A stretch of 64,000 bases of DNA from Venatoribacter cucullus (GTDB lineage Bacteria; Pseudomonadota; Gammaproteobacteria; Pseudomonadales; Oceanobacteraceae). Within the stretch, counting starts at the first letter, position 1, and each line of letters starts with the position of its first letter. Made by a program: the position numbers and the translations under genes. Of the stretch, positions 1 through 64,000 are shown piece by piece. The DNA lies in NCBI RefSeq assembly GCF_016132445.1, contig NZ_CP046056.1, positions 2,604,501 to 2,668,500 of the forward strand, given 5' to 3'. The notes beneath the pieces were generated by a model. That model ran no database searches and was not told the origin of the DNA. It worked only from the letters and a program-made list of their open reading frames with translations.

Positions 1-1
1 G

Positions 2-352
2 GAAGACGGCCTCAAAGACTGTGATGTGGTGATCATGCTGCGGCTGCAGAAAGAGCGTATGCAGAACGCCCTGCTGCCGAGTGAAAGCGAATTTTTCAAA
101 CTCTACGGTTTAACCGAAGAAAAACTGCTGTGGGCCAAACCGGATGCCATCGTTATGCACCCCGGCCCGATCAACCGCGGTGTCGAGATTGAATCCAACG
201 TCGCCGATGGCCCGCAATCGGTCATTCTGCATCAGGTCAGCTACGGCATTGCCGTGCGCATGGCGGTGATGGCTATGGCCATGAGCGGCCAGCAGCAGGA
301 AAAAAATGAACTGGCCGAACAGGCCGCGGTGAACGATCAGGAGGAAGCATAA
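2..352 (+). CDS. pyrB: Aspartate carbamoyltransferase catalytic subunit, C-terminal part (5' truncated by window)
   Basis: This is the C-terminal 116 residues of aspartate carbamoyltransferase, which joins carbamoyl phosphate and aspartate in de novo pyrimidine synthesis in the cytoplasm. The frame is open from the first bases of the window, so the gene starts upstream. The family signature [11 protein letters not shown], part of the carbamoyl-phosphate/aspartate site, is intact, followed by a helix ([17 protein letters not shown]) typical of the C-terminus. The tail after it is charged and Gln/Glu rich. The stop codon is two bases before the pyrC' start, so the two genes are coupled, as in the pyrBC' operons of pseudomonads where the products form one large holoenzyme. 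Confidence 0.95.
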
Positions 353-354
353 GC

Positions 355-1623
355 ATGCGTTACTTGCACATTCACAATGCCCGTCTGATCGACCCGGCTC
401 AGCAGCTGGATCAGGTGGCGGATATTTACGTGGCCGAAGGCCGTATCAAAGCCATTGGCCACAAACCGGCCAGCGGTGAAATTGAACACAGCGTCGATGG
501 CAGTGGCCAGTGGCTGGTGCCGGGACTGGTCGATCTGGGTGGCCACCTGGCCGAACCCGGTTTTGCCCACAAAGGTTCCATCGCCAGCGAAACCCGCGCC
601 GCCTGCGCCAGTGGTTTTACTCATGTGTGCTCGTTGCCGGATACCAAACCGGTGGCCGACAGCGGCGCCGTGGTGCAGCTGATTCTGGAAAAAGCCGCCA
701 AAGCCGGTTACGCCAAAGTGCTGCCGCTGGGTGCCTTAACCCAGGGCCTGGCCGGCGAACAGCTGGCCGCCATGTTCAGCCTGCACGAAGCCGGTTGTGT
801 GGCGTTAAGCAATGCCCGCGCACCGTTCAAAGACAGCTATGTGCTGCGCCGGGTGATGGAATACGCCGCCACCTACGACATTCCGGTATTCCTGAACCCG
901 GACGATGCCGCCCTGTCCGCCGCCGGCTGCATGCACGAAGGCCCGGTCGCCACTCGCATGGGCTTAACCGGTATTCCGCGTACCGCCGAAACCATCGCGC
1001 TGGCGCAAATGCTGTTATTGATTGAACAGACCGGCGTGCGCGCCCACATCAGCCAGATCAGCTGTGGCCGCAGCCTCGATATGCTGCGCCAGGCCCGTGC
1101 CGGCGGCCTGAAGATTACCGCCGACACGCCACTGGCCAACCTGGTGTACACCGATGAAGCCGTGGCCGGTTACAACAGCCAGTTCAACGTGCGCCCGCCG
1201 CTGCGTGCCGAGGCTGACCGTCAGGCCTTACTGGCGGCGGTGAACGCCGGTGAGCTGGCGATCAGCTCTAACCATCGTCCGCACGAAGTGGCGGCGAAAA
1301 AATCGACCTTCTCCGACGCCGAACCGGGCATGAGCATCTACGATGCGTTCCTGCCGCTGGCACTGCAGCTGGTGGAACGCGGCGAACTGCAGCTAAACGC
1401 GCTGATCACCGCCGCCAGCCAGCTGCCGGCCGCCGTCACCGGCTTAAGCCAGAGCCTGCAGGAAGGCCAGTGGTTTAACGCCGCGCTGATCAACCCGGCC
1501 AGCGAACGCACCTTCCGCCGCTCGCAGCTGCTGTCGAAAGGCCGTAACACGCCGATTGCCGGCCAGACGCTGAAGGGCGCGGTCAGCGCGGTGTTTGTGG
1601 ATGGCCGGAAGGTTTTTGGCTGA
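355..1623 (+). CDS. pyrC': Inactive dihydroorotase-like subunit (PyrC')
   Basis: A 422-residue amidohydrolase-fold protein directly behind pyrB. In active dihydroorotases the first metal-binding motif is DxHxHxR; here residues 60-67 read DLGGHLAE, so the first His is Gly (position 62) and the substrate-binding Arg is Ala (position 66). The usual T-D-H-A-P-H metal motif near the C-terminus reads SSNHRPH, with Asp replaced by Asn, and the central His-Cys-Glu region reads LNPDD. Known biology: in Pseudomonas the equivalent PyrC' has no activity and serves as scaffold for a PyrB6-PyrC'6 aspartate transcarbamoylase. That role is the likely one here; a separate functional pyrC must exist elsewhere in the genome. 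Confidence 0.93.
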
Positions 1624-1685
1624 GCGCTTTTATCCGACAGCAAGGTGGCGCTGCATGCCGTAACGACACCGCCCGTTTTCGCCCT

Positions 1686-1707
1686 GTTCAGGAATTACTT
1701 CCTGAAC
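1686..1707. terminator. Perfect hairpin between convergent pyrC' and waaA
   Basis: A 9-base perfect inverted repeat (GTTCAGGAA / TTCCTGAAC) with a 4-base loop sits between two convergent genes. There is no T-run, so it is not a textbook intrinsic terminator, but its place suits a bidirectional transcription stop. The GTTCAGG arm also matches the 7-base unit of the dispersed palindrome family seen at 5508-5588. Confidence 0.5.
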
Positions 1708-1730
1708 GGCGACCGGGGCGCACAGCCCAA

Positions 1731-3011
1731 TCAACGCAGCCGCATCAATTCTTCACAATGACCGACCAGGCGCGCCACGGCGCCGCGGTTCGCCTCGACC
1801 GCCGCCAGACCCGCAGCCCCCATGGCCTGCCGGCCAGCGTCATCCGCCAGCCACTCACGCAACGCCGCCAACAATTCCTGCGGTTCGGCCGGCACGGTTC
1901 GTAACGCGCCCAACTGCTGCAAATCGGCCACGATCTGAGCGAAATTATGATGATAAGGACCCATTAAGGTGGCCTTGCCCAGCGCCGCCGGCTCAATCGG
2001 ATTATGGCCGCCACGCGGAATCAGGCTGCCGCCCATCAGCACCAGATCGGCCGCCGCCAGCAACGTGAGCATTTCGCCCATGCTGTCGGCCACATACACC
2101 TGTACCGCCAGACTGACGGCCCCTTTGCTGCGCCGCTGCACTTTCAGCTGGCGTGTCAGCGCGGCGTTGGTCACGGCTTCAAAACGCTCGGGGTGACGCG
2201 GGATTAACAGCAACAGCAAATCCGGGCAGGTTTCCAGCAGGGCCGGATACAAATCCAGCAGCTGCTCATCTTCATTGTCATGGCTGGACGCCAGCGCCAG
2301 CACTGGCCGCTGTGCGCCCCATTGTTCACGCAGGGCGGCACCCTGCTCGGCCAAGCCCTCGGGTACATCAATATCAAATTTGACCGAACCCGTGACTTCC
2401 AGCCGCTGTTCCGGCAAGCCCAACTGCAGATAACGCTCACCGTCGGTGGCATCCTGCACCGCCACCCGGGTCAGCTGTTGCAGCATTGGCAACGCCAGTT
2501 TGGGGTATTTCCGGTAAGTCAGTGCTGACTTTTCTGATAAACGCGCGTTGGCCAGCAGCACCGGTACGCCCTGCTCTTCGCAGGCGGCCAGCATATTCGG
2601 CCACAGCTCGCGTTCAATAATCACCAGCAAACCCGGCTGCAGAGTGCGCAGAAAACGCCGCACCATCCAGGGCAGATCCAGCGGCAGATACATGTGGTAC
2701 ACGCCGGTGCCAAACAGCCGCCGCACCTGCTCAGAGCCGGTCGGTGTAAAGGTCGTCATAATCAGCGGAATGGTCGGATGCTGACGGCGGAAGGCCCGCA
2801 CCAGCGGTGCGGCGGCCAATACCTCGCCCACCGACGCCGCGTGAATCCACAGGCCACCGGGTTGCGGGCGATGCACCACCCGGCCAAAACGCTCGCTCCA
2901 GCGCTGGCGCCAGCCTTTATTTTTCCGCCCCTGCCAGGCCATAAACAGCAGAATCAGCGGCAGCAACAATGCGAATAACAAGGAATAGAAAAAACGGGCC
3001 ACGGTGATCAT
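1731..3011 (-). CDS. waaA: 3-deoxy-D-manno-octulosonic acid (Kdo) transferase
   Basis: WaaA (KdtA) transfers Kdo from CMP-Kdo to lipid IVA on the inner face of the inner membrane, the first step of LPS core assembly. I start it at the ATG that gives 426 residues and an N-terminus [12 protein letters not shown]..., matching the membrane anchor and [15 protein letters not shown] segment typical of the family; upstream starts at 3038 (ATG) and 3107 would only add a non-conserved leader. The glycosyltransferase core is visible ([41 protein letters not shown]). The gene runs divergently from hldE, another LPS core gene. Confidence 0.93.
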
Positions 3012-3124
3012 TCCGCCATAAAAAAGGGCGCGCATCATACCACAGCAGACTTTACCGGCAGCACCCAGCGCGCCAAGCCTGTGATAAACTGCGGCCTTTT
3101 CCACCACCGAAGAAGCTCTGGTTT

Positions 3125-4558
3125 ATGGATATTACCCTGCCGAATTTTCACAATGCCCGCGTCCTGGTCTTTGGCGACGTTATGCTCGACCGTTACTGGC
3201 AGGGTTCCACCTCGCGTATTTCGCCGGAAGCGCCGGTGCCGGTGGTCAAAATTCAGGATATCGAAAACCGCGCCGGCGGTGCCGGTAACGTGGCGCTGGG
3301 AATTTCCGTTCTGGGCGCCAAAGTGGATCTGATCGGCCTGACCGGGGCGGATGAGAATGGCAACATTCTGGAGCAGCTGCTCAGCCAGGCCGGAATCCGG
3401 ACCCATCTGCAGCAGCACCCGGGCTTACCCACCATTACGAAATTACGGGTGTTAAGTCGTCATCAACAATTGATCCGGCTGGATTTTGAAGAGTCCTTTA
3501 CCGGCGCAGATCTGCCGGCGCTGGAACAAGCCTTTGCCGGGCTGTTGGCTGATTGCGGCGTGGTCATTCTGTCGGATTATGGCAAGGGAACATTAACCGA
3601 TCCTCAACCCCTTATTCGTGCTGCGGCCAGCGCCGGCGTTCCGGTTCTGATTGACCCCAAGGGTACCGATTTTGAACGCTACCGTGGCGCCACCCTGCTG
3701 ACCCCGAACCTGAGCGAATTTGAAGCCGTGGTTGGCCATTGCGCCGATGACGACACCTTAATTGCCCGCGCCCAGCAGCTGATTAATACCTACGACCTGC
3801 AGGCCCTGCTGGTTACCCGCAGTGAAAAGGGCATGACCCTGATTCAGCGTGACCAGGAGCCTTTTCATCAGCCCACCCGGGCCCGCGAAGTGTTCGATGT
3901 TACCGGCGCCGGCGACACCGTAATTTCGGTACTGGCCGCCGCACTGGCCGCCGGCACGCCGCTGGTGCAGGCCACGGTGCTGGCCAATACCGCCGCCGGT
4001 GTGGTGGTGGGCAAACTGGGCACCGCCACCGTTACCACCGAAGAACTGCGCCATGAACTGCGCCAGGAAAACCATCTGGGTGCCGGTATTTTTGACGAAG
4101 ACAGCCTGCTGCAACTGGTGCAGGAAGCCCGCGCCCGCGGTGAAACCCTGGTGATGACCAATGGCTGCTTCGACATTATTCACCCGGGCCATGTGCAGTA
4201 TTTAAAAGAAGCCAAAGCGCTGGGCGACCGCTTACTGGTAGCGGTGAATTCCGATGCCTCAGTAGCGCGGTTGAAAGGCCCGACCCGCCCGATTAACCCG
4301 CTCGATCACCGCATGGCCGTGCTGGCCGGACTGGAAAGCGTGGACTGGGTGGTGCCGTTCGGCGAAGACACACCAGAACGCTTAATTTGCCGGGTATTGC
4401 CGGACATTCTGGTAAAAGGTGGTGATTACAGCATTGAACAAATCGCCGGCGGTCAGTGCGTGCAGGATAATGGTGGCGACGTCATTATTCTCAGCTTTAA
4501 AGATAATTGCTCAACCTCGGCAATTGTTAAAAAAATTCAGGCAACTGAAGCGAAATAA
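3125..4558 (+). CDS. hldE: Bifunctional heptose 7-phosphate kinase / heptose 1-phosphate adenylyltransferase
   Basis: HldE makes ADP-heptose for the LPS inner core. The 477-residue protein has two domains in the usual order: an N-terminal PfkB/ribokinase domain (about 1-320, with the GGAGN substrate motif and the catalytic DVTGAGDT near residue 260) and a C-terminal nucleotidyltransferase domain (about 345-477, with [15 protein letters not shown]). Length matches the family. It lies between waaA (divergent) and lpxL (24 bases downstream), so an LPS gene cluster is evident. Confidence 0.96.
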
Positions 4559-4582
4559 CCGGGCAGAAGGTAATTAAAAAGC

Positions 4583-5512
4583 ATGAATAAACCGCAATTT
4601 ACCACCGCGATGCTGCATCCCCGTTATTGGATTCTGTGGTTTTTTATCGGCTGCGCCGCGGCAATTACCCGGCTGCCTTACCGCTGGCAAATCAGCATCG
4701 GAAAATATTTTGGTTTGCTGCTGCATAAAATCGCCCGCAGCCGCCGTCATGTAGCCGAAGTGAATATCCGCTTATGCTTTCCGGAGCAATCACCGGCGGA
4801 GCAGGCACAGCTGGTGCGGCAGATTTTTATTGATAACGGCATTGGGTTTATGGAAACCATGATCAGCTGGTTCCGGGCCCCTGATTATCTGCTGCCCATC
4901 TGCCGTATTAACGGCCTGGATAAACTGCAGGCTGCACATGCTACCGGCCGCGGCGTGCTGATTCTGGGCGGGCATTTTTCTATGCTCGATCTGGCCGGCA
5001 CCCTGGTTGGTAATCACGCGACCGTCAGCATTACCTATAAGCCCCAAAAAAATGCCGTGCTGAATTTCATTATGAAACGCGGCCGCTCGCGCACTTATAA
5101 GAACCAGTTTGTCAGCAAAGATATCCGCGGCATGATGCGCGCCCTGAAACAAGGGGATGCCGTGTGGTACGCACCGGATCAGGATTTCGGCCCGGACAAC
5201 AGTGTCTTTGCCCCGTTTTTTGGTGTGCCGACGGCAACCCTGACAGCCACCTCGCGCATAGCCAAAGCCGGTAATGCGGTGGTTATTCCCACCAGCTTTT
5301 TCCGCTTACCGGGAAACACCGGCTACGAAATCAATTTCTTTGATCCACTGCCGATTCCGGGAGAAAGTGACGAAGCCGATGCGGTGGTGGCGAATCAGTT
5401 TCTGGAGCAGCAAATACGCCGTTATCCGAGCCAGTATTTATGGCTGCATAAGCGCTTTAAAAGCCAGCCGGGGGAAGCGGGGGAGCGGGGAAGGTTGTAT
5501 CAACGTCGTTGA
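4583..5512 (+). CDS. lpxL: Lipid A late acyltransferase, LpxL type
   Basis: An LpxL/HtrB-family acyltransferase, 309 residues, that adds a secondary acyl chain to Kdo2-lipid IVA at the inner membrane. The N-terminus (FTTAMLHPRYW) and a hydrophobic segment at about 16-30 match LpxL closely. The catalytic HX4D motif is present (H131, D136 in GGHFSMLD), as are WYAPDQDFG and the C-terminal QYLWLHKRFK. An AAGG ribosome site precedes the ATG. It follows hldE by 24 bases and is probably co-transcribed. LpxP or LpxM assignment is less likely but cannot be excluded by eye. The stop codon lies inside the palindrome at 5508-5588. Confidence 0.9.
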   Translation: MNKPQFTTAMLHPRYWILWFFIGCAAAITRLPYRWQISIGKYFGLLLHKIARSRRHVAEVNIRLCFPEQSPAEQAQLVRQIFIDNGIGFMETMISWFRAPDYLLPICRINGLDKLQAAHATGRGVLILGGHFSMLDLAGTLVGNHATVSITYKPQKNAVLNFIMKRGRSRTYKNQFVSKDIRGMMRALKQGDAVWYAPDQDFGPDNSVFAPFFGVPTATLTATSRIAKAGNAVVIPTSFFRLPGNTGYEINFFDPLPIPGESDEADAVVANQFLEQQIRRYPSQYLWLHKRFKSQPGEAGERGRLYQRR

Positions 5513-5588
5513 GGGTTAGGCGTTCATGGTTCAGCGGGCTCGGAGAAAATATCAGTGCTCGCTGAACGCTGAACCCCCAACGCTCAAC
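5508..5588. repeat. Heptad palindrome element, copy 1
   Basis: Two 29-base arms (5508-5536 and 5560-5588) form an imperfect inverted repeat (24 of 29 positions pair) around a 23-base loop. Each arm is four 7-base units of consensus GTTNRGS, ending in GCG or G(G/A)GC. The stop codons of both flanking convergent genes (TGA at 5510-5512 on plus, TGA at 5584-5586 on minus) are inside the arms. The same architecture occurs at 40860-40935 and 59710-59794. It would make a strong hairpin on either strand; a terminator role is plausible. Confidence 0.85.
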
Positions 5589-6084
5589 CTGCCGCCTGCA
5601 TCACCCTTAAATAGGTTTCCTGCAGCACTTTCACATCATTAGCCGCGCGGTGGCGGTTAACGCCTTCCTGCTGTTGCCACAGCATTTCTTTGGTGTCGTG
5701 CCACACTTCCATTTGCTCCGGCGTCAGCAGTTTGTTGATGGTTTCTATGCGGAAGCGCTGCACTAATTCGGCTTCGTCGAACAGGCGCGCCAGCCACGAA
5801 CTGTCGAAACTCCAGGCGTCTGAATACAGCACTTTTCCGTACAGTAATTCGTTCATAATCAGGGCGATTTCGCGCGGGGTTTTGCCTTCGCGCTGCAGCA
5901 GTTCACGGGAAATGCCGTGCACCTGTTCGGCGTCGTCACTCCAGTGATCCCAGCCCGCCGGGGGTTTGATCAGAAAGCTGTGTACCAGCCGGTCTTCCAG
6001 CGCAAAGCCTACCTCAATCGGGTAACTGCCACGGCCGAACCCTGAGGCTTCCAGATCAATAATGGCAGGTAGGCTGTTGCTCAC
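5584..6084 (-). CDS. DEDDh-type 3'-5' exonuclease domain protein
   Basis: A 166-residue protein with the ribonuclease T / DnaQ exonuclease fold. Exo I is IDLEASG (Asp and Glu metal ligands) at residues 9-15 and Exo III is HRAANDVKVL near the C-terminus, the HxAxxD pattern of the DEDDh group. I choose the GTG at 6084 because an AAGGGA ribosome site precedes it by 8 bases and the domain begins at once; a TTG at 6162 would add a Gln/Gly-rich leader that looks non-coding. Substrate unknown. It converges on lpxL and lies downstream of the GspE-like gene. Confidence 0.82.
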   Translation of the reverse strand: MSNSLPAIIDLEASGFGRGSYPIEVGFALEDRLVHSFLIKPPAGWDHWSDDAEQVHGISRELLQREGKTPREIALIMNELLYGKVLYSDAWSFDSSWLARLFDEAELVQRFRIETINKLLTPEQMEVWHDTKEMLWQQQEGVNRHRAANDVKVLQETYLRVMQAAG

Positions 6085-6201
6085 CGGTTTTATCCCTTGC
6101 TGTTGTTTTTGCCCGCTCTGGCCGGTTTGTCCACTTTGGCCAGGCGCTGATTGTAACCGCAATTGACCGGTTTGTGTTGGCCACCGCGCTCAGCGCCCGG
6201 A

Positions 6202-7974
6202 CTAGCCCTGCCCGCGAACCTGCGGCGCCACCCGCATGACTTCCGCCACCGTGGTCATGCCCGCAGCCACTTTATGCGCGCCGCTTAAACGCAGGCTGTG
6301 CATGCCTTCTTTCATCGCCGCCTGGCGCAGTTTGCTGTGGTCGGTGGTGTCGGTAATCAGGGTTTCGAGGCTGTCGTTCATTGGCATCACTTCGTAAATG
6401 CCCATGCGCCCCATATAACCGGTACCGCGACATTCCAGACAGCCTTTGGCACCGTACACAAACTCCGGCGTCTTCACCAGCCAGGGCGCTGTGAGTTGCT
6501 TCCAGCTTTGCTCATCCACCGGCTGTTTCACCTTGCAATGCGGACAAAGCGTCCGCACCAGCCGCTGCGCCATCACGCCCAGCACACTGGAGCGGATTAA
6601 ATACGACGGCAGGCCCAGTTCCAGCAGACGGGTAATGGCCGAAGGCGCATCGTTGGTGTGCAGGGTGGATAACACCAGGTGGCCGGTTAAGGCCGCCTGC
6701 ACCGCGATTTCGGCGGTTTCGAGGTCACGCACTTCGCCCACCATGATGATGTCGGGGTCTTGCCGCAATAAGGCCCGCACGCCACTGGCAAAGGTTAAAT
6801 CAATACCCGGCTGGACCTGCATCTGGTTAAAGGCCGGCTCTACCATTTCTATCGGGTCTTCGATGGAAGAGACGTTTACTTCCGGTGTGGCCAGTTGTTT
6901 CAGGGTGGAATACAGGGTGGTGGTTTTACCCGAGCCGGTCGGGCCGGTAACGAAAATAATGCCGTGGTTATGGCGTGTCATCTGGTTCCAGCGGCGGTGA
7001 TCTTCCTTACTGAAACCCAGCTCAGAAAAACTGCGCACCAATACCTGCGGGTCAAAAATCCGCATCACCAGCTTTTCGCCAAAAGCGGTCGGCAGCGTGG
7101 ATAAACGCAATTCCACTTCCTGACCGGACGGGGTTTTGGTTTTTAAGCGGCTGTCCTGGGGTTTGCGCTTTTCCGCAATGTTCATGCGTCCCAGCGATTT
7201 GATGCGGGCGATGACCGCCAGCCCAACCTGCGCCGGCAGGTCGTAGACATTGTGCAGCACACCGTCGATGCGGAAGCGCACATGCCCTACTTCGCGGCGC
7301 GGTTCCAGATGAATATCACTGGCGCGCTGATCAAAGGCGTACTGCAGCAACCAGTCGACAATATTAACGATGTGTTCGTCATTGGCGTCCGGTGCTTTGG
7401 CTTTGCCCAGCTCCAGCATGGATTCCAGATTCTGCACCACACTGGCGCCCTTGTGGCTCTGGCGGGCGCGGTTAACGGAATTGGCCAGCTGGTAGAACTC
7501 CACCCGGTAGCGTTCGATATCACCCGGTGCCGCCAGTACCCGTTTAACCTGGCGGCGGGTAACGTGCTCAACGTCGGTTACCCAGCTGTTTACCAGCGGT
7601 TCGGCACTGGCCACCACCACGCTGTCGACGCTGACCTTTACCGCCAGAATGCCGTGGCGCTCAGCAAAGGCGTACGACATCACCTCAGTAACTGCCGGTA
7701 CATCCACTTCCAGCGGGTCGATCTGCACACAATCCAGCTGGTACTTAGCCGCCAGCCATTCCACCAGCACCTGCTCACTCAGCAAGCGGCCGGGCTGGCG
7801 CGCATCGGCATAGCCCTGCCGGCCTAACAGGGTAATGGCATGCAGGCTCTGTTCATCGGCTTTACGCCGCAGACTTTGCGCCAGCGCATAATCATCCGGA
7901 TTGAGCAGCTGTTCGCGGCGCAGTTCATCAATTAACGCCGGTAAAGTCAGCAATCGTTCGGCCTTGGCCTGCAT
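6202..7974 (-). CDS. GspE/PilB-family secretion or pilus ATPase, stand-alone
   Basis: A 590-residue type II secretion / type IV pilus type ATPase. It has an MshEN-like N-terminal domain (about 50-190), Walker A GPTGSGKT at 344-351, Asp box and Walker B (RQDPDIIMVGEVRD, 404-417), the histidine box STLHTNDA, and a four-cysteine zinc site (C477, C480, C512, C515). All catalytic elements are intact, so it should hydrolyse ATP. None of its usual partners (platform protein, secretin, pseudopilins) is in the window. It may serve a pilus or secretion machine encoded elsewhere, so I give no gene symbol. Confidence 0.88.
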   Translation of the reverse strand: MQAKAERLLTLPALIDELRREQLLNPDDYALAQSLRRKADEQSLHAITLLGRQGYADARQPGRLLSEQVLVEWLAAKYQLDCVQIDPLEVDVPAVTEVMSYAFAERHGILAVKVSVDSVVVASAEPLVNSWVTDVEHVTRRQVKRVLAAPGDIERYRVEFYQLANSVNRARQSHKGASVVQNLESMLELGKAKAPDANDEHIVNIVDWLLQYAFDQRASDIHLEPRREVGHVRFRIDGVLHNVYDLPAQVGLAVIARIKSLGRMNIAEKRKPQDSRLKTKTPSGQEVELRLSTLPTAFGEKLVMRIFDPQVLVRSFSELGFSKEDHRRWNQMTRHNHGIIFVTGPTGSGKTTTLYSTLKQLATPEVNVSSIEDPIEMVEPAFNQMQVQPGIDLTFASGVRALLRQDPDIIMVGEVRDLETAEIAVQAALTGHLVLSTLHTNDAPSAITRLLELGLPSYLIRSSVLGVMAQRLVRTLCPHCKVKQPVDEQSWKQLTAPWLVKTPEFVYGAKGCLECRGTGYMGRMGIYEVMPMNDSLETLITDTTDHSKLRQAAMKEGMHSLRLSGAHKVAAGMTTVAEVMRVAPQVRGQG

Positions 7975-8000
7975 AAATATCCCCGCTGGTGTTCAGTCGT

Positions 8001-9431
8001 TCAGAGTTCCCGCGCCAGCTGCGCCAGATGCTCCACCGCCCAGCCGGCATAATCAGCCAGCGGGCGCAGTTCCTGGCCATCCGGCCCGGTTAAGGGTGCC
8101 AGCGGCCAGGGTCTTTGTAGCAAAGTTTGCGCGTGCAGCATATCGACCAGTACCCGTAATGTACCTTCGCCGATGCCGGCGCCGTTAATCCCCAGCCCCT
8201 GCCCCAGTTCCGGCCGGCCGCGCAGGTAATCGCAGCTCTGACACAGCAGCGCCATATCGTGCTGACGGCCGCGCCATTGTTCTTCATCCTGCGGGCGCTG
8301 ATCGTGCAGGCGCTGTAACAGCGGCGCCTGTTGCTGTAACGCATGGCGTAACCAGCGGGCGGCGGTGGCCCCCGTTGATTCTGGCCAGACCAGCGTATGC
8401 AGCGCACCGGCAGCAGCACTGCCGGCCTGTGCCAGCTGAGCGTCGTTGCGGATGGTCTGCAGTTGTTGCTGTACCTGCTGTTGCAGGGCTTTGCGCTCGG
8501 CGGCGGTCTGGCCAGGTTCATCGGCGCTGTTCAGATAAGCCAGCAGCTGTGCCCGGGCGGCCAGCTGCTGCAGCGGCGCCTGCCAGACATCCAGCGCCTC
8601 ACGCAGCGCTTTGGTGTCGCGGCGTTTCAACACTTTGCCGGCCTGTTGCGGCAACTGGCGTAACGCCTGCCAATGTTGCAACGCGGTTAACGCCGCCGCG
8701 CTGTCGTTGTCCCACAGGCAGGCTTCCAGTGCCCGCTGCCATTGCTGCAACCCGGCACTCAGCCAGCGCGGCAGTACCTGCGCCAGATCCTCGTCACGGC
8801 TGAAGCTGACAGTCTCCTGCCAGCTGCGGCTTAACCCGGCCAGCCGGTAACCGCGCTCGGCTTTGCTGACATCACTCAGCCACAGCGGTACCTGTTCACT
8901 CAGCTGTTGCAGCAGTTGCCACAGCACAGCGGCGTCGCCCTGTTGCAGTTCCAGTTCCAGCTCACACAGCGGCACGCTTTTTTTACCGGTACTGACGGTG
9001 CCGGTATCAATCACAATTTCGACCTGCGCGTTATCCTGTTGCCACAGCCAGCGCTGACGGTTGAAATCGGTAGCAAAAATTTCCGCCAATTCGCTGGCCT
9101 GTACTCCGGCCGGCCAATGGGCGGTAACCTCATCCTGCTGCAGCAGGGTAAGATCCAGCGCGGCACCGGTTAAGGGCCAGTTCCATTCACCGCGTTGTTG
9201 TAAGCCGGCAACACTGGTGCCCCGGGTTTTCAGGGTTTGCTCACACTGGCCGTTATTGTCACGGATGCGCAGTGCGGCGCGGGCGTTGGCCAGCGCATTC
9301 TGTGGCGTATCGAAATAGCGGTTTTTCAGCGTAGAATGGCCTTGCGGCTGCGCCAGTGTGTCCAGCAGGGTGGCTAAGGCAGCAACCTGTTGCGGCTGCA
9401 GACGACATTTAATTTCGGTTTCTGTTGGCAT
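8001..9431 (-). CDS. CYTH-CHAD domain protein, probable inorganic triphosphatase
   Basis: A 476-residue protein beginning MPTETEIKCRL, where the ExExK signature of CYTH (triphosphate tunnel metalloenzyme) domains appears at once; the CYTH domain covers about 1-210. A C-terminal CHAD domain (about 220-470), helical and rich in Arg, His and Gln, is the common partner and is thought to bind polyphosphate. E. coli YgiF has the same order and splits tripolyphosphate. The ATG at 9431 has an AGGT ribosome site; an upstream start at 9554 would overlap the divergent argE. Very Gln/Leu rich overall. Confidence 0.87.
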   Translation of the reverse strand: MPTETEIKCRLQPQQVAALATLLDTLAQPQGHSTLKNRYFDTPQNALANARAALRIRDNNGQCEQTLKTRGTSVAGLQQRGEWNWPLTGAALDLTLLQQDEVTAHWPAGVQASELAEIFATDFNRQRWLWQQDNAQVEIVIDTGTVSTGKKSVPLCELELELQQGDAAVLWQLLQQLSEQVPLWLSDVSKAERGYRLAGLSRSWQETVSFSRDEDLAQVLPRWLSAGLQQWQRALEACLWDNDSAAALTALQHWQALRQLPQQAGKVLKRRDTKALREALDVWQAPLQQLAARAQLLAYLNSADEPGQTAAERKALQQQVQQQLQTIRNDAQLAQAGSAAAGALHTLVWPESTGATAARWLRHALQQQAPLLQRLHDQRPQDEEQWRGRQHDMALLCQSCDYLRGRPELGQGLGINGAGIGEGTLRVLVDMLHAQTLLQRPWPLAPLTGPDGQELRPLADYAGWAVEHLAQLAREL

Positions 9432-9489
9432 AGTGACCTGATAATAACCGGCCGCGAACGGCCTGATGAATTGCAGTGCGGAGAATACT

Positions 9490-10659
9490 ATGAGTGCGCC
9501 TGTTGTGCCCGATCTTGTCAGCTGTTTACGCACATTAGTGGCGCATAACAGCATCAGTTCCGTGTTGCCGGAATACGATCAGAGCAACAGGCCGGTGATC
9601 GACACGCTGGCGCAGTGGTTTGGGGCGCTGGGTTTCCGCTGTGATATCCAGCCCATTGCCAACTTTCCCGGCAAGGCCAATTTAATTGCCACCCTCGGCA
9701 GCGGCCCCGGCGGACTGGTATTCAGTGGCCATACCGACACCGTGCCCTGTAACCCGGAAAAATGGCAGTCGGATCCGTTCACCTTAACCGAACGCAACGG
9801 CCGTTATTACGGGCTGGGCACCTGCGATATGAAAGGCTTTTTTGCGCTGGTATTGGAAGCGGTTAAACATTACCGCGCTGCCGATTTTAAGCAGCCGCTA
9901 ATTGTATTGGCCACCGCCGACGAAGAAAGCTCAATGTGCGGCGCGCGCGCCTTAGCCCGTGACGGCCAGCTGCAGGCCCGCTACGCGGTGGTGGGCGAAC
10001 CCACGCGGCTGCAGCCCATCCGTATGCACAAGGGCATTATGATGGAGAGCATTCGCTTAACCGGCCGCAGCGGCCATTCGTCTGACCCCGCACTGGGCAT
10101 TAACGCCCTGGACGCCATGCACAGCGTGATGGGCGAGCTGATGAACCTGCGCCGCGACCTGGCCAGCCGCTATACCAATGCGCATTTTGCCGTGCAAACG
10201 CCGACCATGAATTTCGGCTGTATTCACGGCGGCGATAACCCCAACCGTATTTGCGGCACCTGTGAACTGGCGTTCGATTTACGCACCCTGCCGGGCATGA
10301 GCAACGATGACCTGCGCGCCGAAATTCAGCGCCGCGTGCACCCCATTGCCGAACAAAACCGGGTGGAACTGAGCTACGAATCGCTGTTCCCCGGCATTCC
10401 GTCGTTTGAAACCCCGGCCACCAGCGCCTTGGTAGAAGCCGCCGAACGCTTAACCGGCAGCCACAGCGACGCCGTGAATTACGCCACCGAAGCGCCGTTC
10501 CTGCAGCAGCTGGGTATGGAAACCATTGTGCTGGGGCCAGGCAGTATTGATCAGGCGCATCAGCCGGACGAATATCTGGCCCAGGACCAGATTGAACCCT
10601 GCGTGCAGTTATTGCGCGGTTTGATTGAGCGCTTCTGCCTGACGCCGGCGCGTGCTTAA
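9490..10659 (+). CDS. argE: Acetylornithine deacetylase
   Basis: ArgE, a 389-residue M20-family zinc hydrolase that removes acetate from N-acetylornithine in arginine synthesis. Metal-binding and catalytic motifs are all visible: FSGHTDTVP, the bridging Asp in GTCDMKGFF, the Glu pair in ADEESS, and VGEPT, plus a late His in IDQAHQPDEY. A GGAG ribosome site precedes the ATG at 9490, better than the ATG at 9466. It is followed 60 bases later by argA, so two arginine genes are in series. Succinyl-diaminopimelate desuccinylase is a relative, but the motifs and neighbour favour ArgE. Confidence 0.92.
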   Translation: MSAPVVPDLVSCLRTLVAHNSISSVLPEYDQSNRPVIDTLAQWFGALGFRCDIQPIANFPGKANLIATLGSGPGGLVFSGHTDTVPCNPEKWQSDPFTLTERNGRYYGLGTCDMKGFFALVLEAVKHYRAADFKQPLIVLATADEESSMCGARALARDGQLQARYAVVGEPTRLQPIRMHKGIMMESIRLTGRSGHSSDPALGINALDAMHSVMGELMNLRRDLASRYTNAHFAVQTPTMNFGCIHGGDNPNRICGTCELAFDLRTLPGMSNDDLRAEIQRRVHPIAEQNRVELSYESLFPGIPSFETPATSALVEAAERLTGSHSDAVNYATEAPFLQQLGMETIVLGPGSIDQAHQPDEYLAQDQIEPCVQLLRGLIERFCLTPARA

Positions 10660-10719
10660 ATCCCTGGCCAACCATCCTTAATACGAATAAACCGGCCACC
10701 GCCACAAGGAGCCAACCGC

Positions 10720-12024
10720 GTGCAACCCGACACCACCGCTTACGTTCAATGGTTCCGCCAGTCGTCGCCCTATATTAATGCGCACCGCGGCAAAACCTTC
10801 GTCATCATGCTGGAAGGCGATGCCATTGAGCATGAGAATTTCCCCACCGTGGTGCAGGATATTGCCCTGCTGAACAGCCTGGGCGTGCAACTGGTGCTGG
10901 TGCACGGCGCGCGGCCGCAAATTGATGCGGCGCTGCAATTACTGAACATTGAAAGCCGTTTTCATAATGACCTGCGCATTACCGATGCAGCCGCGTTAAA
11001 CGCCGTGAAAGCCGCCGTGGGCATGGTCAAAGCCGATGTCGAATCGCGCTTATCCGTCGGTCTGCCGAACTCGCCCATGCACGGTGCCCGTATCCGTGTG
11101 GTCAGCGGCAATTTTGTTACTGCCAAACCGCTGGGCGTGATCGATGGCGTGGATTTTCAGCACACCGGTGAAGTGCGGCGTATTGAACATCAGGCCATTG
11201 CCGAGCTGCTGGCGCAGCGCAATATTGTGCTGCTGTCGTCGGCCGGTTATTCGCCCGCCGGCGATATGTTTAACCTCGCCGTGGAAGATGTGGCCCAGCA
11301 TGCGGCGGTCAGTTTACGCGCCGACAAACTGATTATTCTCGGCCGCCATGCCGGCCTGCTGGATGCCGACGGCAATACTCTGGAAGACCTGACCTGCCTC
11401 GATCTGGAACAACTGCTGCCGGGCCTGAAAGGCGAGCCGCGTAATCATGCCGATGCCGCCTTAAAAGCGGTGCGCAAAGGCGTACCCCGGGTGCACCTGC
11501 TCAGCTACGCCGAGGACGGCGCGTTATTGCAGGAATTATTTACCCGCGCCGGCCACGGCACCTTAATCAGTCAGCACGCCTACGACCAGTTACGCGCGGC
11601 CCGCAGCGACGACGTCGCCGGCATTCTGGAATTATTACGGCCGCTGGAAGAACAGGGCATTCTGGTGCGGCGTTCACGCGAATTACTGGAAAGCGAAATT
11701 CAGCGCTTTTATGTGATTGAACGCGACGGCATGATTACCGCCTGTGCGGCACTCTACCCCTATTCCGACGATCAGGCCGAACTGGCCTGCGTGGCGGTGC
11801 ACAGCGATTACCGGGGTACCAACCGCGGCGCCCAGCTGCTGGAGCAAATTGAACAGGAAGCGCGGCGGCGGCAGTACAAACAATTATTTGTGCTCACCAC
11901 CCGCACCGCGCACTGGTTTATTGAGCACGGTTTTGTCGCCGGCAGCGTCAGCGAATTACCGCAGGAGCGCCAGCATCTGTATAACTGGCAACGTAATTCC
12001 AAGGTCTTTTTCAAAAGTCTGTAA
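10720..12024 (+). CDS. argA: N-acetylglutamate synthase
   Basis: ArgA acetylates glutamate to open arginine synthesis. The 434-residue protein has an N-terminal amino-acid-kinase-like domain (about 20-285, with VLVHGARPQID) that normally binds arginine for feedback inhibition, and a C-terminal GNAT acetyltransferase domain (about 295-434, with AVHSDYRGTNRGAQLL as the acetyl-CoA loop). The start is a GTG preceded by AAGGAG. It follows argE in the same direction. Length matches classical gammaproteobacterial ArgA. Confidence 0.94.
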   Translation: MQPDTTAYVQWFRQSSPYINAHRGKTFVIMLEGDAIEHENFPTVVQDIALLNSLGVQLVLVHGARPQIDAALQLLNIESRFHNDLRITDAAALNAVKAAVGMVKADVESRLSVGLPNSPMHGARIRVVSGNFVTAKPLGVIDGVDFQHTGEVRRIEHQAIAELLAQRNIVLLSSAGYSPAGDMFNLAVEDVAQHAAVSLRADKLIILGRHAGLLDADGNTLEDLTCLDLEQLLPGLKGEPRNHADAALKAVRKGVPRVHLLSYAEDGALLQELFTRAGHGTLISQHAYDQLRAARSDDVAGILELLRPLEEQGILVRRSRELLESEIQRFYVIERDGMITACAALYPYSDDQAELACVAVHSDYRGTNRGAQLLEQIEQEARRRQYKQLFVLTTRTAHWFIEHGFVAGSVSELPQERQHLYNWQRNSKVFFKSL

Positions 12025-12027
12025 ATT

Positions 12028-12792
12028 GTGGAAATGATTACCCACCTGGGCCGGGAACTGCATCGTCGTTACGATGAGTTCGGCCCCATTCTGGTGTTCG
12101 ACGACGGCAATAAACGCTATTTAAGTTTTGGCACTGCCGACGAACAGAGCTGCCAGCTGAACAGCGCGCCGCTGCAATTGCAGCACGAATACGCCCGCGC
12201 TATGGCAGCGGTGCTGGTGCAATTTTCGGATGCGGCGCTACCCACACAGATCACCCTGCTCGGTACCGGCGGCGGCACGCTGGCGGCGGCACTGCATCAT
12301 GTATTACCCCAGGCGCAGATTCAGGCGGTGGATTTACGCACGGCGGTTTTGCAGGTGGCGTACCAGTATTTTTCCCTGCCGCGCGGCCCACGTTTAATTA
12401 CCCACTGCTGCGATGCTGCGGATTTTTTACGTCAGTCCGACGCCGCAAGCTGTGAGTTATTAATTACCGATTTATATCAGGCCGGCGGCCTCGACCCCTT
12501 GGTATTACAGGCCGATTTTCTCGACGCCTGCCAGCGCCATCTGCAGCCCGACGGCTGGCTGGTGCTGAACCTGTGGAAAGAACACCGCGAACAAACGGAT
12601 TGCCTGCTGCAATTAAAACAGCGTTTCACCACCGTCCTGCAAACCACCACCGCCGACGGTAACTGGATACTCTGGGCCAGCCGGGCCGCAGCCACCGATA
12701 AAAAAACCGCCCAGACCCGCAGCAAAGCCTTATCTCCGGCTGCCGGTTTTAACCTCTGGAACGCCGTGAAAGGCTTTTACCGGCACCGGTAA
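12028..12792 (+). CDS. Spermidine-synthase-like methyltransferase-fold protein
   Basis: A 254-residue protein with the Rossmann fold of the spermidine synthase family: LLGTGGGTLAAALHHVLP as the nucleotide loop, AVDLRTAVLQVA, and LLITDLYQAGGLDP where true synthases carry the catalytic D-(S/T)-x-D-P-x-G-P segment. That catalytic segment is not conserved, so polyamine synthesis is unlikely and the substrate is unknown. A true SpeE is at 58849-59703. The start is a GTG three bases after argA stops; an ATG at 12034 is equally possible. Co-transcription with argA is likely. Confidence 0.72.
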   Translation: MEMITHLGRELHRRYDEFGPILVFDDGNKRYLSFGTADEQSCQLNSAPLQLQHEYARAMAAVLVQFSDAALPTQITLLGTGGGTLAAALHHVLPQAQIQAVDLRTAVLQVAYQYFSLPRGPRLITHCCDAADFLRQSDAASCELLITDLYQAGGLDPLVLQADFLDACQRHLQPDGWLVLNLWKEHREQTDCLLQLKQRFTTVLQTTTADGNWILWASRAAATDKKTAQTRSKALSPAAGFNLWNAVKGFYRHR

Positions 12793-12875
12793 CAAAGCCT
12801 CACCATTCAATTATTGAGGCCCGCCACCCTTTCCGGTACTTTCTGGGCACACAACAATAACAAGAGTAGGTTTCC

Positions 12876-13763
12876 ATGTTCGAGGCTCTGACTCAGATCG
12901 GTCTGCCCATTGCGTTAATTCTGATTATGGCGGGGGTGGGGCTGGGCCTGACGCCGGCCGATTTCTGGCGGGTTTTCCGTGAACCACGGGCATTTCTGCT
13001 CGGTGCTTTTTGTCAGTTTTTATTGCTGCCGCTGATTGCTCTGGGGGTTATTGCGTTAACCGGTTTACAGGGCGAACTGGCCATCGGCTTGTTTATTCTG
13101 GCGCTCTGCCCCGGCGGCACCACCTCCAATTTATACAGCCTGCTGGCCCGTGCCGACGTTGGTTTATCGGTATCGCTGACCGCCGTTATTGGCTTTATTA
13201 CCCCCTTCACCATTCCGCTGCTGGCGGTCTGGGCCATTGAGTTTTACGGCGATGGCCGCGCGCAGTTTGAACTGCCGATTGCCAAAACCTGGCTGCAGCT
13301 GATGATTATTACCGTGGTGCCAGTGGTGGTCGGTATGCTGATCCGGGGGCGTTGGGAGCGCTTCGCGCTGAAGATGGAACCCTTTATTACCCGCTTTTCG
13401 GCGCTGGTGTTGTTGCTGCTGATTATTTCCATCAGCGTTAATCTGGGCAGCCGTATTATTGATTTCGCCATTCAGGCCGGGCCGGCAGCGGTGCTGCTGA
13501 ATTTAATCACCATGGCGCTGGGCTATTTTGCCGGCAAGGCGTTGCTGCACCGCGAGGCGCAGGCGCGCGCTATCAGTCTGGAAGTGGGCTTGCAGAACGG
13601 TACGCTGGCACTGCTGATTACCACCGGCATTCTGCAAAGCGCCGAAATGTCCGTCGCCCCCAGTATTTACAGTCTGGTGATGTTTATCAGTGCCACGCTG
13701 TTTACCCTGTGGGTATTACGCCAGGACCGCCGTCGCCGTTTCCGTGGCGCGGCACAAGCCTGA
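12876..13763 (+). CDS. Bile acid:sodium symporter family transporter
   Basis: A 295-residue integral membrane protein of the SBF/BASS family with about nine to ten hydrophobic segments. Recognisable family features are the conserved CPGGTTSNLYSLLARADVGLSVSLT segment region (residues about 77-100; Na+-binding crossover area) and EVGLQNGTLALLITT near the C-terminus. In bacteria such carriers move organic anions with sodium; the real substrate cannot be read from sequence. The ATG follows a TAGG site. It stands alone between the argA block and the convergent patatin-like gene. Confidence 0.86.
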   Translation: MFEALTQIGLPIALILIMAGVGLGLTPADFWRVFREPRAFLLGAFCQFLLLPLIALGVIALTGLQGELAIGLFILALCPGGTTSNLYSLLARADVGLSVSLTAVIGFITPFTIPLLAVWAIEFYGDGRAQFELPIAKTWLQLMIITVVPVVVGMLIRGRWERFALKMEPFITRFSALVLLLLIISISVNLGSRIIDFAIQAGPAAVLLNLITMALGYFAGKALLHREAQARAISLEVGLQNGTLALLITTGILQSAEMSVAPSIYSLVMFISATLFTLWVLRQDRRRRFRGAAQA

Positions 13764-13782
13764 GAAACAATGCTGCCTGTGG

Positions 13783-14853
13783 TTACCAGGGCAGCGGTTC
13801 CGCCACTTCCGCCCAGCGCTGGCGCTGATCAATATCGGCCAGCGCATCCCCCAGCCGTTCACACTCGCCCACCGCTTTGTTCCAGCGCGCGCGGCGTTCG
13901 TTATAGTCGGTAAACTGGTAAAAATCCTGCAGGTCAGGAATGCGGCCACCCGGTAAGGTGGCGGCAAATTCCCACGACGGCGCCACAATAATGGTGCGGC
14001 GGTAATGCTCGCGCGCCGCTTGGCGCCAGCGCAGTTTTTTATCAAACCAGCCACCTTTCGGTGGGCTGGCAAAATAATGCGGATACAGCACAAAGCCCTG
14101 TTCCGGCAGCACGGGTAAATCAAACTGGTAGTCGGTAATACCGCCATCGCGGTATGTGCCGCGCGGGGCACCGGGAATATCCTGCACGCCGCTGATGGCC
14201 ACCGGAATGGCACCGGTGGCGAGAATGGCCGGGGCAATATTCTCCGCTGTCAGGGTCACCTGCCGGGCCGGCAAATGCGGGAAATGCGTCACCGGTGGTT
14301 TATCCGGATGATGAAACAGCACCCGCTCAACAAAGGGCCGCATGGCACTGCGACTGACTAAGTTGGAAGCCATGGCGCCGGCCATGCCCAGTGTCTGCAG
14401 CCATTTCTGCTCCGACCCACCCAGGCCACGGCAACGCGCCACCAGCGTGTGATAGCGCACGACCGGGTTGGCAATAATTTCCTGCGCCCCGGTTTTACCC
14501 AGAATTTCCTGCAGAATCACCCGACAACCGGCACCCACTTCCTGCGCCGTGGGTTGCAGCGAATATTGCTGCGCCATATAGGCTTCCTGAAAACGGGCGT
14601 GCGCCGCCAGCGGATTATTCTGGGCGTAACAGGCCAGCCGCCAACCGCCGGCCGAGGTGCCCAGCAGGTGCAGGGGTTCGGTACGGCCGGCAAACCACTC
14701 ACTGAGTAAATAGCGGTCAATGGCCGCCAGCGACAGCCATTTAGGGCCACCGGAAGCCCCCAGCACCATACGGATATCGGCAGCACTCAGGCCATGGTTG
14801 CGGATATGCGCCAGCGCCTCGGGGCCGGCAAAGATTTTCAGGGCAGATAACAT
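13783..14853 (-). CDS. Patatin-like phospholipase family protein
   Basis: A 356-residue protein with the patatin Ser-Asp dyad: GTSAGG with the nucleophile Ser at 67, and DGG at 236-238. The oxyanion-hole loop, usually Gly-rich GGGxRG, is here LGASGGPKWL (31-40). Probably an acyl hydrolase acting on lipids in the cytoplasm or at the inner membrane; no signal peptide is evident. The ATG at 14853 is preceded by GAGG at good spacing; a GTG at 14877 would add eight residues. Downstream of folA on the same strand. Confidence 0.8.
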   Translation of the reverse strand: MLSALKIFAGPEALAHIRNHGLSAADIRMVLGASGGPKWLSLAAIDRYLLSEWFAGRTEPLHLLGTSAGGWRLACYAQNNPLAAHARFQEAYMAQQYSLQPTAQEVGAGCRVILQEILGKTGAQEIIANPVVRYHTLVARCRGLGGSEQKWLQTLGMAGAMASNLVSRSAMRPFVERVLFHHPDKPPVTHFPHLPARQVTLTAENIAPAILATGAIPVAISGVQDIPGAPRGTYRDGGITDYQFDLPVLPEQGFVLYPHYFASPPKGGWFDKKLRWRQAAREHYRRTIIVAPSWEFAATLPGGRIPDLQDFYQFTDYNERRARWNKAVGECERLGDALADIDQRQRWAEVAEPLPW

Positions 14854-14902
14854 ACAAGCCTCAGCAAACGACAGCACGGCGGCCGTTGTACGCCGGCCGC
14901 GC

Positions 14903-14931
14903 GTTCAGGTTAAGGGGCATTCGTGCTGAAC
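14903..14931. repeat. Possible decayed heptad palindrome before folA end
   Basis: GTTCAGG at 14903-14909 and GCTGAAC at 14925-14931 face each other across 15 bases, close to the folA stop codon (14933-14935). Sequence and place resemble a shrunken version of the heptad palindromes at 5508-5588 and elsewhere. Confidence 0.4.
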
Positions 14932-14932
14932 C

Positions 14933-15451
14933 TCAGGCGCGGCGCTGATACACCACAAAGCTGTAGTCGTAGGGGTTACCGCCTTCGGCGGCGAAGTCTT
15001 CGCGTGCCATTTCCTGCCACACGCTGCGGTCAAATTCCGGAAAAAAGGCATCGCCGTCCACCTCGGCGTGCACCTCGGTCAGGTACATACGATCCACCAG
15101 CGGCAGCGCCTGAGTGTAGATTTCCGCGCCGCCGATGATCATGGCCTCGTCCTGGCCGTTAATCAGCCCCAGCTGTTCTGCCAGCGCCTGCGCCGCGGCC
15201 AGCGAAGCAACCACTTTCACGCTGTCGTTGGCATTGGGCGGTACGTAATCCGGCTGGCGGGTAATCACAATATTGGTGCGGCCCGGCAGGGGCTTGCCGA
15301 TGCTTTCATAGGTTTTGCGGCCCATGATGATGGTTTTGCCCATGGTCACCTGCTTGAAATACTTCAGGTCATTGGGCAGATACCAGGGTAATTTATTGTC
15401 GATGCCAATGGTGTGATTGCGGGCCAGCGCCACAATTAAAGACAGGCTCAT
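14933..15451 (-). CDS. folA: Dihydrofolate reductase
   Basis: FolA reduces dihydrofolate to tetrahydrofolate with NADPH, the partner reaction of thymidylate synthase, whose gene lies just upstream. The 172-residue sequence shows IVALARNHTIGIDNKLPWYLPNDLKYFK (substrate pocket), GRKTYESIG and GRTNIVITR (NADPH contacts), and IIGGAEIYTQAL. Translation start is unusual: the 14 bases around the ATG are repeated twice upstream, and the nearest GAGG ribosome site serves the upstream copy rather than the folA ATG (see 15448-15479). Confidence 0.96.
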   Translation of the reverse strand: MSLSLIVALARNHTIGIDNKLPWYLPNDLKYFKQVTMGKTIIMGRKTYESIGKPLPGRTNIVITRQPDYVPPNANDSVKVVASLAAAQALAEQLGLINGQDEAMIIGGAEIYTQALPLVDRMYLTEVHAEVDGDAFFPEFDRSVWQEMAREDFAAEGGNPYDYSFVVYQRRA

Positions 15452-15479
15452 AAGGAAAGACTCATAAGGAAAGCCTCAC
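15448..15479 (-). promoter_or_regulatory. Triplicated folA start region with overlapping mini-ORFs
   Basis: On the minus strand three start codons lie exactly 14 bases apart: GTG at 15479, ATG at 15465 and the folA ATG at 15451. Each is followed by nearly the same codons (Arg/Ser-Leu-Ser-Leu). The first two frames hit TGA after five codons, and each TGA overlaps the next ATG as ATGA. A GAGG sequence sits 8 bases before the middle ATG; none is well placed for folA itself. This suggests folA translation by termination-reinitiation; whether it happens is inference. Confidence 0.6.
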
Positions 15480-15550
15480 GGCAGATATTCGGTAACAAGA
15501 AAGCCGCGATGATAACGAATCAGCGCGGCAGAGGGCCAGCCGGCGCGGTG

Positions 15551-16345
15551 TCAGACCGCGACCGGCGCCTTGATATGCGGGTGATGCTGGTAGCCTTCGA
15601 TGACAAAATCATCGAAGTGGTAATCGAACAGGCTGGCCGGTTTACGCTGGATTACCAGCTGCGGCAACGGCAGCGGTTCACGGCTCAGCTGCAGATCGGT
15701 CTGCTCCAGATGGTTGGCGTACAGATGCACGTCACCGCCGGTCCAGACAAAATCACCCACGTCCAGATCACATTGCTGCGCCACCATGTGCACCAGCAAG
15801 GCATAGCTGGCGATGTTAAACGGCACACCGAGAAAAATATCGGCACTGCGCTGATACAGCTGGCAGGACAATTTGCCATCGGCGACGTAGAACTGGAAAA
15901 ACGCATGGCAGGGCGGCAGGGCCATGTTCTGAATTTCGCCCACGTTCCAGGCCGACACAATCAGCCGGCGGGAATCCGGGTTGTTTTTAATCTGCTCCAC
16001 CACCTGGGTAATCTGGTCAATATGGCGGCCATCGGCGGTTGGCCAGCTGCGCCACTGCGAACCGTATACCGGGCCCAGATTGCCCTCGGCATCGGCCCAT
16101 TCGTCCCAGATGGACACGCCATTTTCTTTCAGATAACGAATGTTGGTATCGCCGCTTAAAAACCACAGCAGCTCATGAATAATCGAACGCAGATGCAGTT
16201 TTTTGGTGGTGACCAGCGGAAAGCCCTGGCTCAGATCAAAGCGCATCTGGTAACCGAAACAGCTATAAGTGCCGGTGCCGGTGCGGTCTTCTTTAAAGGT
16301 GCCATGCTCACGCACATGACGCATCAGATCGAGATACTGTTTCAT
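15551..16345 (-). CDS. thyA: Thymidylate synthase
   Basis: ThyA methylates dUMP to dTMP using methylene-tetrahydrofolate. The protein is 264 residues, the same as the E. coli enzyme, with the nucleophile Cys at 146 in [12 protein letters not shown], the phosphate-binding RRL and RTGTGT loop, and the C-terminal IKAPVAV. Its start overlaps the lgt stop by four bases (ATGA), the lgt-thyA arrangement seen in many gammaproteobacteria, and folA follows 99 bases downstream, so dTMP synthesis and folate recycling are probably made together. Confidence 0.97.
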
Positions 16346-17151
16346 ACCTGTTGTCCTTTCGGGTCAGCACTGCGGTAAGCGTGCACCAGCAGCACCGCAC
16401 CAATAATAATCATCGGGATGCTCAGCAACTGGCCACGGCTGAGCCAACCAAACATATCAAAACCAATGTGCGCATCCGGCTCGCGGAAGAATTCGGCAAT
16501 GGTACGGAATATCCCGTAGCCGAACAAAAATGCGGCCCCCACTGCCCGCTGCGGGCGCGGCCGCGACGAGTAAAACCACAAAATAACAAACAACAAAAAG
16601 CCTTCCAGTGCCGCCTGATACAACTGCGACGGGTGCCGGGGCAACTCACCGCCCCGCGGAAAGACCATGGCCCAGGGTACCGAAGCCGGGTCGGCCACGC
16701 GCCCCCACAGCTCGCCACCGATAAAGTTACCGATACGGCCGAACATCAGACCAATGGGCACAAAGGGCGCAACAAAATCGCCCACCGCAAAGAAATTCTT
16801 TTTATAACGGTGCCCGAACAGCGCCACAGCAATAAGCACGCCCAGCAAACCACCATGGAACGCCATACCACCTTCCCACACCCGGAACAGCCATAACGGG
16901 TCCTGCAGAAACTGCGGGAAGTTATAAAACAGAACGTAGCCTACACGGCCGCCCAGAATAATCCCCATGGCGCAGTAAAACAGCAAGTCGGATACCTGCG
17001 CCTCAGTCCAGCCGGAACCGGGCTTGCGCACCCGGTAAACCGCCAGCGCCCAGGCGGTGGCAAAGGCCAGCAGATACATCAGCCCGTACCAGTGAATTTT
17101 CAGCGGCCCGATGGCAATGGCCACCGGATCAATTGCAGGGTAAGTCAGCAT
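16342..17151 (-). CDS. lgt: Phosphatidylglycerol:prolipoprotein diacylglyceryl transferase
   Basis: Lgt moves diacylglycerol from phosphatidylglycerol to the lipobox cysteine of prolipoproteins in the inner membrane. The 269-residue protein has about seven membrane segments, the essential HGGLLG motif and the Lgt signature [14 protein letters not shown]. Several lipoproteins that need it are encoded in this window (25157, 28689, 62674). Its last bases overlap the thyA start. Confidence 0.96.
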
Positions 17152-17165
17152 CAGACAGTCCTTGC

Positions 17166-17960
17166 TTACAACAACAAAAAGTTAAGCCCCACCACCACCA
17201 GCAGCAAAGCAAAGAGTTTTTTCAGCAGTGCCTGATCCAGCCGGTGCGCTAAGCGCGCACCGATTTTGGCGCAGGGCATACTGGCCAGGCCGATACCGAT
17301 AATGGCCGGCCAATACAAAAAGCCACTGCTCCAGGCTGGCAAATCCGCATGATTCCAGCCTGCCACCACGTTACTGATGGCACCGGTCAGCGCAATCGGA
17401 ATGCCGCAGGCCGCCGACGTGGCCACCGCATGGCGCATCGGCACTTTCATCCAGGTTAAATAGGGCACCGTTAACGTACCACCACCAATACCAAACCAGG
17501 ACGAGGCAAAGCCGATGACGCCGCCCGCACCCACCAGCCCCGCATTACCCGGACGCTGACCGGAACCCGGCGGCTCAATACCAAAGTACATTTTGGCCGC
17601 TACCAGCAGGGCAAACACCCCGATAATACTTTGCAGCACATGCCCGGACACCCCGGCAATCACCGTTACCCCCAGCGCCGTGCCGGCCAGAATGCCGACC
17701 GTCATAACGCCCACCAGCGACCAGTCGATGGCGCCGTGGCGATGATGCTCGCGCACCGAACTGGCCGAAGTCAGCACAATGGTCGCCAGCGAGGTCGCGA
17801 CCGCCATATGGGTAAGTACTGACTCACTCACGCCCTGCGCGGCAAAGGTAACCACCAGTACCGGCACAATAATCAGACCGCCGCCGATGCCGAATAAACC
17901 GGCCAGCACCCCGGCCACGGCGCCGACCAGCAGAAATAACAGAAACAGCATAATCCGCAT
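17166..17960 (-). CDS. TauE/SafE family sulfite/anion exporter-like permease
   Basis: About eight membrane segments in 264 residues with the duplicated family motifs [15 protein letters not shown] (N-half) and [16 protein letters not shown] (C-half), typical of TauE/SafE proteins (DUF81). Members export sulfite, sulfoacetate or other small anions; the substrate here is unknown. Start taken at the ATG at 17960, with GAGGGTG just before it; a GTG at 17963 is also possible. Fourteen bases upstream of lgt in the same direction, so the two are likely co-transcribed. Confidence 0.84.
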
Positions 17961-18050
17961 CACCCTCTACAAAGGCCGGGCATTATGACTTAGTCTGACA
18001 GCAGTAAGAACCCCATTAAAAGACGGCAGGCAAGACGGGAACTGAGCTTT

Positions 18051-18797
18051 ATGTGTTTAATCGCCTTTGACTGGCAACCCGGCGAACGGCTGGTACTGAC
18101 GGCCAATCGTGATGAGTTTTTTCAGCGCCCCAGCGCGCCACTGAGCGTTTGGGAGGAGCAGCCACAGATTATTGCCGGCCGCGACCTGCAACAGGGCGGC
18201 ACCTGGCTGGGCCTCAGCCGCGACTACCGTGTTGCCGCTCTTACCAATGTGCGTGCCCCGGGTATTGGCCCGGCGCAGCCGCGTTCCCGCGGTCATCTGG
18301 TCAGCCAGTTTCTGTTACAGCCGCACAGCCCGGCCGCTTATGCCCGCACTCTGCAGCAACAGGCCCATGAATTTGCCCCCTTCAACCTGCTGCTGGGCGA
18401 CCGGCAGCAGCTGTGGTACCTCAGTAATTATCCGCACTGGCGCTGTGAAGCCTTGCCGGCCGGTCTTTATGGTCTGAGTAATGCCAGCCTGAACACCCCT
18501 TGGCCGAAAACCCGGCTGGCGCAACAACAATTACAGCAATGGCTGCGCCAACCGGCGGATATCCGCTCGCTGGCCGGACTGCTTAACCGACGCCAACCCT
18601 TTGCGGACCATGAATTACCCGCCACCGGCGTACCGCTGGAGTGGGAGCGCCGGCTGTCGGCCCAGTTTATTCAGACACCCGGCTACGGCACCCGCTGTTC
18701 CACGGGCCTGTGGCTGGACAGCCGCGGGGCCGGCATCGCTGAAATCAGCTGGGATGAAACCGGCACCGCCCAGGCGGAACACAGCCTGCAGCTCTGA
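18051..18797 (+). CDS. NRDE (TANGO2-like) family protein
   Basis: A 248-residue protein starting MCLIAFDW, with the family-defining TANRDEFF (about residues 23-30), GGTWLGLS and ALTNVR segments. The N-terminal Cys2 and NRDE motif mark the NRDE/TANGO2 family. Eukaryotic TANGO2 is linked to heme handling and lipid metabolism; the bacterial role is not settled. It is transcribed alone, divergent from the TauE-like permease. Confidence 0.85.
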   Translation: MCLIAFDWQPGERLVLTANRDEFFQRPSAPLSVWEEQPQIIAGRDLQQGGTWLGLSRDYRVAALTNVRAPGIGPAQPRSRGHLVSQFLLQPHSPAAYARTLQQQAHEFAPFNLLLGDRQQLWYLSNYPHWRCEALPAGLYGLSNASLNTPWPKTRLAQQQLQQWLRQPADIRSLAGLLNRRQPFADHELPATGVPLEWERRLSAQFIQTPGYGTRCSTGLWLDSRGAGIAEISWDETGTAQAEHSLQL

Positions 18798-18903
18798 AAT
18801 CCAGAGCGGGCAGCGGGTGATTCAGAGGCTCCCCCAGCAAAACGACAAGAAATCGTCATACTGACGCAAAGCATAAAAGATGAACGCTAATTCACTGTAT
18901 TTT

Positions 18904-18932
18904 TTGACACATAAGTCAGAAAGAAAAATAAG
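18904..18932 (+). promoter_or_regulatory. Candidate sigma-70 promoter for the L,D-transpeptidase gene
   Basis: A perfect -35 TTGACA (18904-18909), a 17-base spacer, and an AATAAG -10 (18927-18932, four of six consensus) lie about 80 bases before the ATG at 19014 in an A/T-rich leader that contrasts with the GC-rich genes around it. Confidence 0.5.
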
Positions 18933-19013
18933 GTTGCGATAACTTACAAAAAAGTTCCGTCAGAAGCGGTTTTTTTCATCACATTTTTGCCGGATGGCGT
19001 CCATAATTCAGTT

Positions 19014-20804
19014 ATGAAACGAGTGACAGAAACCCGGAAACCGCATCGTGCAGTGGCACTCACCGGCATTATTGGTCTGGTGTGTATTGTCCTGTTGTTT
19101 GCGGCTCTGGCAGCCAGCCTCAACACCAAGCCCTATATGCCGCCCAAAGTGGCACAAAAGTATATGGAGCAATGGTTGATTGAATCCTCCCGCGAGGTGG
19201 CGGGCGTGGTGCGCCTGAAACATGCCAAAGCTCTGGAGCCCTTTTATCTGCGCCGTGACTACCAGCCGGTGTGGATGGACAGTTACGAATTAACCCCCGC
19301 CGCCATGGAATTACTGCAGGTGCTGCGCGAAACCGCCGCCGATGACTGGCGTAACTATGGTTACGAGCTGGCTACCCTGGAACGTGAAGCCAACCGTTTA
19401 TCCAACATTCCCAAGCAAGCCACCGCCGTTGAAGTGCTGCTGACGGATGCCTTTATCACCTATGCGCAACAGTCACTGAACGCGCAGTTACTGCCCGACA
19501 CCGGGGAGGGAGACCACCCCAGCATCCGCCGGGTAGCCGCCATCAGCCAGGAGCCGTTAGTCGGTGAAGAGCAGATTATTGATCTGCTGCACGATTCTGT
19601 CCGCCGCAATGATCTGAATGCTCTGGTTGCGCGCCTTACCCCCTCCCATCCGGGCTATCTGCGCCTGCGCAAAGAACTGAACCGTTATCTGGCCATTGCC
19701 AACTCCGGCCAATGGGTGCCGCTGCCGGATAAGCTCAGCCTGCAACTGCAGGATCGCCACGCCGCGGTTCCCCAGCTGCGCTGGCTGCTGACCCAGACCG
19801 GCGATATGCCCAAACCGGCGTTATCCTGGCTGTTCAAACAGGAAGAACAACAGCCCCGCGTGCCGGCTGCCGGCGCCGAGGCCGACCTGTCACTGAACGA
19901 ATATCTGTTTGATAACGACCTGGCCAATGCGGTGAAATCTTTCCAGCGCCGGCATAACCTGCCCGATACCGGCCATGTTGATGCCCGCACACTGGTCTGG
20001 CTGCGGGTGCCGCCGCACCAGATGGCACAGAAAATTGCCCTGAATATGAAACGCTGGCGCCACCTGCCGGCCGAATTAGGCAACCGTTATGTGATGGTCA
20101 ACATGGCCGATTACCGCCTGCAGATGATTAACGGCAACTCGGTTGAGCTGGATATGAAGGTGATTATCGGCAATCTGCAGCGCCGCACCCCGGTGATGGC
20201 GCAAACCATCAGTACGCTGGAGCTGGCGCCCACCTGGTCAGTGCCGAAGCGTATCGCCATTAACAGCCTGCTGCCGAAAATCCGCCGTAATCCCAATTAT
20301 CTGGACGAAAAGGGTTACCAGATTATTGGCAAAGTAGACGGTATTGATCAGTTTATTTCCCCGCACGATATCGACTGGAACAAAGTGACACCGCAGAATT
20401 TTCCTTACCGCCTGATTCAGAAAGCCGGTGATGAAAATGCCCTGGGATCGATCAAATTCCTGCTGCCGAACGATAAAGACATTTACCTGCACGACACCTC
20501 ACAGCCCGAGCTGTTCGGTCTGCACAACCGCGCTCTCAGCTCCGGTTGTGTACGGGTAGAACAGCCACGCCTGCTGGCTGAAAAATTATTACGCGGCCAG
20601 CAGGGCTGGACCCGCCGCCATATTGATTCGGCCATTGACCAGAACCGCACCACCCGTATCCGCCTGCAGGAAGAAGTACCGGTTTACCTGATGTACTGGA
20701 CCACCTGGGTGGACGAAAAAGGCACCCTGCAGGTACGTGATGATGTGTACCAGCGCGACCTGATCGCCGGGCTGCCGCCCATCAACCCGGAAGTCAGCCT
20801 GTAA
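19014..20804 (+). CDS. L,D-transpeptidase, YcbB/LdtD type
   Basis: A 596-residue periplasmic enzyme that should form 3-3 crosslinks in peptidoglycan. A single N-terminal membrane anchor (about 15-38) is followed by a large domain, a peptidoglycan-binding domain (about 294-335, AVKSFQRRHNLPDTGHVDARTL), and a YkuD catalytic domain with the nucleophile Cys512 in HNRALSSGCVRVEQ. Length and order match E. coli LdtD (YcbB). The ATG at 19014 is used; a TTG at 18987 is upstream. The next gene is a MepK-like endopeptidase, the same ycbB-ycbK order as in E. coli. Confidence 0.93.
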   Translation: MKRVTETRKPHRAVALTGIIGLVCIVLLFAALAASLNTKPYMPPKVAQKYMEQWLIESSREVAGVVRLKHAKALEPFYLRRDYQPVWMDSYELTPAAMELLQVLRETAADDWRNYGYELATLEREANRLSNIPKQATAVEVLLTDAFITYAQQSLNAQLLPDTGEGDHPSIRRVAAISQEPLVGEEQIIDLLHDSVRRNDLNALVARLTPSHPGYLRLRKELNRYLAIANSGQWVPLPDKLSLQLQDRHAAVPQLRWLLTQTGDMPKPALSWLFKQEEQQPRVPAAGAEADLSLNEYLFDNDLANAVKSFQRRHNLPDTGHVDARTLVWLRVPPHQMAQKIALNMKRWRHLPAELGNRYVMVNMADYRLQMINGNSVELDMKVIIGNLQRRTPVMAQTISTLELAPTWSVPKRIAINSLLPKIRRNPNYLDEKGYQIIGKVDGIDQFISPHDIDWNKVTPQNFPYRLIQKAGDENALGSIKFLLPNDKDIYLHDTSQPELFGLHNRALSSGCVRVEQPRLLAEKLLRGQQGWTRRHIDSAIDQNRTTRIRLQEEVPVYLMYWTTWVDEKGTLQVRDDVYQRDLIAGLPPINPEVSL

Positions 20805-20820
20805 ACCGGCTCAGCCGGTT
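20804..20820. terminator. Hairpin at the end of the L,D-transpeptidase gene
   Basis: AACCGGC and GCCGGTT pair around a 3-base loop right at the stop codon; no T-run follows, so it is a weak terminator or RNA 3' end stabiliser. Confidence 0.4.
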
Positions 20821-20942
20821 ACACTTCCGCGCCTGACAAATGTAACAAGCCTCTGAATGTGCGAATCATGACCGTTTATTTTCCGGTCGCTTTGGCATAC
20901 TGCCGGCTGTTTTTAATCATCCAGCCGGAGAATTAACGGGTT

Positions 20943-21506
20943 ATGCTGAACCGTCGTCATTTCCTGCGCCAGGCAGCCTGCCTGGGTGCGGCCGGGGTTG
21001 CCGGCCTGTCTTCCGCACCATTACTGGCTCAGCCCCAGAGCGGAATGACAGATCAGGCCGAACGCACGCTGCGGGTGTACAACATCCATACCGGCGAATA
21101 CCTGACCACCACGTTCTGGGCCGACGGCCAGTATCAGGATGAGGAAATTCAGGCACTGGATTTATTATTGCGCGACCACCGTGCCAATCAGGCCATGGCC
21201 ATGCAGCGCGAACTGTATGAAAAGATGTTCCATCTGCAGGAGCTGTTCAGCAGCCGCGAACCACTCTATGTTATTTCCGGCTACCGCTCACCAGGCACCA
21301 ATTCCGGTTTGCGCCAGGTAAGTAACGGCGTGGCCGAAAACAGTCTGCATATGCAGGGCCGCGCGGTGGATATCCGTATTCCCGGCGTGTCGCACCGGCA
21401 TCTGCACAAAGCCGCGCTGGCCATGCGTTCCGGTGGCGTGGGGTATTACCCGAAGAGTGGTTACATTCATCTGGATACCGGCCGCGTACGCAGCTGGACG
21501 ATATAA
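20943..21506 (+). CDS. MepK/YcbK-family (DUF882, M15-like) peptidoglycan endopeptidase
   Basis: A 187-residue exported protein. The N-terminus MLNRRHFLRQAACLGAAG is a twin-arginine signal (RRHFL) ending near residue 30 (LLAQP). The M15-type zinc site is visible as SLHMQGRAVDI (His and Asp ligands) and the late IHLDTG (His ligand), plus SGYRSPGTN. E. coli MepK (YcbK) cleaves 3-3 crosslinks made by L,D-transpeptidases, and here too the gene follows an LdtD-like gene by 138 bases, so a make-and-cut pair is likely. Confidence 0.9.
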   Translation: MLNRRHFLRQAACLGAAGVAGLSSAPLLAQPQSGMTDQAERTLRVYNIHTGEYLTTTFWADGQYQDEEIQALDLLLRDHRANQAMAMQRELYEKMFHLQELFSSREPLYVISGYRSPGTNSGLRQVSNGVAENSLHMQGRAVDIRIPGVSHRHLHKAALAMRSGGVGYYPKSGYIHLDTGRVRSWTI

Positions 21507-21520
21507 GTTAGGCGTTCAGC
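21507..21520. repeat. Half heptad element between convergent genes
   Basis: Two complete 7-base units, GTTAGGC and GTTCAGC, fill the space between the stop codon of the MepK-like gene (21504-21506) and the ptsP end; the ptsP stop (minus-strand TGA at 21516-21518) lies inside the second unit. This equals half an arm of the palindromes at 5508, 40860 and 59710, with no facing arm. Confidence 0.6.
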
Positions 21521-23792
21521 GCGCCGGGCCGATAATGCGGCCAAAACCGGCTTTTTCCAGCGATAACTGCAGGGTAGCAGTAATCACCGGCGCGCTTTCC
21601 AGCGTCAGAACCTGTTGCATCAGATCTTTGGCCCACGCCATGTTCACGCCCCGGATAACGGATTTCACTTTCGGCAGGTTGGTGGCATTCATCGACAGCA
21701 TGTCGTAGCCCATCGCCATCAGCAGCACCGCCCCCATCGGGTTACCCGCCAGTTCACCGCAGACACTTACCGGCTTACCAATGGCATGGGCGCCATCGGC
21801 GATTTGTTTCAGGGCATTGAGTACGGCCGGATGGAAGGCCTGATACAGATCAGCCACCCGGGGATTATTACGGTCCACCGCCAGCAAATACTGGGTCAGG
21901 TCGTTACTGCCAACCGACAGAAAATCGACCCGCTGCCCCAGCTCACGGATCTGGTACACAGCCGCCGGAATTTCAATCATCACCCCCACCTGCGGCATCT
22001 CGACATCGAAGCCTTCTTCCAATACTTCGGCATGGGCGCGGTAAATAAGGTGCAGCGCTTCATCGACTTCATTCACGCTGGAAATCATCGGCAGCATCAC
22101 GCGCAGATTGTTCAGCCCTTCACTGGCTTTGATCATGGCGCGGATCTGCACCAGAAAAATTTCCGGGTGATCCAGGGTGACCCGGATACCGCGCCAACCG
22201 AGGAAGGGGTTAGCTTCGTTAATCGGAAAATAGGTCAGTGATTTATCACCACCAATATCCAGCGTGCGCATGGTAACCGGCGCCGGAGCAAAGGTTTCCA
22301 GCTGCTGGCGGTAAATTTTTTGTTGCTCGTTTTCGCTGGGGAAGCGGTCCTTCATCATAAAAGGCACTTCGGTGCGGTACAGGCCGACGCCTTCAGCACC
22401 GCGGTCGAGGCTGCGCACCGCATCGGTTATCAGGCCGGTATTTACCCACAACGGAATCCGATATCCATCCCGGGTTTCAGCGGGCAGATCACGCAGTATC
22501 TGCAGATCCTGTTGCAAGGCCTGTTCTTCATCGTAAATGGCCTGATACTGCTGGCGCAGTTCATCGGTCGGGGAAGAGAAAATCTGCCCGCGATAACCAT
22601 CGACAATCAGCTCCAGCCCATGCAACTGGGTATAGGGCACATCCACCACACCCATCACGGTCGGAACCCCCATCGCCCGCGCCAGAATGGCCACGTGCGA
22701 GTTGGAAGACCCTTTTACCGACACCAGCCCGCGCAGCTTGCTGGCCGGTACTTCGCCCAACATAGCCGGTGTCAGTTCTTCGCTGACCAGAATGCAATCG
22801 GCGGGAAAATCACGCTCCTGCGCATGCGCATCACTGCCCTGTAAATGCGCCAGAATTCGGGTGCCGAGATCCAGAATATCGGTGGCCCGCTCCCGCAGAT
22901 AAACGTCTTCCATTAACTGAAAATGGCCGACGTACTGCATAACGACCTGGCGCAACGCGCCTTGCGCCCAGTTATTGGTTTCGCGGATACGGGTGCGTAC
23001 TTCGGCGCCCAGCGCATTGTCGTCGAGCATGCTCAGGTAGACATCGAACAGAGCCATTTCTTCCGGCCGCAATTCGCCACTGAGTTTCGCTGCCAAAGCC
23101 CGCACTTCGTCACGGGCAGCCTGTAAGGCGGCATCGAAGCGCTGCACTTCCTCATCAGCGGATTCAGCCTCACGATCCACCACGCCACTGAGATCGGCCG
23201 GTGGTGACAACACATAGACGGTACCGATACCAACACCGGGAGCGCCGGGGGCGCCGTTAAAACGGGTACTGCGGCGCTCTTTGGTATGGCCGGACATTTC
23301 CAGAATATTGCCGGTGGCTTCAGCATGGGCAATAACCCCGGCCAGCTGCGCCGACATGGTCACCAGGAAAGCCTCTTCGCTTTCATCAAACTGACGGCTG
23401 TCGCGCTGCTGCACCACCATCACGCCCATCAGGCGCTTATGGTGGATAATCGGCACGCCCAGGAAAGACAGAAACGGATCTTCACCGGTTTCGGACAGGA
23501 AATGAAACTTGGGGTGTGCAGGCGCGTTATCGACGTTGATGGGTTCTTCACGCGACCCCACCAGACCGACCAGGCCCTGCGACGAACTGAGGCTGACCCG
23601 GCCGACGGCTTCGGGGTTCAGGCCTTCGGTGGCCATCAGCACATAGCGTTTGCTGTCGGCATCGAACAGATACACCGAACACACCTCGGTGTGCATTGCC
23701 TCGCGGATGCGGGCAACCACCACATTCAGGGCGTCACTCAGATCGGTGGCTGAGCTGACTTCCTGAACGATGCGCCGGAGTATATCGAGCAT
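21516..23792 (-). CDS. ptsP: Phosphoenolpyruvate-protein phosphotransferase PtsP (enzyme I-Ntr)
   Basis: PtsP passes phosphate from phosphoenolpyruvate to NPr in the nitrogen-related PTS, a regulatory chain. The 758-residue protein has an N-terminal GAF domain (about 1-155) that in relatives senses glutamine or ketoglutarate, a swivelling domain with active His366 in GSSNSHVAILARAMG, and the C-terminal PEP-binding barrel with VCGELAGNP. Start ATG at 23792 is two bases past the rppH stop, the usual rppH-ptsP operon. Confidence 0.95.
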   Translation of the reverse strand: MLDILRRIVQEVSSATDLSDALNVVVARIREAMHTEVCSVYLFDADSKRYVLMATEGLNPEAVGRVSLSSSQGLVGLVGSREEPINVDNAPAHPKFHFLSETGEDPFLSFLGVPIIHHKRLMGVMVVQQRDSRQFDESEEAFLVTMSAQLAGVIAHAEATGNILEMSGHTKERRSTRFNGAPGAPGVGIGTVYVLSPPADLSGVVDREAESADEEVQRFDAALQAARDEVRALAAKLSGELRPEEMALFDVYLSMLDDNALGAEVRTRIRETNNWAQGALRQVVMQYVGHFQLMEDVYLRERATDILDLGTRILAHLQGSDAHAQERDFPADCILVSEELTPAMLGEVPASKLRGLVSVKGSSNSHVAILARAMGVPTVMGVVDVPYTQLHGLELIVDGYRGQIFSSPTDELRQQYQAIYDEEQALQQDLQILRDLPAETRDGYRIPLWVNTGLITDAVRSLDRGAEGVGLYRTEVPFMMKDRFPSENEQQKIYRQQLETFAPAPVTMRTLDIGGDKSLTYFPINEANPFLGWRGIRVTLDHPEIFLVQIRAMIKASEGLNNLRVMLPMISSVNEVDEALHLIYRAHAEVLEEGFDVEMPQVGVMIEIPAAVYQIRELGQRVDFLSVGSNDLTQYLLAVDRNNPRVADLYQAFHPAVLNALKQIADGAHAIGKPVSVCGELAGNPMGAVLLMAMGYDMLSMNATNLPKVKSVIRGVNMAWAKDLMQQVLTLESAPVITATLQLSLEKAGFGRIIGPAR

Positions 23793-23794
23793 GG

Positions 23795-24286
23795 TTAACC
23801 TGCCCTGCGCTGAAGTTTGGCAATGCGTGGCGCCAGCTCGGTCATGGCGCGACGGTAAACATCGCGTTTGAACGCCACCACATTACCCAGCGGGAACCAG
23901 TAACTGACCCAGCTCCAGCCGTCGAATTCGGGTTTATTAGTGGCACTGACGTTAATACTGGAATCATCGCTGATGAGTTTCAGCAAAAACCACTTTTGTT
24001 TCTGCCCCACACAGACCGGGCGACTGTCGTGACGAACCATGCGGCGCGGCAGCCGGTAACGCAGCCAGCCCCGGGTGCAGCCCAAAATCTGTACCTGCTG
24101 CGGGCTCAGGCCAACTTCTTCCTGCAGTTCACGGAATAAGGCTTTTTCTGGTGTTTCGCCTTCTTTAATACCGCCCTGAGGAAACTGCCAGGCATCCTGA
24201 CCAATGCGCCGCGCCCACAGCACCTGGCCATGATCATTACAGAGGATAATGCCGACGTTCGGGCGGTAACCATATTCGTCTATCAC
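23795..24286 (-). CDS. rppH: RNA pyrophosphohydrolase
   Basis: RppH removes pyrophosphate from the 5' end of primary transcripts and so starts RNase E dependent decay. The 163-residue protein has the full Nudix box in [22 protein letters not shown] (about residues 38-60) and the family start [17 protein letters not shown]. The start codon is GTG at 24286. It is upstream of ptsP with a two-base gap. Confidence 0.94.
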
Positions 24287-24490
24287 AATGCGATCCGTAA
24301 GGTCGTAAAAATAAAAATTTGCTGATTTTCAGGCTCCGGTCAAGTGCTGCGGCCAGGGCAGACAGGGGGCTTTAAGAACCCGGAACAGCAGATTATTTTT
24401 TCATTCAGGAGCCATAATTATAGGGAAAGTATGCTCTGTTGCCCTTAGAATAGCGACTAATTTTATCACCCTGCGAAAAGGCTCAACCCC

Positions 24491-25147
24491 GTGGCACTGG
24501 CAATTTTTGATCTTGATCACACCCTGCTCGACGGCGACAGCGACCATGCTTTTGGTCAGTTCCTGGTTGATCAGGGCATGGTCGATCCTCAGGTTCACAA
24601 ACACCGGAACGACCATTTTTACCAACAATACAAAGCCGGCACGCTGGACATTCACGAATATCTGGAATTTGCCCTGCGCCCGCTCACCGAATATTCGCTG
24701 CAAGAGATGCTGGACGCCCGCCAGACCTTTCTGCAGGAACGGGTAGTACCGCTGATTTCGCAGAAAAGCCGCGACCTGATCGCTCATCACAAGCGCCTCG
24801 GTGATACCTTGCTGATTATCACGGCCACCAACGGTTTTGTGACCTATCCCATAGCCGAGCTGCTGGGAATTGAGCATATTATTGCCCCGCATCCGGAATT
24901 TATTGACGGTGGCTATACCGGCAAAATTACCGGGACGCCCAGTTTTCAACACGGTAAGGTCATCCGTCTGCAGGACTGGCTGGCCGGGCAGGGTTTTGAT
25001 CTGACCGGCAGCTGGTTCTACAGTGACTCGCATAACGATCTGCCGTTATTGGAAGTGGTCGATCACCCGGTCGCTGTCGATCCGGACGAACGCCTGGAAG
25101 CCATTGCCCGCCAACGCGGCTGGCCCATCATCAGTCTCAGGGATTAA
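24491..25147 (+). CDS. HAD-superfamily (IB, SerB-like) phosphatase
   Basis: A 218-residue HAD hydrolase. Motif I is DLDHTLLDGDS (nucleophile Asp7, acid Asp9), motif II is IITATNGF, and motif IV is YSDSHNDLPLLE. The helical cap between motifs I and II is characteristic of the PSP-like subfamily that includes SerB and phosphoserine-choline type phosphatases. The substrate is unknown. Start is GTG. It is divergent from rppH, a common arrangement, and nine bases upstream of the imelysin gene. Confidence 0.86.
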   Translation: MALAIFDLDHTLLDGDSDHAFGQFLVDQGMVDPQVHKHRNDHFYQQYKAGTLDIHEYLEFALRPLTEYSLQEMLDARQTFLQERVVPLISQKSRDLIAHHKRLGDTLLIITATNGFVTYPIAELLGIEHIIAPHPEFIDGGYTGKITGTPSFQHGKVIRLQDWLAGQGFDLTGSWFYSDSHNDLPLLEVVDHPVAVDPDERLEAIARQRGWPIISLRD

Positions 25148-25156
25148 GGAACTGTC

Positions 25157-26380
25157 ATGCACCGCCTCCGCCTGCCGGCCCTTCTGCTTGCTGCATTACT
25201 GGCCGCCTGCGATCAGAACCCACCGACCACCAGCCTGCCGGCTGCACCGGAGCAGGAACAGCGCCTGCCCGACAGCAGTGGGTTTTCCGCTCATCTGGGC
25301 CTGACGGCTTACACCCGCATGTCGCTGGCCGCGCAAAGTGCCCAGGAACTGGACAGCAAACTGGCTGCGCTGCTCTATAACCCCGGTGAAGAATCGCTGG
25401 CGGCGGCACGCCATGCCTGGCGCACAGCTTATGATGCCTGGCTGGAAACCCTGCTGTACGCCTATCTGCCCATCAATGATCCGCCCGACTGGGCCAGCAA
25501 GGGCATTGATTACCAGCAAACCATCGCGCTGCTCGACAGCTGGCCGATTGAAGGCGGCTATATTGATTATCTGCCGGGTTATCCGTTCAGTGGCATCGTC
25601 AACGACCTGACCCTACCGCTGAATGAAGACAGCCTGCTGGCTCAGCACCGCTTCTCTGACCCCACCTACGCCAGCCTGGGCTATCACGCACTGGAATTTA
25701 TGCTGTGGGGTGCCGATGGCGAACGACCGCCGCGGGATTTTCTGCCGCAGGAAAACACCGCCCCGGTGGTCGCCAGCAGCGATGAAGAAGGCACCGCTGC
25801 CAACCCGGAAACTGACAGTGGCGATGCCGACCTGCCGGTTTCCGTCAACACCGTGCAGAACCATAATCGCCGCCGGCAGTATGTGCAGCTGGTGAGTGAG
25901 CAATTACAAAAGCATCTGCATCGCCTGCAACGGCGCTGGGAACCCAGCAATGGTTACTACGCGGGCTTGCTGCAGCACGCCCGCCCGGAGCAGGTACTGA
26001 ATGCCAGCCTGATGGCCATGCAACAATTATTGTCGGAAGAATTATTGGGTAAGCGCCTGAGTGGCAACAGCAGTGAATTCAGCAACAGCAGCTGGGCAGA
26101 TGCCCGCGCCATTGTGAATGGTATCCGTCTTTTATTTGTACCGGACAGCAGCAACGAAGACCCCAACGGCCTGGCGACGGTGCTGCGCAACCGCGACCAG
26201 GCATTGCAACAAGCCTGGATACAGCAACTGGATTTGATTGATGCCAGCCTGAGCGACTGGCAACAACAGGGTGACAGCGAGCCGGTACGCCAGCTGTGCC
26301 GGCAACGCCTGATTGAACTGCTGTCGCTGCTGCAACGTACCGCCGATGCTCTGGGCATGCAGTTACCCGATACTCAGTAA
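25157..26380 (+). CDS. Imelysin-family lipoprotein (M75-like)
   Basis: A 407-residue lipoprotein: signal peptide with lipobox LAAC, lipidated Cys18. The imelysin hallmark GxHxxE is present as GYHALEFMLWG, with WASKGIDYQQ and WPIEGGYIDYLPGYPFSGIVND before it. Imelysin proteins take part in iron uptake at the cell surface or periplasm (IrpA, EfeO-like); a peptidase role is doubtful. An acidic low-complexity stretch (about 205-230) interrupts the domain. It follows the HAD gene by nine bases. Confidence 0.84.
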   Translation: MHRLRLPALLLAALLAACDQNPPTTSLPAAPEQEQRLPDSSGFSAHLGLTAYTRMSLAAQSAQELDSKLAALLYNPGEESLAAARHAWRTAYDAWLETLLYAYLPINDPPDWASKGIDYQQTIALLDSWPIEGGYIDYLPGYPFSGIVNDLTLPLNEDSLLAQHRFSDPTYASLGYHALEFMLWGADGERPPRDFLPQENTAPVVASSDEEGTAANPETDSGDADLPVSVNTVQNHNRRRQYVQLVSEQLQKHLHRLQRRWEPSNGYYAGLLQHARPEQVLNASLMAMQQLLSEELLGKRLSGNSSEFSNSSWADARAIVNGIRLLFVPDSSNEDPNGLATVLRNRDQALQQAWIQQLDLIDASLSDWQQQGDSEPVRQLCRQRLIELLSLLQRTADALGMQLPDTQ

Positions 26381-26403
26381 CACTAACCCCAAGCAACCGT
26401 AGC

Positions 26404-26424
26404 GCCAACCCTTAGCGGGTTGGC
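26404..26424. terminator. Hairpin between convergent imelysin gene and rlmI
   Basis: GCCAACCC and GGGTTGGC pair perfectly (8 bases) around a 5-base loop that contains the rlmI stop codon. No T-run. Its position between convergent genes suits a two-way stop. Confidence 0.5.
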
Positions 26425-27608
26425 AGTACGCGGGCAAACACCGCTTTCAGATAACGGGTTTCCGGAATGGCCGGCACCACCGGGTGGTCGGCGCCCTGGC
26501 TGCCGACATGCTGAATCAGCACATCCCGGTCCAGTTCACGGCCCATGATCCGCAGCATATCCGGCAAGCGCTCTTCACCCAGATGCATGGAGCAGGAGGC
26601 CGCTACCAGCAGGCCGTCTTTGCTCAGCAGACGCATGGCCAGTGAGTTCAGACGATGGTAAGCCTGTTCGCCGGCTTTAATATCTTTGCGCTTAGGAATC
26701 AGCGCCGGCGGGTCCATTACCACCACATCAAAGCGTTCGCCGTTGTCTTTCAGCTGCCGCAGCGCGGCAAAGGCATCGCCTTCCCAGCACTGCACTTTTT
26801 CGGCCACACCGTTTAACGCCGCGTTCTGCTCTACCCAGTCCAGCGCCTGAGCTGAAGCATCGACACAATGCACTTCGGCCGCACCATGGTTAGCGGCCTG
26901 CACACCCCAGCCACCGATATAACTGAACACATCCAGCACCCGCTTGCCCTTCACCAGCCGGTTCAGCTGCGCACGGTTTTCACGGTGGTCATAAAACCAG
27001 CCGGTTTTCTGGCCGTGAATAACCGGCGCCATAAAGCGGGTATCGTTTTCAATTAACGGCGCACAGTCGTCTTCCAGCGCGCCCTGCACCACTTCCACGT
27101 ATTCCGGCAGGCCTTCCACGGCGCGTAACTTGCCATCGTTTTTCAGCACAATGCAGTGCGGTTTAGCGACCTTGTTGACGGCATCAATAATGGCCTGACG
27201 GCGCTCTTCCATCGCCACCGAGGAAATCTGCACCACCACCACGCCACCAAAGCGGTCAATCACCAGGCCCGGCAGGCCATCGCTGTCGCCGTACACCCAG
27301 CGGTAACACTGATGCGGATACCAAAGTTCGCGGCCACTCTGCGCCACCTGCAGACGATGCACGATCATCGACTGATCCAATACCGCATTGGCATCACGGC
27401 TGAACAGGCGCGCGCAGATCAGCTGCTCCGGGCTGACCACCGCCGCCCCCAGCGCTTTGCCAGAGGCTGTTTCCACCACCACTTCAGTGCCCGCCGCCAA
27501 ACCTTTCAGGGGCGTTACGGCGGTATCCACCTCGTTGCTGTAGACCCATAAATGGCCACCTTTTAAACGGCGTTCTGCTTTAGGATTCAGACGCAGGGTA
27601 TGACGCAT
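26412..27608 (-). CDS. rlmI: 23S rRNA (cytosine1962-C5)-methyltransferase RlmI-type
   Basis: A 398-residue class I SAM-dependent RNA methyltransferase. N-terminal PUA domain (about 1-75, LNPKAERRLKGGHLWVYSNEV) and a Rossmann domain with VLDVFSYIGGWG as SAM motif, DPPALIPKRKD as motif IV and AASCSMHL as the catalytic cysteine motif. The closest known family is RlmI, which methylates C1962 of 23S rRNA. ATG with GGAGAA ribosome site; a perfect minus-strand TATAAT lies 36 bases upstream. Confidence 0.88.
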   Translation of the reverse strand: MRHTLRLNPKAERRLKGGHLWVYSNEVDTAVTPLKGLAAGTEVVVETASGKALGAAVVSPEQLICARLFSRDANAVLDQSMIVHRLQVAQSGRELWYPHQCYRWVYGDSDGLPGLVIDRFGGVVVVQISSVAMEERRQAIIDAVNKVAKPHCIVLKNDGKLRAVEGLPEYVEVVQGALEDDCAPLIENDTRFMAPVIHGQKTGWFYDHRENRAQLNRLVKGKRVLDVFSYIGGWGVQAANHGAAEVHCVDASAQALDWVEQNAALNGVAEKVQCWEGDAFAALRQLKDNGERFDVVVMDPPALIPKRKDIKAGEQAYHRLNSLAMRLLSKDGLLVAASCSMHLGEERLPDMLRIMGRELDRDVLIQHVGSQGADHPVVPAIPETRYLKAVFARVLPTR

Positions 27609-27643
27609 AGGGTTCTCCGCAGGCGGTTACAAAAATGGCGGGC

Positions 27644-27649
27644 ATTATA
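27644..27649 (-). promoter_or_regulatory. -10 element of the rlmI promoter
   Basis: TATAAT on the minus strand about 36 bases before the rlmI ATG. No good -35 is seen at 16-18 bases, so I mark only the -10. Confidence 0.45.
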
Positions 27650-27725
27650 CCCCTGTTGCTACAAACTTCCTCTGTAACCGGTGCTATTCTTGAGCCTTAT
27701 GTGATTAATCAATTGTGTGTGAACC

Positions 27726-28604
27726 ATGGCCAAGGAACTTTCCGAAGAACAGATTCTGCGCATTATGCAGGGCATCAAAATCCCACCGCAGCCGCAGATT
27801 CTGGTGGATCTGCAAATGGAACAGGTCATGCCCGACCCGGATATGGGCCGTATTGCCAAACTCATCAGTCAGGATGTCGGGCTGTCGGGTACGGTACTGA
27901 AGGTGGTGAACTCGCCCTTTTATGGCCTGAGAAACCGCATTACCTCGGTGCAGCAGGCCGTGTGCCTGATCGGCCTCGACAGCGTGGTGAATATCATTAA
28001 TGGCCTGTCCATCAAAAGCCAGATGAGCGATGAAACCATCGTTAACATGAACCGCTTCTGGGACACCGCCAACGACATTGCCCAGGTCGCCACCACCGTG
28101 GCCAAACAAGTGGGCTTCCCCAACCCCGATCTGGCTTATCTGCTGGGGTTATTCCACAACTGCGGTATTCCGCTGTTAATGAGCCGTTTCGATAATTATC
28201 TGCAGGTGATGGAAGAGTCTTACGCCCACCCGGAATTACGGGTGGTGGATGTGGAAAATCAGCATTTAAATACCAACCATGCGGTCATCGGTTATTACAC
28301 CGCCAAGTCATGGAATTTACCGAAAGTATTGTGCGATGTTATTGCCGAACACCACAGCGCCACCCGCTATTTCACCAGCGACCATATTAAAGATTCGGAA
28401 GGCAAAACCCTGCTGGCTATTTTAAAACTGGCTGAGCATATCTGTGGTAATTACCACATTCTCGGGCGTCAGCAGGTGGATCTGGAATGGGAAAATATCG
28501 GCACCGAAGTGCTTACCTATCTGGGGCTGGGTGAATACGACATAGAACAAATGCAGCTGAACTTTTCAGAAATGGGCATTGGTTTCCAGAACTATCGTTA
28601 TTAA
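27726..28604 (+). CDS. HDOD domain protein
   Basis: A 292-residue protein made almost entirely of one HDOD domain (about 15-215), recognised by IPPQPQILVDLQ, ISQDVGLSGTVLKVVNSPFYGLRNRITSVQQAV and LLGLFHNCGIPLL. HDOD proteins are signalling scaffolds related to HD phosphohydrolases but lack most metal ligands; they act in chemotaxis, cyclic-di-GMP and motility control. No output domain is fused, so its partner is unknown. Monocistronic, followed by a strong terminator. Confidence 0.85.
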   Translation: MAKELSEEQILRIMQGIKIPPQPQILVDLQMEQVMPDPDMGRIAKLISQDVGLSGTVLKVVNSPFYGLRNRITSVQQAVCLIGLDSVVNIINGLSIKSQMSDETIVNMNRFWDTANDIAQVATTVAKQVGFPNPDLAYLLGLFHNCGIPLLMSRFDNYLQVMEESYAHPELRVVDVENQHLNTNHAVIGYYTAKSWNLPKVLCDVIAEHHSATRYFTSDHIKDSEGKTLLAILKLAEHICGNYHILGRQQVDLEWENIGTEVLTYLGLGEYDIEQMQLNFSEMGIGFQNYRY

Positions 28605-28624
28605 ACAATTTATCGTTATCAAAC

Positions 28625-28669
28625 AATAAAAAAGCCGGAACCTGACACACAGATTCCGGCTTTTTTATT
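28625..28669. terminator. Bidirectional rho-independent terminator
   Basis: GCCGGAA (28634-28640) and TTCCGGC (28654-28660) flank a 13-base loop; six A before and six T after give a U-tract in both directions. It ends the HDOD gene on plus and the TRAP binding-protein gene on minus. Confidence 0.88.
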
Positions 28670-28688
28670 CGTGAGACGACGCCGGGCG

Positions 28689-29780
28689 TTAATCCCGGGC
28701 GTTCATATAGGCCTGTTCGGTTACCGCATGATAAGCGCGGATCTGGTCGGTGTAGGTGCTCATTGAATCGTAAACCTTCTGCGCCATCGGATCCGACGCA
28801 GCAATATCGTTCAGCACCTCGGCAGAAATGCCTTTTAAATGCTGCAGCACATCATCCGGTAATGGCCGTAATTGCACCCCATGTTTTTGCTGCATATCGT
28901 TCAGCGCCTGCATGCTGCGGGCCGTCATTTCTGCCAGCATTTTATCGTTCACGGCCTGCGCCGCAACGCGGACAATGGCCTGCAAATCGGCCGGTAAGCG
29001 TTCAAAGGCCGGTTTATTAATCATTAATTCAATCAGCGAACCGGGTTCGTGCCAGCCGGGGTAGTAATAATATTTGGCTGCCTTGTGCAGACCAAAGGCC
29101 AGATCGTTATAAGGGCCGACCCACTCGGTGGCGTCAATCGCACCGGTTTGCAGGGCGGTAAAGACTTCGCCACCCGGCAGCATCACCGGCGTACCACCAG
29201 CACGGGCCAGCACTTCGCCACCGAGACCGGGAATACGCATTTTCAGACCTTTCAGATCCGCCACGCTGTTAATTTCTTTATTAAACCAACCGGCCATCTG
29301 AATGCCGCTGTTACCCGCCGGAAACACCACCAGATTAAACGGCGCGTACAGCTCAGTCAGCAGCTCCTGGCCACCGCCGTATTGCATCCAGCTGTTCATT
29401 TCCAGCGCCGTCATACCAAAGGGCACGGTGGTAAAAAACTGCGCCGCGACGGCCTTGCCTTTCCAGTAATAAGGGCTGCTGTGGCCCATTTCAGCAGTGC
29501 CTTGCGACACCGCATCAAAGACCTCCAGCGCCGGTACCAGTTCGCCCGCCCCGTAAACTTTTATCTGCAAGCGGCCGGCTGACATCTCATTTACAACCTG
29601 AGCAAAATGCTCGGCTGAGGTGCCCAGACCGGGAAAGTTTTTCGGCCAGGAGGTGACCATTTTCCAGCGGAAGGTTTGTTGTTCAGCCTGCGTCTGGTTA
29701 GCGGCCTGTTCCTGCTGACAGGCACTGAGCAACAGCACCGACAGCATCGGCAACAAAAACCGGATAACTATTTTTTTCAT
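28689..29780 (-). CDS. TRAP-transporter solute-binding lipoprotein (DctP/TakP-like), orphan
   Basis: A 363-residue periplasmic binding protein of the TRAP DctP family. The signal peptide ends in LSAC, so Cys21 should be lipidated. FRWKMVTSWPKNFPG, GAGELVPALEVFDAVSQGTAEMGH and GAIDATEWVGPYNDL resemble the TakP group that binds 2-oxo acids; the exact ligand is inference. No DctQ or DctM membrane subunit is in the window. The ATG at 29780, 14 bases after the uvrD stop, has a GGGAG ribosome site, so it is probably read through from uvrD. Confidence 0.87.
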   Translation of the reverse strand: MKKIVIRFLLPMLSVLLLSACQQEQAANQTQAEQQTFRWKMVTSWPKNFPGLGTSAEHFAQVVNEMSAGRLQIKVYGAGELVPALEVFDAVSQGTAEMGHSSPYYWKGKAVAAQFFTTVPFGMTALEMNSWMQYGGGQELLTELYAPFNLVVFPAGNSGIQMAGWFNKEINSVADLKGLKMRIPGLGGEVLARAGGTPVMLPGGEVFTALQTGAIDATEWVGPYNDLAFGLHKAAKYYYYPGWHEPGSLIELMINKPAFERLPADLQAIVRVAAQAVNDKMLAEMTARSMQALNDMQQKHGVQLRPLPDDVLQHLKGISAEVLNDIAASDPMAQKVYDSMSTYTDQIRAYHAVTEQAYMNARD

Positions 29781-29794
29781 TATTTTATCTCCCG

Positions 29795-31978
29795 TTATAA
29801 CGGCTGTAATTTTGCAAAACTGACCACCAGCCATTTACTGCCGGCTTCTTCAAAATTCACCTGCACACGCAGGCCGTTACCCTGGCCTTCAAACTGCAGC
29901 ACCGTCCCTTCACCAAATAATTCATGCCGCACCAGCTGACCCAGGGTGTAGGGTAAATCGCCATGTACGAACGACGGCTTACCCGTCACCGGGCTGCGTG
30001 CGGTTAACGGCCGGCTGACGGTATTTTTTAACCGCACTTCCTGAATTAAAGCGGCCGGAATTTCTTTAATAAAGCGTGACGGATTACTGAAGTTTTCCTG
30101 GCCATGCAAACGCCGGCTTTCGGCGTGGGTAATGACCAGTTTTTCCATGGCCCGGGTGATGCCGACATAAGCCAGCCGGCGTTCTTCTTCCAGACCGTCG
30201 GGGTCATCCATCGACATTTTATGCGGAAACAAGCCTTCCTCCAGACCGGCCAGCACCACCTGCGGAAATTCCAGACCCTTGGCCGAGTGCAGCGTCATCA
30301 GTTGTACGGCGTCTTCGTATTCATCGGCCTGACCATCGCCGGCATCCAGTGCCGCCCGGTCAAGAAACTGCGCCAGCTCACTGCGGGCGGCGTCTTCGGT
30401 TTCGTCCTCTTCTTCGGCAGCAAACTGGCGGGCGGCGTTAATTAATTCTTCCAGGTTGTCGATGCGGGCCTGACCTTTTTCACCCTTTTCTTTGCGGTGA
30501 TGTTCAATCAGCCCACTCTGGGTAATCACCTGATCGACGATTTCATGCAGGGCCAGCCCCTGGGTCGCGGCTTCCAGTTCCGTCACCAGATCGACAAAAC
30601 TCTGCACCGCGGCGGCGGCCCGTTTGGGCAACATATTGTGGGTTAAGGCCAGCGCCAGCGCTTCCCATAATGAACAGCCCTGATCACGGGCTACGGTGCG
30701 TAATAATTCGACGGTTTTTTCACCAATGGCCCGGGCCGGTACGTTAATAACGCGCTCCACCGACGGATCGTCCATGGGGTTCAGCAATAAGCGCAGATAA
30801 GCCAGCGCATTTTTAATTTCCAGCCGTTCATAGAACCGCTGGCCACCATAAATACGGTAGGGAATGCCGGCCTGTAAAAAGGCTTCTTCCAGGGTGCGTG
30901 ACTGGGCGTTGGAGCGATAGAGAATCGCCATTTCGGTGCGCTGACGGCCGCTACGTGCCCAGCTATCCACCAGGTCGGCAATGTAACGCGCTTCATCCTG
31001 CTCATTAAAGGCGCTGTACAGGGCAATGGGCGCGCCTTCTTCGCCTTCGGTAATCAGGTTTTTACCCAACCGGCCGCTGTTGTTGGCAATAACCGCGTTG
31101 GCGGCATCCAGGATGGTGCGGGTGGAGCGATAATTCTGCTCCAGTTTAATTAATTCAGCGCCAGGAAAATCCTGCTGAAAATGGCGGATATTATCAATGT
31201 TGGCACCGCGCCAGCCGTAAATGGACTGGTCGTCATCGCCCACCGCCATCACCGAAATTTTGTCGCCGGCCAGCATGCGGATCCAGGCGCACTGAATGTT
31301 GTTGGTATCCTGAAATTCGTCGACCAGAATATGGCGGAAACGCTGCTGGTAATGCTGCAATAAATCCGGATGCTGCAGCCATAATTCATGCGCGCGCAGC
31401 AGAATTTCGCCAAAATCCACCAACCCGCCCTGCTGGCAGGTTTGTTCGTACAGGTGGTACACCTCAAGCATGGTGCGGCCGAAGGGATCGTTGGCGGGCA
31501 TAACATGGGCAGCGCGGCGGCCTTCGTCTTTCTGGCCGTTAATAAACCACTGGATCTGCTTCGGCGGGTAGCGGCTGTCGTCGATATTGGCTTCTTTCAT
31601 CACCCGTTTAATCAGCCGCAGCTGGTCATCGCTGTCGAGAATCTGAAAATTCTGCGGCAGCCTGGCTTCACGCCAGTGCAGTTTCAGAAAGCGGTGTGCC
31701 AGTCCGTGAAAGGTCCCCACCCACATGCCATTCGCCGGAATGCTCAGCAACTGCTCCAGGCGGTTGTTCATTTCCTTGGCGGCTTTATTGGTGAAGGTTA
31801 CCGCCATTACCGCAAAGGGTGATACGCCCTCAACCTGCAGCAGCCAGGCAATGCGATGCACCAGCACCCGGGTTTTACCCGAGCCGGCGCCGGCCAGTAC
31901 CAGCTGGTGCCGGGAGTTGGCAGCCACCGCATTACGCTGGCCGTCGTTAAGCTGATCGAGTAATAAAGAAATATCCAT
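29795..31978 (-). CDS. uvrD: DNA helicase II (UvrD)
   Basis: A 727-residue superfamily 1 helicase. N-terminus MDISLLLDQLNDGQRNAV is UvrD type; Walker A AGAGSGKT at 29-36, VDEFQDTN (motif II), GDDDQSIYGWRGA (motif III), QNYRST (IV), LMTLHSAKGLEF (V) and VGITRAMEKL (VI) are all intact. It unwinds DNA in nucleotide excision and mismatch repair. The upstream start at 32014 is not used because the family start is at 31978. A degenerate LexA-type box is upstream at 32019-32034. Confidence 0.95.
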   Translation of the reverse strand: MDISLLLDQLNDGQRNAVAANSRHQLVLAGAGSGKTRVLVHRIAWLLQVEGVSPFAVMAVTFTNKAAKEMNNRLEQLLSIPANGMWVGTFHGLAHRFLKLHWREARLPQNFQILDSDDQLRLIKRVMKEANIDDSRYPPKQIQWFINGQKDEGRRAAHVMPANDPFGRTMLEVYHLYEQTCQQGGLVDFGEILLRAHELWLQHPDLLQHYQQRFRHILVDEFQDTNNIQCAWIRMLAGDKISVMAVGDDDQSIYGWRGANIDNIRHFQQDFPGAELIKLEQNYRSTRTILDAANAVIANNSGRLGKNLITEGEEGAPIALYSAFNEQDEARYIADLVDSWARSGRQRTEMAILYRSNAQSRTLEEAFLQAGIPYRIYGGQRFYERLEIKNALAYLRLLLNPMDDPSVERVINVPARAIGEKTVELLRTVARDQGCSLWEALALALTHNMLPKRAAAAVQSFVDLVTELEAATQGLALHEIVDQVITQSGLIEHHRKEKGEKGQARIDNLEELINAARQFAAEEEDETEDAARSELAQFLDRAALDAGDGQADEYEDAVQLMTLHSAKGLEFPQVVLAGLEEGLFPHKMSMDDPDGLEEERRLAYVGITRAMEKLVITHAESRRLHGQENFSNPSRFIKEIPAALIQEVRLKNTVSRPLTARSPVTGKPSFVHGDLPYTLGQLVRHELFGEGTVLQFEGQGNGLRVQVNFEEAGSKWLVVSFAKLQPL

Positions 31979-32018
31979 AGCGCGCCACTTCGTGTTGAGC
32001 GCGCAGTCTAGCAAAAGG

Positions 32019-32034
32019 CTGGATATCTATACAC
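32019..32034. promoter_or_regulatory. Possible LexA (SOS) box upstream of uvrD
   Basis: CTG-N10-CAC with an alternating A/T-rich middle matches 13 of 16 positions of the gammaproteobacterial LexA consensus; the last base of the second half is C rather than G. It lies 41-56 bases before the uvrD ATG. E. coli uvrD carries a LexA box at a similar place. Confidence 0.45.
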
Positions 32035-32098
32035 CCAGGCCAATGGACAATTTTCAGCCAACACCAAGGATTTGTTACGCGTCGCCACCGCCCGTGCT

Positions 32099-32104
32099 TA
32101 TAAT
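32099..32104 (+). promoter_or_regulatory. -10 element of the hexR promoter
   Basis: TATAAT 29 bases before the hexR GTG. The -35 is weak (TTACGC with an 18-base spacer). Confidence 0.4.
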
Positions 32105-32132
32105 CCGGCCATCCCTGTAACGGAACCCGACT

Positions 32133-32987
32133 GTGAGCCATCGTCCGATCCTGACCGACATTACTGCCGCCATCCCTTCCCTGCGTAAATCCGAGGTGAA
32201 AGTGGCGGAGTACGTGCTGAAATACGCCCAGCAGGTGATCCACATGCGGATTGTCGACCTGGCGCAGGAAGCACAGGTGAGCGAGCCCACCATCGTGCGA
32301 TTCTGCCGGGCCATTGGCTGCAACGGGTTTCAGGAATTCAAAGTCCGTATCGCTCAGGAGATGGCCGTCGCCAATAATATCGGCCAGTTTGCCATTGCCG
32401 AAGACGACAGCATCGGCGATATCTGCGACAAAATTGCCGATACCACCATCCAGCGTCTGCATCAGGTGAAAGCCCAGCTGCAAAGCCCGCAGGTGGCCGC
32501 TGCCGCCATTGCCCTGAGCAACGCCCGCCGGGTGGAGTTTTACGGTTTTGGCGCGTCCGGCGCCGTGGCCATTGACGCCCAGCATAAATTTTTCCGTCTG
32601 CAGGTGGCCACGGCGGCCTACAGCGATCCGCACATGCAGGCGATGTCGGCCGTTACCCTCAGCGAACAGGATGTGGTGGTGGCCATTTCCCAAAGTGGCC
32701 GCACCAAAGATTTGCTGCATTCGGTGCAGCTGGCGCAGCATTATGGCGCGCAGGTGGTCAGCCTGGCGCCGGCCAACACCCCGCTCAGTCAACTGGCTGA
32801 CCTGCCCATTGATATCAATATTGAAGAAGACACCGAACAGTTCACGCCGATGACGTCGCGCATCGCCCACCTGATGGTGATTGATATGCTGGCCGTGGCG
32901 GTAACCCAGCGCCGCGGGCCGGAATTTATCACCCACCTGAATGCCATTAAGCGCAGCATTCATTCCCTGCGTATTGAGCCGGATTGA
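32133..32987 (+). CDS. hexR: HexR, RpiR-family transcriptional regulator
   Basis: A 284-residue regulator with an N-terminal RpiR helix-turn-helix (about 1-80, IVDLAQEAQVSEPTIVRFCRAIGCNGFQEFK) and a C-terminal SIS sugar-phosphate domain (about 125-260, VEFYGFGASGAVAIDAQHKFFRL and ISQSGRTKD). HexR represses central carbon genes and responds to 2-keto-3-deoxy-6-phosphogluconate in pseudomonads and Shewanella. Start is GTG. No zwf, edd or gap target genes are adjacent. Divergent from uvrD. Confidence 0.9.
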   Translation: MSHRPILTDITAAIPSLRKSEVKVAEYVLKYAQQVIHMRIVDLAQEAQVSEPTIVRFCRAIGCNGFQEFKVRIAQEMAVANNIGQFAIAEDDSIGDICDKIADTTIQRLHQVKAQLQSPQVAAAAIALSNARRVEFYGFGASGAVAIDAQHKFFRLQVATAAYSDPHMQAMSAVTLSEQDVVVAISQSGRTKDLLHSVQLAQHYGAQVVSLAPANTPLSQLADLPIDINIEEDTEQFTPMTSRIAHLMVIDMLAVAVTQRRGPEFITHLNAIKRSIHSLRIEPD

Positions 32988-33233
32988 TTCTTTTGAATAA
33001 GACTATTCGCGCCACAATCTGATATTGCCATTGAGTTTTTTCTTAAAAACGCCCTTTCCCTGACGGATGTAATCCGTACTTTTCCCGTCCTTTCTACGCT
33101 TCCGGCTCATTAACGCCGGATCTTATCGGTGCAAAAAATTTGGCGATTTAATGCTCTGCTGTCATGCTACTGCAACCAATAAGAAGAAAAATCGCAACCG
33201 GATCTGTTGTGATCAAAACCCGAGGAGTCGACG

Positions 33234-33413
33234 ATGGAAGTTGCTGCAAAAATTGAAGCGCACGAAGAAGTGGTCTCATTTGACCAACAAGGAAATGTGG
33301 TTGTGAACAAAGACAGCTGCATGTCGAAAAAACTGATGGCCCGCCGGGCTATTGAAGCCCACCTCGAACGTAAACGCCTGGAGCAGAATATCGAAGATTA
33401 TTATTTCGATTAA
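33234..33413 (+). CDS. 59-residue protein of the PA3496 type
   Basis: A small gene with a strong GAGGAG ribosome site seven bases before the ATG and an intrinsic terminator 15 bases after the stop. The C-terminal half is basic and helical (MARRAIEAHLERKRLEQNIEDYYFD) and matches what I recall of the small PA3496-family proteins, linked in annotation to envelope integrity; that link is from memory. No signal peptide or membrane segment is visible. The N-terminal 28 residues are acidic. Confidence 0.75.
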   Translation: MEVAAKIEAHEEVVSFDQQGNVVVNKDSCMSKKLMARRAIEAHLERKRLEQNIEDYYFD

Positions 33414-33427
33414 ATGCTCTGAGAAAA

Positions 33428-33448
33428 CCGCCAACCGGCGGTTTTTTT
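33428..33448 (+). terminator. Rho-independent terminator after the 59-residue gene
   Basis: CCGCC-AACC-GGCGG stem-loop (33428-33441) followed by seven T. Confidence 0.88.
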
Positions 33449-33483
33449 ATGTCTGCTGAATATTCTCCGCCGTCACAACAATA

Positions 33484-33510
33484 AAAAAAACCGGTCAGCA
33501 TGCTGACCGG
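33484..33510 (-). terminator. Rho-independent terminator of the porin-glnK-amtB operon
   Basis: A perfect 20-base palindrome (CCGGTCAGCA / TGCTGACCGG) followed on the minus strand by eight U, about 40 bases after the amtB stop. Confidence 0.85.
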
Positions 33511-33552
33511 CTTTCCCCTTATGCCCCGATACGCGGGACGCTTTTGCAGAAC

Positions 33553-34818
33553 TTACTTGGTAGTGAATTCCGGGTACGCTTCCATGCCGCACTCGGTAAT
33601 ATCCACACCAGAATATTCCTGATCTTCGGTTACACGCAGACCAAACAGTGTTTTGATGATCAGCCATACGATCAGTGATGCACCAAATACCCAGACAAAG
33701 ATGGTCAGTGCGCCGGCCAGCTGGCCGAAGAACGAAGTGCCATCGGCAGTGAACGGTACCACCAGCAAGCCATACAGACCCACCACACCGTGGACAGAAA
33801 TCGCACCCACCGGATCATCGATTTTGACTTTATCCATCATCAGAATCGACAGGACTACCAGTAAACCACCACCAAAACCGATCAGGGTTGCTACCAGCGG
33901 CAGCGGAGTATCCGGGCTGGCAGTAATGGCAACCAGGCCAGCCAGAGCACCGTTCAGCGCCATGGTCAGATCCGCTTTGCGGAAGAACAGATAACCCAGC
34001 AGCAGAGCACCGATCAGACCACCGGCGGCAGCCGCGTTGGTGTTCAGGAATACCAGAGCTACAGAATGTGCATTGCCGATATCGCCGAGTTTCAGCACCG
34101 AACCACCGTTGAAACCGAACCAGCCCATCCACAGGATGAAGGTACCCAGAGTGGCCAGCGGCAGGTTAGCACCCGGGATGGCACGGATTTCACCGTTCGG
34201 GCCGTATTTGCCTTTACGGGCACCCAGCAGAATTACACCCGCCAAAGCCGCAGCAGCACCCGCCAGGTGAACGATGCCTGAACCGGCGAAGTCTTTGAAG
34301 CCCATATCGCCCAGATTGTACAGACCGAATACAGACTCACCGCCCCAGGTCCAGGAACCTTCCATCGGGTAAATAACAGCAGTCATCACCACCGCGAAGG
34401 CCAGGAAAGCCCACAGCTTCATCCGCTCAGCCACCGCGCCGGATACAATCGACATAGCGGTTGCTACGAATACCACCTGGAAGAAGAAGTCGGATGCACC
34501 GGAGTAGATAGAACCCCCCTGGAAACCGTCTTCACGGGCCGCAAATTCGCCCAGCACGGCTGCTGTATCCACTTCGGTAATACCCGACAGGAAGTAACCG
34601 CCGCCGTACATAATCTGATAACCGCACACCAGATACATGGTGCAGGCAATAGAAAAGAGAGCAACGTTTTTGGTAAGAATTTCAGTGGTGTTTTTAGAAC
34701 GGACCAGGCCCGCTTCCAGCATGGCGAAACCTGCCGCCATCCACATTACTAACGCGCCACACACCAGAAAATAAAAGGTGTCCATGGCGTATTGAAGTTC
34801 ATAGATATTGTTTTCCAT
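33553..34818 (-). CDS. amtB: Ammonium transporter
   Basis: A 421-residue Amt channel with eleven expected membrane segments. Family motifs are DTFYFLVCGALVMWMAAGFAMLEAGLVR at the N-terminus (membrane segment 1), ILWMGWFGFNGGS, and the second pore histidine in SVHGVVG. There is no cleaved signal peptide, unlike E. coli AmtB, as in many marine Amt proteins. The gene follows glnK by 49 bases in the classic glnK-amtB pair, so GlnK should block the channel when nitrogen is plentiful. Confidence 0.95.
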   Translation of the reverse strand: MENNIYELQYAMDTFYFLVCGALVMWMAAGFAMLEAGLVRSKNTTEILTKNVALFSIACTMYLVCGYQIMYGGGYFLSGITEVDTAAVLGEFAAREDGFQGGSIYSGASDFFFQVVFVATAMSIVSGAVAERMKLWAFLAFAVVMTAVIYPMEGSWTWGGESVFGLYNLGDMGFKDFAGSGIVHLAGAAAALAGVILLGARKGKYGPNGEIRAIPGANLPLATLGTFILWMGWFGFNGGSVLKLGDIGNAHSVALVFLNTNAAAAGGLIGALLLGYLFFRKADLTMALNGALAGLVAITASPDTPLPLVATLIGFGGGLLVVLSILMMDKVKIDDPVGAISVHGVVGLYGLLVVPFTADGTSFFGQLAGALTIFVWVFGASLIVWLIIKTLFGLRVTEDQEYSGVDITECGMEAYPEFTTK

Positions 34819-34867
34819 GATAAGCCCCCCGCATAAGGCTCTGATTCATTCAAAAAGAAAAGATCGA

Positions 34868-35221
<354 letters not shown>

Positions 35222-35245
35222 TTAAATGCTTTAAAGTTGATTCAC

Positions 35246-35267
35246 AGCCCGTGCGGGGGCACGGGCT
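35246..35267 (-). terminator. Hairpin between the porin gene and glnK
   Basis: AGCCCGTGC and GCACGGGCT pair over 9 bases with a GGGG/CCCC loop in the 73-base gap. There is no U-tract, so it may attenuate or protect an RNA end rather than stop transcription, giving more porin than GlnK message. Confidence 0.5.
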
Positions 35268-35279
35268 ATTGTAAGCGTT

Positions 35280-35927
35280 TTACAGTTCAATAGGCAGGCT
35301 GTAGCTCACCTGGAACAGGGCGCGTTGAGAAATATCGCCGTCTACAATCTTGCTGACACCAAAGGCAATGTTGTCGTTGTATTGGTAAGACAGATCAACG
35401 TGGGTGTACTCAGAGGCTGCATCAGCAGTCTGATTGCCGATAACAACACCAAACTTGTCATAGCCGTAAGAAAGCTTTGCATACAGGTAGTCTTCGCCGC
35501 CCATGGCATTTTTATCATCAGCAACAGGCACAGTCAGAGACAATCCCAACCCTGAAAAACCAACACTTGCGGTCAGCTCAACAAATTGGCCAAGATCGAT
35601 TTTAGTGGTTGGGTATACATATCCCAGCACATTCACATCGTAGGAGAAGTCACCAGACTCACCACCAAAACCGAAATACACATTGTATTCATCACCAGCA
35701 GCGGTATCACCAGAAGTACCCCACACACCGGCGTAAGCACCGGAGTCATGTGCATAATCCAGAGCACCGGAAACAGCAGGAGTGCCTGACCCCATCAATA
35801 AGCCACGGAAGATGTAGTTATTGGCAACAGCAGCCGATGCCGACACTTCCGCCTGAACAGCCTGAACACCCACCAGACCTGCAGACATAACACCAGCCAG
35901 AGCGATTACTTGAGACAGTTTCTTCAT
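35280..35927 (-). CDS. TorF-family putative outer-membrane porin
   Basis: A 215-residue exported protein: signal peptide of about 26 residues (cut near VQAVQA-EVS), then repeated aromatic-hydrophobic beta strands (NNYIFRGLLMGSG, YAGVWGTSG, YDVNVLGYVYP) ending in a terminal strand FQVSYSLPIEL. This matches the proteobacterial TorF / TIGR02001 group often found beside glnK-amtB. It is first in the operon behind a sigma-54 promoter, so it is probably a channel made under nitrogen limitation; the solute is unknown. Confidence 0.85.
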   Translation of the reverse strand: MKKLSQVIALAGVMSAGLVGVQAVQAEVSASAAVANNYIFRGLLMGSGTPAVSGALDYAHDSGAYAGVWGTSGDTAAGDEYNVYFGFGGESGDFSYDVNVLGYVYPTTKIDLGQFVELTASVGFSGLGLSLTVPVADDKNAMGGEDYLYAKLSYGYDKFGVVIGNQTADAASEYTHVDLSYQYNDNIAFGVSKIVDGDISQRALFQVSYSLPIEL

Positions 35928-36020
35928 GGTTCATTCCTTTATACAGTTAAGGATTTCTTTCGGTTAAACCCGTTTGGTGCGCACTGTTTTATTTCCGCGC
36001 TCACCACGTAACTGTCCTAT

Positions 36021-36037
36021 AGCAGCCGCTGTGCCAA
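36021..36037 (-). promoter_or_regulatory. Sigma-54 promoter for the porin-glnK-amtB operon
   Basis: On the minus strand the sequence reads TTGGCAC-AGCGG-CTGCT. The -24 element TGGCAC is perfect and the -12 element keeps the invariant GC at the correct spacing (one mismatch to TTGCT). It predicts a transcript start near 36011 and a leader of about 84 bases before the porin ATG. Confidence 0.82.
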
Positions 36038-36144
36038 CTTTTAAAAACAATCAGCCAGCCCGCATAAACACTGGCTTTAATAATTTAATTTCGGGATTTA
36101 AGACAGCGCAGCGGATCAAAAACGGACCACCAAAGAAATAAATG

Positions 36145-36159
36145 TGCACTTAAAGTGCA
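36145..36159. promoter_or_regulatory. Second NtrC-like palindrome
   Basis: TGCACT-TAA-AGTGCA, a perfect inverted repeat. The half-sites match NtrC but the centre is two bases shorter than the usual 17-base site. Confidence 0.5.
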
Positions 36160-36175
36160 TCGCTTTTTTCAGGCA

Positions 36176-36192
36176 TGCACCAAAGCCGTGCA
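36176..36192. promoter_or_regulatory. NtrC enhancer site upstream of the sigma-54 promoter
   Basis: A 17-base site, TGCACCA-AAG-CCGTGCA, matching 12 of 14 defined positions of the NtrC consensus (GCAC-N7-GTGC exact). It is about 140-155 bases upstream of the -12/-24 promoter, a normal enhancer distance. The 36038-36290 stretch holds no gene other than these sites. Confidence 0.72.
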
Positions 36193-36290
36193 ATTCTGCT
36201 GAGGGATTTGTCAGGGGTTCAGAAGAAGCGCCTAAACGGCTACCTGCATGCTAAGATCGCAGCCAGATTCACTGACTGAGACTCTTGACT

Positions 36291-36530
36291 ATGATGAACC
36301 CGGAACAGATCCGCCAACGCATCCAGGACATGTTGCAACAAGGCCCGCTGGCCGGCTTGTCGGGTGAAATAAAACTGCTGCTGCAAAGCCAGCTGCAGGC
36401 GCTGCTGACCAGTGCGGATCTGGTCAGCCGGGAAGAGTTTGACGTGCAGAGTGAAGCGCTGCGCCGCACCCGGCAACGCCTGGAAGAGCTGGAAGCACGG
36501 CTGAGCGTACTGGAACAACAACAGCCGTAG
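36291..36530 (+). CDS. ubiK: UbiK accessory factor of ubiquinone synthesis
   Basis: A 79-residue protein of the YqiC/BMFP family: an amphipathic N-terminal helix (NPEQIRQRIQDMLQ), then EIKLLLQSQLQALLTSADLVSREEFDVQSEALRRTRQRLEELEARLSVLE ends as a coiled coil (about 45-76) that forms trimers (key residues Leu/Glu heptads). UbiK helps assemble the soluble Ubi complex near membrane lipids. Start is one of two adjacent ATG codons (36291, 36294), with a poor ribosome site. Confidence 0.85.
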   Translation: MMNPEQIRQRIQDMLQQGPLAGLSGEIKLLLQSQLQALLTSADLVSREEFDVQSEALRRTRQRLEELEARLSVLEQQQP

Positions 36531-36538
36531 CAGCCAGG

Positions 36539-37054
36539 TCAGACCGCTACCAGCGCATCCAGATGATTACGCACATGCAGCCAATGGGCGGCGGCATAGG
36601 CCTGTTTATCCAGCGCACCGTAAGCAAAGTGCGGCTTTAATGGCCCATCGTAACGCTGAAAATCCGCTAACGCCTGCAGCAACAGGTCACGCGCCTGCGT
36701 TACCGGCAGGCTGGCATCCAGTGCGGCGGCACCGGGAATGGCTTCGTTCAGATCATGGCGCATAGCACCCGCAGCACGGAATACGGTTGCTGCCGCGCGC
36801 CCGGCGGTATGCTGAAATAACGACGAAAAGGGCCGCGGATAACCATCCAGTGAATAACGCACACTCTGGGCGCAGTGCTGCAGCATCTGGCTCAGGTTCC
36901 AGCTGCCCGGATTCTGCAAACTCAAGGGTAAACGGGCTAATTCAGCCTGCAGGGCAGGCAGATCATAATGGCGCTGACGCGCAATAACGGCGGGCGCAGC
37001 CACCAGCGCCACGGGCAGCGCAGTGCCCAGCAGCAAAAATTGACGGCGGTTCAT
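36539..37054 (-). CDS. DUF1569-like protein with Tat-type signal
   Basis: A 171-residue protein with an N-terminal NRRQFLLLG twin-arginine motif and hydrophobic stretch (to about residue 25), so it should be exported folded. The rest (SWNLSQMLQHCAQSVRYSLDGY..., PHFAYGALDKQAYAAAHWLHVRNHLDAL) resembles DUF1569, a four-helix DinB-like fold with His residues able to bind metal. Function unknown. It converges on ubiK with an 8-base gap. Confidence 0.7.
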   Translation of the reverse strand: MNRRQFLLLGTALPVALVAAPAVIARQRHYDLPALQAELARLPLSLQNPGSWNLSQMLQHCAQSVRYSLDGYPRPFSSLFQHTAGRAAATVFRAAGAMRHDLNEAIPGAAALDASLPVTQARDLLLQALADFQRYDGPLKPHFAYGALDKQAYAAAHWLHVRNHLDALVAV

Positions 37055-37075
37055 AAGTATCCTGTGGTGATGTTC

Positions 37076-39004
37076 TTATTGTAATAACGGTGGCCGTGAA
37101 TAGGCCGGCTGACGATTGTTGGTATTCTGCTGTAAATAGTCCAGCCATTCCGGCATCGGTAACGCCTTCGACCATAACCAGCCCTGACCATCATCACAGC
37201 CCAGTAAACGCAGCTGCTGCAGGGTGTCTTCATCCTCCACGCCTTCCGCCACCACCTTCAGATCCAGGCTGTGGGCCATCTGAATCATGGCCCGCACCAG
37301 CGGTTTATCGCGGTCAGAGACACCCAGCGCCGACACAAAAGATTTATCAATTTTCAGCCGGCTGGCATTAAAGCGGCGCAAATACCCCAGGTTGGAATAA
37401 CCGGTACCGAAATCATCGATGGCCAGCGTCACGCCCATAGCGTGCAGGCGGTCAAGCTGCTGCTGAATGCTGTTATCGTCACTGATCAGCAGCGACTCAG
37501 TCAGCTCCAGCTCCAGCAAGTGCGCCGGCAACCCGGTACGGCGCAAGATGGTTTCCACCAGCTCCGGCAGATTACCGCCCCGGAATTGCACCATGGAAAT
37601 ATTCACCGCTACGCCAACGTTGCCAAAGCCCTGGGTGCGCCAGTTCATACAATCGGTACAGGCCCGCTCCAGCACCCAGCGGCCGATTTCATGGATAATG
37701 CCACTGCTTTCTGCCAGCGGAATAAACTGATCCGGGTTAATAAATTGCCCGCCTTTCTGCGGCCAGCGCAACAAGGCTTCACAGCTGTGAATCCGGCCAT
37801 CGCTCAGATCGTACTGGGGCTGGTAATAAAGGTGGAACTGCTCTTCTTTCAGGGCGTCCCGCATCAGCTTCAGCAGGTAAAATTTATCCACACTGATACG
37901 GTTAAGATCATCGTGGAAATAACTGAAGGTATTGCGCCCTTTTTCTTTGGCATCGTACATCGCCAGATCAGCCGAGCGACAGAGTTCAGCAAAGCTTTCA
38001 CCGTGCTCCGGCGCCAGCGCAATACCCACCGAACCGGAAATATCAATATGCGTCTGCATAATAAAAAATGGCCGCGTGGCCGCTTCCAGTAATTGCTGTG
38101 CGCGCTGTTGTGCCTGCTGGGTAACCGGTTGTTTCCGGTCAGCCAGCACCAGCCATAAAAATTCATCACCACCAAAACGGCACAGCACTTCACCGGGCTG
38201 CTGTAATTCCTGCAACCGGGCCGATAATTCCTGCAGTAATAAATCGCCGGCCGCATGGCCAAGGGAGTCATTCACGGGCTTAAAATTGTCCAGATCCAGA
38301 AATAACAGCAACAGTGAGCGGTGTTGCTGTCTGGATTGTTCCAGCAATAAATCAAACTGCTGTTCGGCATAGCGACGGTTCGTTAAGCCGGTTAGCTGAT
38401 CTTTATTGGCCAGCCGGGCAATCATCTGTTCGCGCTCGGTAACGCGCTGGTTTTCTTCGCGCAGCGAACCCATCAGGCGGCGCATATCCATCAACAGCAA
38501 ATACACACTGAAGCCGGTCAGAATCAGAATAACGTTGGTAAAAATAAGGTGCGCCCAGGACAGCGGCGGAATCACCATAATGAAATGACCATTAATGGTC
38601 AGCACCGCCAGCAACGAACAATAAGCAACAATGGCGCTCAGCAGCGAGAAAAACAGCAACGGACTGCCCAGAATGGCGGCAAACACCAGCAACACCGGGT
38701 ACCCCAGCACCGCCAGATCCCGCACACCGGCCGAGTGCCAGGCCAACGCCGACAGCATCACCATTAACGTCCACAGGAATACCGTTGCCGCCACGGAAAC
38801 TTTTTTCTGCCAGGCAAAATAACCGGCCAGCGTCATGGCCAGCACCCCGACGAACAACGCTTTTTGGGTGTAGCCCTGCGCCACCAGCATCGCCAGGCCA
38901 AGGCCCAGCAGGGTAAAACCAATAATCTGTAACAGGCGCCGCGCCCGCACATCGGCTGAGGCAGCTGGCGCGGGGGCATGATTTATTGTTGTTTGCATAC
39001 TCAT
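37076..39004 (-). CDS. Membrane GGDEF-EAL protein (cyclic-di-GMP turnover)
   Basis: A 642-residue protein: about five or six membrane segments (25-175) forming a MASE-like sensor, a GGDEF domain with intact GGDEF at 278-282, and an EAL domain with EALLRW at 409-414 and IDDFGTGYSNLGYL. The RxxD inhibitory site usually five residues before GGDEF is absent (QPGE instead). Both catalytic motifs are intact, so either synthesis or hydrolysis is possible; many such tandems act as phosphodiesterases. Start is the ATG after GGGAGGTGAC; 38998 is an alternative. Confidence 0.9.
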   Translation of the reverse strand: MSMQTTINHAPAPAASADVRARRLLQIIGFTLLGLGLAMLVAQGYTQKALFVGVLAMTLAGYFAWQKKVSVAATVFLWTLMVMLSALAWHSAGVRDLAVLGYPVLLVFAAILGSPLLFFSLLSAIVAYCSLLAVLTINGHFIMVIPPLSWAHLIFTNVILILTGFSVYLLLMDMRRLMGSLREENQRVTEREQMIARLANKDQLTGLTNRRYAEQQFDLLLEQSRQQHRSLLLLFLDLDNFKPVNDSLGHAAGDLLLQELSARLQELQQPGEVLCRFGGDEFLWLVLADRKQPVTQQAQQRAQQLLEAATRPFFIMQTHIDISGSVGIALAPEHGESFAELCRSADLAMYDAKEKGRNTFSYFHDDLNRISVDKFYLLKLMRDALKEEQFHLYYQPQYDLSDGRIHSCEALLRWPQKGGQFINPDQFIPLAESSGIIHEIGRWVLERACTDCMNWRTQGFGNVGVAVNISMVQFRGGNLPELVETILRRTGLPAHLLELELTESLLISDDNSIQQQLDRLHAMGVTLAIDDFGTGYSNLGYLRRFNASRLKIDKSFVSALGVSDRDKPLVRAMIQMAHSLDLKVVAEGVEDEDTLQQLRLLGCDDGQGWLWSKALPMPEWLDYLQQNTNNRQPAYSRPPLLQ

Positions 39005-39054
39005 GTCACCTCCCGGATGCATTCACTCTAGCGCACGCCCTGCCCCCCGTCATG

Positions 39055-39506
39055 TTTTTCAAATGGCAACTTTGCCGACCAAAGTTTCTTTGTCGCGCTG
39101 CGTGAGTCCGGCGCCTATTACCATAACAACGCCGCCAACGAATTTGCCGGTCAGGAGCTGCGCTACCGCTTACAGCCCGGCAACCCGGATGACTACTGGT
39201 TTTACCGCATCATTGAACAAAACCGTGACCTGCACCTGAATGTGAACCCCGACATTCCGCTGCTGGCGACCCCTGGTGATCTTCCACCTGGCCCTCAATC
39301 GCTATGTACTGAACCCGCTGAATCTGCTGGAACAAGCCATTGTGCGGCTGCGCGCCCAGCAGCCCAGCTTGCCCGATCTGCCACAACACAAAAACGGTGA
39401 AGTCGGCCGCCTGCTGCAGCATTTTCAGGCCATGGCCGATCAGGCGCTGTACCGCGCCAAAGCGACCGGGCGTCATCGCTATTGCCAGACCCAGGCGCCT
39501 GACTGA
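39055..39506 (+). pseudogene. Remnant of a membrane sensor diguanylate cyclase
   Basis: Two frames carry pieces of one protein. In the frame of 39059 there is an open stretch with a sensor-domain look (NGNFADQSFFVALRESGAYY and DDYWFYRIIEQNRDLHLNVN). One extra base near 39270 (ACC-C-CTG) shifts the frame; the frame of 39276 then reads a membrane segment and HAMP-like linker (LNPLNLLEQAIVRLRAQQP, EVGRLLQHFQAMAD) that jumps straight into the last residues of a GGDEF domain (ADQALYRAKATGRHRYC). The N-terminus and nearly the whole GGDEF domain are missing, so an internal deletion plus a frameshift destroyed it. Confidence 0.78.
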
Positions 39507-39560
39507 CGCCACAATCATCCGCTGCATGAATATTAAAATATAAAAACCATGCAGTTCATT

Positions 39561-39592
39561 AATGCCAACATCTTCCGTAGAGTGTTGGCATT
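39561..39592. promoter_or_regulatory. Perfect inverted repeat upstream of the acyl-CoA operon
   Basis: AATGCCAACA (39561-39570) and TGTTGGCATT (39583-39592) are perfect 10-base arms around a 12-base centre, ending 23 bases before the acyl-CoA dehydrogenase ATG. It could be a repressor operator (TetR/LacI style) or a leader hairpin; no regulator gene lies beside it. Confidence 0.55.
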
Positions 39593-39615
39593 ACTCAGAC
39601 CCCAGGAGAGCCACG

Positions 39616-40839
39616 ATGGATTTTCAGCATTCCCCCAAAGCGCAGGACTTCCTGAAGCGCGTTAAAGACTTCATGAAAAACGAAATCGAGCCGGTGGAAG
39701 AAGCCTACCTGCGCGAACTGCACAGCCTGGATAATAAATGGGTGGTACTGCCCATCATCGAAGAGCTGAAAGCCAAAGCCAAAGCCGCCGGCCTGTGGAA
39801 TATGTTTCTGCCCGATGAACATTACGGTGCCGGCTTAAGCACGCTGGAATACGCCGCCGTCGCCGAGCTGACCGGCCGCTCCTTTATTGCCCCGGAAGTG
39901 TTTAACTGCAACGCACCGGATACCGGTAATATGGAAGTGCTGGAAAAATACGGCAGCCCGGAGCAACAGGAACAATGGCTGAAGCCACTGCTGGCCGGTG
40001 AGATCCGCTCCGCCTTCTGCATGACCGAACCGGGCGTAGCCTCCTCCGACGCCACCAATATGGAAGCCACCGCCATTGTTGAAGGTGACGAAGTGGTACT
40101 GAACGGCCGCAAATGGTGGAGCACCGGCGTCGGCCATCCGAACTGCAAAGTCGGCATCTTTATGGCCCTCACCAACCCGGACGCCCCGCGCCACCAGCAG
40201 CATTCCATGGTGCTGTTTCCGTTCGATGCCCCGGGCGTAAAAATTGAGCGCATGCTGCCGGTATTCGGTTACTACGACGAACCTTACGGCCACGGCGAAG
40301 TAAGCTTTACCAACGTGCGCGTACCAGTCTCCAACATCATCGCCGGCCCCGGCCGTGGGTTTGAAATCGCCCAGGGCCGCTTAGGGCCAGGCCGTATTCA
40401 CCACTGCATGCGTTTAATCGGCATGGCCGAAAAAGCGCTGGAGCTGATGTGCATCCGCGCCGCCAGCCGCACGGCTTTCCACAAGCCGCTGATGAATTTA
40501 GGTGGCAACCGCGACATCATCGCCAACGCCCGCATGAACATCGAACAGGCGCGCCTGCTGGTATTCAAAGCGGCGTGGATGATCGACAAAGTCGGTGCCA
40601 TGGGCGCCATGAGCGAAATTTCCCAGATCAAAGTCATCGCCCCCAACATGGCGCAGCAGATTATTGATGCTGCCATGCAGATGCACGGTGGTGGTGGTTT
40701 GTCTGACGACTTCCCCCTCACCGGCCTGTTCACCGCCGCCCGCGCCCTGCGCCTGGCCGACGGCCCGGACGAAGTGCACCGTGGCCTGATCGCCAAGCTC
40801 GAGATGATGAAATATAAGAAGTATATGAAAGAGGCGTGA
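39616..40839 (+). CDS. Acyl-CoA dehydrogenase, ACAD10/11-like
   Basis: A 407-residue flavin acyl-CoA dehydrogenase. Recognisable parts are [21 protein letters not shown] (FAD/substrate loop), the middle beta domain (NGRKWWSTG), [19 protein letters not shown], and the C-terminal [19 protein letters not shown] flavin motif. Length and the paired phosphotransferase gene (41870) fit the ACAD10/11 group, whose members handle 4-hydroxyacyl-CoA after phosphorylation. The ATG at 39616 has a CAGGAG ribosome site; an upstream in-frame start at 39562 lies in the inverted repeat. First gene of a five-gene run. Confidence 0.88.
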
Positions 40840-40859
40840 GAGTCTGGGCAAGCTTTATC

Positions 40860-40935
40860 GTTCAGGGTTAGGCGTTCAGCGTTAGGCGTGCTTTGGAGTT
40901 TAACTCCGACCGCACTGAACCCCTAACCCCCAACC
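40860..40935. repeat. Heptad palindrome element, copy 2
   Basis: Left arm 40860-40891 is four 7-base units (GTTCAGG, GTTAGGC, GTTCAGC, GTTAGGC) then GTGC. The right arm 40912-40935 reads back as GTTGGGG, GTTAGGG, GTTCAGT. Between them a perfect inner hairpin GGAGTT-T-AACTCC (40896-40908). It sits 20 bases after the acyl-CoA dehydrogenase stop and 97 before the next gene of the same operon. Confidence 0.85.
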
Positions 40936-41031
40936 TATGATTTGGCACTATCGCCCCTTAACAGGCCATTCGTAACAGAATAATAATCAGCGGCAGACAC
41001 ACTGCCGCTTATGCATTTTTGAGGAGTCCCC

Positions 41032-41868
41032 ATGAATAAGGTATTAATCACCGGTGCCGCCAGCGGCCTGGGCCGGGCACTGGCTTTACGCTACGCCCGC
41101 GAGGGCGCGGCTATCTGCATCGCCGACATCAACATGGGCGGCGCGGCTGAAACCCTGAACATGGTGGAAAGCGCCGGCGGCAGCGGCTGGATTTATGAGC
41201 TGGACGTGCGCAGCGAAGCCAACTGGAACGCACTGCGCGACGAAGTGATAAAGCGCTGGAATGGCATCGACCTGGTGATTAACAACGCCGGCGTGGCCAC
41301 CGGCGACCGCATCGACGCCGGCGACTGGGAATGGTGGAACTGGATCATCGACATCAACCTGAAAGGCGTGGCGCTGGGTTGCCGCACCTTTACCCCACTG
41401 ATGAAACAGCAGGGCAGCGGCGCGTTTATTAACGTGGCGTCACTGGCCGGATTATTGAAAGCGCCGTCCATGGCATCGTACAACGCCACCAAAGCCGCGG
41501 TGATTGCCATTTCTGAAACCATGCATTTTGAACTGCTGCCTTACGGCATTAACGTTACTGCGTTGTGTCCTGGTTTTTTCCGCACCAACCTGAATCACGG
41601 CATGAAAACCTCCGACCCGGATATGCTGAAATTCGTCGACAAAGTGTTTGAAGCCTCGGCACTGGATGCCGACGATATTGCCGATGCAGCTTATAAAGCG
41701 GTGCAAAAAAATCAGATGATCTGTAACCCGCACCCGGTCGGTCGCCGCACTTATTTTATTAAGCGTTATTTACCCTTCCTGTACCGTCAAGGCGTGCTCA
41801 AAATGGCTGAAGGCCTGAAAAAACGTGAAGACCAGCGCCGGGCATTTAAAGAAGAAAAGGACAGCTGA
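41032..41868 (+). CDS. Short-chain dehydrogenase/reductase
   Basis: A 278-residue classical SDR: TGAASGLGRALALR (NAD(P) loop, residues 7-20), NNAGVA, catalytic Ser in NVASLAGLL and YNATK (Tyr/Lys pair). The extended C-terminus (about 225-278, KRYLPFLYRQGVLKMAEGLKKREDQRR) is basic and may touch membrane. Probably oxidises or reduces a hydroxy/keto acyl intermediate of the operon. GAGGAG ribosome site. Its stop is one base before the next gene. Confidence 0.88.
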   Translation: MNKVLITGAASGLGRALALRYAREGAAICIADINMGGAAETLNMVESAGGSGWIYELDVRSEANWNALRDEVIKRWNGIDLVINNAGVATGDRIDAGDWEWWNWIIDINLKGVALGCRTFTPLMKQQGSGAFINVASLAGLLKAPSMASYNATKAAVIAISETMHFELLPYGINVTALCPGFFRTNLNHGMKTSDPDMLKFVDKVFEASALDADDIADAAYKAVQKNQMICNPHPVGRRTYFIKRYLPFLYRQGVLKMAEGLKKREDQRRAFKEEKDS

Positions 41869-41869
41869 T

Positions 41870-42967
41870 ATGAGCGCTCAGTTTATTGACGAAGCCAAAG
41901 CGCTGCGCGACAGCGATGCCTTTGACATTCAGGCGGTACACAACTGGCTGAAAGCGCAGGGGCATGATTACGGTGATGAATTACCGCAGGTGAAACAATT
42001 TTCCGGCGGCGCGTCGAACCTCACCTATCACCTGCAATACCCTGACCAGTACGCGCACAACGATTTAATTCTGCGCCGCCCGCCCGCCGGCCATAAAGCC
42101 GCTGGCGCGCACGATATGAAACGCGAATACAGCATTATGCAGCGGCTGAAACCCGTGTATCCGTACGTGCCGGAAATGATCGCCTTCTGCGAAGACCAGA
42201 GCGTGATCGGCAGCGATTTTTACGTTATGGAACGCATGCGCGGTATTATTCCGCGTGGCAACCTGCCCCGTGGCATGACACTCAGCCAGGAGCAGGCGCG
42301 TGAGCTGTGTATTTCGGTATTCGACAAACTGATCGACCTGCATCAGGTCGATTATCAGGCCAATAAACTCGATGATTTAGGCAAAGGCGCGGGTTATGTG
42401 CAGCGTCAGGTAGAAGGCTGGAGCAGCCGTTATACCAAGTCGAAAACCTGGAACGTACCGTCCTTTAAAAACACCATGACCTGGCTGCAGCGCAATATGC
42501 CGGCGGATGTTAAAACCTGCATTATTCACAACGATTACCGCATGGATAACGTAGTGCTGAACCCGGATAATCCGGGCGAGATTATTGGTGTACTGGACTG
42601 GGAAATGGCCACTCTGGGCGATCCGTTAATGGACCTGGGTGGCGCACTGGCCTACTGGGTGCAGGCCGATGACGACGCCTTAATGCGCTCGATCCGCCGC
42701 CAGCCAAGTCATTTACCCGGCATGCTCACCCGTCAGGAAATTGTGGACTATTACTGCAATAAAATGGGCCTCGACGCGAAGCTGTGGCCGTTTTACGAAG
42801 TGTTCGGATTATTCCGTTTAGCCGTGATTGTGCAGCAGATTTATTACCGCTATCACCACAAACAAACCGACAACCCGGCGTTTAAAAATTTCTGGTTCTT
42901 TGTGCACTACCTGAACTGGCGCTGCAACCGCATTATTAAACATGCACGCAAAAACGGGTTTCAATAA
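41870..42967 (+). CDS. APH-type phosphotransferase (ACAD10/11 kinase-like)
   Basis: A 365-residue kinase of the aminoglycoside phosphotransferase fold. Brenner-type catalytic loop is IHNDYRMDNVVL (Asp base, Asn metal ligand) and the DFG-equivalent is VLDWEMATLGDP. LvaA of Pseudomonas, which phosphorylates 4-hydroxyacyl-CoA, and the kinase part of human ACAD11 are relatives of about this size. Neighbouring acyl-CoA dehydrogenase and SDR genes support the same chemistry. Start at 41870 is one base after the SDR stop; an antibiotic-resistance role is unlikely. Confidence 0.85.
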   Translation: MSAQFIDEAKALRDSDAFDIQAVHNWLKAQGHDYGDELPQVKQFSGGASNLTYHLQYPDQYAHNDLILRRPPAGHKAAGAHDMKREYSIMQRLKPVYPYVPEMIAFCEDQSVIGSDFYVMERMRGIIPRGNLPRGMTLSQEQARELCISVFDKLIDLHQVDYQANKLDDLGKGAGYVQRQVEGWSSRYTKSKTWNVPSFKNTMTWLQRNMPADVKTCIIHNDYRMDNVVLNPDNPGEIIGVLDWEMATLGDPLMDLGGALAYWVQADDDALMRSIRRQPSHLPGMLTRQEIVDYYCNKMGLDAKLWPFYEVFGLFRLAVIVQQIYYRYHHKQTDNPAFKNFWFFVHYLNWRCNRIIKHARKNGFQ

Positions 42968-43659
42968 TGGCCAGTATTTATCTGGTGCGCCACGGCCAGG
43001 CTGGCTTCGGTAAACTGAATTACGATCAGCTGTCCGACACCGGCCACCAGCAGGCAGAACTGGTCGGCAAAGCACTGGCACAGCGCAACCTGGAGGCCGG
43101 CCTGCTGGTGCAGGGTGCTATGCAGCGCCACCGGGAAACCCGGCAGGGGGCACAGCAACACTGGCACAGTTACGGGCCGTTAACAGAAGCCGCCGGCTTT
43201 AACGAATTTGATTCTGACGATGTCATCGCCTGCGCCTTTCCGCAATTTAAAAACAAAGCGGTATTAGGCGCGTGGATTCTGGCCCAGCCGAATAAGCGTA
43301 AAGCCTTTCAGGAATTATTCGCCAAAGCGGTAGAGCGCTGGACCAGCGGTACACAGGATAACGACTATGCCGAATCCTGGCCGCACTTTACGCAACGGGT
43401 ATTGCAGGCCCTGCACAATCTGGTGCAACAAGCGGACGGTAAGCATGCCGTGGTATTTACCTCAGGCGGGCCAATTACCGCGGTGGCGCAATACTGTCTG
43501 GGGCTAAGTAACAGCAAAGCCTTTGATATGAACTGGACTCTGCTGAACGGCGGCATTACCCAATTGCTGTATAACAGCAGCGGTAAAATCAGCCTGGCAT
43601 CCTTTAATGAACATCAGCATCTGGCGCAAGCCGGGCAACATTTTCTGACGTACCGCTGA
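42967..43659 (+). CDS. Histidine phosphatase family protein
   Basis: A 230-residue phosphoglycerate-mutase-like phosphatase: catalytic LVRHGQAGFG at residues 5-14 (His nucleophile and Arg), second phosphate Arg in MQRHRET, and the late His in VVFTSGGPI region (the usual second catalytic His is replaced by Ser-Gly here, as ASTHGG/TSGGP variants do occur). The start overlaps the previous stop by one base (TAATG), so it is translationally coupled. Substrate unknown; possibly a phosphorylated pathway intermediate. Confidence 0.78.
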   Translation: MASIYLVRHGQAGFGKLNYDQLSDTGHQQAELVGKALAQRNLEAGLLVQGAMQRHRETRQGAQQHWHSYGPLTEAAGFNEFDSDDVIACAFPQFKNKAVLGAWILAQPNKRKAFQELFAKAVERWTSGTQDNDYAESWPHFTQRVLQALHNLVQQADGKHAVVFTSGGPITAVAQYCLGLSNSKAFDMNWTLLNGGITQLLYNSSGKISLASFNEHQHLAQAGQHFLTYR

Positions 43660-43686
43660 GCGGTAATAATAACCAGGGAGATCGTT

Positions 43687-44457
43687 ATGAACCCACAAGA
43701 ACTGTTTAATCTGTCCGGCCGTGTAGCACTGGTCACCGGCGCCAGCCGTGGTATCGGCGAAAGCATTGCCAAGCTGCTGGCCGCCAGCGGTGCGCACGTC
43801 ATCGTTTCCAGCCGTAAAATTGATGGCTGTCAGCGCGTAGCGGATGAAATTACAGCAGCCGGCGGCAGCGCTGAAGCACTGGCCTGCCATATTGGCGAAA
43901 TGGATCAGATCGACGCCTGTTTCAAAGCCATTGAAGAGAAACACGGCAAACTGAATATTCTGGTAAATAACGCTGCGGCCAACCCGTATTTCGGCCATGT
44001 GCTGGATACTGATTTAAACGCCTTCCAGAAAACCGTGGATGTGAATATCCGTGGTTATTTCTTTATGTCGTCCGCGGGCGCTAAATTAATGAAGAAAAGC
44101 GGTGGCGGTTCCATTATTAACGTGGCCTCGGTGAACGGCGTCATTCCCGGTGATATGCAGGGTATTTATTCCATCACCAAAGCGTCGGTTATTGCCATGA
44201 CCAAAACCTTCGCCAAAGAATGTGCGCAACTGGGCATCCGTGTAAACGCCCTGCTGCCGGGTCTGACCGACACCAAATTCGCCAGCACCTTAACCAGCAA
44301 CGAAGCCATTCTGAAAATGGCCATGATGCATATTCCGATGAAGCGCGTGGCGATGCCGGATGAAATGGCGGGTACCGTGCTGTATCTGGCCTCTGACGCC
44401 TCCAGCTACACCACCGGCGCAGCCATTAACGTCGATGGCGGTTATCTGCTGGTGTAA
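43687..44457 (+). CDS. Short-chain dehydrogenase/reductase, FabG-like
   Basis: A 256-residue classical SDR with TGASRGIGESIAKLL (13-30 region), NNAAANPY, the Ser in NVASVNGV, the YSITK catalytic pair, and the typical end INVDGGYLLV. A GGGAG ribosome site precedes the ATG. Last gene of the acyl-CoA operon, 27 bases after the histidine phosphatase; probably a second hydroxyacyl or ketoacyl oxidoreductase. Confidence 0.88.
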   Translation: MNPQELFNLSGRVALVTGASRGIGESIAKLLAASGAHVIVSSRKIDGCQRVADEITAAGGSAEALACHIGEMDQIDACFKAIEEKHGKLNILVNNAAANPYFGHVLDTDLNAFQKTVDVNIRGYFFMSSAGAKLMKKSGGGSIINVASVNGVIPGDMQGIYSITKASVIAMTKTFAKECAQLGIRVNALLPGLTDTKFASTLTSNEAILKMAMMHIPMKRVAMPDEMAGTVLYLASDASSYTTGAAINVDGGYLLV

Positions 44458-44468
44458 TACTACACCTC

Positions 44469-44553
44469 GTTCCCACGCTCCCGCGTGGGAATGACCCCGC
44501 ACAACTCGTTCCCACGCTCCGGCGTGGGAATGCCACCGCTCCCGCGTGGGAAC
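44469..44553. repeat. Tandem GTTCCCACGC hairpins
   Basis: Two complete hairpins, TTCCCACGC-4 bases-GCGTGGGAA, at 44470-44491 and 44509-44530, and a third unit (44536-44553) that keeps only the GCGTGGGAACGA half. The units share flanking CTCG and ATG. They fill the gap between the convergent acyl-CoA operon and gdhA. I recall similar sequences scattered in other proteobacterial genomes, without a firm name. Confidence 0.85.
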
Positions 44554-44621
44554 GATCCGGTTGCCAGCCATTCAGGCAGGCATCAGGCAGCGGCCGGTAA
44601 ACCAGCCACTACCAGGGTGGA

Positions 44622-45965
44622 TCAGATCACACCCTGAGCCAGCATGGCTTCTGCCACTTTTACGAAACCGGCAATGTTGGCACCGTCGGTGTAGCTGACA
44701 GTACCGTCTTCGCGGGTGCCGTATTTCAGGCAGGAACGGTGGATACCCTGCATGATTTCCAGCAGACGCTCGTCCACTTCTTCAGCAGTCCAGGACATAC
44801 GCATGGCGTTCTGGCTCATTTCCAGACCAGAAGTGGCCACACCACCGGCGTTGCTGGCTTTACCCGGTGCGTACAGCACGCCATTTTTCTCGAAAATGGT
44901 CACGGCTTCAGCAGTACAAGGCATGTTGGCGCCTTCGGCGACGGCTTGTACGCCGTTCTTCACCAGCATCAGCGCGTCTTCTTCGTTCAGTTCGTTCTGG
45001 GTGGCGCACGGCAGGGCCACGTCCATCGGCAGGTGCCACGGCGTTTTGCCTTCCAGATATTCCACACCGGCTTCTTCGGCGTACTGGGAAACACGGGCGT
45101 AATGCTCGTTTTTCACTTTCATCAGCAGTGCCAGTTTTTCCGGGGTGAAGCCATCCGCGTCGTACACAGTGCCGGAAGAATCGGAAACACAGATCACTTT
45201 GCCGCCCAGCTGCATCACTTTCTCGACCGCAAACTGCGCCACATTACCGGAACCGGATACACCCACGCGCAGACCTTTCATTGAACGGCCGCCGTGCAGC
45301 AGCATTTCCTGGGCGAAGTACACCGTGCCGTAACCGGTCGCTTCCGGACGGATCAGCGAGCCACCGTAGCTCAGACCTTTACCGGTCAGTACGCAATCCG
45401 AACGGTTGGTAATCTTTTTCAGCATGCCGTTCATAAAGCCAATTTCACGACCGCCGACACCGATATCGCCGGCCGGTACGTCGGTGTCAGAACCAATGTG
45501 ACGGTACAGTTCGGTCATAAAGGCCTGACAGAAGCGCATGATTTCGCCACGGCTCTTACCTTTCGGATCAAAATCAGAACCGCCTTTACCACCGCCCATC
45601 GGCAGGGTGGTCAGGGCGTTTTTAAAGGTTTGTTCGAACGCCAGGAACTTCAGCACCGACTGGTTCACGGACGGGTGGAAACGCAGACCACCTTTGAACG
45701 GGCCAATGGCCGAGTTGTGCTGAATACGGTAGCCACGGTTTACGTGAACATCGCCCTGATCATCAACCCAGGATACACGGAACTGAATGATGCGCTCCGG
45801 CTCTACCAGACGATCCAGCAGACCATGCTCGGCATAGCGCGGATGTTGGGAGATGAAAGGCCATAAGCTTTCCATAACTTCGGCCACTGCCTGCAGGTAC
45901 TCAGGCTGACCGGGATTACGCTGGGCAACAGTGTGAAGAAACTCGTGAACAGACTGATAACGCAT
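44622..45965 (-). CDS. gdhA: NADP-specific glutamate dehydrogenase
   Basis: GdhA makes glutamate from 2-oxoglutarate and ammonium. The 447-residue length equals the E. coli enzyme. GPFKGGLRFHPSVN, LPMGGGKGGSDFDPKGKS (catalytic Lys), DIGVGGREIGFM and the dinucleotide-binding GVSGSGNVAQFA are all present. The long upstream extension (to 46118) is rejected because family start MRYQSVHEFLHTV fits 45965. Converges on the acyl-CoA operon. Confidence 0.96.
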   Translation of the reverse strand: MRYQSVHEFLHTVAQRNPGQPEYLQAVAEVMESLWPFISQHPRYAEHGLLDRLVEPERIIQFRVSWVDDQGDVHVNRGYRIQHNSAIGPFKGGLRFHPSVNQSVLKFLAFEQTFKNALTTLPMGGGKGGSDFDPKGKSRGEIMRFCQAFMTELYRHIGSDTDVPAGDIGVGGREIGFMNGMLKKITNRSDCVLTGKGLSYGGSLIRPEATGYGTVYFAQEMLLHGGRSMKGLRVGVSGSGNVAQFAVEKVMQLGGKVICVSDSSGTVYDADGFTPEKLALLMKVKNEHYARVSQYAEEAGVEYLEGKTPWHLPMDVALPCATQNELNEEDALMLVKNGVQAVAEGANMPCTAEAVTIFEKNGVLYAPGKASNAGGVATSGLEMSQNAMRMSWTAEEVDERLLEIMQGIHRSCLKYGTREDGTVSYTDGANIAGFVKVAEAMLAQGVI

Positions 45966-46017
45966 AGGTAGGTCTCGCTTTGAATAACAAACCATCAGGG
46001 TGCGGACACCGCGGCAT

Positions 46018-46100
46018 GGCAAAAAAGGGCCGACATTCTTGCCAAACGAGCGCAAAAAATCATCATTTTTTTGCCAAAAAAGCCAATTCATATCGGCAAA
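46018..46100. promoter_or_regulatory. Cluster of TTGCCAAA-type motifs upstream of gdhA
   Basis: The 407-base gap between tolC and gdhA has no gene. Within it the core TTGCC(A/T)A or its complement GGCAAA recurs four times (46018-46024, 46039-46046, 46070-46079, 46095-46100), 50-135 bases before the gdhA ATG. It could be operator DNA. The rest of the gap is A/T-rich with no feature I can support except the tolC terminator. Confidence 0.35.
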
Positions 46101-46327
46101 GAGTGCCAGAGTTGACAATTTTTACGCGTGTCGTTTTTTAATAACCTATTGATTTATAAAGGAAAATCGAAAGTCTGATCGTCAAGTGACGCAAAATATG
46201 TCAGCTGTATGAAAGTTCCACGAACAAACCCACACTTTGTCATGATTGCCAGCATCTTTCGCTCAATAGCCGTTATTTGCTGCCACAGGAGTCTGCGGGG
46301 AAAGCAGTGGCTGCAAATGCCAGGCAT

Positions 46328-46351
46328 AAAAAAAGCAGCCCGGAGGCTGCT
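46328..46351 (-). terminator. Rho-independent terminator of tolC
   Basis: AGCAGCC-4-GGCTGCT stem-loop followed on the minus strand by seven U, 22 bases after the tolC stop. Confidence 0.85.
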
Positions 46352-46372
46352 TGCAGCGGGTTACAAATCGGC

Positions 46373-47719
46373 TCAGGCGCCGTTGGCTAACCAGCCATTC
46401 AGTGCCTGCAGGTCACCCTCGTTCAGGGTACCGGCAAAGAACTTCAGATTGAGCAGATTCAGAATGTAGTCGTAACGGGCGTTGGCATAGTCACGCTGGG
46501 CACGGTACAGATTTTTCTGCGCATCCAGTACTTCCACAATGTTACGGGTACCCACCCGGTAACCGGTTTCGGTGGCTTCTACCGCACTCTGGGCCGAGGT
46601 GATGGCCTGCTTACGCGCCTTGATGTTCAGGGTATCGGTCTGCACCTGACGGAACAGACTGCGGATATTCTGGCGCACATCGCGGCGTTGTTTTTCCAGC
46701 TGGTAATCCGCAGCAGCAAAGTTCAGCGCCGCCTGCTTGCTCTGACCGTACAGCGAGCCACCGGCCAACAGCGGCACGGTTAACTGCACACCGACAACGG
46801 TTGCCTTAGAATCTGTCGGATCTTTAAACGTGCTGAAAGGAGCCTGTTCCGCATCGCTATACGCAGCAGTCAGCTGCACGGTCGGTAAGTGATTAGAACG
46901 GGCCGCATTACGCTGCAGACGCACACTGTCTTTACCGGCTTCGGCCAGTAACACACCAGCGTACTTGCTTAAACCCGACTGCACCCAGTCATCGGCATTG
47001 GCCGGCTCCGGCAATTCCATCGGTACTTCCGCTTTCAGCGGCACCACACGGTCAAAGCGCTGGCCGGTCAGTTGTTCCAGGGCTTCGTAGCTGATATCCA
47101 GCGCCGCTTCCTGGCCCAGCAGGTTCACGTAACTGAGGTCATACGCAGCCTGCGCTTCGTGCACATCGGTAATGGCAATCAGACCCACATCAAAACGCTG
47201 TTTGGTTTGCTCCAGCGAGCGCTTCACGGCTTTCTCCTCCGCCTGCGCAGTGGACAAATTATCCTGCGCCCGCAGCACGTTAAAATAAGCCTGCGCGGTG
47301 CGCAGCAACAGCTGTTGTTCGGCCAGCTGCAATTCCAGACCGGCAGCGCTGTCGCCGGTAACGGCAGCCTGATAGTTGTACCAGCTGTTCAGGTTAAACA
47401 ACGTCTGGGACGCCTGAACCTGCAGTGCTTTCAGGTCATAATCCTTTTCAATATCGATATAACCGGCACCAGCACCACCGGCAAGATTGATTGACTCGGC
47501 TTCAGTATCGTACTTGTTAATGCCATAACTTAACTGCGCCTGCGGCAGCAGCGCCCCGCGGGCGATGGTCACGTTGTAGCTGTTGGCTTCACGGGTGGCA
47601 CGGGCAGCAGCGATTTCCGCATCATTGCTCGCTGCCTGCTGATAAATGGTGCTCAGATCGGCAGCCTGCAGCGATGCAGAAGCCAGCAGAGCTGTGGTCA
47701 GAGAAAGCAGTTTGTTCAT
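46373..47719 (-). CDS. tolC: TolC-family outer membrane efflux protein
   Basis: A 448-residue outer-membrane channel protein with a cleaved signal peptide (about 1-19, SLQA-ADL) and two repeated helical/strand halves: SASLQAADLSTIYQQA..., the coiled hairpin TAQAYFNVLRAQDNLSTAQAEE, and the second-half TGYRVGTRNIVEVLDAQ with LNLKFFAGTL. It links inner-membrane exporters to the outside. The divergent nudF-yqiB-cpdA-yqiA-parE run on its other side is the E. coli tolC neighbourhood, which supports the symbol. Confidence 0.93.
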   Translation of the reverse strand: MNKLLSLTTALLASASLQAADLSTIYQQAASNDAEIAAARATREANSYNVTIARGALLPQAQLSYGINKYDTEAESINLAGGAGAGYIDIEKDYDLKALQVQASQTLFNLNSWYNYQAAVTGDSAAGLELQLAEQQLLLRTAQAYFNVLRAQDNLSTAQAEEKAVKRSLEQTKQRFDVGLIAITDVHEAQAAYDLSYVNLLGQEAALDISYEALEQLTGQRFDRVVPLKAEVPMELPEPANADDWVQSGLSKYAGVLLAEAGKDSVRLQRNAARSNHLPTVQLTAAYSDAEQAPFSTFKDPTDSKATVVGVQLTVPLLAGGSLYGQSKQAALNFAAADYQLEKQRRDVRQNIRSLFRQVQTDTLNIKARKQAITSAQSAVEATETGYRVGTRNIVEVLDAQKNLYRAQRDYANARYDYILNLLNLKFFAGTLNEGDLQALNGWLANGA

Positions 47720-47880
47720 AGTGTTGCCTTTCGCAGCGGGTATGAAGTGGAATGTTGCCGGATTCTAACAGAAAACAATTGGTGTAATCCTTCGGGATTG
47801 TTCCATCAATAAGAACACAGCGTGCTGATGGCTCGCGCCAGTGCGGCATATTCTTGTTCAGTAATATAGGTAGGTCAAGC

Positions 47881-48510
47881 GTGAAACTCACCCCGTTATT
47901 TACCCGGCAGGATACCGAGGTTATCAGCCAGGAAGTGCTGTATCAGGGCTTCTTCCGGATGGAAAAACTGCAACTGCGGCACCGTACGTTTGCCGGCGAC
48001 TGGACCCCGGTTTTTACCCGTGAGCTGTTCGAGCGTGGCCAGGCCGTGTGCGTCTTGCTGTATGATCCGGCACTGGATTGTGTGGTGCTGACCGAACAAT
48101 TCCGTGCCGGCGCCCTGGGCGATGAGCGCTCCCCCTGGCTGCTGGAACTGGTGGCCGGCATGGTGGAACCCGGTGAACAATACGAACAGGTCGCACGGCG
48201 CGAAGCGCTGGAAGAAGCCGGCTGTGCGGTCGGGCAACTGCTGCCGATCTGCCATTACTGGGTGTCGCCGGGCGGCACCAGCGAGTGGGTGCAGCTATAC
48301 TGCGCCCTGATCGACAGCGCCCCACTGGGCGGGTTACATGGCCTGGACGAAGAGCAGGAAGACATCCGCCTCGTAACCCTAAGCTTTACCGAAGCCTGGC
48401 AGGCCCTGCAGCAAGGCATCATCAATAACGCTGCTACTATCATGGCGCTGCAGTGGCTGAAAATTCAGCACCACAGCCTGCAAACCCACAATGCACCGGA
48501 AACCCCCTGA
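47881..48510 (+). CDS. nudF: ADP-ribose pyrophosphatase
   Basis: NudF splits ADP-ribose into AMP and ribose 5-phosphate. The 209-residue protein has a complete Nudix box (GMVEPGEQYEQVARREALEEAG, about residues 97-118) and the family CHYWVSPGGTSEW segment. Start is the GTG at 47881, with TAGGTAG before it; a TTG at 47854 is rejected. First gene of the nudF-yqiB-cpdA-yqiA-parE series. Confidence 0.92.
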   Translation: MKLTPLFTRQDTEVISQEVLYQGFFRMEKLQLRHRTFAGDWTPVFTRELFERGQAVCVLLYDPALDCVVLTEQFRAGALGDERSPWLLELVAGMVEPGEQYEQVARREALEEAGCAVGQLLPICHYWVSPGGTSEWVQLYCALIDSAPLGGLHGLDEEQEDIRLVTLSFTEAWQALQQGIINNAATIMALQWLKIQHHSLQTHNAPETP

Positions 48511-48516
48511 GAGCCT

Positions 48517-48981
48517 ATGACCTTACGCCGCCGTTATGTCCCCGACCTGCAGGAAATGGCCGCCCTGTGTGACGCCAATTACCTGCGCCTGCTGAAGCTG
48601 CTGCCCGAGGGCCAGAGCGAGCGCGAGTTTCTGCTGGGCGATGGCGAACAACAGGCCAGTGTGCGTCTTTATATAGAAGAAGATCACCGTTACACCACCA
48701 TGCTGCGGATTGAACAGCAGGGCTACAGCCCGGCCTGGCTGCAGCCACAGGCGATGCAGGTGCGCCTGTACCACGATGCCGACATGGCCGAAGTGCTCAG
48801 TTACCAGCAGTCACAGCGTTTTCATGGCCGTTATCCCTACCCGAATCCGGCCATGCGGCTGCCCGATGAAAAACTGCAACTGAACCGCTTCCTGGCCGAG
48901 TGGCTGACCCACTGCCTGCAGCACGGCCGGGCGGCGTCACCCTTGGTTTTTGGCCGGGAACAACCAGCCGGCAACCCATAA
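48517..48981 (+). CDS. yqiB: DUF1249 protein (YqiB)
   Basis: A 154-residue cytoplasmic protein with the DUF1249 pattern: YVPDLQEMAALCDANYLRLLKLLP at the start, then YTTMLRIEQQG, MQVRLYHDADMAEVLSYQ and YPYPNPAMRLPDEKLQLNRFLAEWL. Function is not known. Always found between nudF and cpdA in gammaproteobacteria, as here, six bases after nudF. Confidence 0.88.
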   Translation: MTLRRRYVPDLQEMAALCDANYLRLLKLLPEGQSEREFLLGDGEQQASVRLYIEEDHRYTTMLRIEQQGYSPAWLQPQAMQVRLYHDADMAEVLSYQQSQRFHGRYPYPNPAMRLPDEKLQLNRFLAEWLTHCLQHGRAASPLVFGREQPAGNP

Positions 48982-49158
48982 TTGTGAACCCTGTCAAAGC
49001 AGCATTGCCATCGGAGCAGTAAAGTTAGAAACTGACGCAAAATAGCCAAACGTACCGGTTGACCGGCTGCCATAGTGCAAACTGCCTGTAACCGATTTTT
49101 TCACCGCAAACAGGCCTGCTTTCATCACCAAAACAGGCTCTAAGGACAGAGGTGCCGT

Positions 49159-49965
49159 TTGTATTCACTGGATACAACAACAACACTGCGGCTGGTACAG
49201 ATCACGGATACCCACCTGAATGGCCCGGAAGATGGCCATTTGCTGGGTATGAAAACCCTGCACAGCATGAATTGTGTGCTGGATATCGTCCGCAGTGAAC
49301 AACCCCGCATGGATGCCATACTGGTTAGCGGTGATCTGGCGCAGGATGGCAGCGTGCGCGCCTATCAGCACCTGCATCAAGCCCTGCAACCCTTTGCCTG
49401 CCCGGTATTCTGGTTTGAAGGTAACCACGACAACCCCGACAACCTGCAACAGGTGGCGGCCGGCACTGAACATCTGCAACGGGTTATACGCACCCCGCAC
49501 TGGCAACTGATTCTGCTGAACTCACAGGTAATCGGCTCGGTACACGGCCATCTGGCCGCCGATCAGTTACAGCTGCTGGAACACACCCTGCAGGAACGCC
49601 CGGATCTGCACACACTGGTCAGTTTTCATCATCACCCGCTGTCCATGGGCAGCCGCTGGATTGATACCATTGGCCTGCACAATGCTGACGAATTGCTGGC
49701 CATCGTACGCCGCCACACCAATGTCCGCTGCGTACTCTGGGGCCATGTGCATCAGGAAAGTGACCAGATAATCGACGGCGTGCGGTATTTATCCACACCC
49801 TCAACCTGTGTGCAGTTTATGCCCGGCTCGGACGACTTTGCCATCGACACCCTGGCGCCGGGTTACCGCTGGCTGGATCTGCACCCCGATGGCCGCGTTG
49901 ATACCGGCGTCAGCCGAGTGGAAGACATTGCCTTCGATATCGATTATTCCGTTAAAGGATACTGA
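49159..49965 (+). CDS. cpdA: 3',5'-cyclic-AMP phosphodiesterase
   Basis: CpdA hydrolyses cAMP. The 268-residue metallophosphoesterase shows the full two-metal set: QITDTHL, VSGDLAQDG, FEGNHD, VSFHHHPL and LWGHVHQE. The best start is TTG at 49159. The 177-base gap before it has no gene; it may hold a second promoter. The adenylate cyclase gene cyaA lies in the same window at 59825. Confidence 0.93.
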   Translation: MYSLDTTTTLRLVQITDTHLNGPEDGHLLGMKTLHSMNCVLDIVRSEQPRMDAILVSGDLAQDGSVRAYQHLHQALQPFACPVFWFEGNHDNPDNLQQVAAGTEHLQRVIRTPHWQLILLNSQVIGSVHGHLAADQLQLLEHTLQERPDLHTLVSFHHHPLSMGSRWIDTIGLHNADELLAIVRRHTNVRCVLWGHVHQESDQIIDGVRYLSTPSTCVQFMPGSDDFAIDTLAPGYRWLDLHPDGRVDTGVSRVEDIAFDIDYSVKGY

Positions 49966-49968
49966 CGC

Positions 49969-50574
49969 TTGTACCCCAAGGATCTGGGCTGCCTGTACCT
50001 GCATGGTTTTTTAAGCTCGCCCCAATCACAGAAAGCCCGCGAACTGAGTGCGTTGTTTGAACGCCACGGCCACCCCGGGCAGCTGCGCATTCCGGCCCTG
50101 CCCTTTGCCCCGGCCGCCGCCATCGAACTGGCCCGCGAGGAACTGGCGCGGCTGCAGCAACAATTCCCCCGCGTCCTGGTCATTGGCAGTTCCCTGGGCG
50201 GCTTTTACGCCACCCATCTGGCCGAAACCTTTGGCGTGAAAGCGGCGCTGATCAATCCGGCGGTGCGGCCGTTTGCTTTGTTTGAACATTATTTAGGGCC
50301 AAACCGGCATTTTTATACCGGCGAAATCCACCAGCTGACCGTGGAACATATCCAGCAACTGCAACAGCTCGATTGCCCAACCATTCAGCACCCGGACAAC
50401 CTGTTTCTGCTGTTGCAGACCGGCGATGAAACGCTGGATTACCGGCTGGCTGCCAGCCTGTACCGCCACTGCCCGGCCTGGCTGGAAGGCGGCGGCAACC
50501 ACAGCTTTGCACACTTTACCGAACGCCTGCCCATGCTGCTGCACTGGGCCTGCCGCCAAGGAGCCTCTGAATAA
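49969..50574 (+). CDS. yqiA: YqiA-type esterase
   Basis: A 201-residue alpha/beta hydrolase: YLHGFLSSPQSQKA near the start, nucleophile Ser in GSSLGGFYAT, late Asp in LLQTGDETLDY and His in GGNHSFAHF. E. coli YqiA acts on short acyl-CoA and p-nitrophenyl esters in vitro; the natural substrate is unclear. Start is TTG, four bases after cpdA. The gene ends inside a hairpin (50561-50599). Confidence 0.9.
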   Translation: MYPKDLGCLYLHGFLSSPQSQKARELSALFERHGHPGQLRIPALPFAPAAAIELAREELARLQQQFPRVLVIGSSLGGFYATHLAETFGVKAALINPAVRPFALFEHYLGPNRHFYTGEIHQLTVEHIQQLQQLDCPTIQHPDNLFLLLQTGDETLDYRLAASLYRHCPAWLEGGGNHSFAHFTERLPMLLHWACRQGASE

Positions 50575-50599
50575 CTCTGCACGAGTAACTCAGAGGCTC
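50561..50599 (+). terminator. Long hairpin between yqiA and parE
   Basis: GAGCCTCTGA and TCAGAGGCTC pair perfectly, with a further ACTC/GAGT pair inside; the yqiA stop is within the loop. No strong T-run (CTTAAGTT follows). Possibly a processing site or weak terminator separating yqiA from parE. Confidence 0.5.
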
Positions 50600-50651
50600 C
50601 TTAAGTTATACTCGGCCGCATTACTGCACTACCGCCCAACCAGAGGTTTGA

Positions 50652-52544
50652 ATGTCCAAACAATACACCGCGTCGTCGATTGAGGTTTTAAGCGGCCTCG
50701 ACCCCGTCCGTAAACGTCCGGGCATGTACACCGACACCACCCGCCCCAACCATCTGGCGCAGGAAGTCATCGATAACTCGGTTGACGAAGCGCTGGCCGG
50801 CCACGCCAGCTTTGTCGAAGTTACCCTGCACGGCGACGGCTCTATGACCGTACTGGACGATGGCCGCGGCATGCCCACCGATATTCACCCGGAACATGGG
50901 GTATCCGGGGTAGAACTGATCCTCAGCCAGCTGCACGCCGGCGGTAAATTCTCCAACGACAACTACCAGTTTTCCGGTGGTCTGCACGGCGTGGGGGTGT
51001 CGGTAGTAAACGCACTGTCACAGGTGCTGGAAGTCACCATCTGGCGCGATGGCCAGGTCTCTCGCATCGGCTTCAAAGACGGCTACAAAGCCCTCGATCT
51101 GCAGGTGGTGGACAGCTGCGCCAAGAAGAAAACCGGTACCAGCGTGCGCTTCCTGCCCGATCCGAAATATTTTGATTCACCCAGGTTTTCCGTCCCACGC
51201 CTGAAACACGTCCTGCGCGCCAAAGCGGTGCTGTGCCCGGGCCTGCGCATCCGCTTTAACGCTCCCAATGCCGAAGACAGCGCCGAGTGGTACTACGAAG
51301 ACGGCCTGAAGGATTACCTGAAAGTGGCCAGCACCGGTTACGAGGTATTACCGGCCGAGCCCTTTACCGGCTCCATGTCCGGCTCCACCGAAGGCGTCGA
51401 CTGGGCCGTGCACTGGCTGCCAGACGGCGGCGAACTGCTGCAGGAAAGCTACGTTAACCTGATCCCCACCGCCCAGGGCGGTACCCACGTTAACGGTTTC
51501 CGCTCCGGCCTGCTGGATGCGCTGCGCGAGTTCTGCGAATTCCGCAACCTGCTGCCACGCGGCATCAAACTGACCCCGGAAGACGTCTGGGAACGCTGTT
51601 CCTATGTACTGTCAGCCAAGCTGGCCGACCCGCAGTTTGCCGGCCAGACCAAAGAGCGCTTGTCCTCCCGCGAAGCCTCCAGCTTTATTGCCGGCGTCGT
51701 AAAAGACTCGTTCGCGTTATGGCTGAACGAGCACACCGCCGAAGCGGAACTGATTGCCGAGCTGGCCATTTCCAGCGCCCAGACCCGGTTGCGTAAATCC
51801 AAAACCGTGGCGCGCAAAAAAATCACCCAGGGCCCGGCACTGCCCGGCAAACTGGCCGATTGTTCTGGCCAGGACAGCGAGCGCGGCGAACTGTTTCTGG
51901 TGGAAGGGGATTCCGCCGGTGGCTCCGCCAAGCAGGCGCGCGACCGTGAATTCCAGGCCATTCTGCCGCTGCGCGGTAAAATTCTGAACACCTGGGAAGT
52001 CGATTCCAACGAAATTCTGGCCTCGCAGGAAGTGCACGATATTGCCGTCGCCATGGGCATCGACCCCGGTTCCGATGACTTATCCGGCCTGCGCTACGGC
52101 AAAATCTGCATCCTCGCCGACGCCGACTCCGACGGCCTGCACATCGCCACGCTGCTGTGCGCCCTGTTTGTACGTCACTTTCCGAAACTGGTGCGCGAAG
52201 GCCATGTATACGTTGCCATGCCGCCGCTGTACCGTATCGACATTGGTAAAGACGTTTACTACGCCCTGGATGAAGCCGAAAAAGAAGGCGTGCTGGAACG
52301 CATCCGCGCCGAAAACAAGCGCGGCAAAGTGAACGTGCAGCGCTTCAAAGGGCTGGGTGAAATGAACCCGCTGCAACTGCGCGAAACCACCATGGACCCG
52401 AACACCCGCCGGCTGGTGCAGCTGGGATTGGAGCCGGACGATGGCACCAATGAAATGATGGATATGCTGCTGGCCAAGAAACGCGCCGGTGATCGCAAAA
52501 ACTGGTTGGAAACCCGCGGCAACGAGGCTGATATCGCCCTCTGA
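50652..52544 (+). CDS. parE: DNA topoisomerase IV subunit B
   Basis: ParE is the ATPase subunit of topoisomerase IV, which unlinks daughter chromosomes. The 630-residue protein has the GHKL ATPase motifs (ENSVDEA-like IDNSVDEALAG, DDGRGMPTDIH, GGLHGVGVSVVNALS), the TOPRIM motifs EGDSAGGSAKQARDR and DADSDGLHI, and the C-terminal QRFKGLGEMNP. A pre-GyrB insertion is absent, so ParE rather than GyrB. Its partner parC is at 56506. Confidence 0.96.
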   Translation: MSKQYTASSIEVLSGLDPVRKRPGMYTDTTRPNHLAQEVIDNSVDEALAGHASFVEVTLHGDGSMTVLDDGRGMPTDIHPEHGVSGVELILSQLHAGGKFSNDNYQFSGGLHGVGVSVVNALSQVLEVTIWRDGQVSRIGFKDGYKALDLQVVDSCAKKKTGTSVRFLPDPKYFDSPRFSVPRLKHVLRAKAVLCPGLRIRFNAPNAEDSAEWYYEDGLKDYLKVASTGYEVLPAEPFTGSMSGSTEGVDWAVHWLPDGGELLQESYVNLIPTAQGGTHVNGFRSGLLDALREFCEFRNLLPRGIKLTPEDVWERCSYVLSAKLADPQFAGQTKERLSSREASSFIAGVVKDSFALWLNEHTAEAELIAELAISSAQTRLRKSKTVARKKITQGPALPGKLADCSGQDSERGELFLVEGDSAGGSAKQARDREFQAILPLRGKILNTWEVDSNEILASQEVHDIAVAMGIDPGSDDLSGLRYGKICILADADSDGLHIATLLCALFVRHFPKLVREGHVYVAMPPLYRIDIGKDVYYALDEAEKEGVLERIRAENKRGKVNVQRFKGLGEMNPLQLRETTMDPNTRRLVQLGLEPDDGTNEMMDMLLAKKRAGDRKNWLETRGNEADIAL

Positions 52545-52581
52545 ACCGCAACACTGCGCCTTGGCGGCCGGAGAAGGAACG

Positions 52582-55395
52582 ATGATGTGCAGCAAAAGAC
52601 GGCCATTCTGGCTGGCCGTACTCTTACTGAGCTGGTCATCCTGGCTGCCGGCCGACACTACCCCACCGGCAGCGGCAAAAACCACCAGCATTCTGTTATT
52701 GCTGGCCTATGAGCCGCTCTATCCGGCCGCCCAGTCACTGGTACAGGCACTGTCCGGCCAGCTGCGCCAGCAGGTTAAGCAACCACTGCAGCTGCATGTG
52801 GAATATATGGACAGCGACCTGCTGAACAGCACCACCTACCTGCAGCAGTTCGGTAATCTGCTGCACAGCAAACAGCAACAGGGCGAACGCTACGATCTGG
52901 CCATTGTCGCCGGCAACAGCGCACTGCAACTGGCGGCGCAGGAACAGCAGCGGGTGCTGGCCGATACACCAGTCGTCTTTATGAACGTCAGCGACACCGC
53001 CCTTATCCGCCGCCTGCTGCCGGGCGGCAACCTCACCGGGGTGCCCGAACTGCCGTTCGTGTATGAATTTCTGGCCCTGTGCCGTTCCTTGTTTGCCGAT
53101 AGACAAACCCTGCACGTTATTGTCGACAGCCGCTCTGGTCAGCGCGACTTCCTGCCGCTGCTGCAACAGGCCACCGACAGCCTGGGCAAAACCCTGCAGG
53201 TGCATTCCCTTACCGATCTCAGCTGGGACGAACTGGCCAGCGAACTGCAGCAATTGCGGCGCCAGCCGGTACTGCTGTTATCCGCTTATCAGGACCGCCT
53301 GCAGCAGCCCAAAGCCTTCCGCGATGCCATTGCCTTTCTCAGTGAACAATCCGCCAGCCCCCTGTGGCATTTATGGCCACAGGGTATTGGTGAGGGCCTG
53401 ACCGGCGGCGTGGTCAGCGACCGCGATTTCAGTGTGCAACAGGTTGCCGCCATGGCCGGCCAGATTCTGCAGGGCACCCCCGCCGCCAGCCTGCCGGTAC
53501 ACTGGCAGCTGACGCCGGTAACACTGGCCGATGCCCGCCAGCTGGCGCGGTTTGATATCAGCGCCAGTGATCTGCCTGCAGCCGCACGACTGCTGCATCA
53601 GCAAAACAGCTTCTGGCAGCGGTATGGCTGGGTATTGCTGCTGATGGTCACCGCCTCCGGCCTGACCGGGCTGGTGTTATTCCTGATCTGGAGCGAAAGC
53701 CGCCGGCGTCAGCTCAGTGACGAACAACTGCGTGACCGCACCCGCCTGATCCGCAATATTCTGGACTCCATTCCCGACCTGATTTTCTACAAAGACAACC
53801 AGGGCGTGTATGTATTCTGCAACAAACCCTTTGTGCGGGTGATGGGCACCAACCCCGTCGGTAAAACCGATTTCGATGTCTTTGATCAGCAAACGGCGGA
53901 GTTTTTCCGCTCTAAAGACAGCGAAGCGGTGGCGCGTAAAAATATGAACGCCAACGAAGAATGGGTACACAGTGCCGATGGCCGGATCATCTTACTGGAA
54001 ACGCAGAAAACCCCTATTTACGACCGCAAAGGCCGGCACATTGGTGTTTTTGGTTTAAGCCGTGACGTTACCGATCTGAAAAAAGCCCAGCAAAACCTCG
54101 AGCATATTGCGCATCACGATGCCTTAACCAACCTGCCCAATCGGTTGCTGCTGAATAAAAAACTGGAATATGCGCTCAATCTGGCCCGCCGCGCTGAAGA
54201 GCATCTGGGCATTCTGTATCTGGATCTGGACCGCTTCAAAGATATTAACGACACCATCGGCCACGATATCGGCGACCTGCTGCTGAAAGATGTGGCGCAC
54301 CGCCTGCACAATAATATCCGCGATTCCGATATTTGTTCGCGCCTCGGTGGCGATGAATTTATTGTCGTACTGACCAACGTCAATGATGTACAGCGCATTC
54401 AGGAAAAGTGCGAACAATTACTGCAGTTAATTGCCCAGCCCTACAGTCTGCAGGGGCATTTACTCAGTGTGTTTGCCAGCGCCGGCATCAGTGTATTTCC
54501 GCAGCATGGAACCAGCGTCGATGAACTGATCCGCAACGCCGATGCCGCCCTGCACAAAGCCAAAGAACTGGGCCGCAACCGCAGTTATCAGTATGAGCGC
54601 CAGCTGACCGACAGTATTCATTCGCGCATGTCACTGGAACAGGATCTGCGCTCGGCCATGGAAACCCGGCAATTTACCCTGGCCTTCCAGCCACAATTTA
54701 AACTGGGCAGCCTACAACCCTTGCGTGCGGAAGCCTTATTACGCTGGCCACACCCGGCGCGCGGTATGATTTCCCCGCTGGAATTTATTCCGCTGGCGGA
54801 AACCAGTGGCATGATTATTGAGCTGGGTTATTGGGTATTGCGCAGCGCCTGCCAGCAGTTTTTATTCTGGCGCGAGCAGGGACTGAGGCTGGAAAAAATT
54901 GCCGTTAACGTCTCGCCGGTGCAGATTAATTCCAGCTTTGCCAACACCGTAGCCGATATTCTGCAGCAGCTGAATTTTGACCCGCACTGGCTGGAACTGG
55001 AAGTGACCGAAGGACTAATGATGTCAGGCACCACCGAAGTGTCGCAGCAAATAGAACAGCTGCGAGCACTGGGGGTGGAATTTGCCATCGACGATTTCGG
55101 CACCGGTTATTCCTCACTCAGCAAGCTGAAAAGCATGCCGGTGTCGGTACTGAAAATTGACCAGTCTTTTGTGCGCGATATTAACGACGATATTAACGAC
55201 TTTGAAATTGTCCGCGCCATTGTCGCCATGGCCGGCAGCCTGGGGTTAACCGTAGTGGCCGAAGGCGTGGAAACCGCCGCCCACGAAAGCACATTGCAAG
55301 ACCTTGGCTGTGAATGGATGCAGGGCTATTACTACGCCAAACCCATGGCGGCGGATGAGTTTTATCAGTGCTATCGGAACACGCCGGACGCTTAA
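52582..55395 (+). CDS. Periplasmic-sensor PAS-GGDEF-EAL protein
   Basis: A 937-residue membrane protein. Signal peptide (to about 26), a periplasmic ABC-substrate-binding-like domain (about 30-325: DLAIVAGNSALQLAAQ, VFMNVSDTALIRRLLPGGNLTGV, GLTGGVVSDRDFSVQQVAAMAGQILQG), one membrane segment (about 350-370), PAS (about 385-500), GGDEF with intact GGDEF at 589-593 and an RxxD inhibitory site (RDSD) five residues before, and EAL with EALLR at 717-721. It should couple an external ligand to cyclic-di-GMP level. ATG at 52582 has GGAGAAGG before it, 37 bases after parE. Confidence 0.9.
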   Translation: MMCSKRRPFWLAVLLLSWSSWLPADTTPPAAAKTTSILLLLAYEPLYPAAQSLVQALSGQLRQQVKQPLQLHVEYMDSDLLNSTTYLQQFGNLLHSKQQQGERYDLAIVAGNSALQLAAQEQQRVLADTPVVFMNVSDTALIRRLLPGGNLTGVPELPFVYEFLALCRSLFADRQTLHVIVDSRSGQRDFLPLLQQATDSLGKTLQVHSLTDLSWDELASELQQLRRQPVLLLSAYQDRLQQPKAFRDAIAFLSEQSASPLWHLWPQGIGEGLTGGVVSDRDFSVQQVAAMAGQILQGTPAASLPVHWQLTPVTLADARQLARFDISASDLPAAARLLHQQNSFWQRYGWVLLLMVTASGLTGLVLFLIWSESRRRQLSDEQLRDRTRLIRNILDSIPDLIFYKDNQGVYVFCNKPFVRVMGTNPVGKTDFDVFDQQTAEFFRSKDSEAVARKNMNANEEWVHSADGRIILLETQKTPIYDRKGRHIGVFGLSRDVTDLKKAQQNLEHIAHHDALTNLPNRLLLNKKLEYALNLARRAEEHLGILYLDLDRFKDINDTIGHDIGDLLLKDVAHRLHNNIRDSDICSRLGGDEFIVVLTNVNDVQRIQEKCEQLLQLIAQPYSLQGHLLSVFASAGISVFPQHGTSVDELIRNADAALHKAKELGRNRSYQYERQLTDSIHSRMSLEQDLRSAMETRQFTLAFQPQFKLGSLQPLRAEALLRWPHPARGMISPLEFIPLAETSGMIIELGYWVLRSACQQFLFWREQGLRLEKIAVNVSPVQINSSFANTVADILQQLNFDPHWLELEVTEGLMMSGTTEVSQQIEQLRALGVEFAIDDFGTGYSSLSKLKSMPVSVLKIDQSFVRDINDDINDFEIVRAIVAMAGSLGLTVVAEGVETAAHESTLQDLGCEWMQGYYYAKPMAADEFYQCYRNTPDA

Positions 55396-55418
55396 CGAAC
55401 CGCAATGCGGTTCGTTAA
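55392..55418. terminator. Perfect 13-base palindrome at the end of the GGDEF-EAL gene
   Basis: TTAACGAACCGCA and its exact complement TGCGGTTCGTTAA are separated by one base and include the stop codon. A tandem GGGAGAC pair follows. No T-run. Between convergent genes; possible stop or protein-binding site. Confidence 0.55.
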
Positions 55419-55459
55419 CGGGAGACGGGAGACGCCCGCCTTAAAACAACGCAACATAA

Positions 55460-56314
55460 TTACCCCGGCAACGGCGTGTATTCGTCGCTATCACCCGGCA
55501 CGGGTGGAAAGCGCTGTTCACGCCAGTCGTCTTCCGCCTGTTTAATGCGCTCACGGCTGTAAGCAACAAAATTCCAGCGAATATAGGGCACGCTGGCGTA
55601 AGCATCGCCGCCCAGCAACACCAGCCGGCTGTATTCGTTCACCTGAATGCGGTCGCTGTTATCCAGCAGCACAAAAGCGCCGGCCTTAAAATCTTCGCCG
55701 TTAATACGGATCGAGCCTTCCTGTAAATACAGCGCGGTTTCCTGCGTTGCCGAGGGCAGCTCAATGATTTCACCCTGCTGGCTGACCACATCAATAAAAA
55801 ACATCGGCGCATGGCTGCGCACCGGCGAGGTCATACCATAAGCCTCGCCTGCCACCAGCCGCATCATGGTGTTGCCCTGGTAGCGGTGCGGCAGCTGGTG
55901 TTTTTTCACATGCTGAAAGGCCGGTTCTATTTCGGCTTTTTCCGGCGGCAAGGCCAGCCAGAATTGCAGACCGTTCAGCTCATGCTCGCGGGCGCGTACC
56001 TCAAGGGTTTCCCGTTCCGAATGCACAATGCCGCGGCCGGCGGTCATCCAGTTCACCTCACCGGGCAGAATTTCCTGCACATTCCCCAGGCTGTCGCGGT
56101 GCAGCATGCTGCCGCTGAATAAATAGGTGAGGGTCGCCAGGCCAATGTGCGGATGCGGCCGTACATTCACGCCCTCACCGGCGGCAAAATGCGCCGGGCC
56201 AATATGGTCGAGGAAGATAAATGGCCCCACCATTTTCTTCACCCGGCTGGGCAGAATGCGGGTAACGGTAAAACCATCCAGATCTTTGTCTTCACCCTGA
56301 ATAAGACTGGCCAT
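55460..56314 (-). CDS. Pirin family protein
   Basis: A 284-residue bicupin. The N-terminal pirin signature is clear: GPFIFLDHIGPAHF, NVRPHPHIGLATLTYLFSG (metal-binding His), MTAGRGIVHSE, and the C-terminal cupin with ALYLQEGSIRING. Pirins vary from quercetinase activity to regulatory binding; role here unknown. Start at the second ATG (56314), which has AGGAG six bases before it; the first ATG at 56320 is too close. Divergent from parC. Confidence 0.88.
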   Translation of the reverse strand: MASLIQGEDKDLDGFTVTRILPSRVKKMVGPFIFLDHIGPAHFAAGEGVNVRPHPHIGLATLTYLFSGSMLHRDSLGNVQEILPGEVNWMTAGRGIVHSERETLEVRAREHELNGLQFWLALPPEKAEIEPAFQHVKKHQLPHRYQGNTMMRLVAGEAYGMTSPVRSHAPMFFIDVVSQQGEIIELPSATQETALYLQEGSIRINGEDFKAGAFVLLDNSDRIQVNEYSRLVLLGGDAYASVPYIRWNFVAYSRERIKQAEDDWREQRFPPVPGDSDEYTPLPG

Positions 56315-56505
56315 AACCATCTCCTGTAAGCGGTAACCACCCCAGTGTACGCAATCCGCCCAGAATTACTTTGGCAAAATCCGGCCGCTTTCTTTCGACT
56401 TTATCGAACCAATCGCCCATCGTGGCGCCGCTGCCCCATTGTTCAAAGCGGCCGGGTCGGTCACAATCAGGCCCATCTTTTGTCTGAGCCTGGCTTGCGG
56501 GAATT

Positions 56506-58764
56506 ATGACCAATCAGATCATCTACACCGATGACGGCGTTGAACGTCAGTCGTTAAAGCAATACACCGAAAGCGCGTACCTGAATTACTCCATGTACGT
56601 GATTCTCGACCGCGCCCTGCCGCACGTTGGCGACGGCCTGAAACCGGTACAGCGCCGCATTGTCTACGCCATGAGCGAGCTGGGCCTGAAACACACCGCC
56701 AAATACAAGAAATCGGCCCGTACCGTGGGTGACGTGCTGGGTAAATACCACCCGCACGGCGACAGCGCCTGTTACGAAGCCATGGTATTAATGGCGCAAC
56801 CGTTTTCTTACCGTTACCCGCTGGTCGATGGTCAGGGCAACTGGGGCGCGCCGGACGATCCGAAATCTTTCGCCGCCATGCGTTACACCGAATCGCGGCT
56901 GGCCCCTTACGCCGATGTGCTGCTCAGTGAACTGGGTCAGGGCACGGTGGAATGGCAGCCCAACTTCGACGGCACCATGGACGAGCCTTGCACCTTGCCG
57001 GCGCGACTGCCCAACGTGCTGCTGAATGGCACCACCGGTATTGCCGTGGGGATGGCCACCGACATTCCGCCGCACAATATCCGCGAAATCGCCAGCGCCT
57101 GTATTCACCTGCTGGACGACCCGGAGGCCAGCCTCGATGCTCTGTGCGAGCACGTTATCGCCCCGGATTTTCCCACCGAAGCGGAAATTATTACCCCGCG
57201 GGCCGACCTGCGTAAAATCTACCGCGATGGCCGTGGCAGCGTAAAAATGCGCGCCGTGTACACCATCGAAGACGGCGATATTGTGATTACCGCGCTGCCG
57301 CACCAGACCTCCGGTGCCAAGGTGCTGGAACAGATCGCCGCGCAGATGAACGCGAAAAAACTGCCGTTGGTTACCGACCTGCGCGACGAATCCGACCACG
57401 AAAATCCGACCCGGTTGGTGATCGTGCCGAAATCCAATCGTGTCGATACCGATGCCCTGATGGCGCACCTGTTCGCCACCACCGATCTGGAAAAGAATTA
57501 CCGCGTTAATATGAACGTGATCGGTCTGGACGGCCGGCCGCAGGTAAAAGACCTGAAAACCATGCTCAGCGAATGGCTGACCTACCGCACCGAAACCGTG
57601 CGCCGGCGTCTGCAGTTCCGCCTCGATAAAGTGCTGGCGCGCCTGCACATTCTGGAAGGTTTATTGGTCGCCTTCCTGAATATTGATGAAGTGATCGAAA
57701 TTATCCGCCGTGAAGAAGAACCGAAAGCCGTGCTGATGCAGCGCTTTGGTATTTCCGATATTCAGGCCGAAGCCATCCTCGAATTAAAACTGCGCCATCT
57801 GGCCAAACTCGAGGAAATGAAAATCCGTGGCGAGCAGGACGAGCTGGAAAAAGAACGCGATAACCTGGAAAAAACCCTGGGTTCTGAGCGTCGCCTGAAA
57901 ACCCTGATTAAAAAAGAAATCAGCGCCGATGCTGAGCAATACGGCGATGACCGCCGCTCGCCGGTGGTGGTACGCGGTGAAGCCAAAGCCTTCAGCGAAA
58001 CCGAACTGGTGGCCACCGAACCCGTTACCATAGTGCTGTCCGACAAAGGCTGGGTGCGCGCCGCCAAAGGCCATGATATTGATGGCGAAAACCTCAGCTA
58101 TAAATCGGGCGATAAATTCCTGATGGCAGCCTGTGGTAAATCCAGCCAGAACGCGGTGTTTATCGACACCACGGGGCGCTCTTACAGCCTGGCAGCGCAC
58201 AGTCTGCCGTCGGCGCGTGGTCAGGGCGAACCCTTAACCGGCCGCTTAACACCACCGGCCGGGGCCAATTTTATGGCCACCTTAATCGGTAACGATGACG
58301 AGCAATACCTGCTCAGCACCGACGCCGGCTACGGTTTTATCGGCACGCTGGCCGATATGCAGAGCAAAAACAAAGCCGGTAAAAACCTGATTACCGTGCC
58401 CGACAATGCCCGCATTCTGAACCCGGCGAAAATCACCGACCCGGACAACAGCTGGATTGCCGCAATCAGCAATCAGGGTCGGTTACTGGTGTTCCCGGCT
58501 GCCGACCTGCCGCAAATGGCGCGCGGCAAAGGCAACAAGATGATCGGAATTCCCACCGAAGCTGCCAGCAAACGTGAAGAGCTGATGATCGCCGCCGTGG
58601 CCTTCAGCAAAGACGACACTCTGCTGGTGTACAGCGGCAAACGCCACCTGAATATGAAGTTTGCCGATCTGGAACACTACCTGGGCGAACGGGGTCGCCG
58701 CGGTAATAAACTGCCGCGCGGTTTCCAGAATGTGGACGCCATGGAAGTGGTACGCAAAGACTGA
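56506..58764 (+). CDS. parC: DNA topoisomerase IV subunit A
   Basis: ParC is the DNA-cleaving subunit of topoisomerase IV. The 752-residue protein has [28 protein letters not shown] (the quinolone-resistance region with Ser and Glu in their usual places), the catalytic Tyr in [10 protein letters not shown], and [14 protein letters not shown]. The shortened C-terminal domain and lack of the GyrA box separate it from GyrA. Works with ParE at 50652. Confidence 0.96.
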
Positions 58765-58770
58765 CCCGCC

Positions 58771-58800
58771 GGCCGGCGTCCCCATACCGGGACGCTGGCC
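58771..58800 (+). terminator. Hairpin after parC
   Basis: GCGTCCC / GGGACGC stem extended by an outer GGCC / GGCC pair; no T-run. Seven bases after the parC stop and just before the speE promoter. Confidence 0.5.
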
Positions 58801-58811
58801 CCCATCTCCGC

Positions 58812-58817
58812 TATAAT
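58812..58817 (+). promoter_or_regulatory. -10 element of the speE promoter
   Basis: Perfect TATAAT 32 bases before the speE ATG; the -35 (GGGACG at 17 bases) is poor and overlaps the parC hairpin. Confidence 0.5.
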
Positions 58818-58848
58818 CCCGCCAATTTTTTTGCTTACAGGCCTTGTT

Positions 58849-59703
58849 ATGTCCGTTACCGCGACCGTCAGCGAAACGCTGTACCCGGGTTATGCCCAGA
58901 CCTTTACCGTTGAAAAAGTGCTGTTTGAAATCAAAACTGAACACCAGCATCTGCAGATTATTGAAACCCCCTTTATGGGCCGCGTGATGCTGCTCGATGG
59001 CGTGGTGCAAACCACCGAACGCGATGAATTTATTTACCACGAAATGATGGTGCACGTGCCGCTGTTCGCCCACCCGAACCCTAAGCGCGTACTCATTATC
59101 GGCGGCGGTGACGGCGGCATTCTGCGCGAAGTGCTGAAGCACAAAAACGTTGAGCACGTTACCCAGGTCGAGATCGACGGCAGCGTGATTGACATGTGCA
59201 AAGAGTATTTCCCCAACCACTCCGCCGGTGCCTATGACGACCCGCGCGCCACCATCGTGATTGCCGATGGCAAAGAATTTGTGGCGCAGTGCCAGGACAC
59301 TTTCGATGTGATCATTGCCGATTCCACCGACCCTATTGGCCCGGCCGAAGTGCTGTTTACCGCCGACTTTTATAAAGACGAAAAAACCTGCCTGAACCCT
59401 GGCGGCATTATGGTGGCGCAGAACGGCGTGCCCTTTATGCAGGGCCAGGAAGTCACCAACACCTTCCAGCGCCTGAGCAAGCTGTACCGTGATGCCAGCT
59501 TCTATGTGTCACCGGTGCCGACCTACATCGGCGGCCTGATGGCACTGGCCTGGGCCAGCGATGACGCCAGCCTGCGTCAACAAAGTGCAGACGTCATTCA
59601 GCAACGCATCGACCGCGCCGGCTTCCCTACCCGCTTCTACAACGCCGACGTTCATGTGGCCGCGTTTGCGCTGCCGAACTATATTCGCGCGTTGATGGTT
59701 TAG
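58849..59703 (+). CDS. speE: Polyamine aminopropyltransferase (spermidine synthase)
   Basis: SpeE moves an aminopropyl group from decarboxylated SAM to putrescine. The 284-residue enzyme has LLDGVVQTTERDEFIYHEM, the nucleotide loop IIGGGDGGILREVLKH, VEIDGSVID and the catalytic IIADSTDPIGPAEVLFT. ATG at 58849 is used; a TTG at 58831 lies next to the -10. No speD is in the window. Confidence 0.95.
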   Translation: MSVTATVSETLYPGYAQTFTVEKVLFEIKTEHQHLQIIETPFMGRVMLLDGVVQTTERDEFIYHEMMVHVPLFAHPNPKRVLIIGGGDGGILREVLKHKNVEHVTQVEIDGSVIDMCKEYFPNHSAGAYDDPRATIVIADGKEFVAQCQDTFDVIIADSTDPIGPAEVLFTADFYKDEKTCLNPGGIMVAQNGVPFMQGQEVTNTFQRLSKLYRDASFYVSPVPTYIGGLMALAWASDDASLRQQSADVIQQRIDRAGFPTRFYNADVHVAAFALPNYIRALMV

Positions 59704-59709
59704 TTTTCT

Positions 59710-59794
59710 GGTTGAGGGTTGGGCGTTAAGCGTTGGGCGTGCTGCGGAAATGATCACCGGGCACGCAGAACCCTGAACGCCTAACCTTGAACGC
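59710..59794. repeat. Heptad palindrome element, copy 3
   Basis: Arms of about 33 bases (59710-59742 and 59761-59793/4) pair at 25 of 33 positions around an 18-base loop. The left arm is GTTGAGG, GTTGGGC, GTTAAGC, GTTGGGC then GTGC; the right arm reads back as GTTCAAG, GTTAGGC, GTTCAGG, GTTCTGC then GTGC. It lies between speE and cyaA, both on plus, and its end supplies a TTGAAC that could act as -35 for cyaA. Confidence 0.85.
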
Positions 59795-59817
59795 AATCGT
59801 CCATACCGCGATATACT
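59787..59817 (+). promoter_or_regulatory. Candidate cyaA promoter overlapping the repeat
   Basis: TTGAAC (59787-59792, inside the repeat arm) and TATACT (59812-59817) with a 19-base spacer. Transcription would start about one base before the cyaA ATG, so the message would be almost leaderless, and indeed no ribosome site is seen (TTCTCCCC precedes the ATG). Confidence 0.35.
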
Positions 59818-59824
59818 TCTCCCC

Positions 59825-62602
59825 ATGACAACCGCATCCCGCACCAGCATCGCTCCACAGCAGGTCATTCAGTGGCACAGCAACTTTCTGCAACTGAATC
59901 AGGCCCGGCTGGATGCTGCCCGCAGTTTGCTGCTGCCACGTCAGCAACTGGTGCTGGACGTACTGCCGTTATTGCTGCACCTGAACCATCCGCGCCTGCC
60001 GGGCTTTGTCGATTTCCGCACCGCTGCCGGTATCCGTAATTACTCACCCACCCAGCAACAACTGCAAAGTTTGCAGGCGCTGGCCCGTGGCGTGCAGATT
60101 CCGCGTGGCAGTGGCGGTGGTGATATTCTGGGTCTGTACCTGATGGGCAGCATCGGCTCGCTGGCGCAGGCGCGCAGCAGCGATCTGGATATGTGGCTGT
60201 GCCACGATGAAACCCTGCCTCCCCAGGCACTGGCAGGCCTGCAGCAAAAATGCCAGTTGCTGGAGCGCTGGGCCGCCGAACAGGGCATCGAGCTGCACAT
60301 TTTCCTGATGAATTTAACCGAGTTCCGCCAGGGCCAGAACCGCTCAGCGGAAGGTGAAGACTGCGGCACCACCCAACACCTGCTGCTGCTGGACGAGTTT
60401 TACCGCAGCGCCGTGTGGCTGGCCGGCTGTATGCCGCGCTGGTGGCTGATTCCCAATCAGGAAGAACGCAATGCCGACCGTTTCTGGCAACAGCTGGCCG
60501 ACCAGCACCGCGTCAACCCGGTGCAATGGCTGGACTTCGGCGCCATTCCCGCCATTCCACCGGCTGAATTTATCGGCGCCGGTCTGTGGCAACTGAATAA
60601 AGGCCTGTCCGACCCCTACAAATCGCTGCTGAAGCTGCTGCTCACCCGCCATTACGCCAGCCAGTATCCGGTCATCCGGCCGCTGTGCTGGGACCTGAAA
60701 GAACAGGTTCACAACGGCAATATTGAGCTGCAACCCAACGACGCCTATTTGCTGCTGCTGCGGCGCATTACCCAGCAGCTGGAACAGGAAGGCAATCCGG
60801 AACGGGTACAGCTGGCACGGCGGGCGTTATACTTTAAAGCCCAACTGCCCCTCAGCCAGCTTGGCCCCAGCCAGCGCAGCAGCTGGCGCACCGCCGTGCT
60901 GCAGGCACTTTGTCACGACTGGGGCTGGCAGGATGCGCAACTGGCCGAGCTGGATGCCCGCCCGCACTGGAGCCCGCAGCGCATCGCCAGTGAGCGCAAC
61001 TCGCTAATCAGCGAAATGCTCAGCAGCTACCGGTTTTTGTCGGCCTTCAGTCAGAAATACGCACCGCGCCTGCACATCAGTAAACAGGATATGCAAAGCC
61101 TGGGTAATCAGCTGTACGCCGCGTTCGACAACCGGCCCGGCAAAATTGTAAACATTAACCCCGGCATCAGCCCGTCGCTGGCACAGGAAAAAATCACCCT
61201 CAACCTGCAGCAGGATATCTGGCAGCTGATTCCGGGGCTGGTCAATCCAGTCACCGACAGCCTGCGGCCGGACCATATCCTGAAACAGTCGCCCAGCCTC
61301 ACCGAGTTACTGTGCTTTGCCCGCCTTAACGGCCTACTGCAGGATCACACCCGCATCGCCCTGTACCCGCAGCACAACCCGCTCAGTGCCTACGAACTGA
61401 AACAGATTTTGCAGGTGGTACAGGGTATTCAGCCGCCACAACCCGACCACGCCGACTTCCTGCAACCGGCGCAGCCGCTGCAATGGCACCTGCTGGTAAA
61501 CGTCGGCGTTGACCCCCAGCATCATCTCAGCCGGCTGGGCATGCAGAAAATCAGCAACCGTGACGATGCTCTGGGCTTCAGCGCCGCGCGGGAAAATCTG
61601 GTGCTGACCATTGACCTGGTTACCCTGAACAACTGGGGGGAATGGCAGGTAGAACGCTTTAGCGGCGATGCCTGCCTGCTGCATTGTCTGCAACATCTGC
61701 TGCAGCATTTACCCAAAGTCGCCGAGCAGGGCTGGCCGCAGTGGCAGGTGCATTGCCATTGCGCCAGCCGCGCTGCGGCCATTCGCCACCGGGTCGAACA
61801 GGTGCTGCAGGATGTGCTCGGTCATTTTGTCGAACAGCCACGCTCGCCTTACCTGCTGGAAGTGGCAGAATGCTATTACCTGCTGGAAAACACCCGTCGC
61901 GGCGTCGAACTGCGCATCGCCGATACGCCAATGAAACTGCTGGCGTTGCTGCAGCGGCCGGCGCGCTCGTTTATTCAGTACACCCTCGACCGCTCAGCGC
62001 TGCAGAACAGCCCGCTGCAGCTGATTTTTTCCCACAGCAAAGCTGGTCTGTGGCAACTGTTTTACTGGCGCAAAGACGGCCGGCTGTATTTTTATTTTCT
62101 CGATGAAAAGGGCGTATTGCTGCACCAGCAATGGCCAGACACCAGCTCCGACCCGCACAGCCTGCCGTGGTTATTACCGCTGCTGCGCTTTCTGCGCCAG
62201 CTAGACCAGCGCTGGCAACGCCTGAACGGCCGCAGCCAGGAACGCAAAATAATGCTGTGGGAACTGCGCCGCAAAGCGCAGAGTTTTGACTTTGAAATTG
62301 CCCGCCGGCGCCTGCCCGAACTGGCCGCCCAGACCACCAGCATCGACCTGCGCGCCGTCCTCAACAGCCAGCAACAGGCCACGCTGTACTGCAACGGCCA
62401 GGAATTTAACAGCTGGGAATACGGCAGCGACCTCTACCCGGCCGTTATCCGTACCGTACAGGCGTTGCGCAGCAGCCATGGTAATTACCCACTGGCACTC
62501 AGTGATCTGGAACTGCCCGACAACCAGAACATCATCACCCACCTGCAAATCCGTCAGCGCTTGGAAAACCGGCTGGCGCAGGCCCAGCAAGACGCCGGAT
62601 AG
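59825..62602 (+). CDS. cyaA: Class I adenylate cyclase
   Basis: A 925-residue class I (enterobacterial-type) adenylate cyclase making cAMP from ATP for CRP control. The N-terminal catalytic domain shows LYLMGSIGSLAQARSSDLDMWLCHD (nucleotidyltransferase GS and Asp pair, about residues 100-124), KCQLLERWAAEQGIELHIFLMNL and LLLDEFYRSAVWLAG. The C-terminal half is the usual regulatory region. The length is somewhat longer than the E. coli protein. Paired functionally with cpdA at 49159. Confidence 0.94.
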   Translation: MTTASRTSIAPQQVIQWHSNFLQLNQARLDAARSLLLPRQQLVLDVLPLLLHLNHPRLPGFVDFRTAAGIRNYSPTQQQLQSLQALARGVQIPRGSGGGDILGLYLMGSIGSLAQARSSDLDMWLCHDETLPPQALAGLQQKCQLLERWAAEQGIELHIFLMNLTEFRQGQNRSAEGEDCGTTQHLLLLDEFYRSAVWLAGCMPRWWLIPNQEERNADRFWQQLADQHRVNPVQWLDFGAIPAIPPAEFIGAGLWQLNKGLSDPYKSLLKLLLTRHYASQYPVIRPLCWDLKEQVHNGNIELQPNDAYLLLLRRITQQLEQEGNPERVQLARRALYFKAQLPLSQLGPSQRSSWRTAVLQALCHDWGWQDAQLAELDARPHWSPQRIASERNSLISEMLSSYRFLSAFSQKYAPRLHISKQDMQSLGNQLYAAFDNRPGKIVNINPGISPSLAQEKITLNLQQDIWQLIPGLVNPVTDSLRPDHILKQSPSLTELLCFARLNGLLQDHTRIALYPQHNPLSAYELKQILQVVQGIQPPQPDHADFLQPAQPLQWHLLVNVGVDPQHHLSRLGMQKISNRDDALGFSAARENLVLTIDLVTLNNWGEWQVERFSGDACLLHCLQHLLQHLPKVAEQGWPQWQVHCHCASRAAAIRHRVEQVLQDVLGHFVEQPRSPYLLEVAECYYLLENTRRGVELRIADTPMKLLALLQRPARSFIQYTLDRSALQNSPLQLIFSHSKAGLWQLFYWRKDGRLYFYFLDEKGVLLHQQWPDTSSDPHSLPWLLPLLRFLRQLDQRWQRLNGRSQERKIMLWELRRKAQSFDFEIARRRLPELAAQTTSIDLRAVLNSQQQATLYCNGQEFNSWEYGSDLYPAVIRTVQALRSSHGNYPLALSDLELPDNQNIITHLQIRQRLENRLAQAQQDAG

Positions 62603-62618
62603 CAGGCTCGGCACGGCG

Positions 62619-62647
62619 GAGACAGCCCGCCCGAATCTCCGTATAAT
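62619..62647 (+). promoter_or_regulatory. Sigma-70 promoter for lptM-lysA
   Basis: GAGACA (-35, four of six) at 62619-62624, 17-base spacer, perfect TATAAT at 62642-62647, 27 bases before the lptM ATG. Confidence 0.6.
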
Positions 62648-62673
62648 GCCGGCCAACTGCGGAGAACCAGACC

Positions 62674-62805
62674 ATGCTGAAACAGCCTTTATTCCTGCTG
62701 CTATTGTCGCTGCCCCTGTTACTGGCCGGTTGTGGCCAGAAAGGGCCGTTGTATCTGCCGGAAAGCTCTGCCGCGCCCACCGAATCTATGGAAACCCCGT
62801 CCTGA
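62674..62805 (+). CDS. lptM: LPS-assembly lipoprotein LptM (YifL)
   Basis: A 43-residue lipoprotein too small for most gene finders. Signal peptide MLKQPLFLLLLSLPLLLAG-C with lipidated Cys20, then GQKGPLYLPE, the conserved core of LptM. LptM helps the LptDE outer-membrane translocon form its disulfides. Its place just before lysA is the usual one in gammaproteobacteria. GGAGAA ribosome site, stop one base before the lysA ATG. Confidence 0.92.
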   Translation: MLKQPLFLLLLSLPLLLAGCGQKGPLYLPESSAAPTESMETPS

Positions 62806-62806
62806 T

Positions 62807-64000
62807 ATGTCGATTTTCAGTTACCAGAATGGCGTGTTACACGCCGAACAGGTGTCACTGGCCGCGCTGGCTGAACACTATGGCACGCCGCTGTATGTGT
62901 ATTCCCGCGCCGCGCTGGAACAGCATTTCCGCGCCTATACCGACGCGCTGGGCGACTGGCCGCATCTGGTGTGTTACGCGGTAAAAGCCAACTCCAATAT
63001 TGCCGTGCTGAACGTGCTGGCCCGTCAGGGCGCCGGCTTCGATATCGTCAGCCTGGGCGAACTGGAGCGGGTGCTGGCCGCCGGCGGCGAGCCGCACAAA
63101 ATCGTCTTTTCCGGCGTTGGTAAGCAAGCCGCGGAAATGGCCCGCGCGCTGGACGTGGGCGTGTACTGCTTTAACGTCGAGTCCGAAGCCGAACTGGAAC
63201 GCCTGAGCAGCGTTGCCGTACAGCTGGGCAAAACCGCGCACATTTCCCTGCGCGTTAACCCGGACGTGGACGCCCAGACTCACCCGTACATTTCCACCGG
63301 CCTGAAAGAAAACAAATTCGGCATCGATATTAACGATGCCCCGCGCGTGTACGCCAAAGCCGCCAGCCTGCCGGGGCTGGTGATTAAAGGCGTGGACTGC
63401 CACATCGGCAGCCAGCTGACCGAAATCCGCCCGTTCCTTGATGCGCTGGAGCGCGTGCTGGCACTGGTCGACAACCTGGCCGCACAGGGTATCAGCATTG
63501 AGCATCTGGATCTGGGCGGTGGCCTGGGCGTGCAATACCGTGATGAACAACCGGCCAGCGCCGGCGACTACATTGCCGCCGTGAAAGCCCGCGTGGGCGA
63601 ACGCCGCTTCAAACTGATTTTTGAGCCGGGCCGCTCCATTGCCGCCAACGCCGGTGTGTTCCTCACCCGGGTGGAATACCTGAAGCTGAACGAGCACAAA
63701 AATTTCGCCATCATCGACGGCGCCATGAACGACCTGATCCGCCCGGCCCTGTACAGCGCCTGGCAGGATATCCGCCCGCTGCAACAGCACAGCGATGCCC
63801 CGCGCCGCAGCTATGACCTGGTCGGCCCGGTGTGCGAAACCGGCGACTTCCTCGGCAAAAACCGCGAGCTGGCACTGGCCGAAGGCGATGTACTGGCGGT
63901 GATGTCGGCCGGTGCTTACGGTTTTGTGATGGCCTCCAATTACAACACCCGCGGCCGTGCCGCCGAGGTGATGGTGGATGGCGCGCAGCATCATCTGGTG
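62807..64000 (+). CDS. lysA: Diaminopimelate decarboxylase (3' end cut by window)
   Basis: LysA decarboxylates meso-diaminopimelate to lysine with PLP. 398 residues are present, lacking only the last few. The PLP lysine is in CYAVKANSN (about residue 60), with DCHIGSQL, HLDLGGGLGV, FEPGRSIAANAG, the catalytic Cys in GPVCETGDF and AGAYGFVMASNYN. Starts one base after lptM and shares its promoter. Confidence 0.96.
   Translation, partial: MSIFSYQNGVLHAEQVSLAALAEHYGTPLYVYSRAALEQHFRAYTDALGDWPHLVCYAVKANSNIAVLNVLARQGAGFDIVSLGELERVLAAGGEPHKIVFSGVGKQAAEMARALDVGVYCFNVESEAELERLSSVAVQLGKTAHISLRVNPDVDAQTHPYISTGLKENKFGIDINDAPRVYAKAASLPGLVIKGVDCHIGSQLTEIRPFLDALERVLALVDNLAAQGISIEHLDLGGGLGVQYRDEQPASAGDYIAAVKARVGERRFKLIFEPGRSIAANAGVFLTRVEYLKLNEHKNFAIIDGAMNDLIRPALYSAWQDIRPLQQHSDAPRRSYDLVGPVCETGDFLGKNRELALAEGDVLAVMSAGAYGFVMASNYNTRGRAAEVMVDGAQHHLV

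Follow-up and report, generated by a model that had tools for sequence, protein, structure and literature searches.

Opposed rows of GTTNRGS heptamers as a dispersed family of gene-end palindromes in Venatoribacter cucullus

In the genome of Venatoribacter cucullus, a dispersed family of palindromes has been found in which rows of the degenerate heptamer GTTNRGS face each other across a short core, and which lies with a strong excess at the ends of genes. The interest of the family resides in the combination of opposed, inward-facing rows, an address at stop codons, recurrence in unrelated genomes, and arms that are less complementary than expected by chance. We infer, giving this reading somewhat less than an even chance, a REP-like family of gene-end hairpins whose heptamers turn over in place and which may have been retained as a bidirectional 3'-end element. 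One small genome here offers about fifty defined places for testing the function of a seven-base repeat, and further test sites are the orthologous gene ends of relatives, which bear another unit or a plain terminator.

The analysis has been centered on a stretch of 64,000 nucleotides (the window; G000:C1:2604501-2668500 within the 2,827,114-base genome), whose copies and neighboring genes are compiled in Table 1. Copy 1 (5508-5588) consists of [GTTNRGS]x4, a 25-base core and opposed [SCYNAAC]x4, which confirms the heptamer palindrome recognized in an earlier, sequence-only reading. As that reading had also stated, the stops of both convergent neighbors fall inside the arms: within the first unit, bases 3-5 are the lpxL TGA (5510-5512), and the last unit contains the stop of the minus-strand neighbor (5584-5586). 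The LpxL-type identity of the first gene has held, whereas the exonuclease label of the second has fared less well, with no Pfam match at E<=0.001 and a score of 16 bits (E 0.0044) against the NCBIfam DEDDh exonuclease model, whose cut-off is 389. The claim that copies 2 and 3 have the same four-unit arms has been retained for copy 3 (4:4; borders 59711-59792 here, 59710-59794 before), whereas in copy 2 only three right units are clear. The three copies have predicted folding energies between -34 and -44 kcal/mol and z-scores between -4.9 and -8.0 (five foldings), copy 1 reaching -43.6 kcal/mol and z -8.0 against 200 dinucleotide shuffles. The half copy at 21507-21520 is located between convergent genes 9 nt apart, and an exact two-unit partner arm has not been found nearby. 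A search of the window against Rfam has given no match above the gathering score, in line with the earlier reading, which knew no named element of this layout.

Table 1. Coordinates of the heptamer elements in the window and of their neighboring genes
Feature	Positions	Strand	Remarks
Lipid A acyltransferase, LpxL type	4583..5512	+	PF03279, E 3.1e-68; terminates within copy 1
Copy 1, left arm	5508..5535	+	GTTGAGG GTTAGGC GTTCATG GTTCAGC
Copy 1, core	5536..5560	.	25 nt, GGGC...GCTC
Copy 1, right arm	5561..5588	-	minus-strand reading GTTGAGC GTTGGGG GTTCAGC GTTCAGC
Gene labelled exonuclease in the earlier reading	5584..6162	-	terminates within copy 1; family support weak
Two-unit half GTTAGGC GTTCAGC	21507..21520	+	directly after stop of ORF 20943-21506
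Acyl-CoA dehydrogenase	39562..40839	+	upstream neighbor of copy 2
Copy 2 (model match)	40860..40941	.	left units x4 40860-40887; clear right units x3 40914-40934
Short-chain dehydrogenase	41032..41868	+	downstream neighbor of copy 2
Spermidine synthase	58831..59703	+	PF01564; upstream neighbor of copy 3
Copy 3, left arm	59711..59738	+	GTTGAGG GTTGGGC GTTAAGC GTTGGGC
Copy 3, core	59739..59764	.	26 nt, GTGC...GCAC
Copy 3, right arm	59765..59792	-	minus-strand reading GTTCAAG GTTAGGC GTTCAGG GTTCTGC
Class I adenylate cyclase	59825..62602	+	PF01295; downstream neighbor of copy 3

Throughout the genome, the exact two-unit pattern has yielded 195 matches as compared to 3 for the reversed pattern, and the two-arm pattern 79 as compared to 0 (overlapping matches, both strands counted). 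A scan for the 4:4 form has detected 27 copies in 224,132 own-genome bases, i.e., in stretches picked around pattern matches, and none in each of 10 local shuffles. The loose scan of the window alone, in which two mismatches are allowed, has remained near chance (77 matches vs. a shuffle mean of 63, with 7 of 100 shuffles reaching 77), and the signal therefore resides in the exact matches. With a covariance model, a search which the sequence-only reading had proposed, 104 matches at E<=1 have been obtained on both strands of the 2.83-Mb genome; the E-values are rough, and the 17 copies of the training set match by construction. Model matches and pattern clusters, merged by hand, amount to about 53 places, 48 of which have E<=1e-3 and five of which are weaker (2278054, 1650450, 1000086, 861542, and 2577911), so that the postulated dispersed family has been borne out. 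This number is a lower bound, because 150 of the 1357 candidates were scored, and it excludes two-unit halves such as that at 21507-21520.

The standard form consists of opposed GTTNRGS rows, most commonly with four units per arm, around a core GNGC...GCNC of mostly 25-27 bp. In 14 of the 27 copies of the 4:4 scan, the units are heterogeneous, mismatches are few and the core measures 25-27 nt; over all 27 the core extends from 19 to 32 nt, partly owing to register shifts. Within selected own-genome stretches, 24 array pairs face inward and none outward. At 326393, 2274766, 2737114, and 2786246 a homogeneous heptamer row substitutes for one arm, with a mirrored arrangement at 2693941, and in the copies at 845210 and 864512 other repeats of the type GTAGGAGCGGCATTTTTGCCGC sit between the arms. 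Over 200 units from 25 copies, weak ones included, the bases G, T, T, and G at positions 1, 2, 3, and 6 are present in 94, 96, 90, and 88%, respectively, and position 4 is variable (C 84, G 59, A 48, T 9). As had been supposed, the heptamer rhythm is the conserved feature. The copies themselves are diverged, with a mean pairwise identity of 0.61 and a best value of 0.78 among 17 82-mers, local BLAST matches reaching 83% identity. Their slot-wise similarity of 0.465 nevertheless exceeds the 0.407 found after shuffling units inside arms (0/300 shuffles), which points to some common origin or copying and not to a purely local origin.

The elements are strongly concentrated at gene ends, which extends to the whole family what copy 1 had suggested. 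Most copies follow stop codons directly, on one strand or the other. Based on gene calls from a home-made codon-usage caller, not a published one, 41 of the 53 places have a stop codon no more than 25 nt away; 34 are located between tandem, 18 between convergent and only 1 between divergent genes, while the window overall comprises 35 tandem gene pairs and 10 each of convergent and divergent ones. The stop is nearer than the start in 26 of the 34 tandem copies, and both stops are found within 25 nt in 10 of the 18 convergent ones. Among tandem pairs with room, 25 of 33 copies have the upstream stop at a distance of 25 nt or less, whereas 2000 runs of random placement in the tandem copies' own spacers have given a mean of 13.7 and a largest value of 22. 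A called stop codon is overlapped by the element at 10 of the 53 places, at eight of them by 4-5 bases, and about eight of the 53 copies have an outer unit that provides the stop or overlaps it. Moreover, the copies close on average 5.05 of the six reading frames vs. 3.81 in mononucleotide shuffles (19 copies), and all six in 6 of 19, since seven is not a multiple of three and the unit can hold TGA, TAA or TAG.

Selection on pairing of the arms, which had been proposed from the first three copies, has found no support. Swapping right arms between copies has led to folds of greater stability than those of the real arms, in all 60 swaps performed with the full set of 25 copies and in 100 of 100 at each of three quality cut-offs (11, 16, and 19 copies). 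For the inner two units of the 19 copies from this genome, matching at the variable positions is 0.439 in the real arms vs. 0.536 (p=0.006); in the genomes G413, G418, and G415 together (33 palindromes), it is 0.581 vs. 0.654 (p=0.0011). The deficit is weak in G414 (0.564 vs. 0.616, 13 copies, p=0.12) and over the whole set of G412, G414, and G416 (27 copies, p=0.18), and it is absent from the inner units of G412 (0.742 vs. 0.733, 11 copies) and from the outer units of this genome (0.404 vs. 0.420). In a pooled test stratified by genome, 0 of 10,000 permutations have been as low for all 79 copies, and a share of 0.0004 for the 60 copies of the other genomes. Unit position 5, regarded relative to transcription, has given no signal (G:U vs. 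A:C, 8 vs. 10). Covariation in support of an RNA stem has been rejected, as the variable positions do not covary and the result is the opposite. The arms thus tend away from perfect complementarity rather than keeping it; they seem to avoid pairing perfectly, which would be expected if a perfect palindrome were unstable in DNA or if long double-stranded RNA were attacked.

In either transcript, the arms are predicted to form a long, regularly mismatched hairpin, which may be kept as a bidirectional 3'-end element, i.e., as a termination aid or as a barrier protecting the mRNA 3' end, and which in places may stand in for a canonical terminator. Of the hallmarks of intrinsic termination, a stable predicted hairpin downstream of the stop is present, but a U-tract directly after it is lacking, and no T excess has been observed beyond the element edges (2.2 and 2.3 T per 10 nt vs. 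2.05 expected). Canonical terminators outside the element, called by a simple rule of our own, have been found at 6 of the 50 ends that bear an element vs. 31 of 84 others (Fisher p=0.0024), a contrast that depends on omitting terminators which overlap the element (13/49 vs. 34/95 with these included). A canonical terminator is present alongside some copies, e.g., those at 2491000, 2523303, 2601266, and 2688621. At the copy-1 junction, the genus mates G002 and G003 have a canonical terminator at the site of this genome's element; at the copy-3 junction, a hairpin is common to G001, G002, G004, and G007. In 2.0 Mb of G002, terminators have been counted at 10 of 21 element-orthologous vs. 9 of 30 other junctions (p=0.25), this genome's own at 6 of 21 vs. 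12 of 30 (p=0.55), and a terminator in G002 that is absent here at 6 element and 3 other junctions. Replacement of terminators at orthologous junctions is suggestive at copy 1 and overall not significant. At the orthologs of 2718749, 2719129, and 2737104 the relative's genes are merely 52, 40, and 7 nt apart; a strong terminator would split likely operons there and be costly, and the element looks like an addition. The specialized terminator suggested by the sequence-only reading is possible, the scarcity of terminators at element ends and the copy-1 junction speaking for it indirectly and the coexisting terminators, the closely spaced genes and the non-significant contrast at orthologous junctions against it.

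The distribution of the family is patchy on all sides. The three-unit pattern has been found in 5 of 44 family genomes (own included), with 104 matches here and 1-4 in each of the four others, and is nearly absent from the eight genus mates. The genome measures 2.83 Mb at 99.64% completeness, and these genus mates are much larger (3.9-4.4 Mb). The two-arm pattern, sought in 369 genomes of the class with this one among them, is restricted to this genome and one place in G360. A four-unit scan of 84,980 species has returned at least 116 stretches from many phyla, mostly single arrays; among the matches listed, inward pairs within 150 bp occur in 13 of 116 and outward pairs in 3 of 116. In each of seven genomes chosen for such loci, including Comamonas, Caenimonas, Limnohabitans, and Hydrogenophaga, the two-arm pattern matches 7-35 times per strand with overlaps counted, and reversed controls have none; a pattern counting each palindrome once has given 11, 13, and 3 in three of them. 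GTTNRGS-type palindromes recur in some Comamonadaceae. With one palindrome per locus (34 loci, one without a palindrome), a stop lies within 25 nt of 13 of 17 palindromes in G413, 8 of 12 in G418, and 4 of 4 in G415, and 3, 2, and 0, respectively, are inside a called gene; in G418, 4 of 12 are located between divergent genes. In the family of G413, the pattern has been encountered in 3 of 120 genomes, G413 included. In a Comamonadaceae MAG (L059 968-1055) and in Limnohabitans (L077 4305-4434), heptamer palindromes follow near-identical flanks, and the site looks shared.

Among the genus mates, the copy-3 genes adjoin in 8 of 8, with spacers of different length and some 460 nt of extra sequence in G006. 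The copy-1 genes are at most 640 nt apart in 5 of 8 (G001, G002, G003, G005, and G006), whereas their distance is about 2 kb in G004 and G007 and about 11 kb in G008. Spacers at least 50 nt longer than in G002 have been found at 9 of 21 element junctions vs. 5 of 30 others, and several element spacers are no longer than the relative's.

Several of the G002 spacers orthologous to elements carry rows of another unit, e.g., GTCTGAC GCCGGAC GTCAGAC, and the ortholog of 326393 reads GCCGGAC GTCAGAC GTCGGAC GTTAAGC ATCAGAC GTCGGAC. Rows of at least two GTTNRGS units occur only twice in 1.2 Mb of G002, and rows of at least three units of the broader GYYNRRS nine times in 2.0 Mb (reversed control 1). 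Five of these nine are situated in the 21 element-orthologous spacers, which total 2,724 nt, one in the other 30 spacers and three elsewhere; the nominal probability of five in nine is below 1e-7 for an even distribution over intergenic DNA, assumed to be 10-15% of the genome, in a test that is partly post hoc, GYYNRRS having been chosen after inspection of 14 of the 21 spacers. Per junction, the difference amounts to 5 of 21 vs. 1 of 30 for rows of at least three units (p=0.07) and to 7 of 21 vs. 4 of 30 for at least two (p=0.16), and in a fresh 0.8 Mb of G002, with a narrower unit fixed beforehand, to 1 of 7 vs. 0 of 8. GYCNGRC as a large dispersed G002 family has been rejected (two-unit rows 14 vs. 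11 reversed in 1.2 Mb; single motifs not enriched). These data are suggestive of site and rhythm outlasting the unit sequence between this genome and G002. In an extended version that we consider unlikely, gene-end heptamer hairpins would be old and general: site and 7-bp rhythm would persist while the unit turns over in concert per genome (the GTTNRGS of this genome and the GYCNGAC-like unit of G002 both being forms of GYYNRRS), a reader protein acting in trans or a copying process would set the unit, and the arms would be held off perfect pairing.

For the origin of the arrays, the absence of Y1_Tnp, the divergence of the copies, their homogeneous expansions and the occurrence of further period-7 arrays favor turnover in place, in which heptamer rows would arise and change by gain, loss and homogenization and not by RAYT transposition; the homogeneous expansions within copies suggest that heptamers have been gained there. 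A rival account, possible but not likely, dispenses with function altogether and assumes a tendency to 7-bp tandem repeats, due to slippage in a 7-nt register, that is tolerated at gene ends away from promoters and coding sequence. It is consistent with a period of 7 in 9 of 24 intergenic arrays outside the elements (one being a half copy of the GTTNRGS family) vs. 0 of 49 genic ones in selected own-genome stretches, and with heptamers being, in the available part of one survey, the commonest intergenic tandem repeats in many prokaryotes, their function without clue (PMC6344855). Slippage by itself, however, yields no inverted arms, and it explains neither the exclusively inward orientation here (at least 13 inward and at least 3 outward elsewhere, among the 116 matches listed) nor the preference of tandem copies for the stop beyond random placement, nor the 88-96% conservation of unit positions 1-3 and 6 in 25 copies while neighboring positions vary. 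A MITE-like, non-autonomous mobile hairpin moved by a non-RAYT transposase and spared only at gene ends would account for the patchy distribution, abundant here and nearly absent from the eight genus mates, for the slot-wise similarity and for the excess of lengthened spacers relative to G002 (9/21 vs. 5/30); as near-identical copies are missing (best 0.78 among the 17 82-mers, local BLAST up to 83%), unit numbers vary between copies and several spacers do not exceed the relative's in length, we regard this as decidedly unlikely.

Mobilization by RAYT, as in REP/REPIN families, is a very improbable origin, even though these also are short extragenic palindromes mostly near stop codons. The head of REP sequences is a GTAG-type motif, which is absent from the arms. 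The linked RAYT-type transposase that the sequence-only reading had suggested looking for has not been detected: the Y1_Tnp model (PF01797) has 0 matches in the 99.64%-complete genome, whereas the same search has been positive in 5 of 14 control genomes. An identity as integron attC sites, whose outer order is RYYYAAC...GTTRRRY, has been rejected, as the order here is opposite (24 inward GTT..AAC pairs, 0 outward). A plasmid origin has likewise been dismissed, positions 5490-5610 being without a match in 72,556 plasmid records. The strong consensus per unit without covariation of the arms would also fit an array of binding sites for a protein reading 7-bp direct repeats (for the nucleoid, segregation or as a DNA-uptake signal), with the gene end as a secondary feature, and inverted uptake signals do double as terminators in Neisseria and Pasteurellaceae; yet uptake signals generally number at least 1,000 per genome, to judge from the part of that source available (PMC1852404), and the roughly 53 places known here make this quite improbable. 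A G-quadruplex element comparable to the Xanthomonas GGGAATC heptamers has next to no probability: homogeneous GTTGGGC arrays satisfy the G3N4 rule, but a G3+N1-7 motif on either strand is present in only 6 of 53 copies.

Dispersed heptamer rows, often inverted near stops, are already known, and the features that seem new are the opposed GTTNRGS rows, their anti-complementarity, and a possible turnover of the unit. The closest parallel is formed by the heptamer repeats GGGAATC / GGGGA(C/T)T of Xanthomonas and Nostoc, with 186 arrays and 70 cases of close inverted pairs in Xcc, according to the consulted sections of the source (Rehm et al. 2015, PMC4692102). The same sections describe further common traits, namely intergenic arrays with four units favored, near stop codons on the sense strand and few between divergent genes, as well as sites shared by two species with changed length and sequence. 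The Xanthomonas and Nostoc units form G4 structures, whereas the present unit is GTTNRGS and not the G4 unit GGGNATC, the G4 motif being confined to the 6 of 53 copies mentioned; unlike there, as far as these sections go, the standard form here is an opposed pair with about 26 nt of core in between. The statement of the sequence-only reading that it knew no named element with this layout is to be qualified in view of this parallel, although none with the GTTNRGS unit has been found. Geobacter metallireducens harbors 49 dispersed elements of four tandem heptanucleotides, which resemble the GTTNRGS family in these respects and differ in their unit GGACCGG, in occupying genic sites too and in being presented as predicted regulatory RNA elements (PMC2700814, in part). 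REP/REPIN systems with RAYT likewise comprise dispersed extragenic palindromes, inverted pairs and hairpins (PMC3116915, in excerpt), from which the present family is distinguished by the lack of Y1_Tnp, by its heptamer-built arms and by its high divergence. Uptake-signal terminators share the inverted pairs of short repeats and the gene-end hairpins, but, in the portion available, have a T-rich tail and a short conserved signal (PMC1852404), whereas degenerate rows without a T-tract are found here. The TAACTGA repeats of Beggiatoaceae are also dispersed intergenic heptamers with a patchy occurrence across phyla; they are, as far as the accessible text describes them, direct repeats of one unit mostly just upstream of starts (PMC4679880). 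In the open-access literature, no description has been found of the GTTNRGS palindrome, of the anti-complementarity or of unit turnover at orthologous ends.

Other repeats have been noticed alongside the family. At 44462-44555 of the window, TTCCCACGCTCC-type units are repeated both in tandem and in inverted orientation, and k-mers similar to these units (CTCCCACGCT) are enriched in G002 as well. At 845210, 864512, and 514993 of the own genome (L170, L171, and L166), REP-like GTAGGAGCGGCATTTTTGCCGCGA repeats occur, some of them between heptamer arms, with RAYT undetected, and a compound of similar kind is present at G001:C31:167177. Finally, a GACGCTG heptamer array of 35 copies has been observed at 2738505-2738753 of the own genome (L191), along with smaller GCTTGAG and GACGGGA arrays elsewhere.
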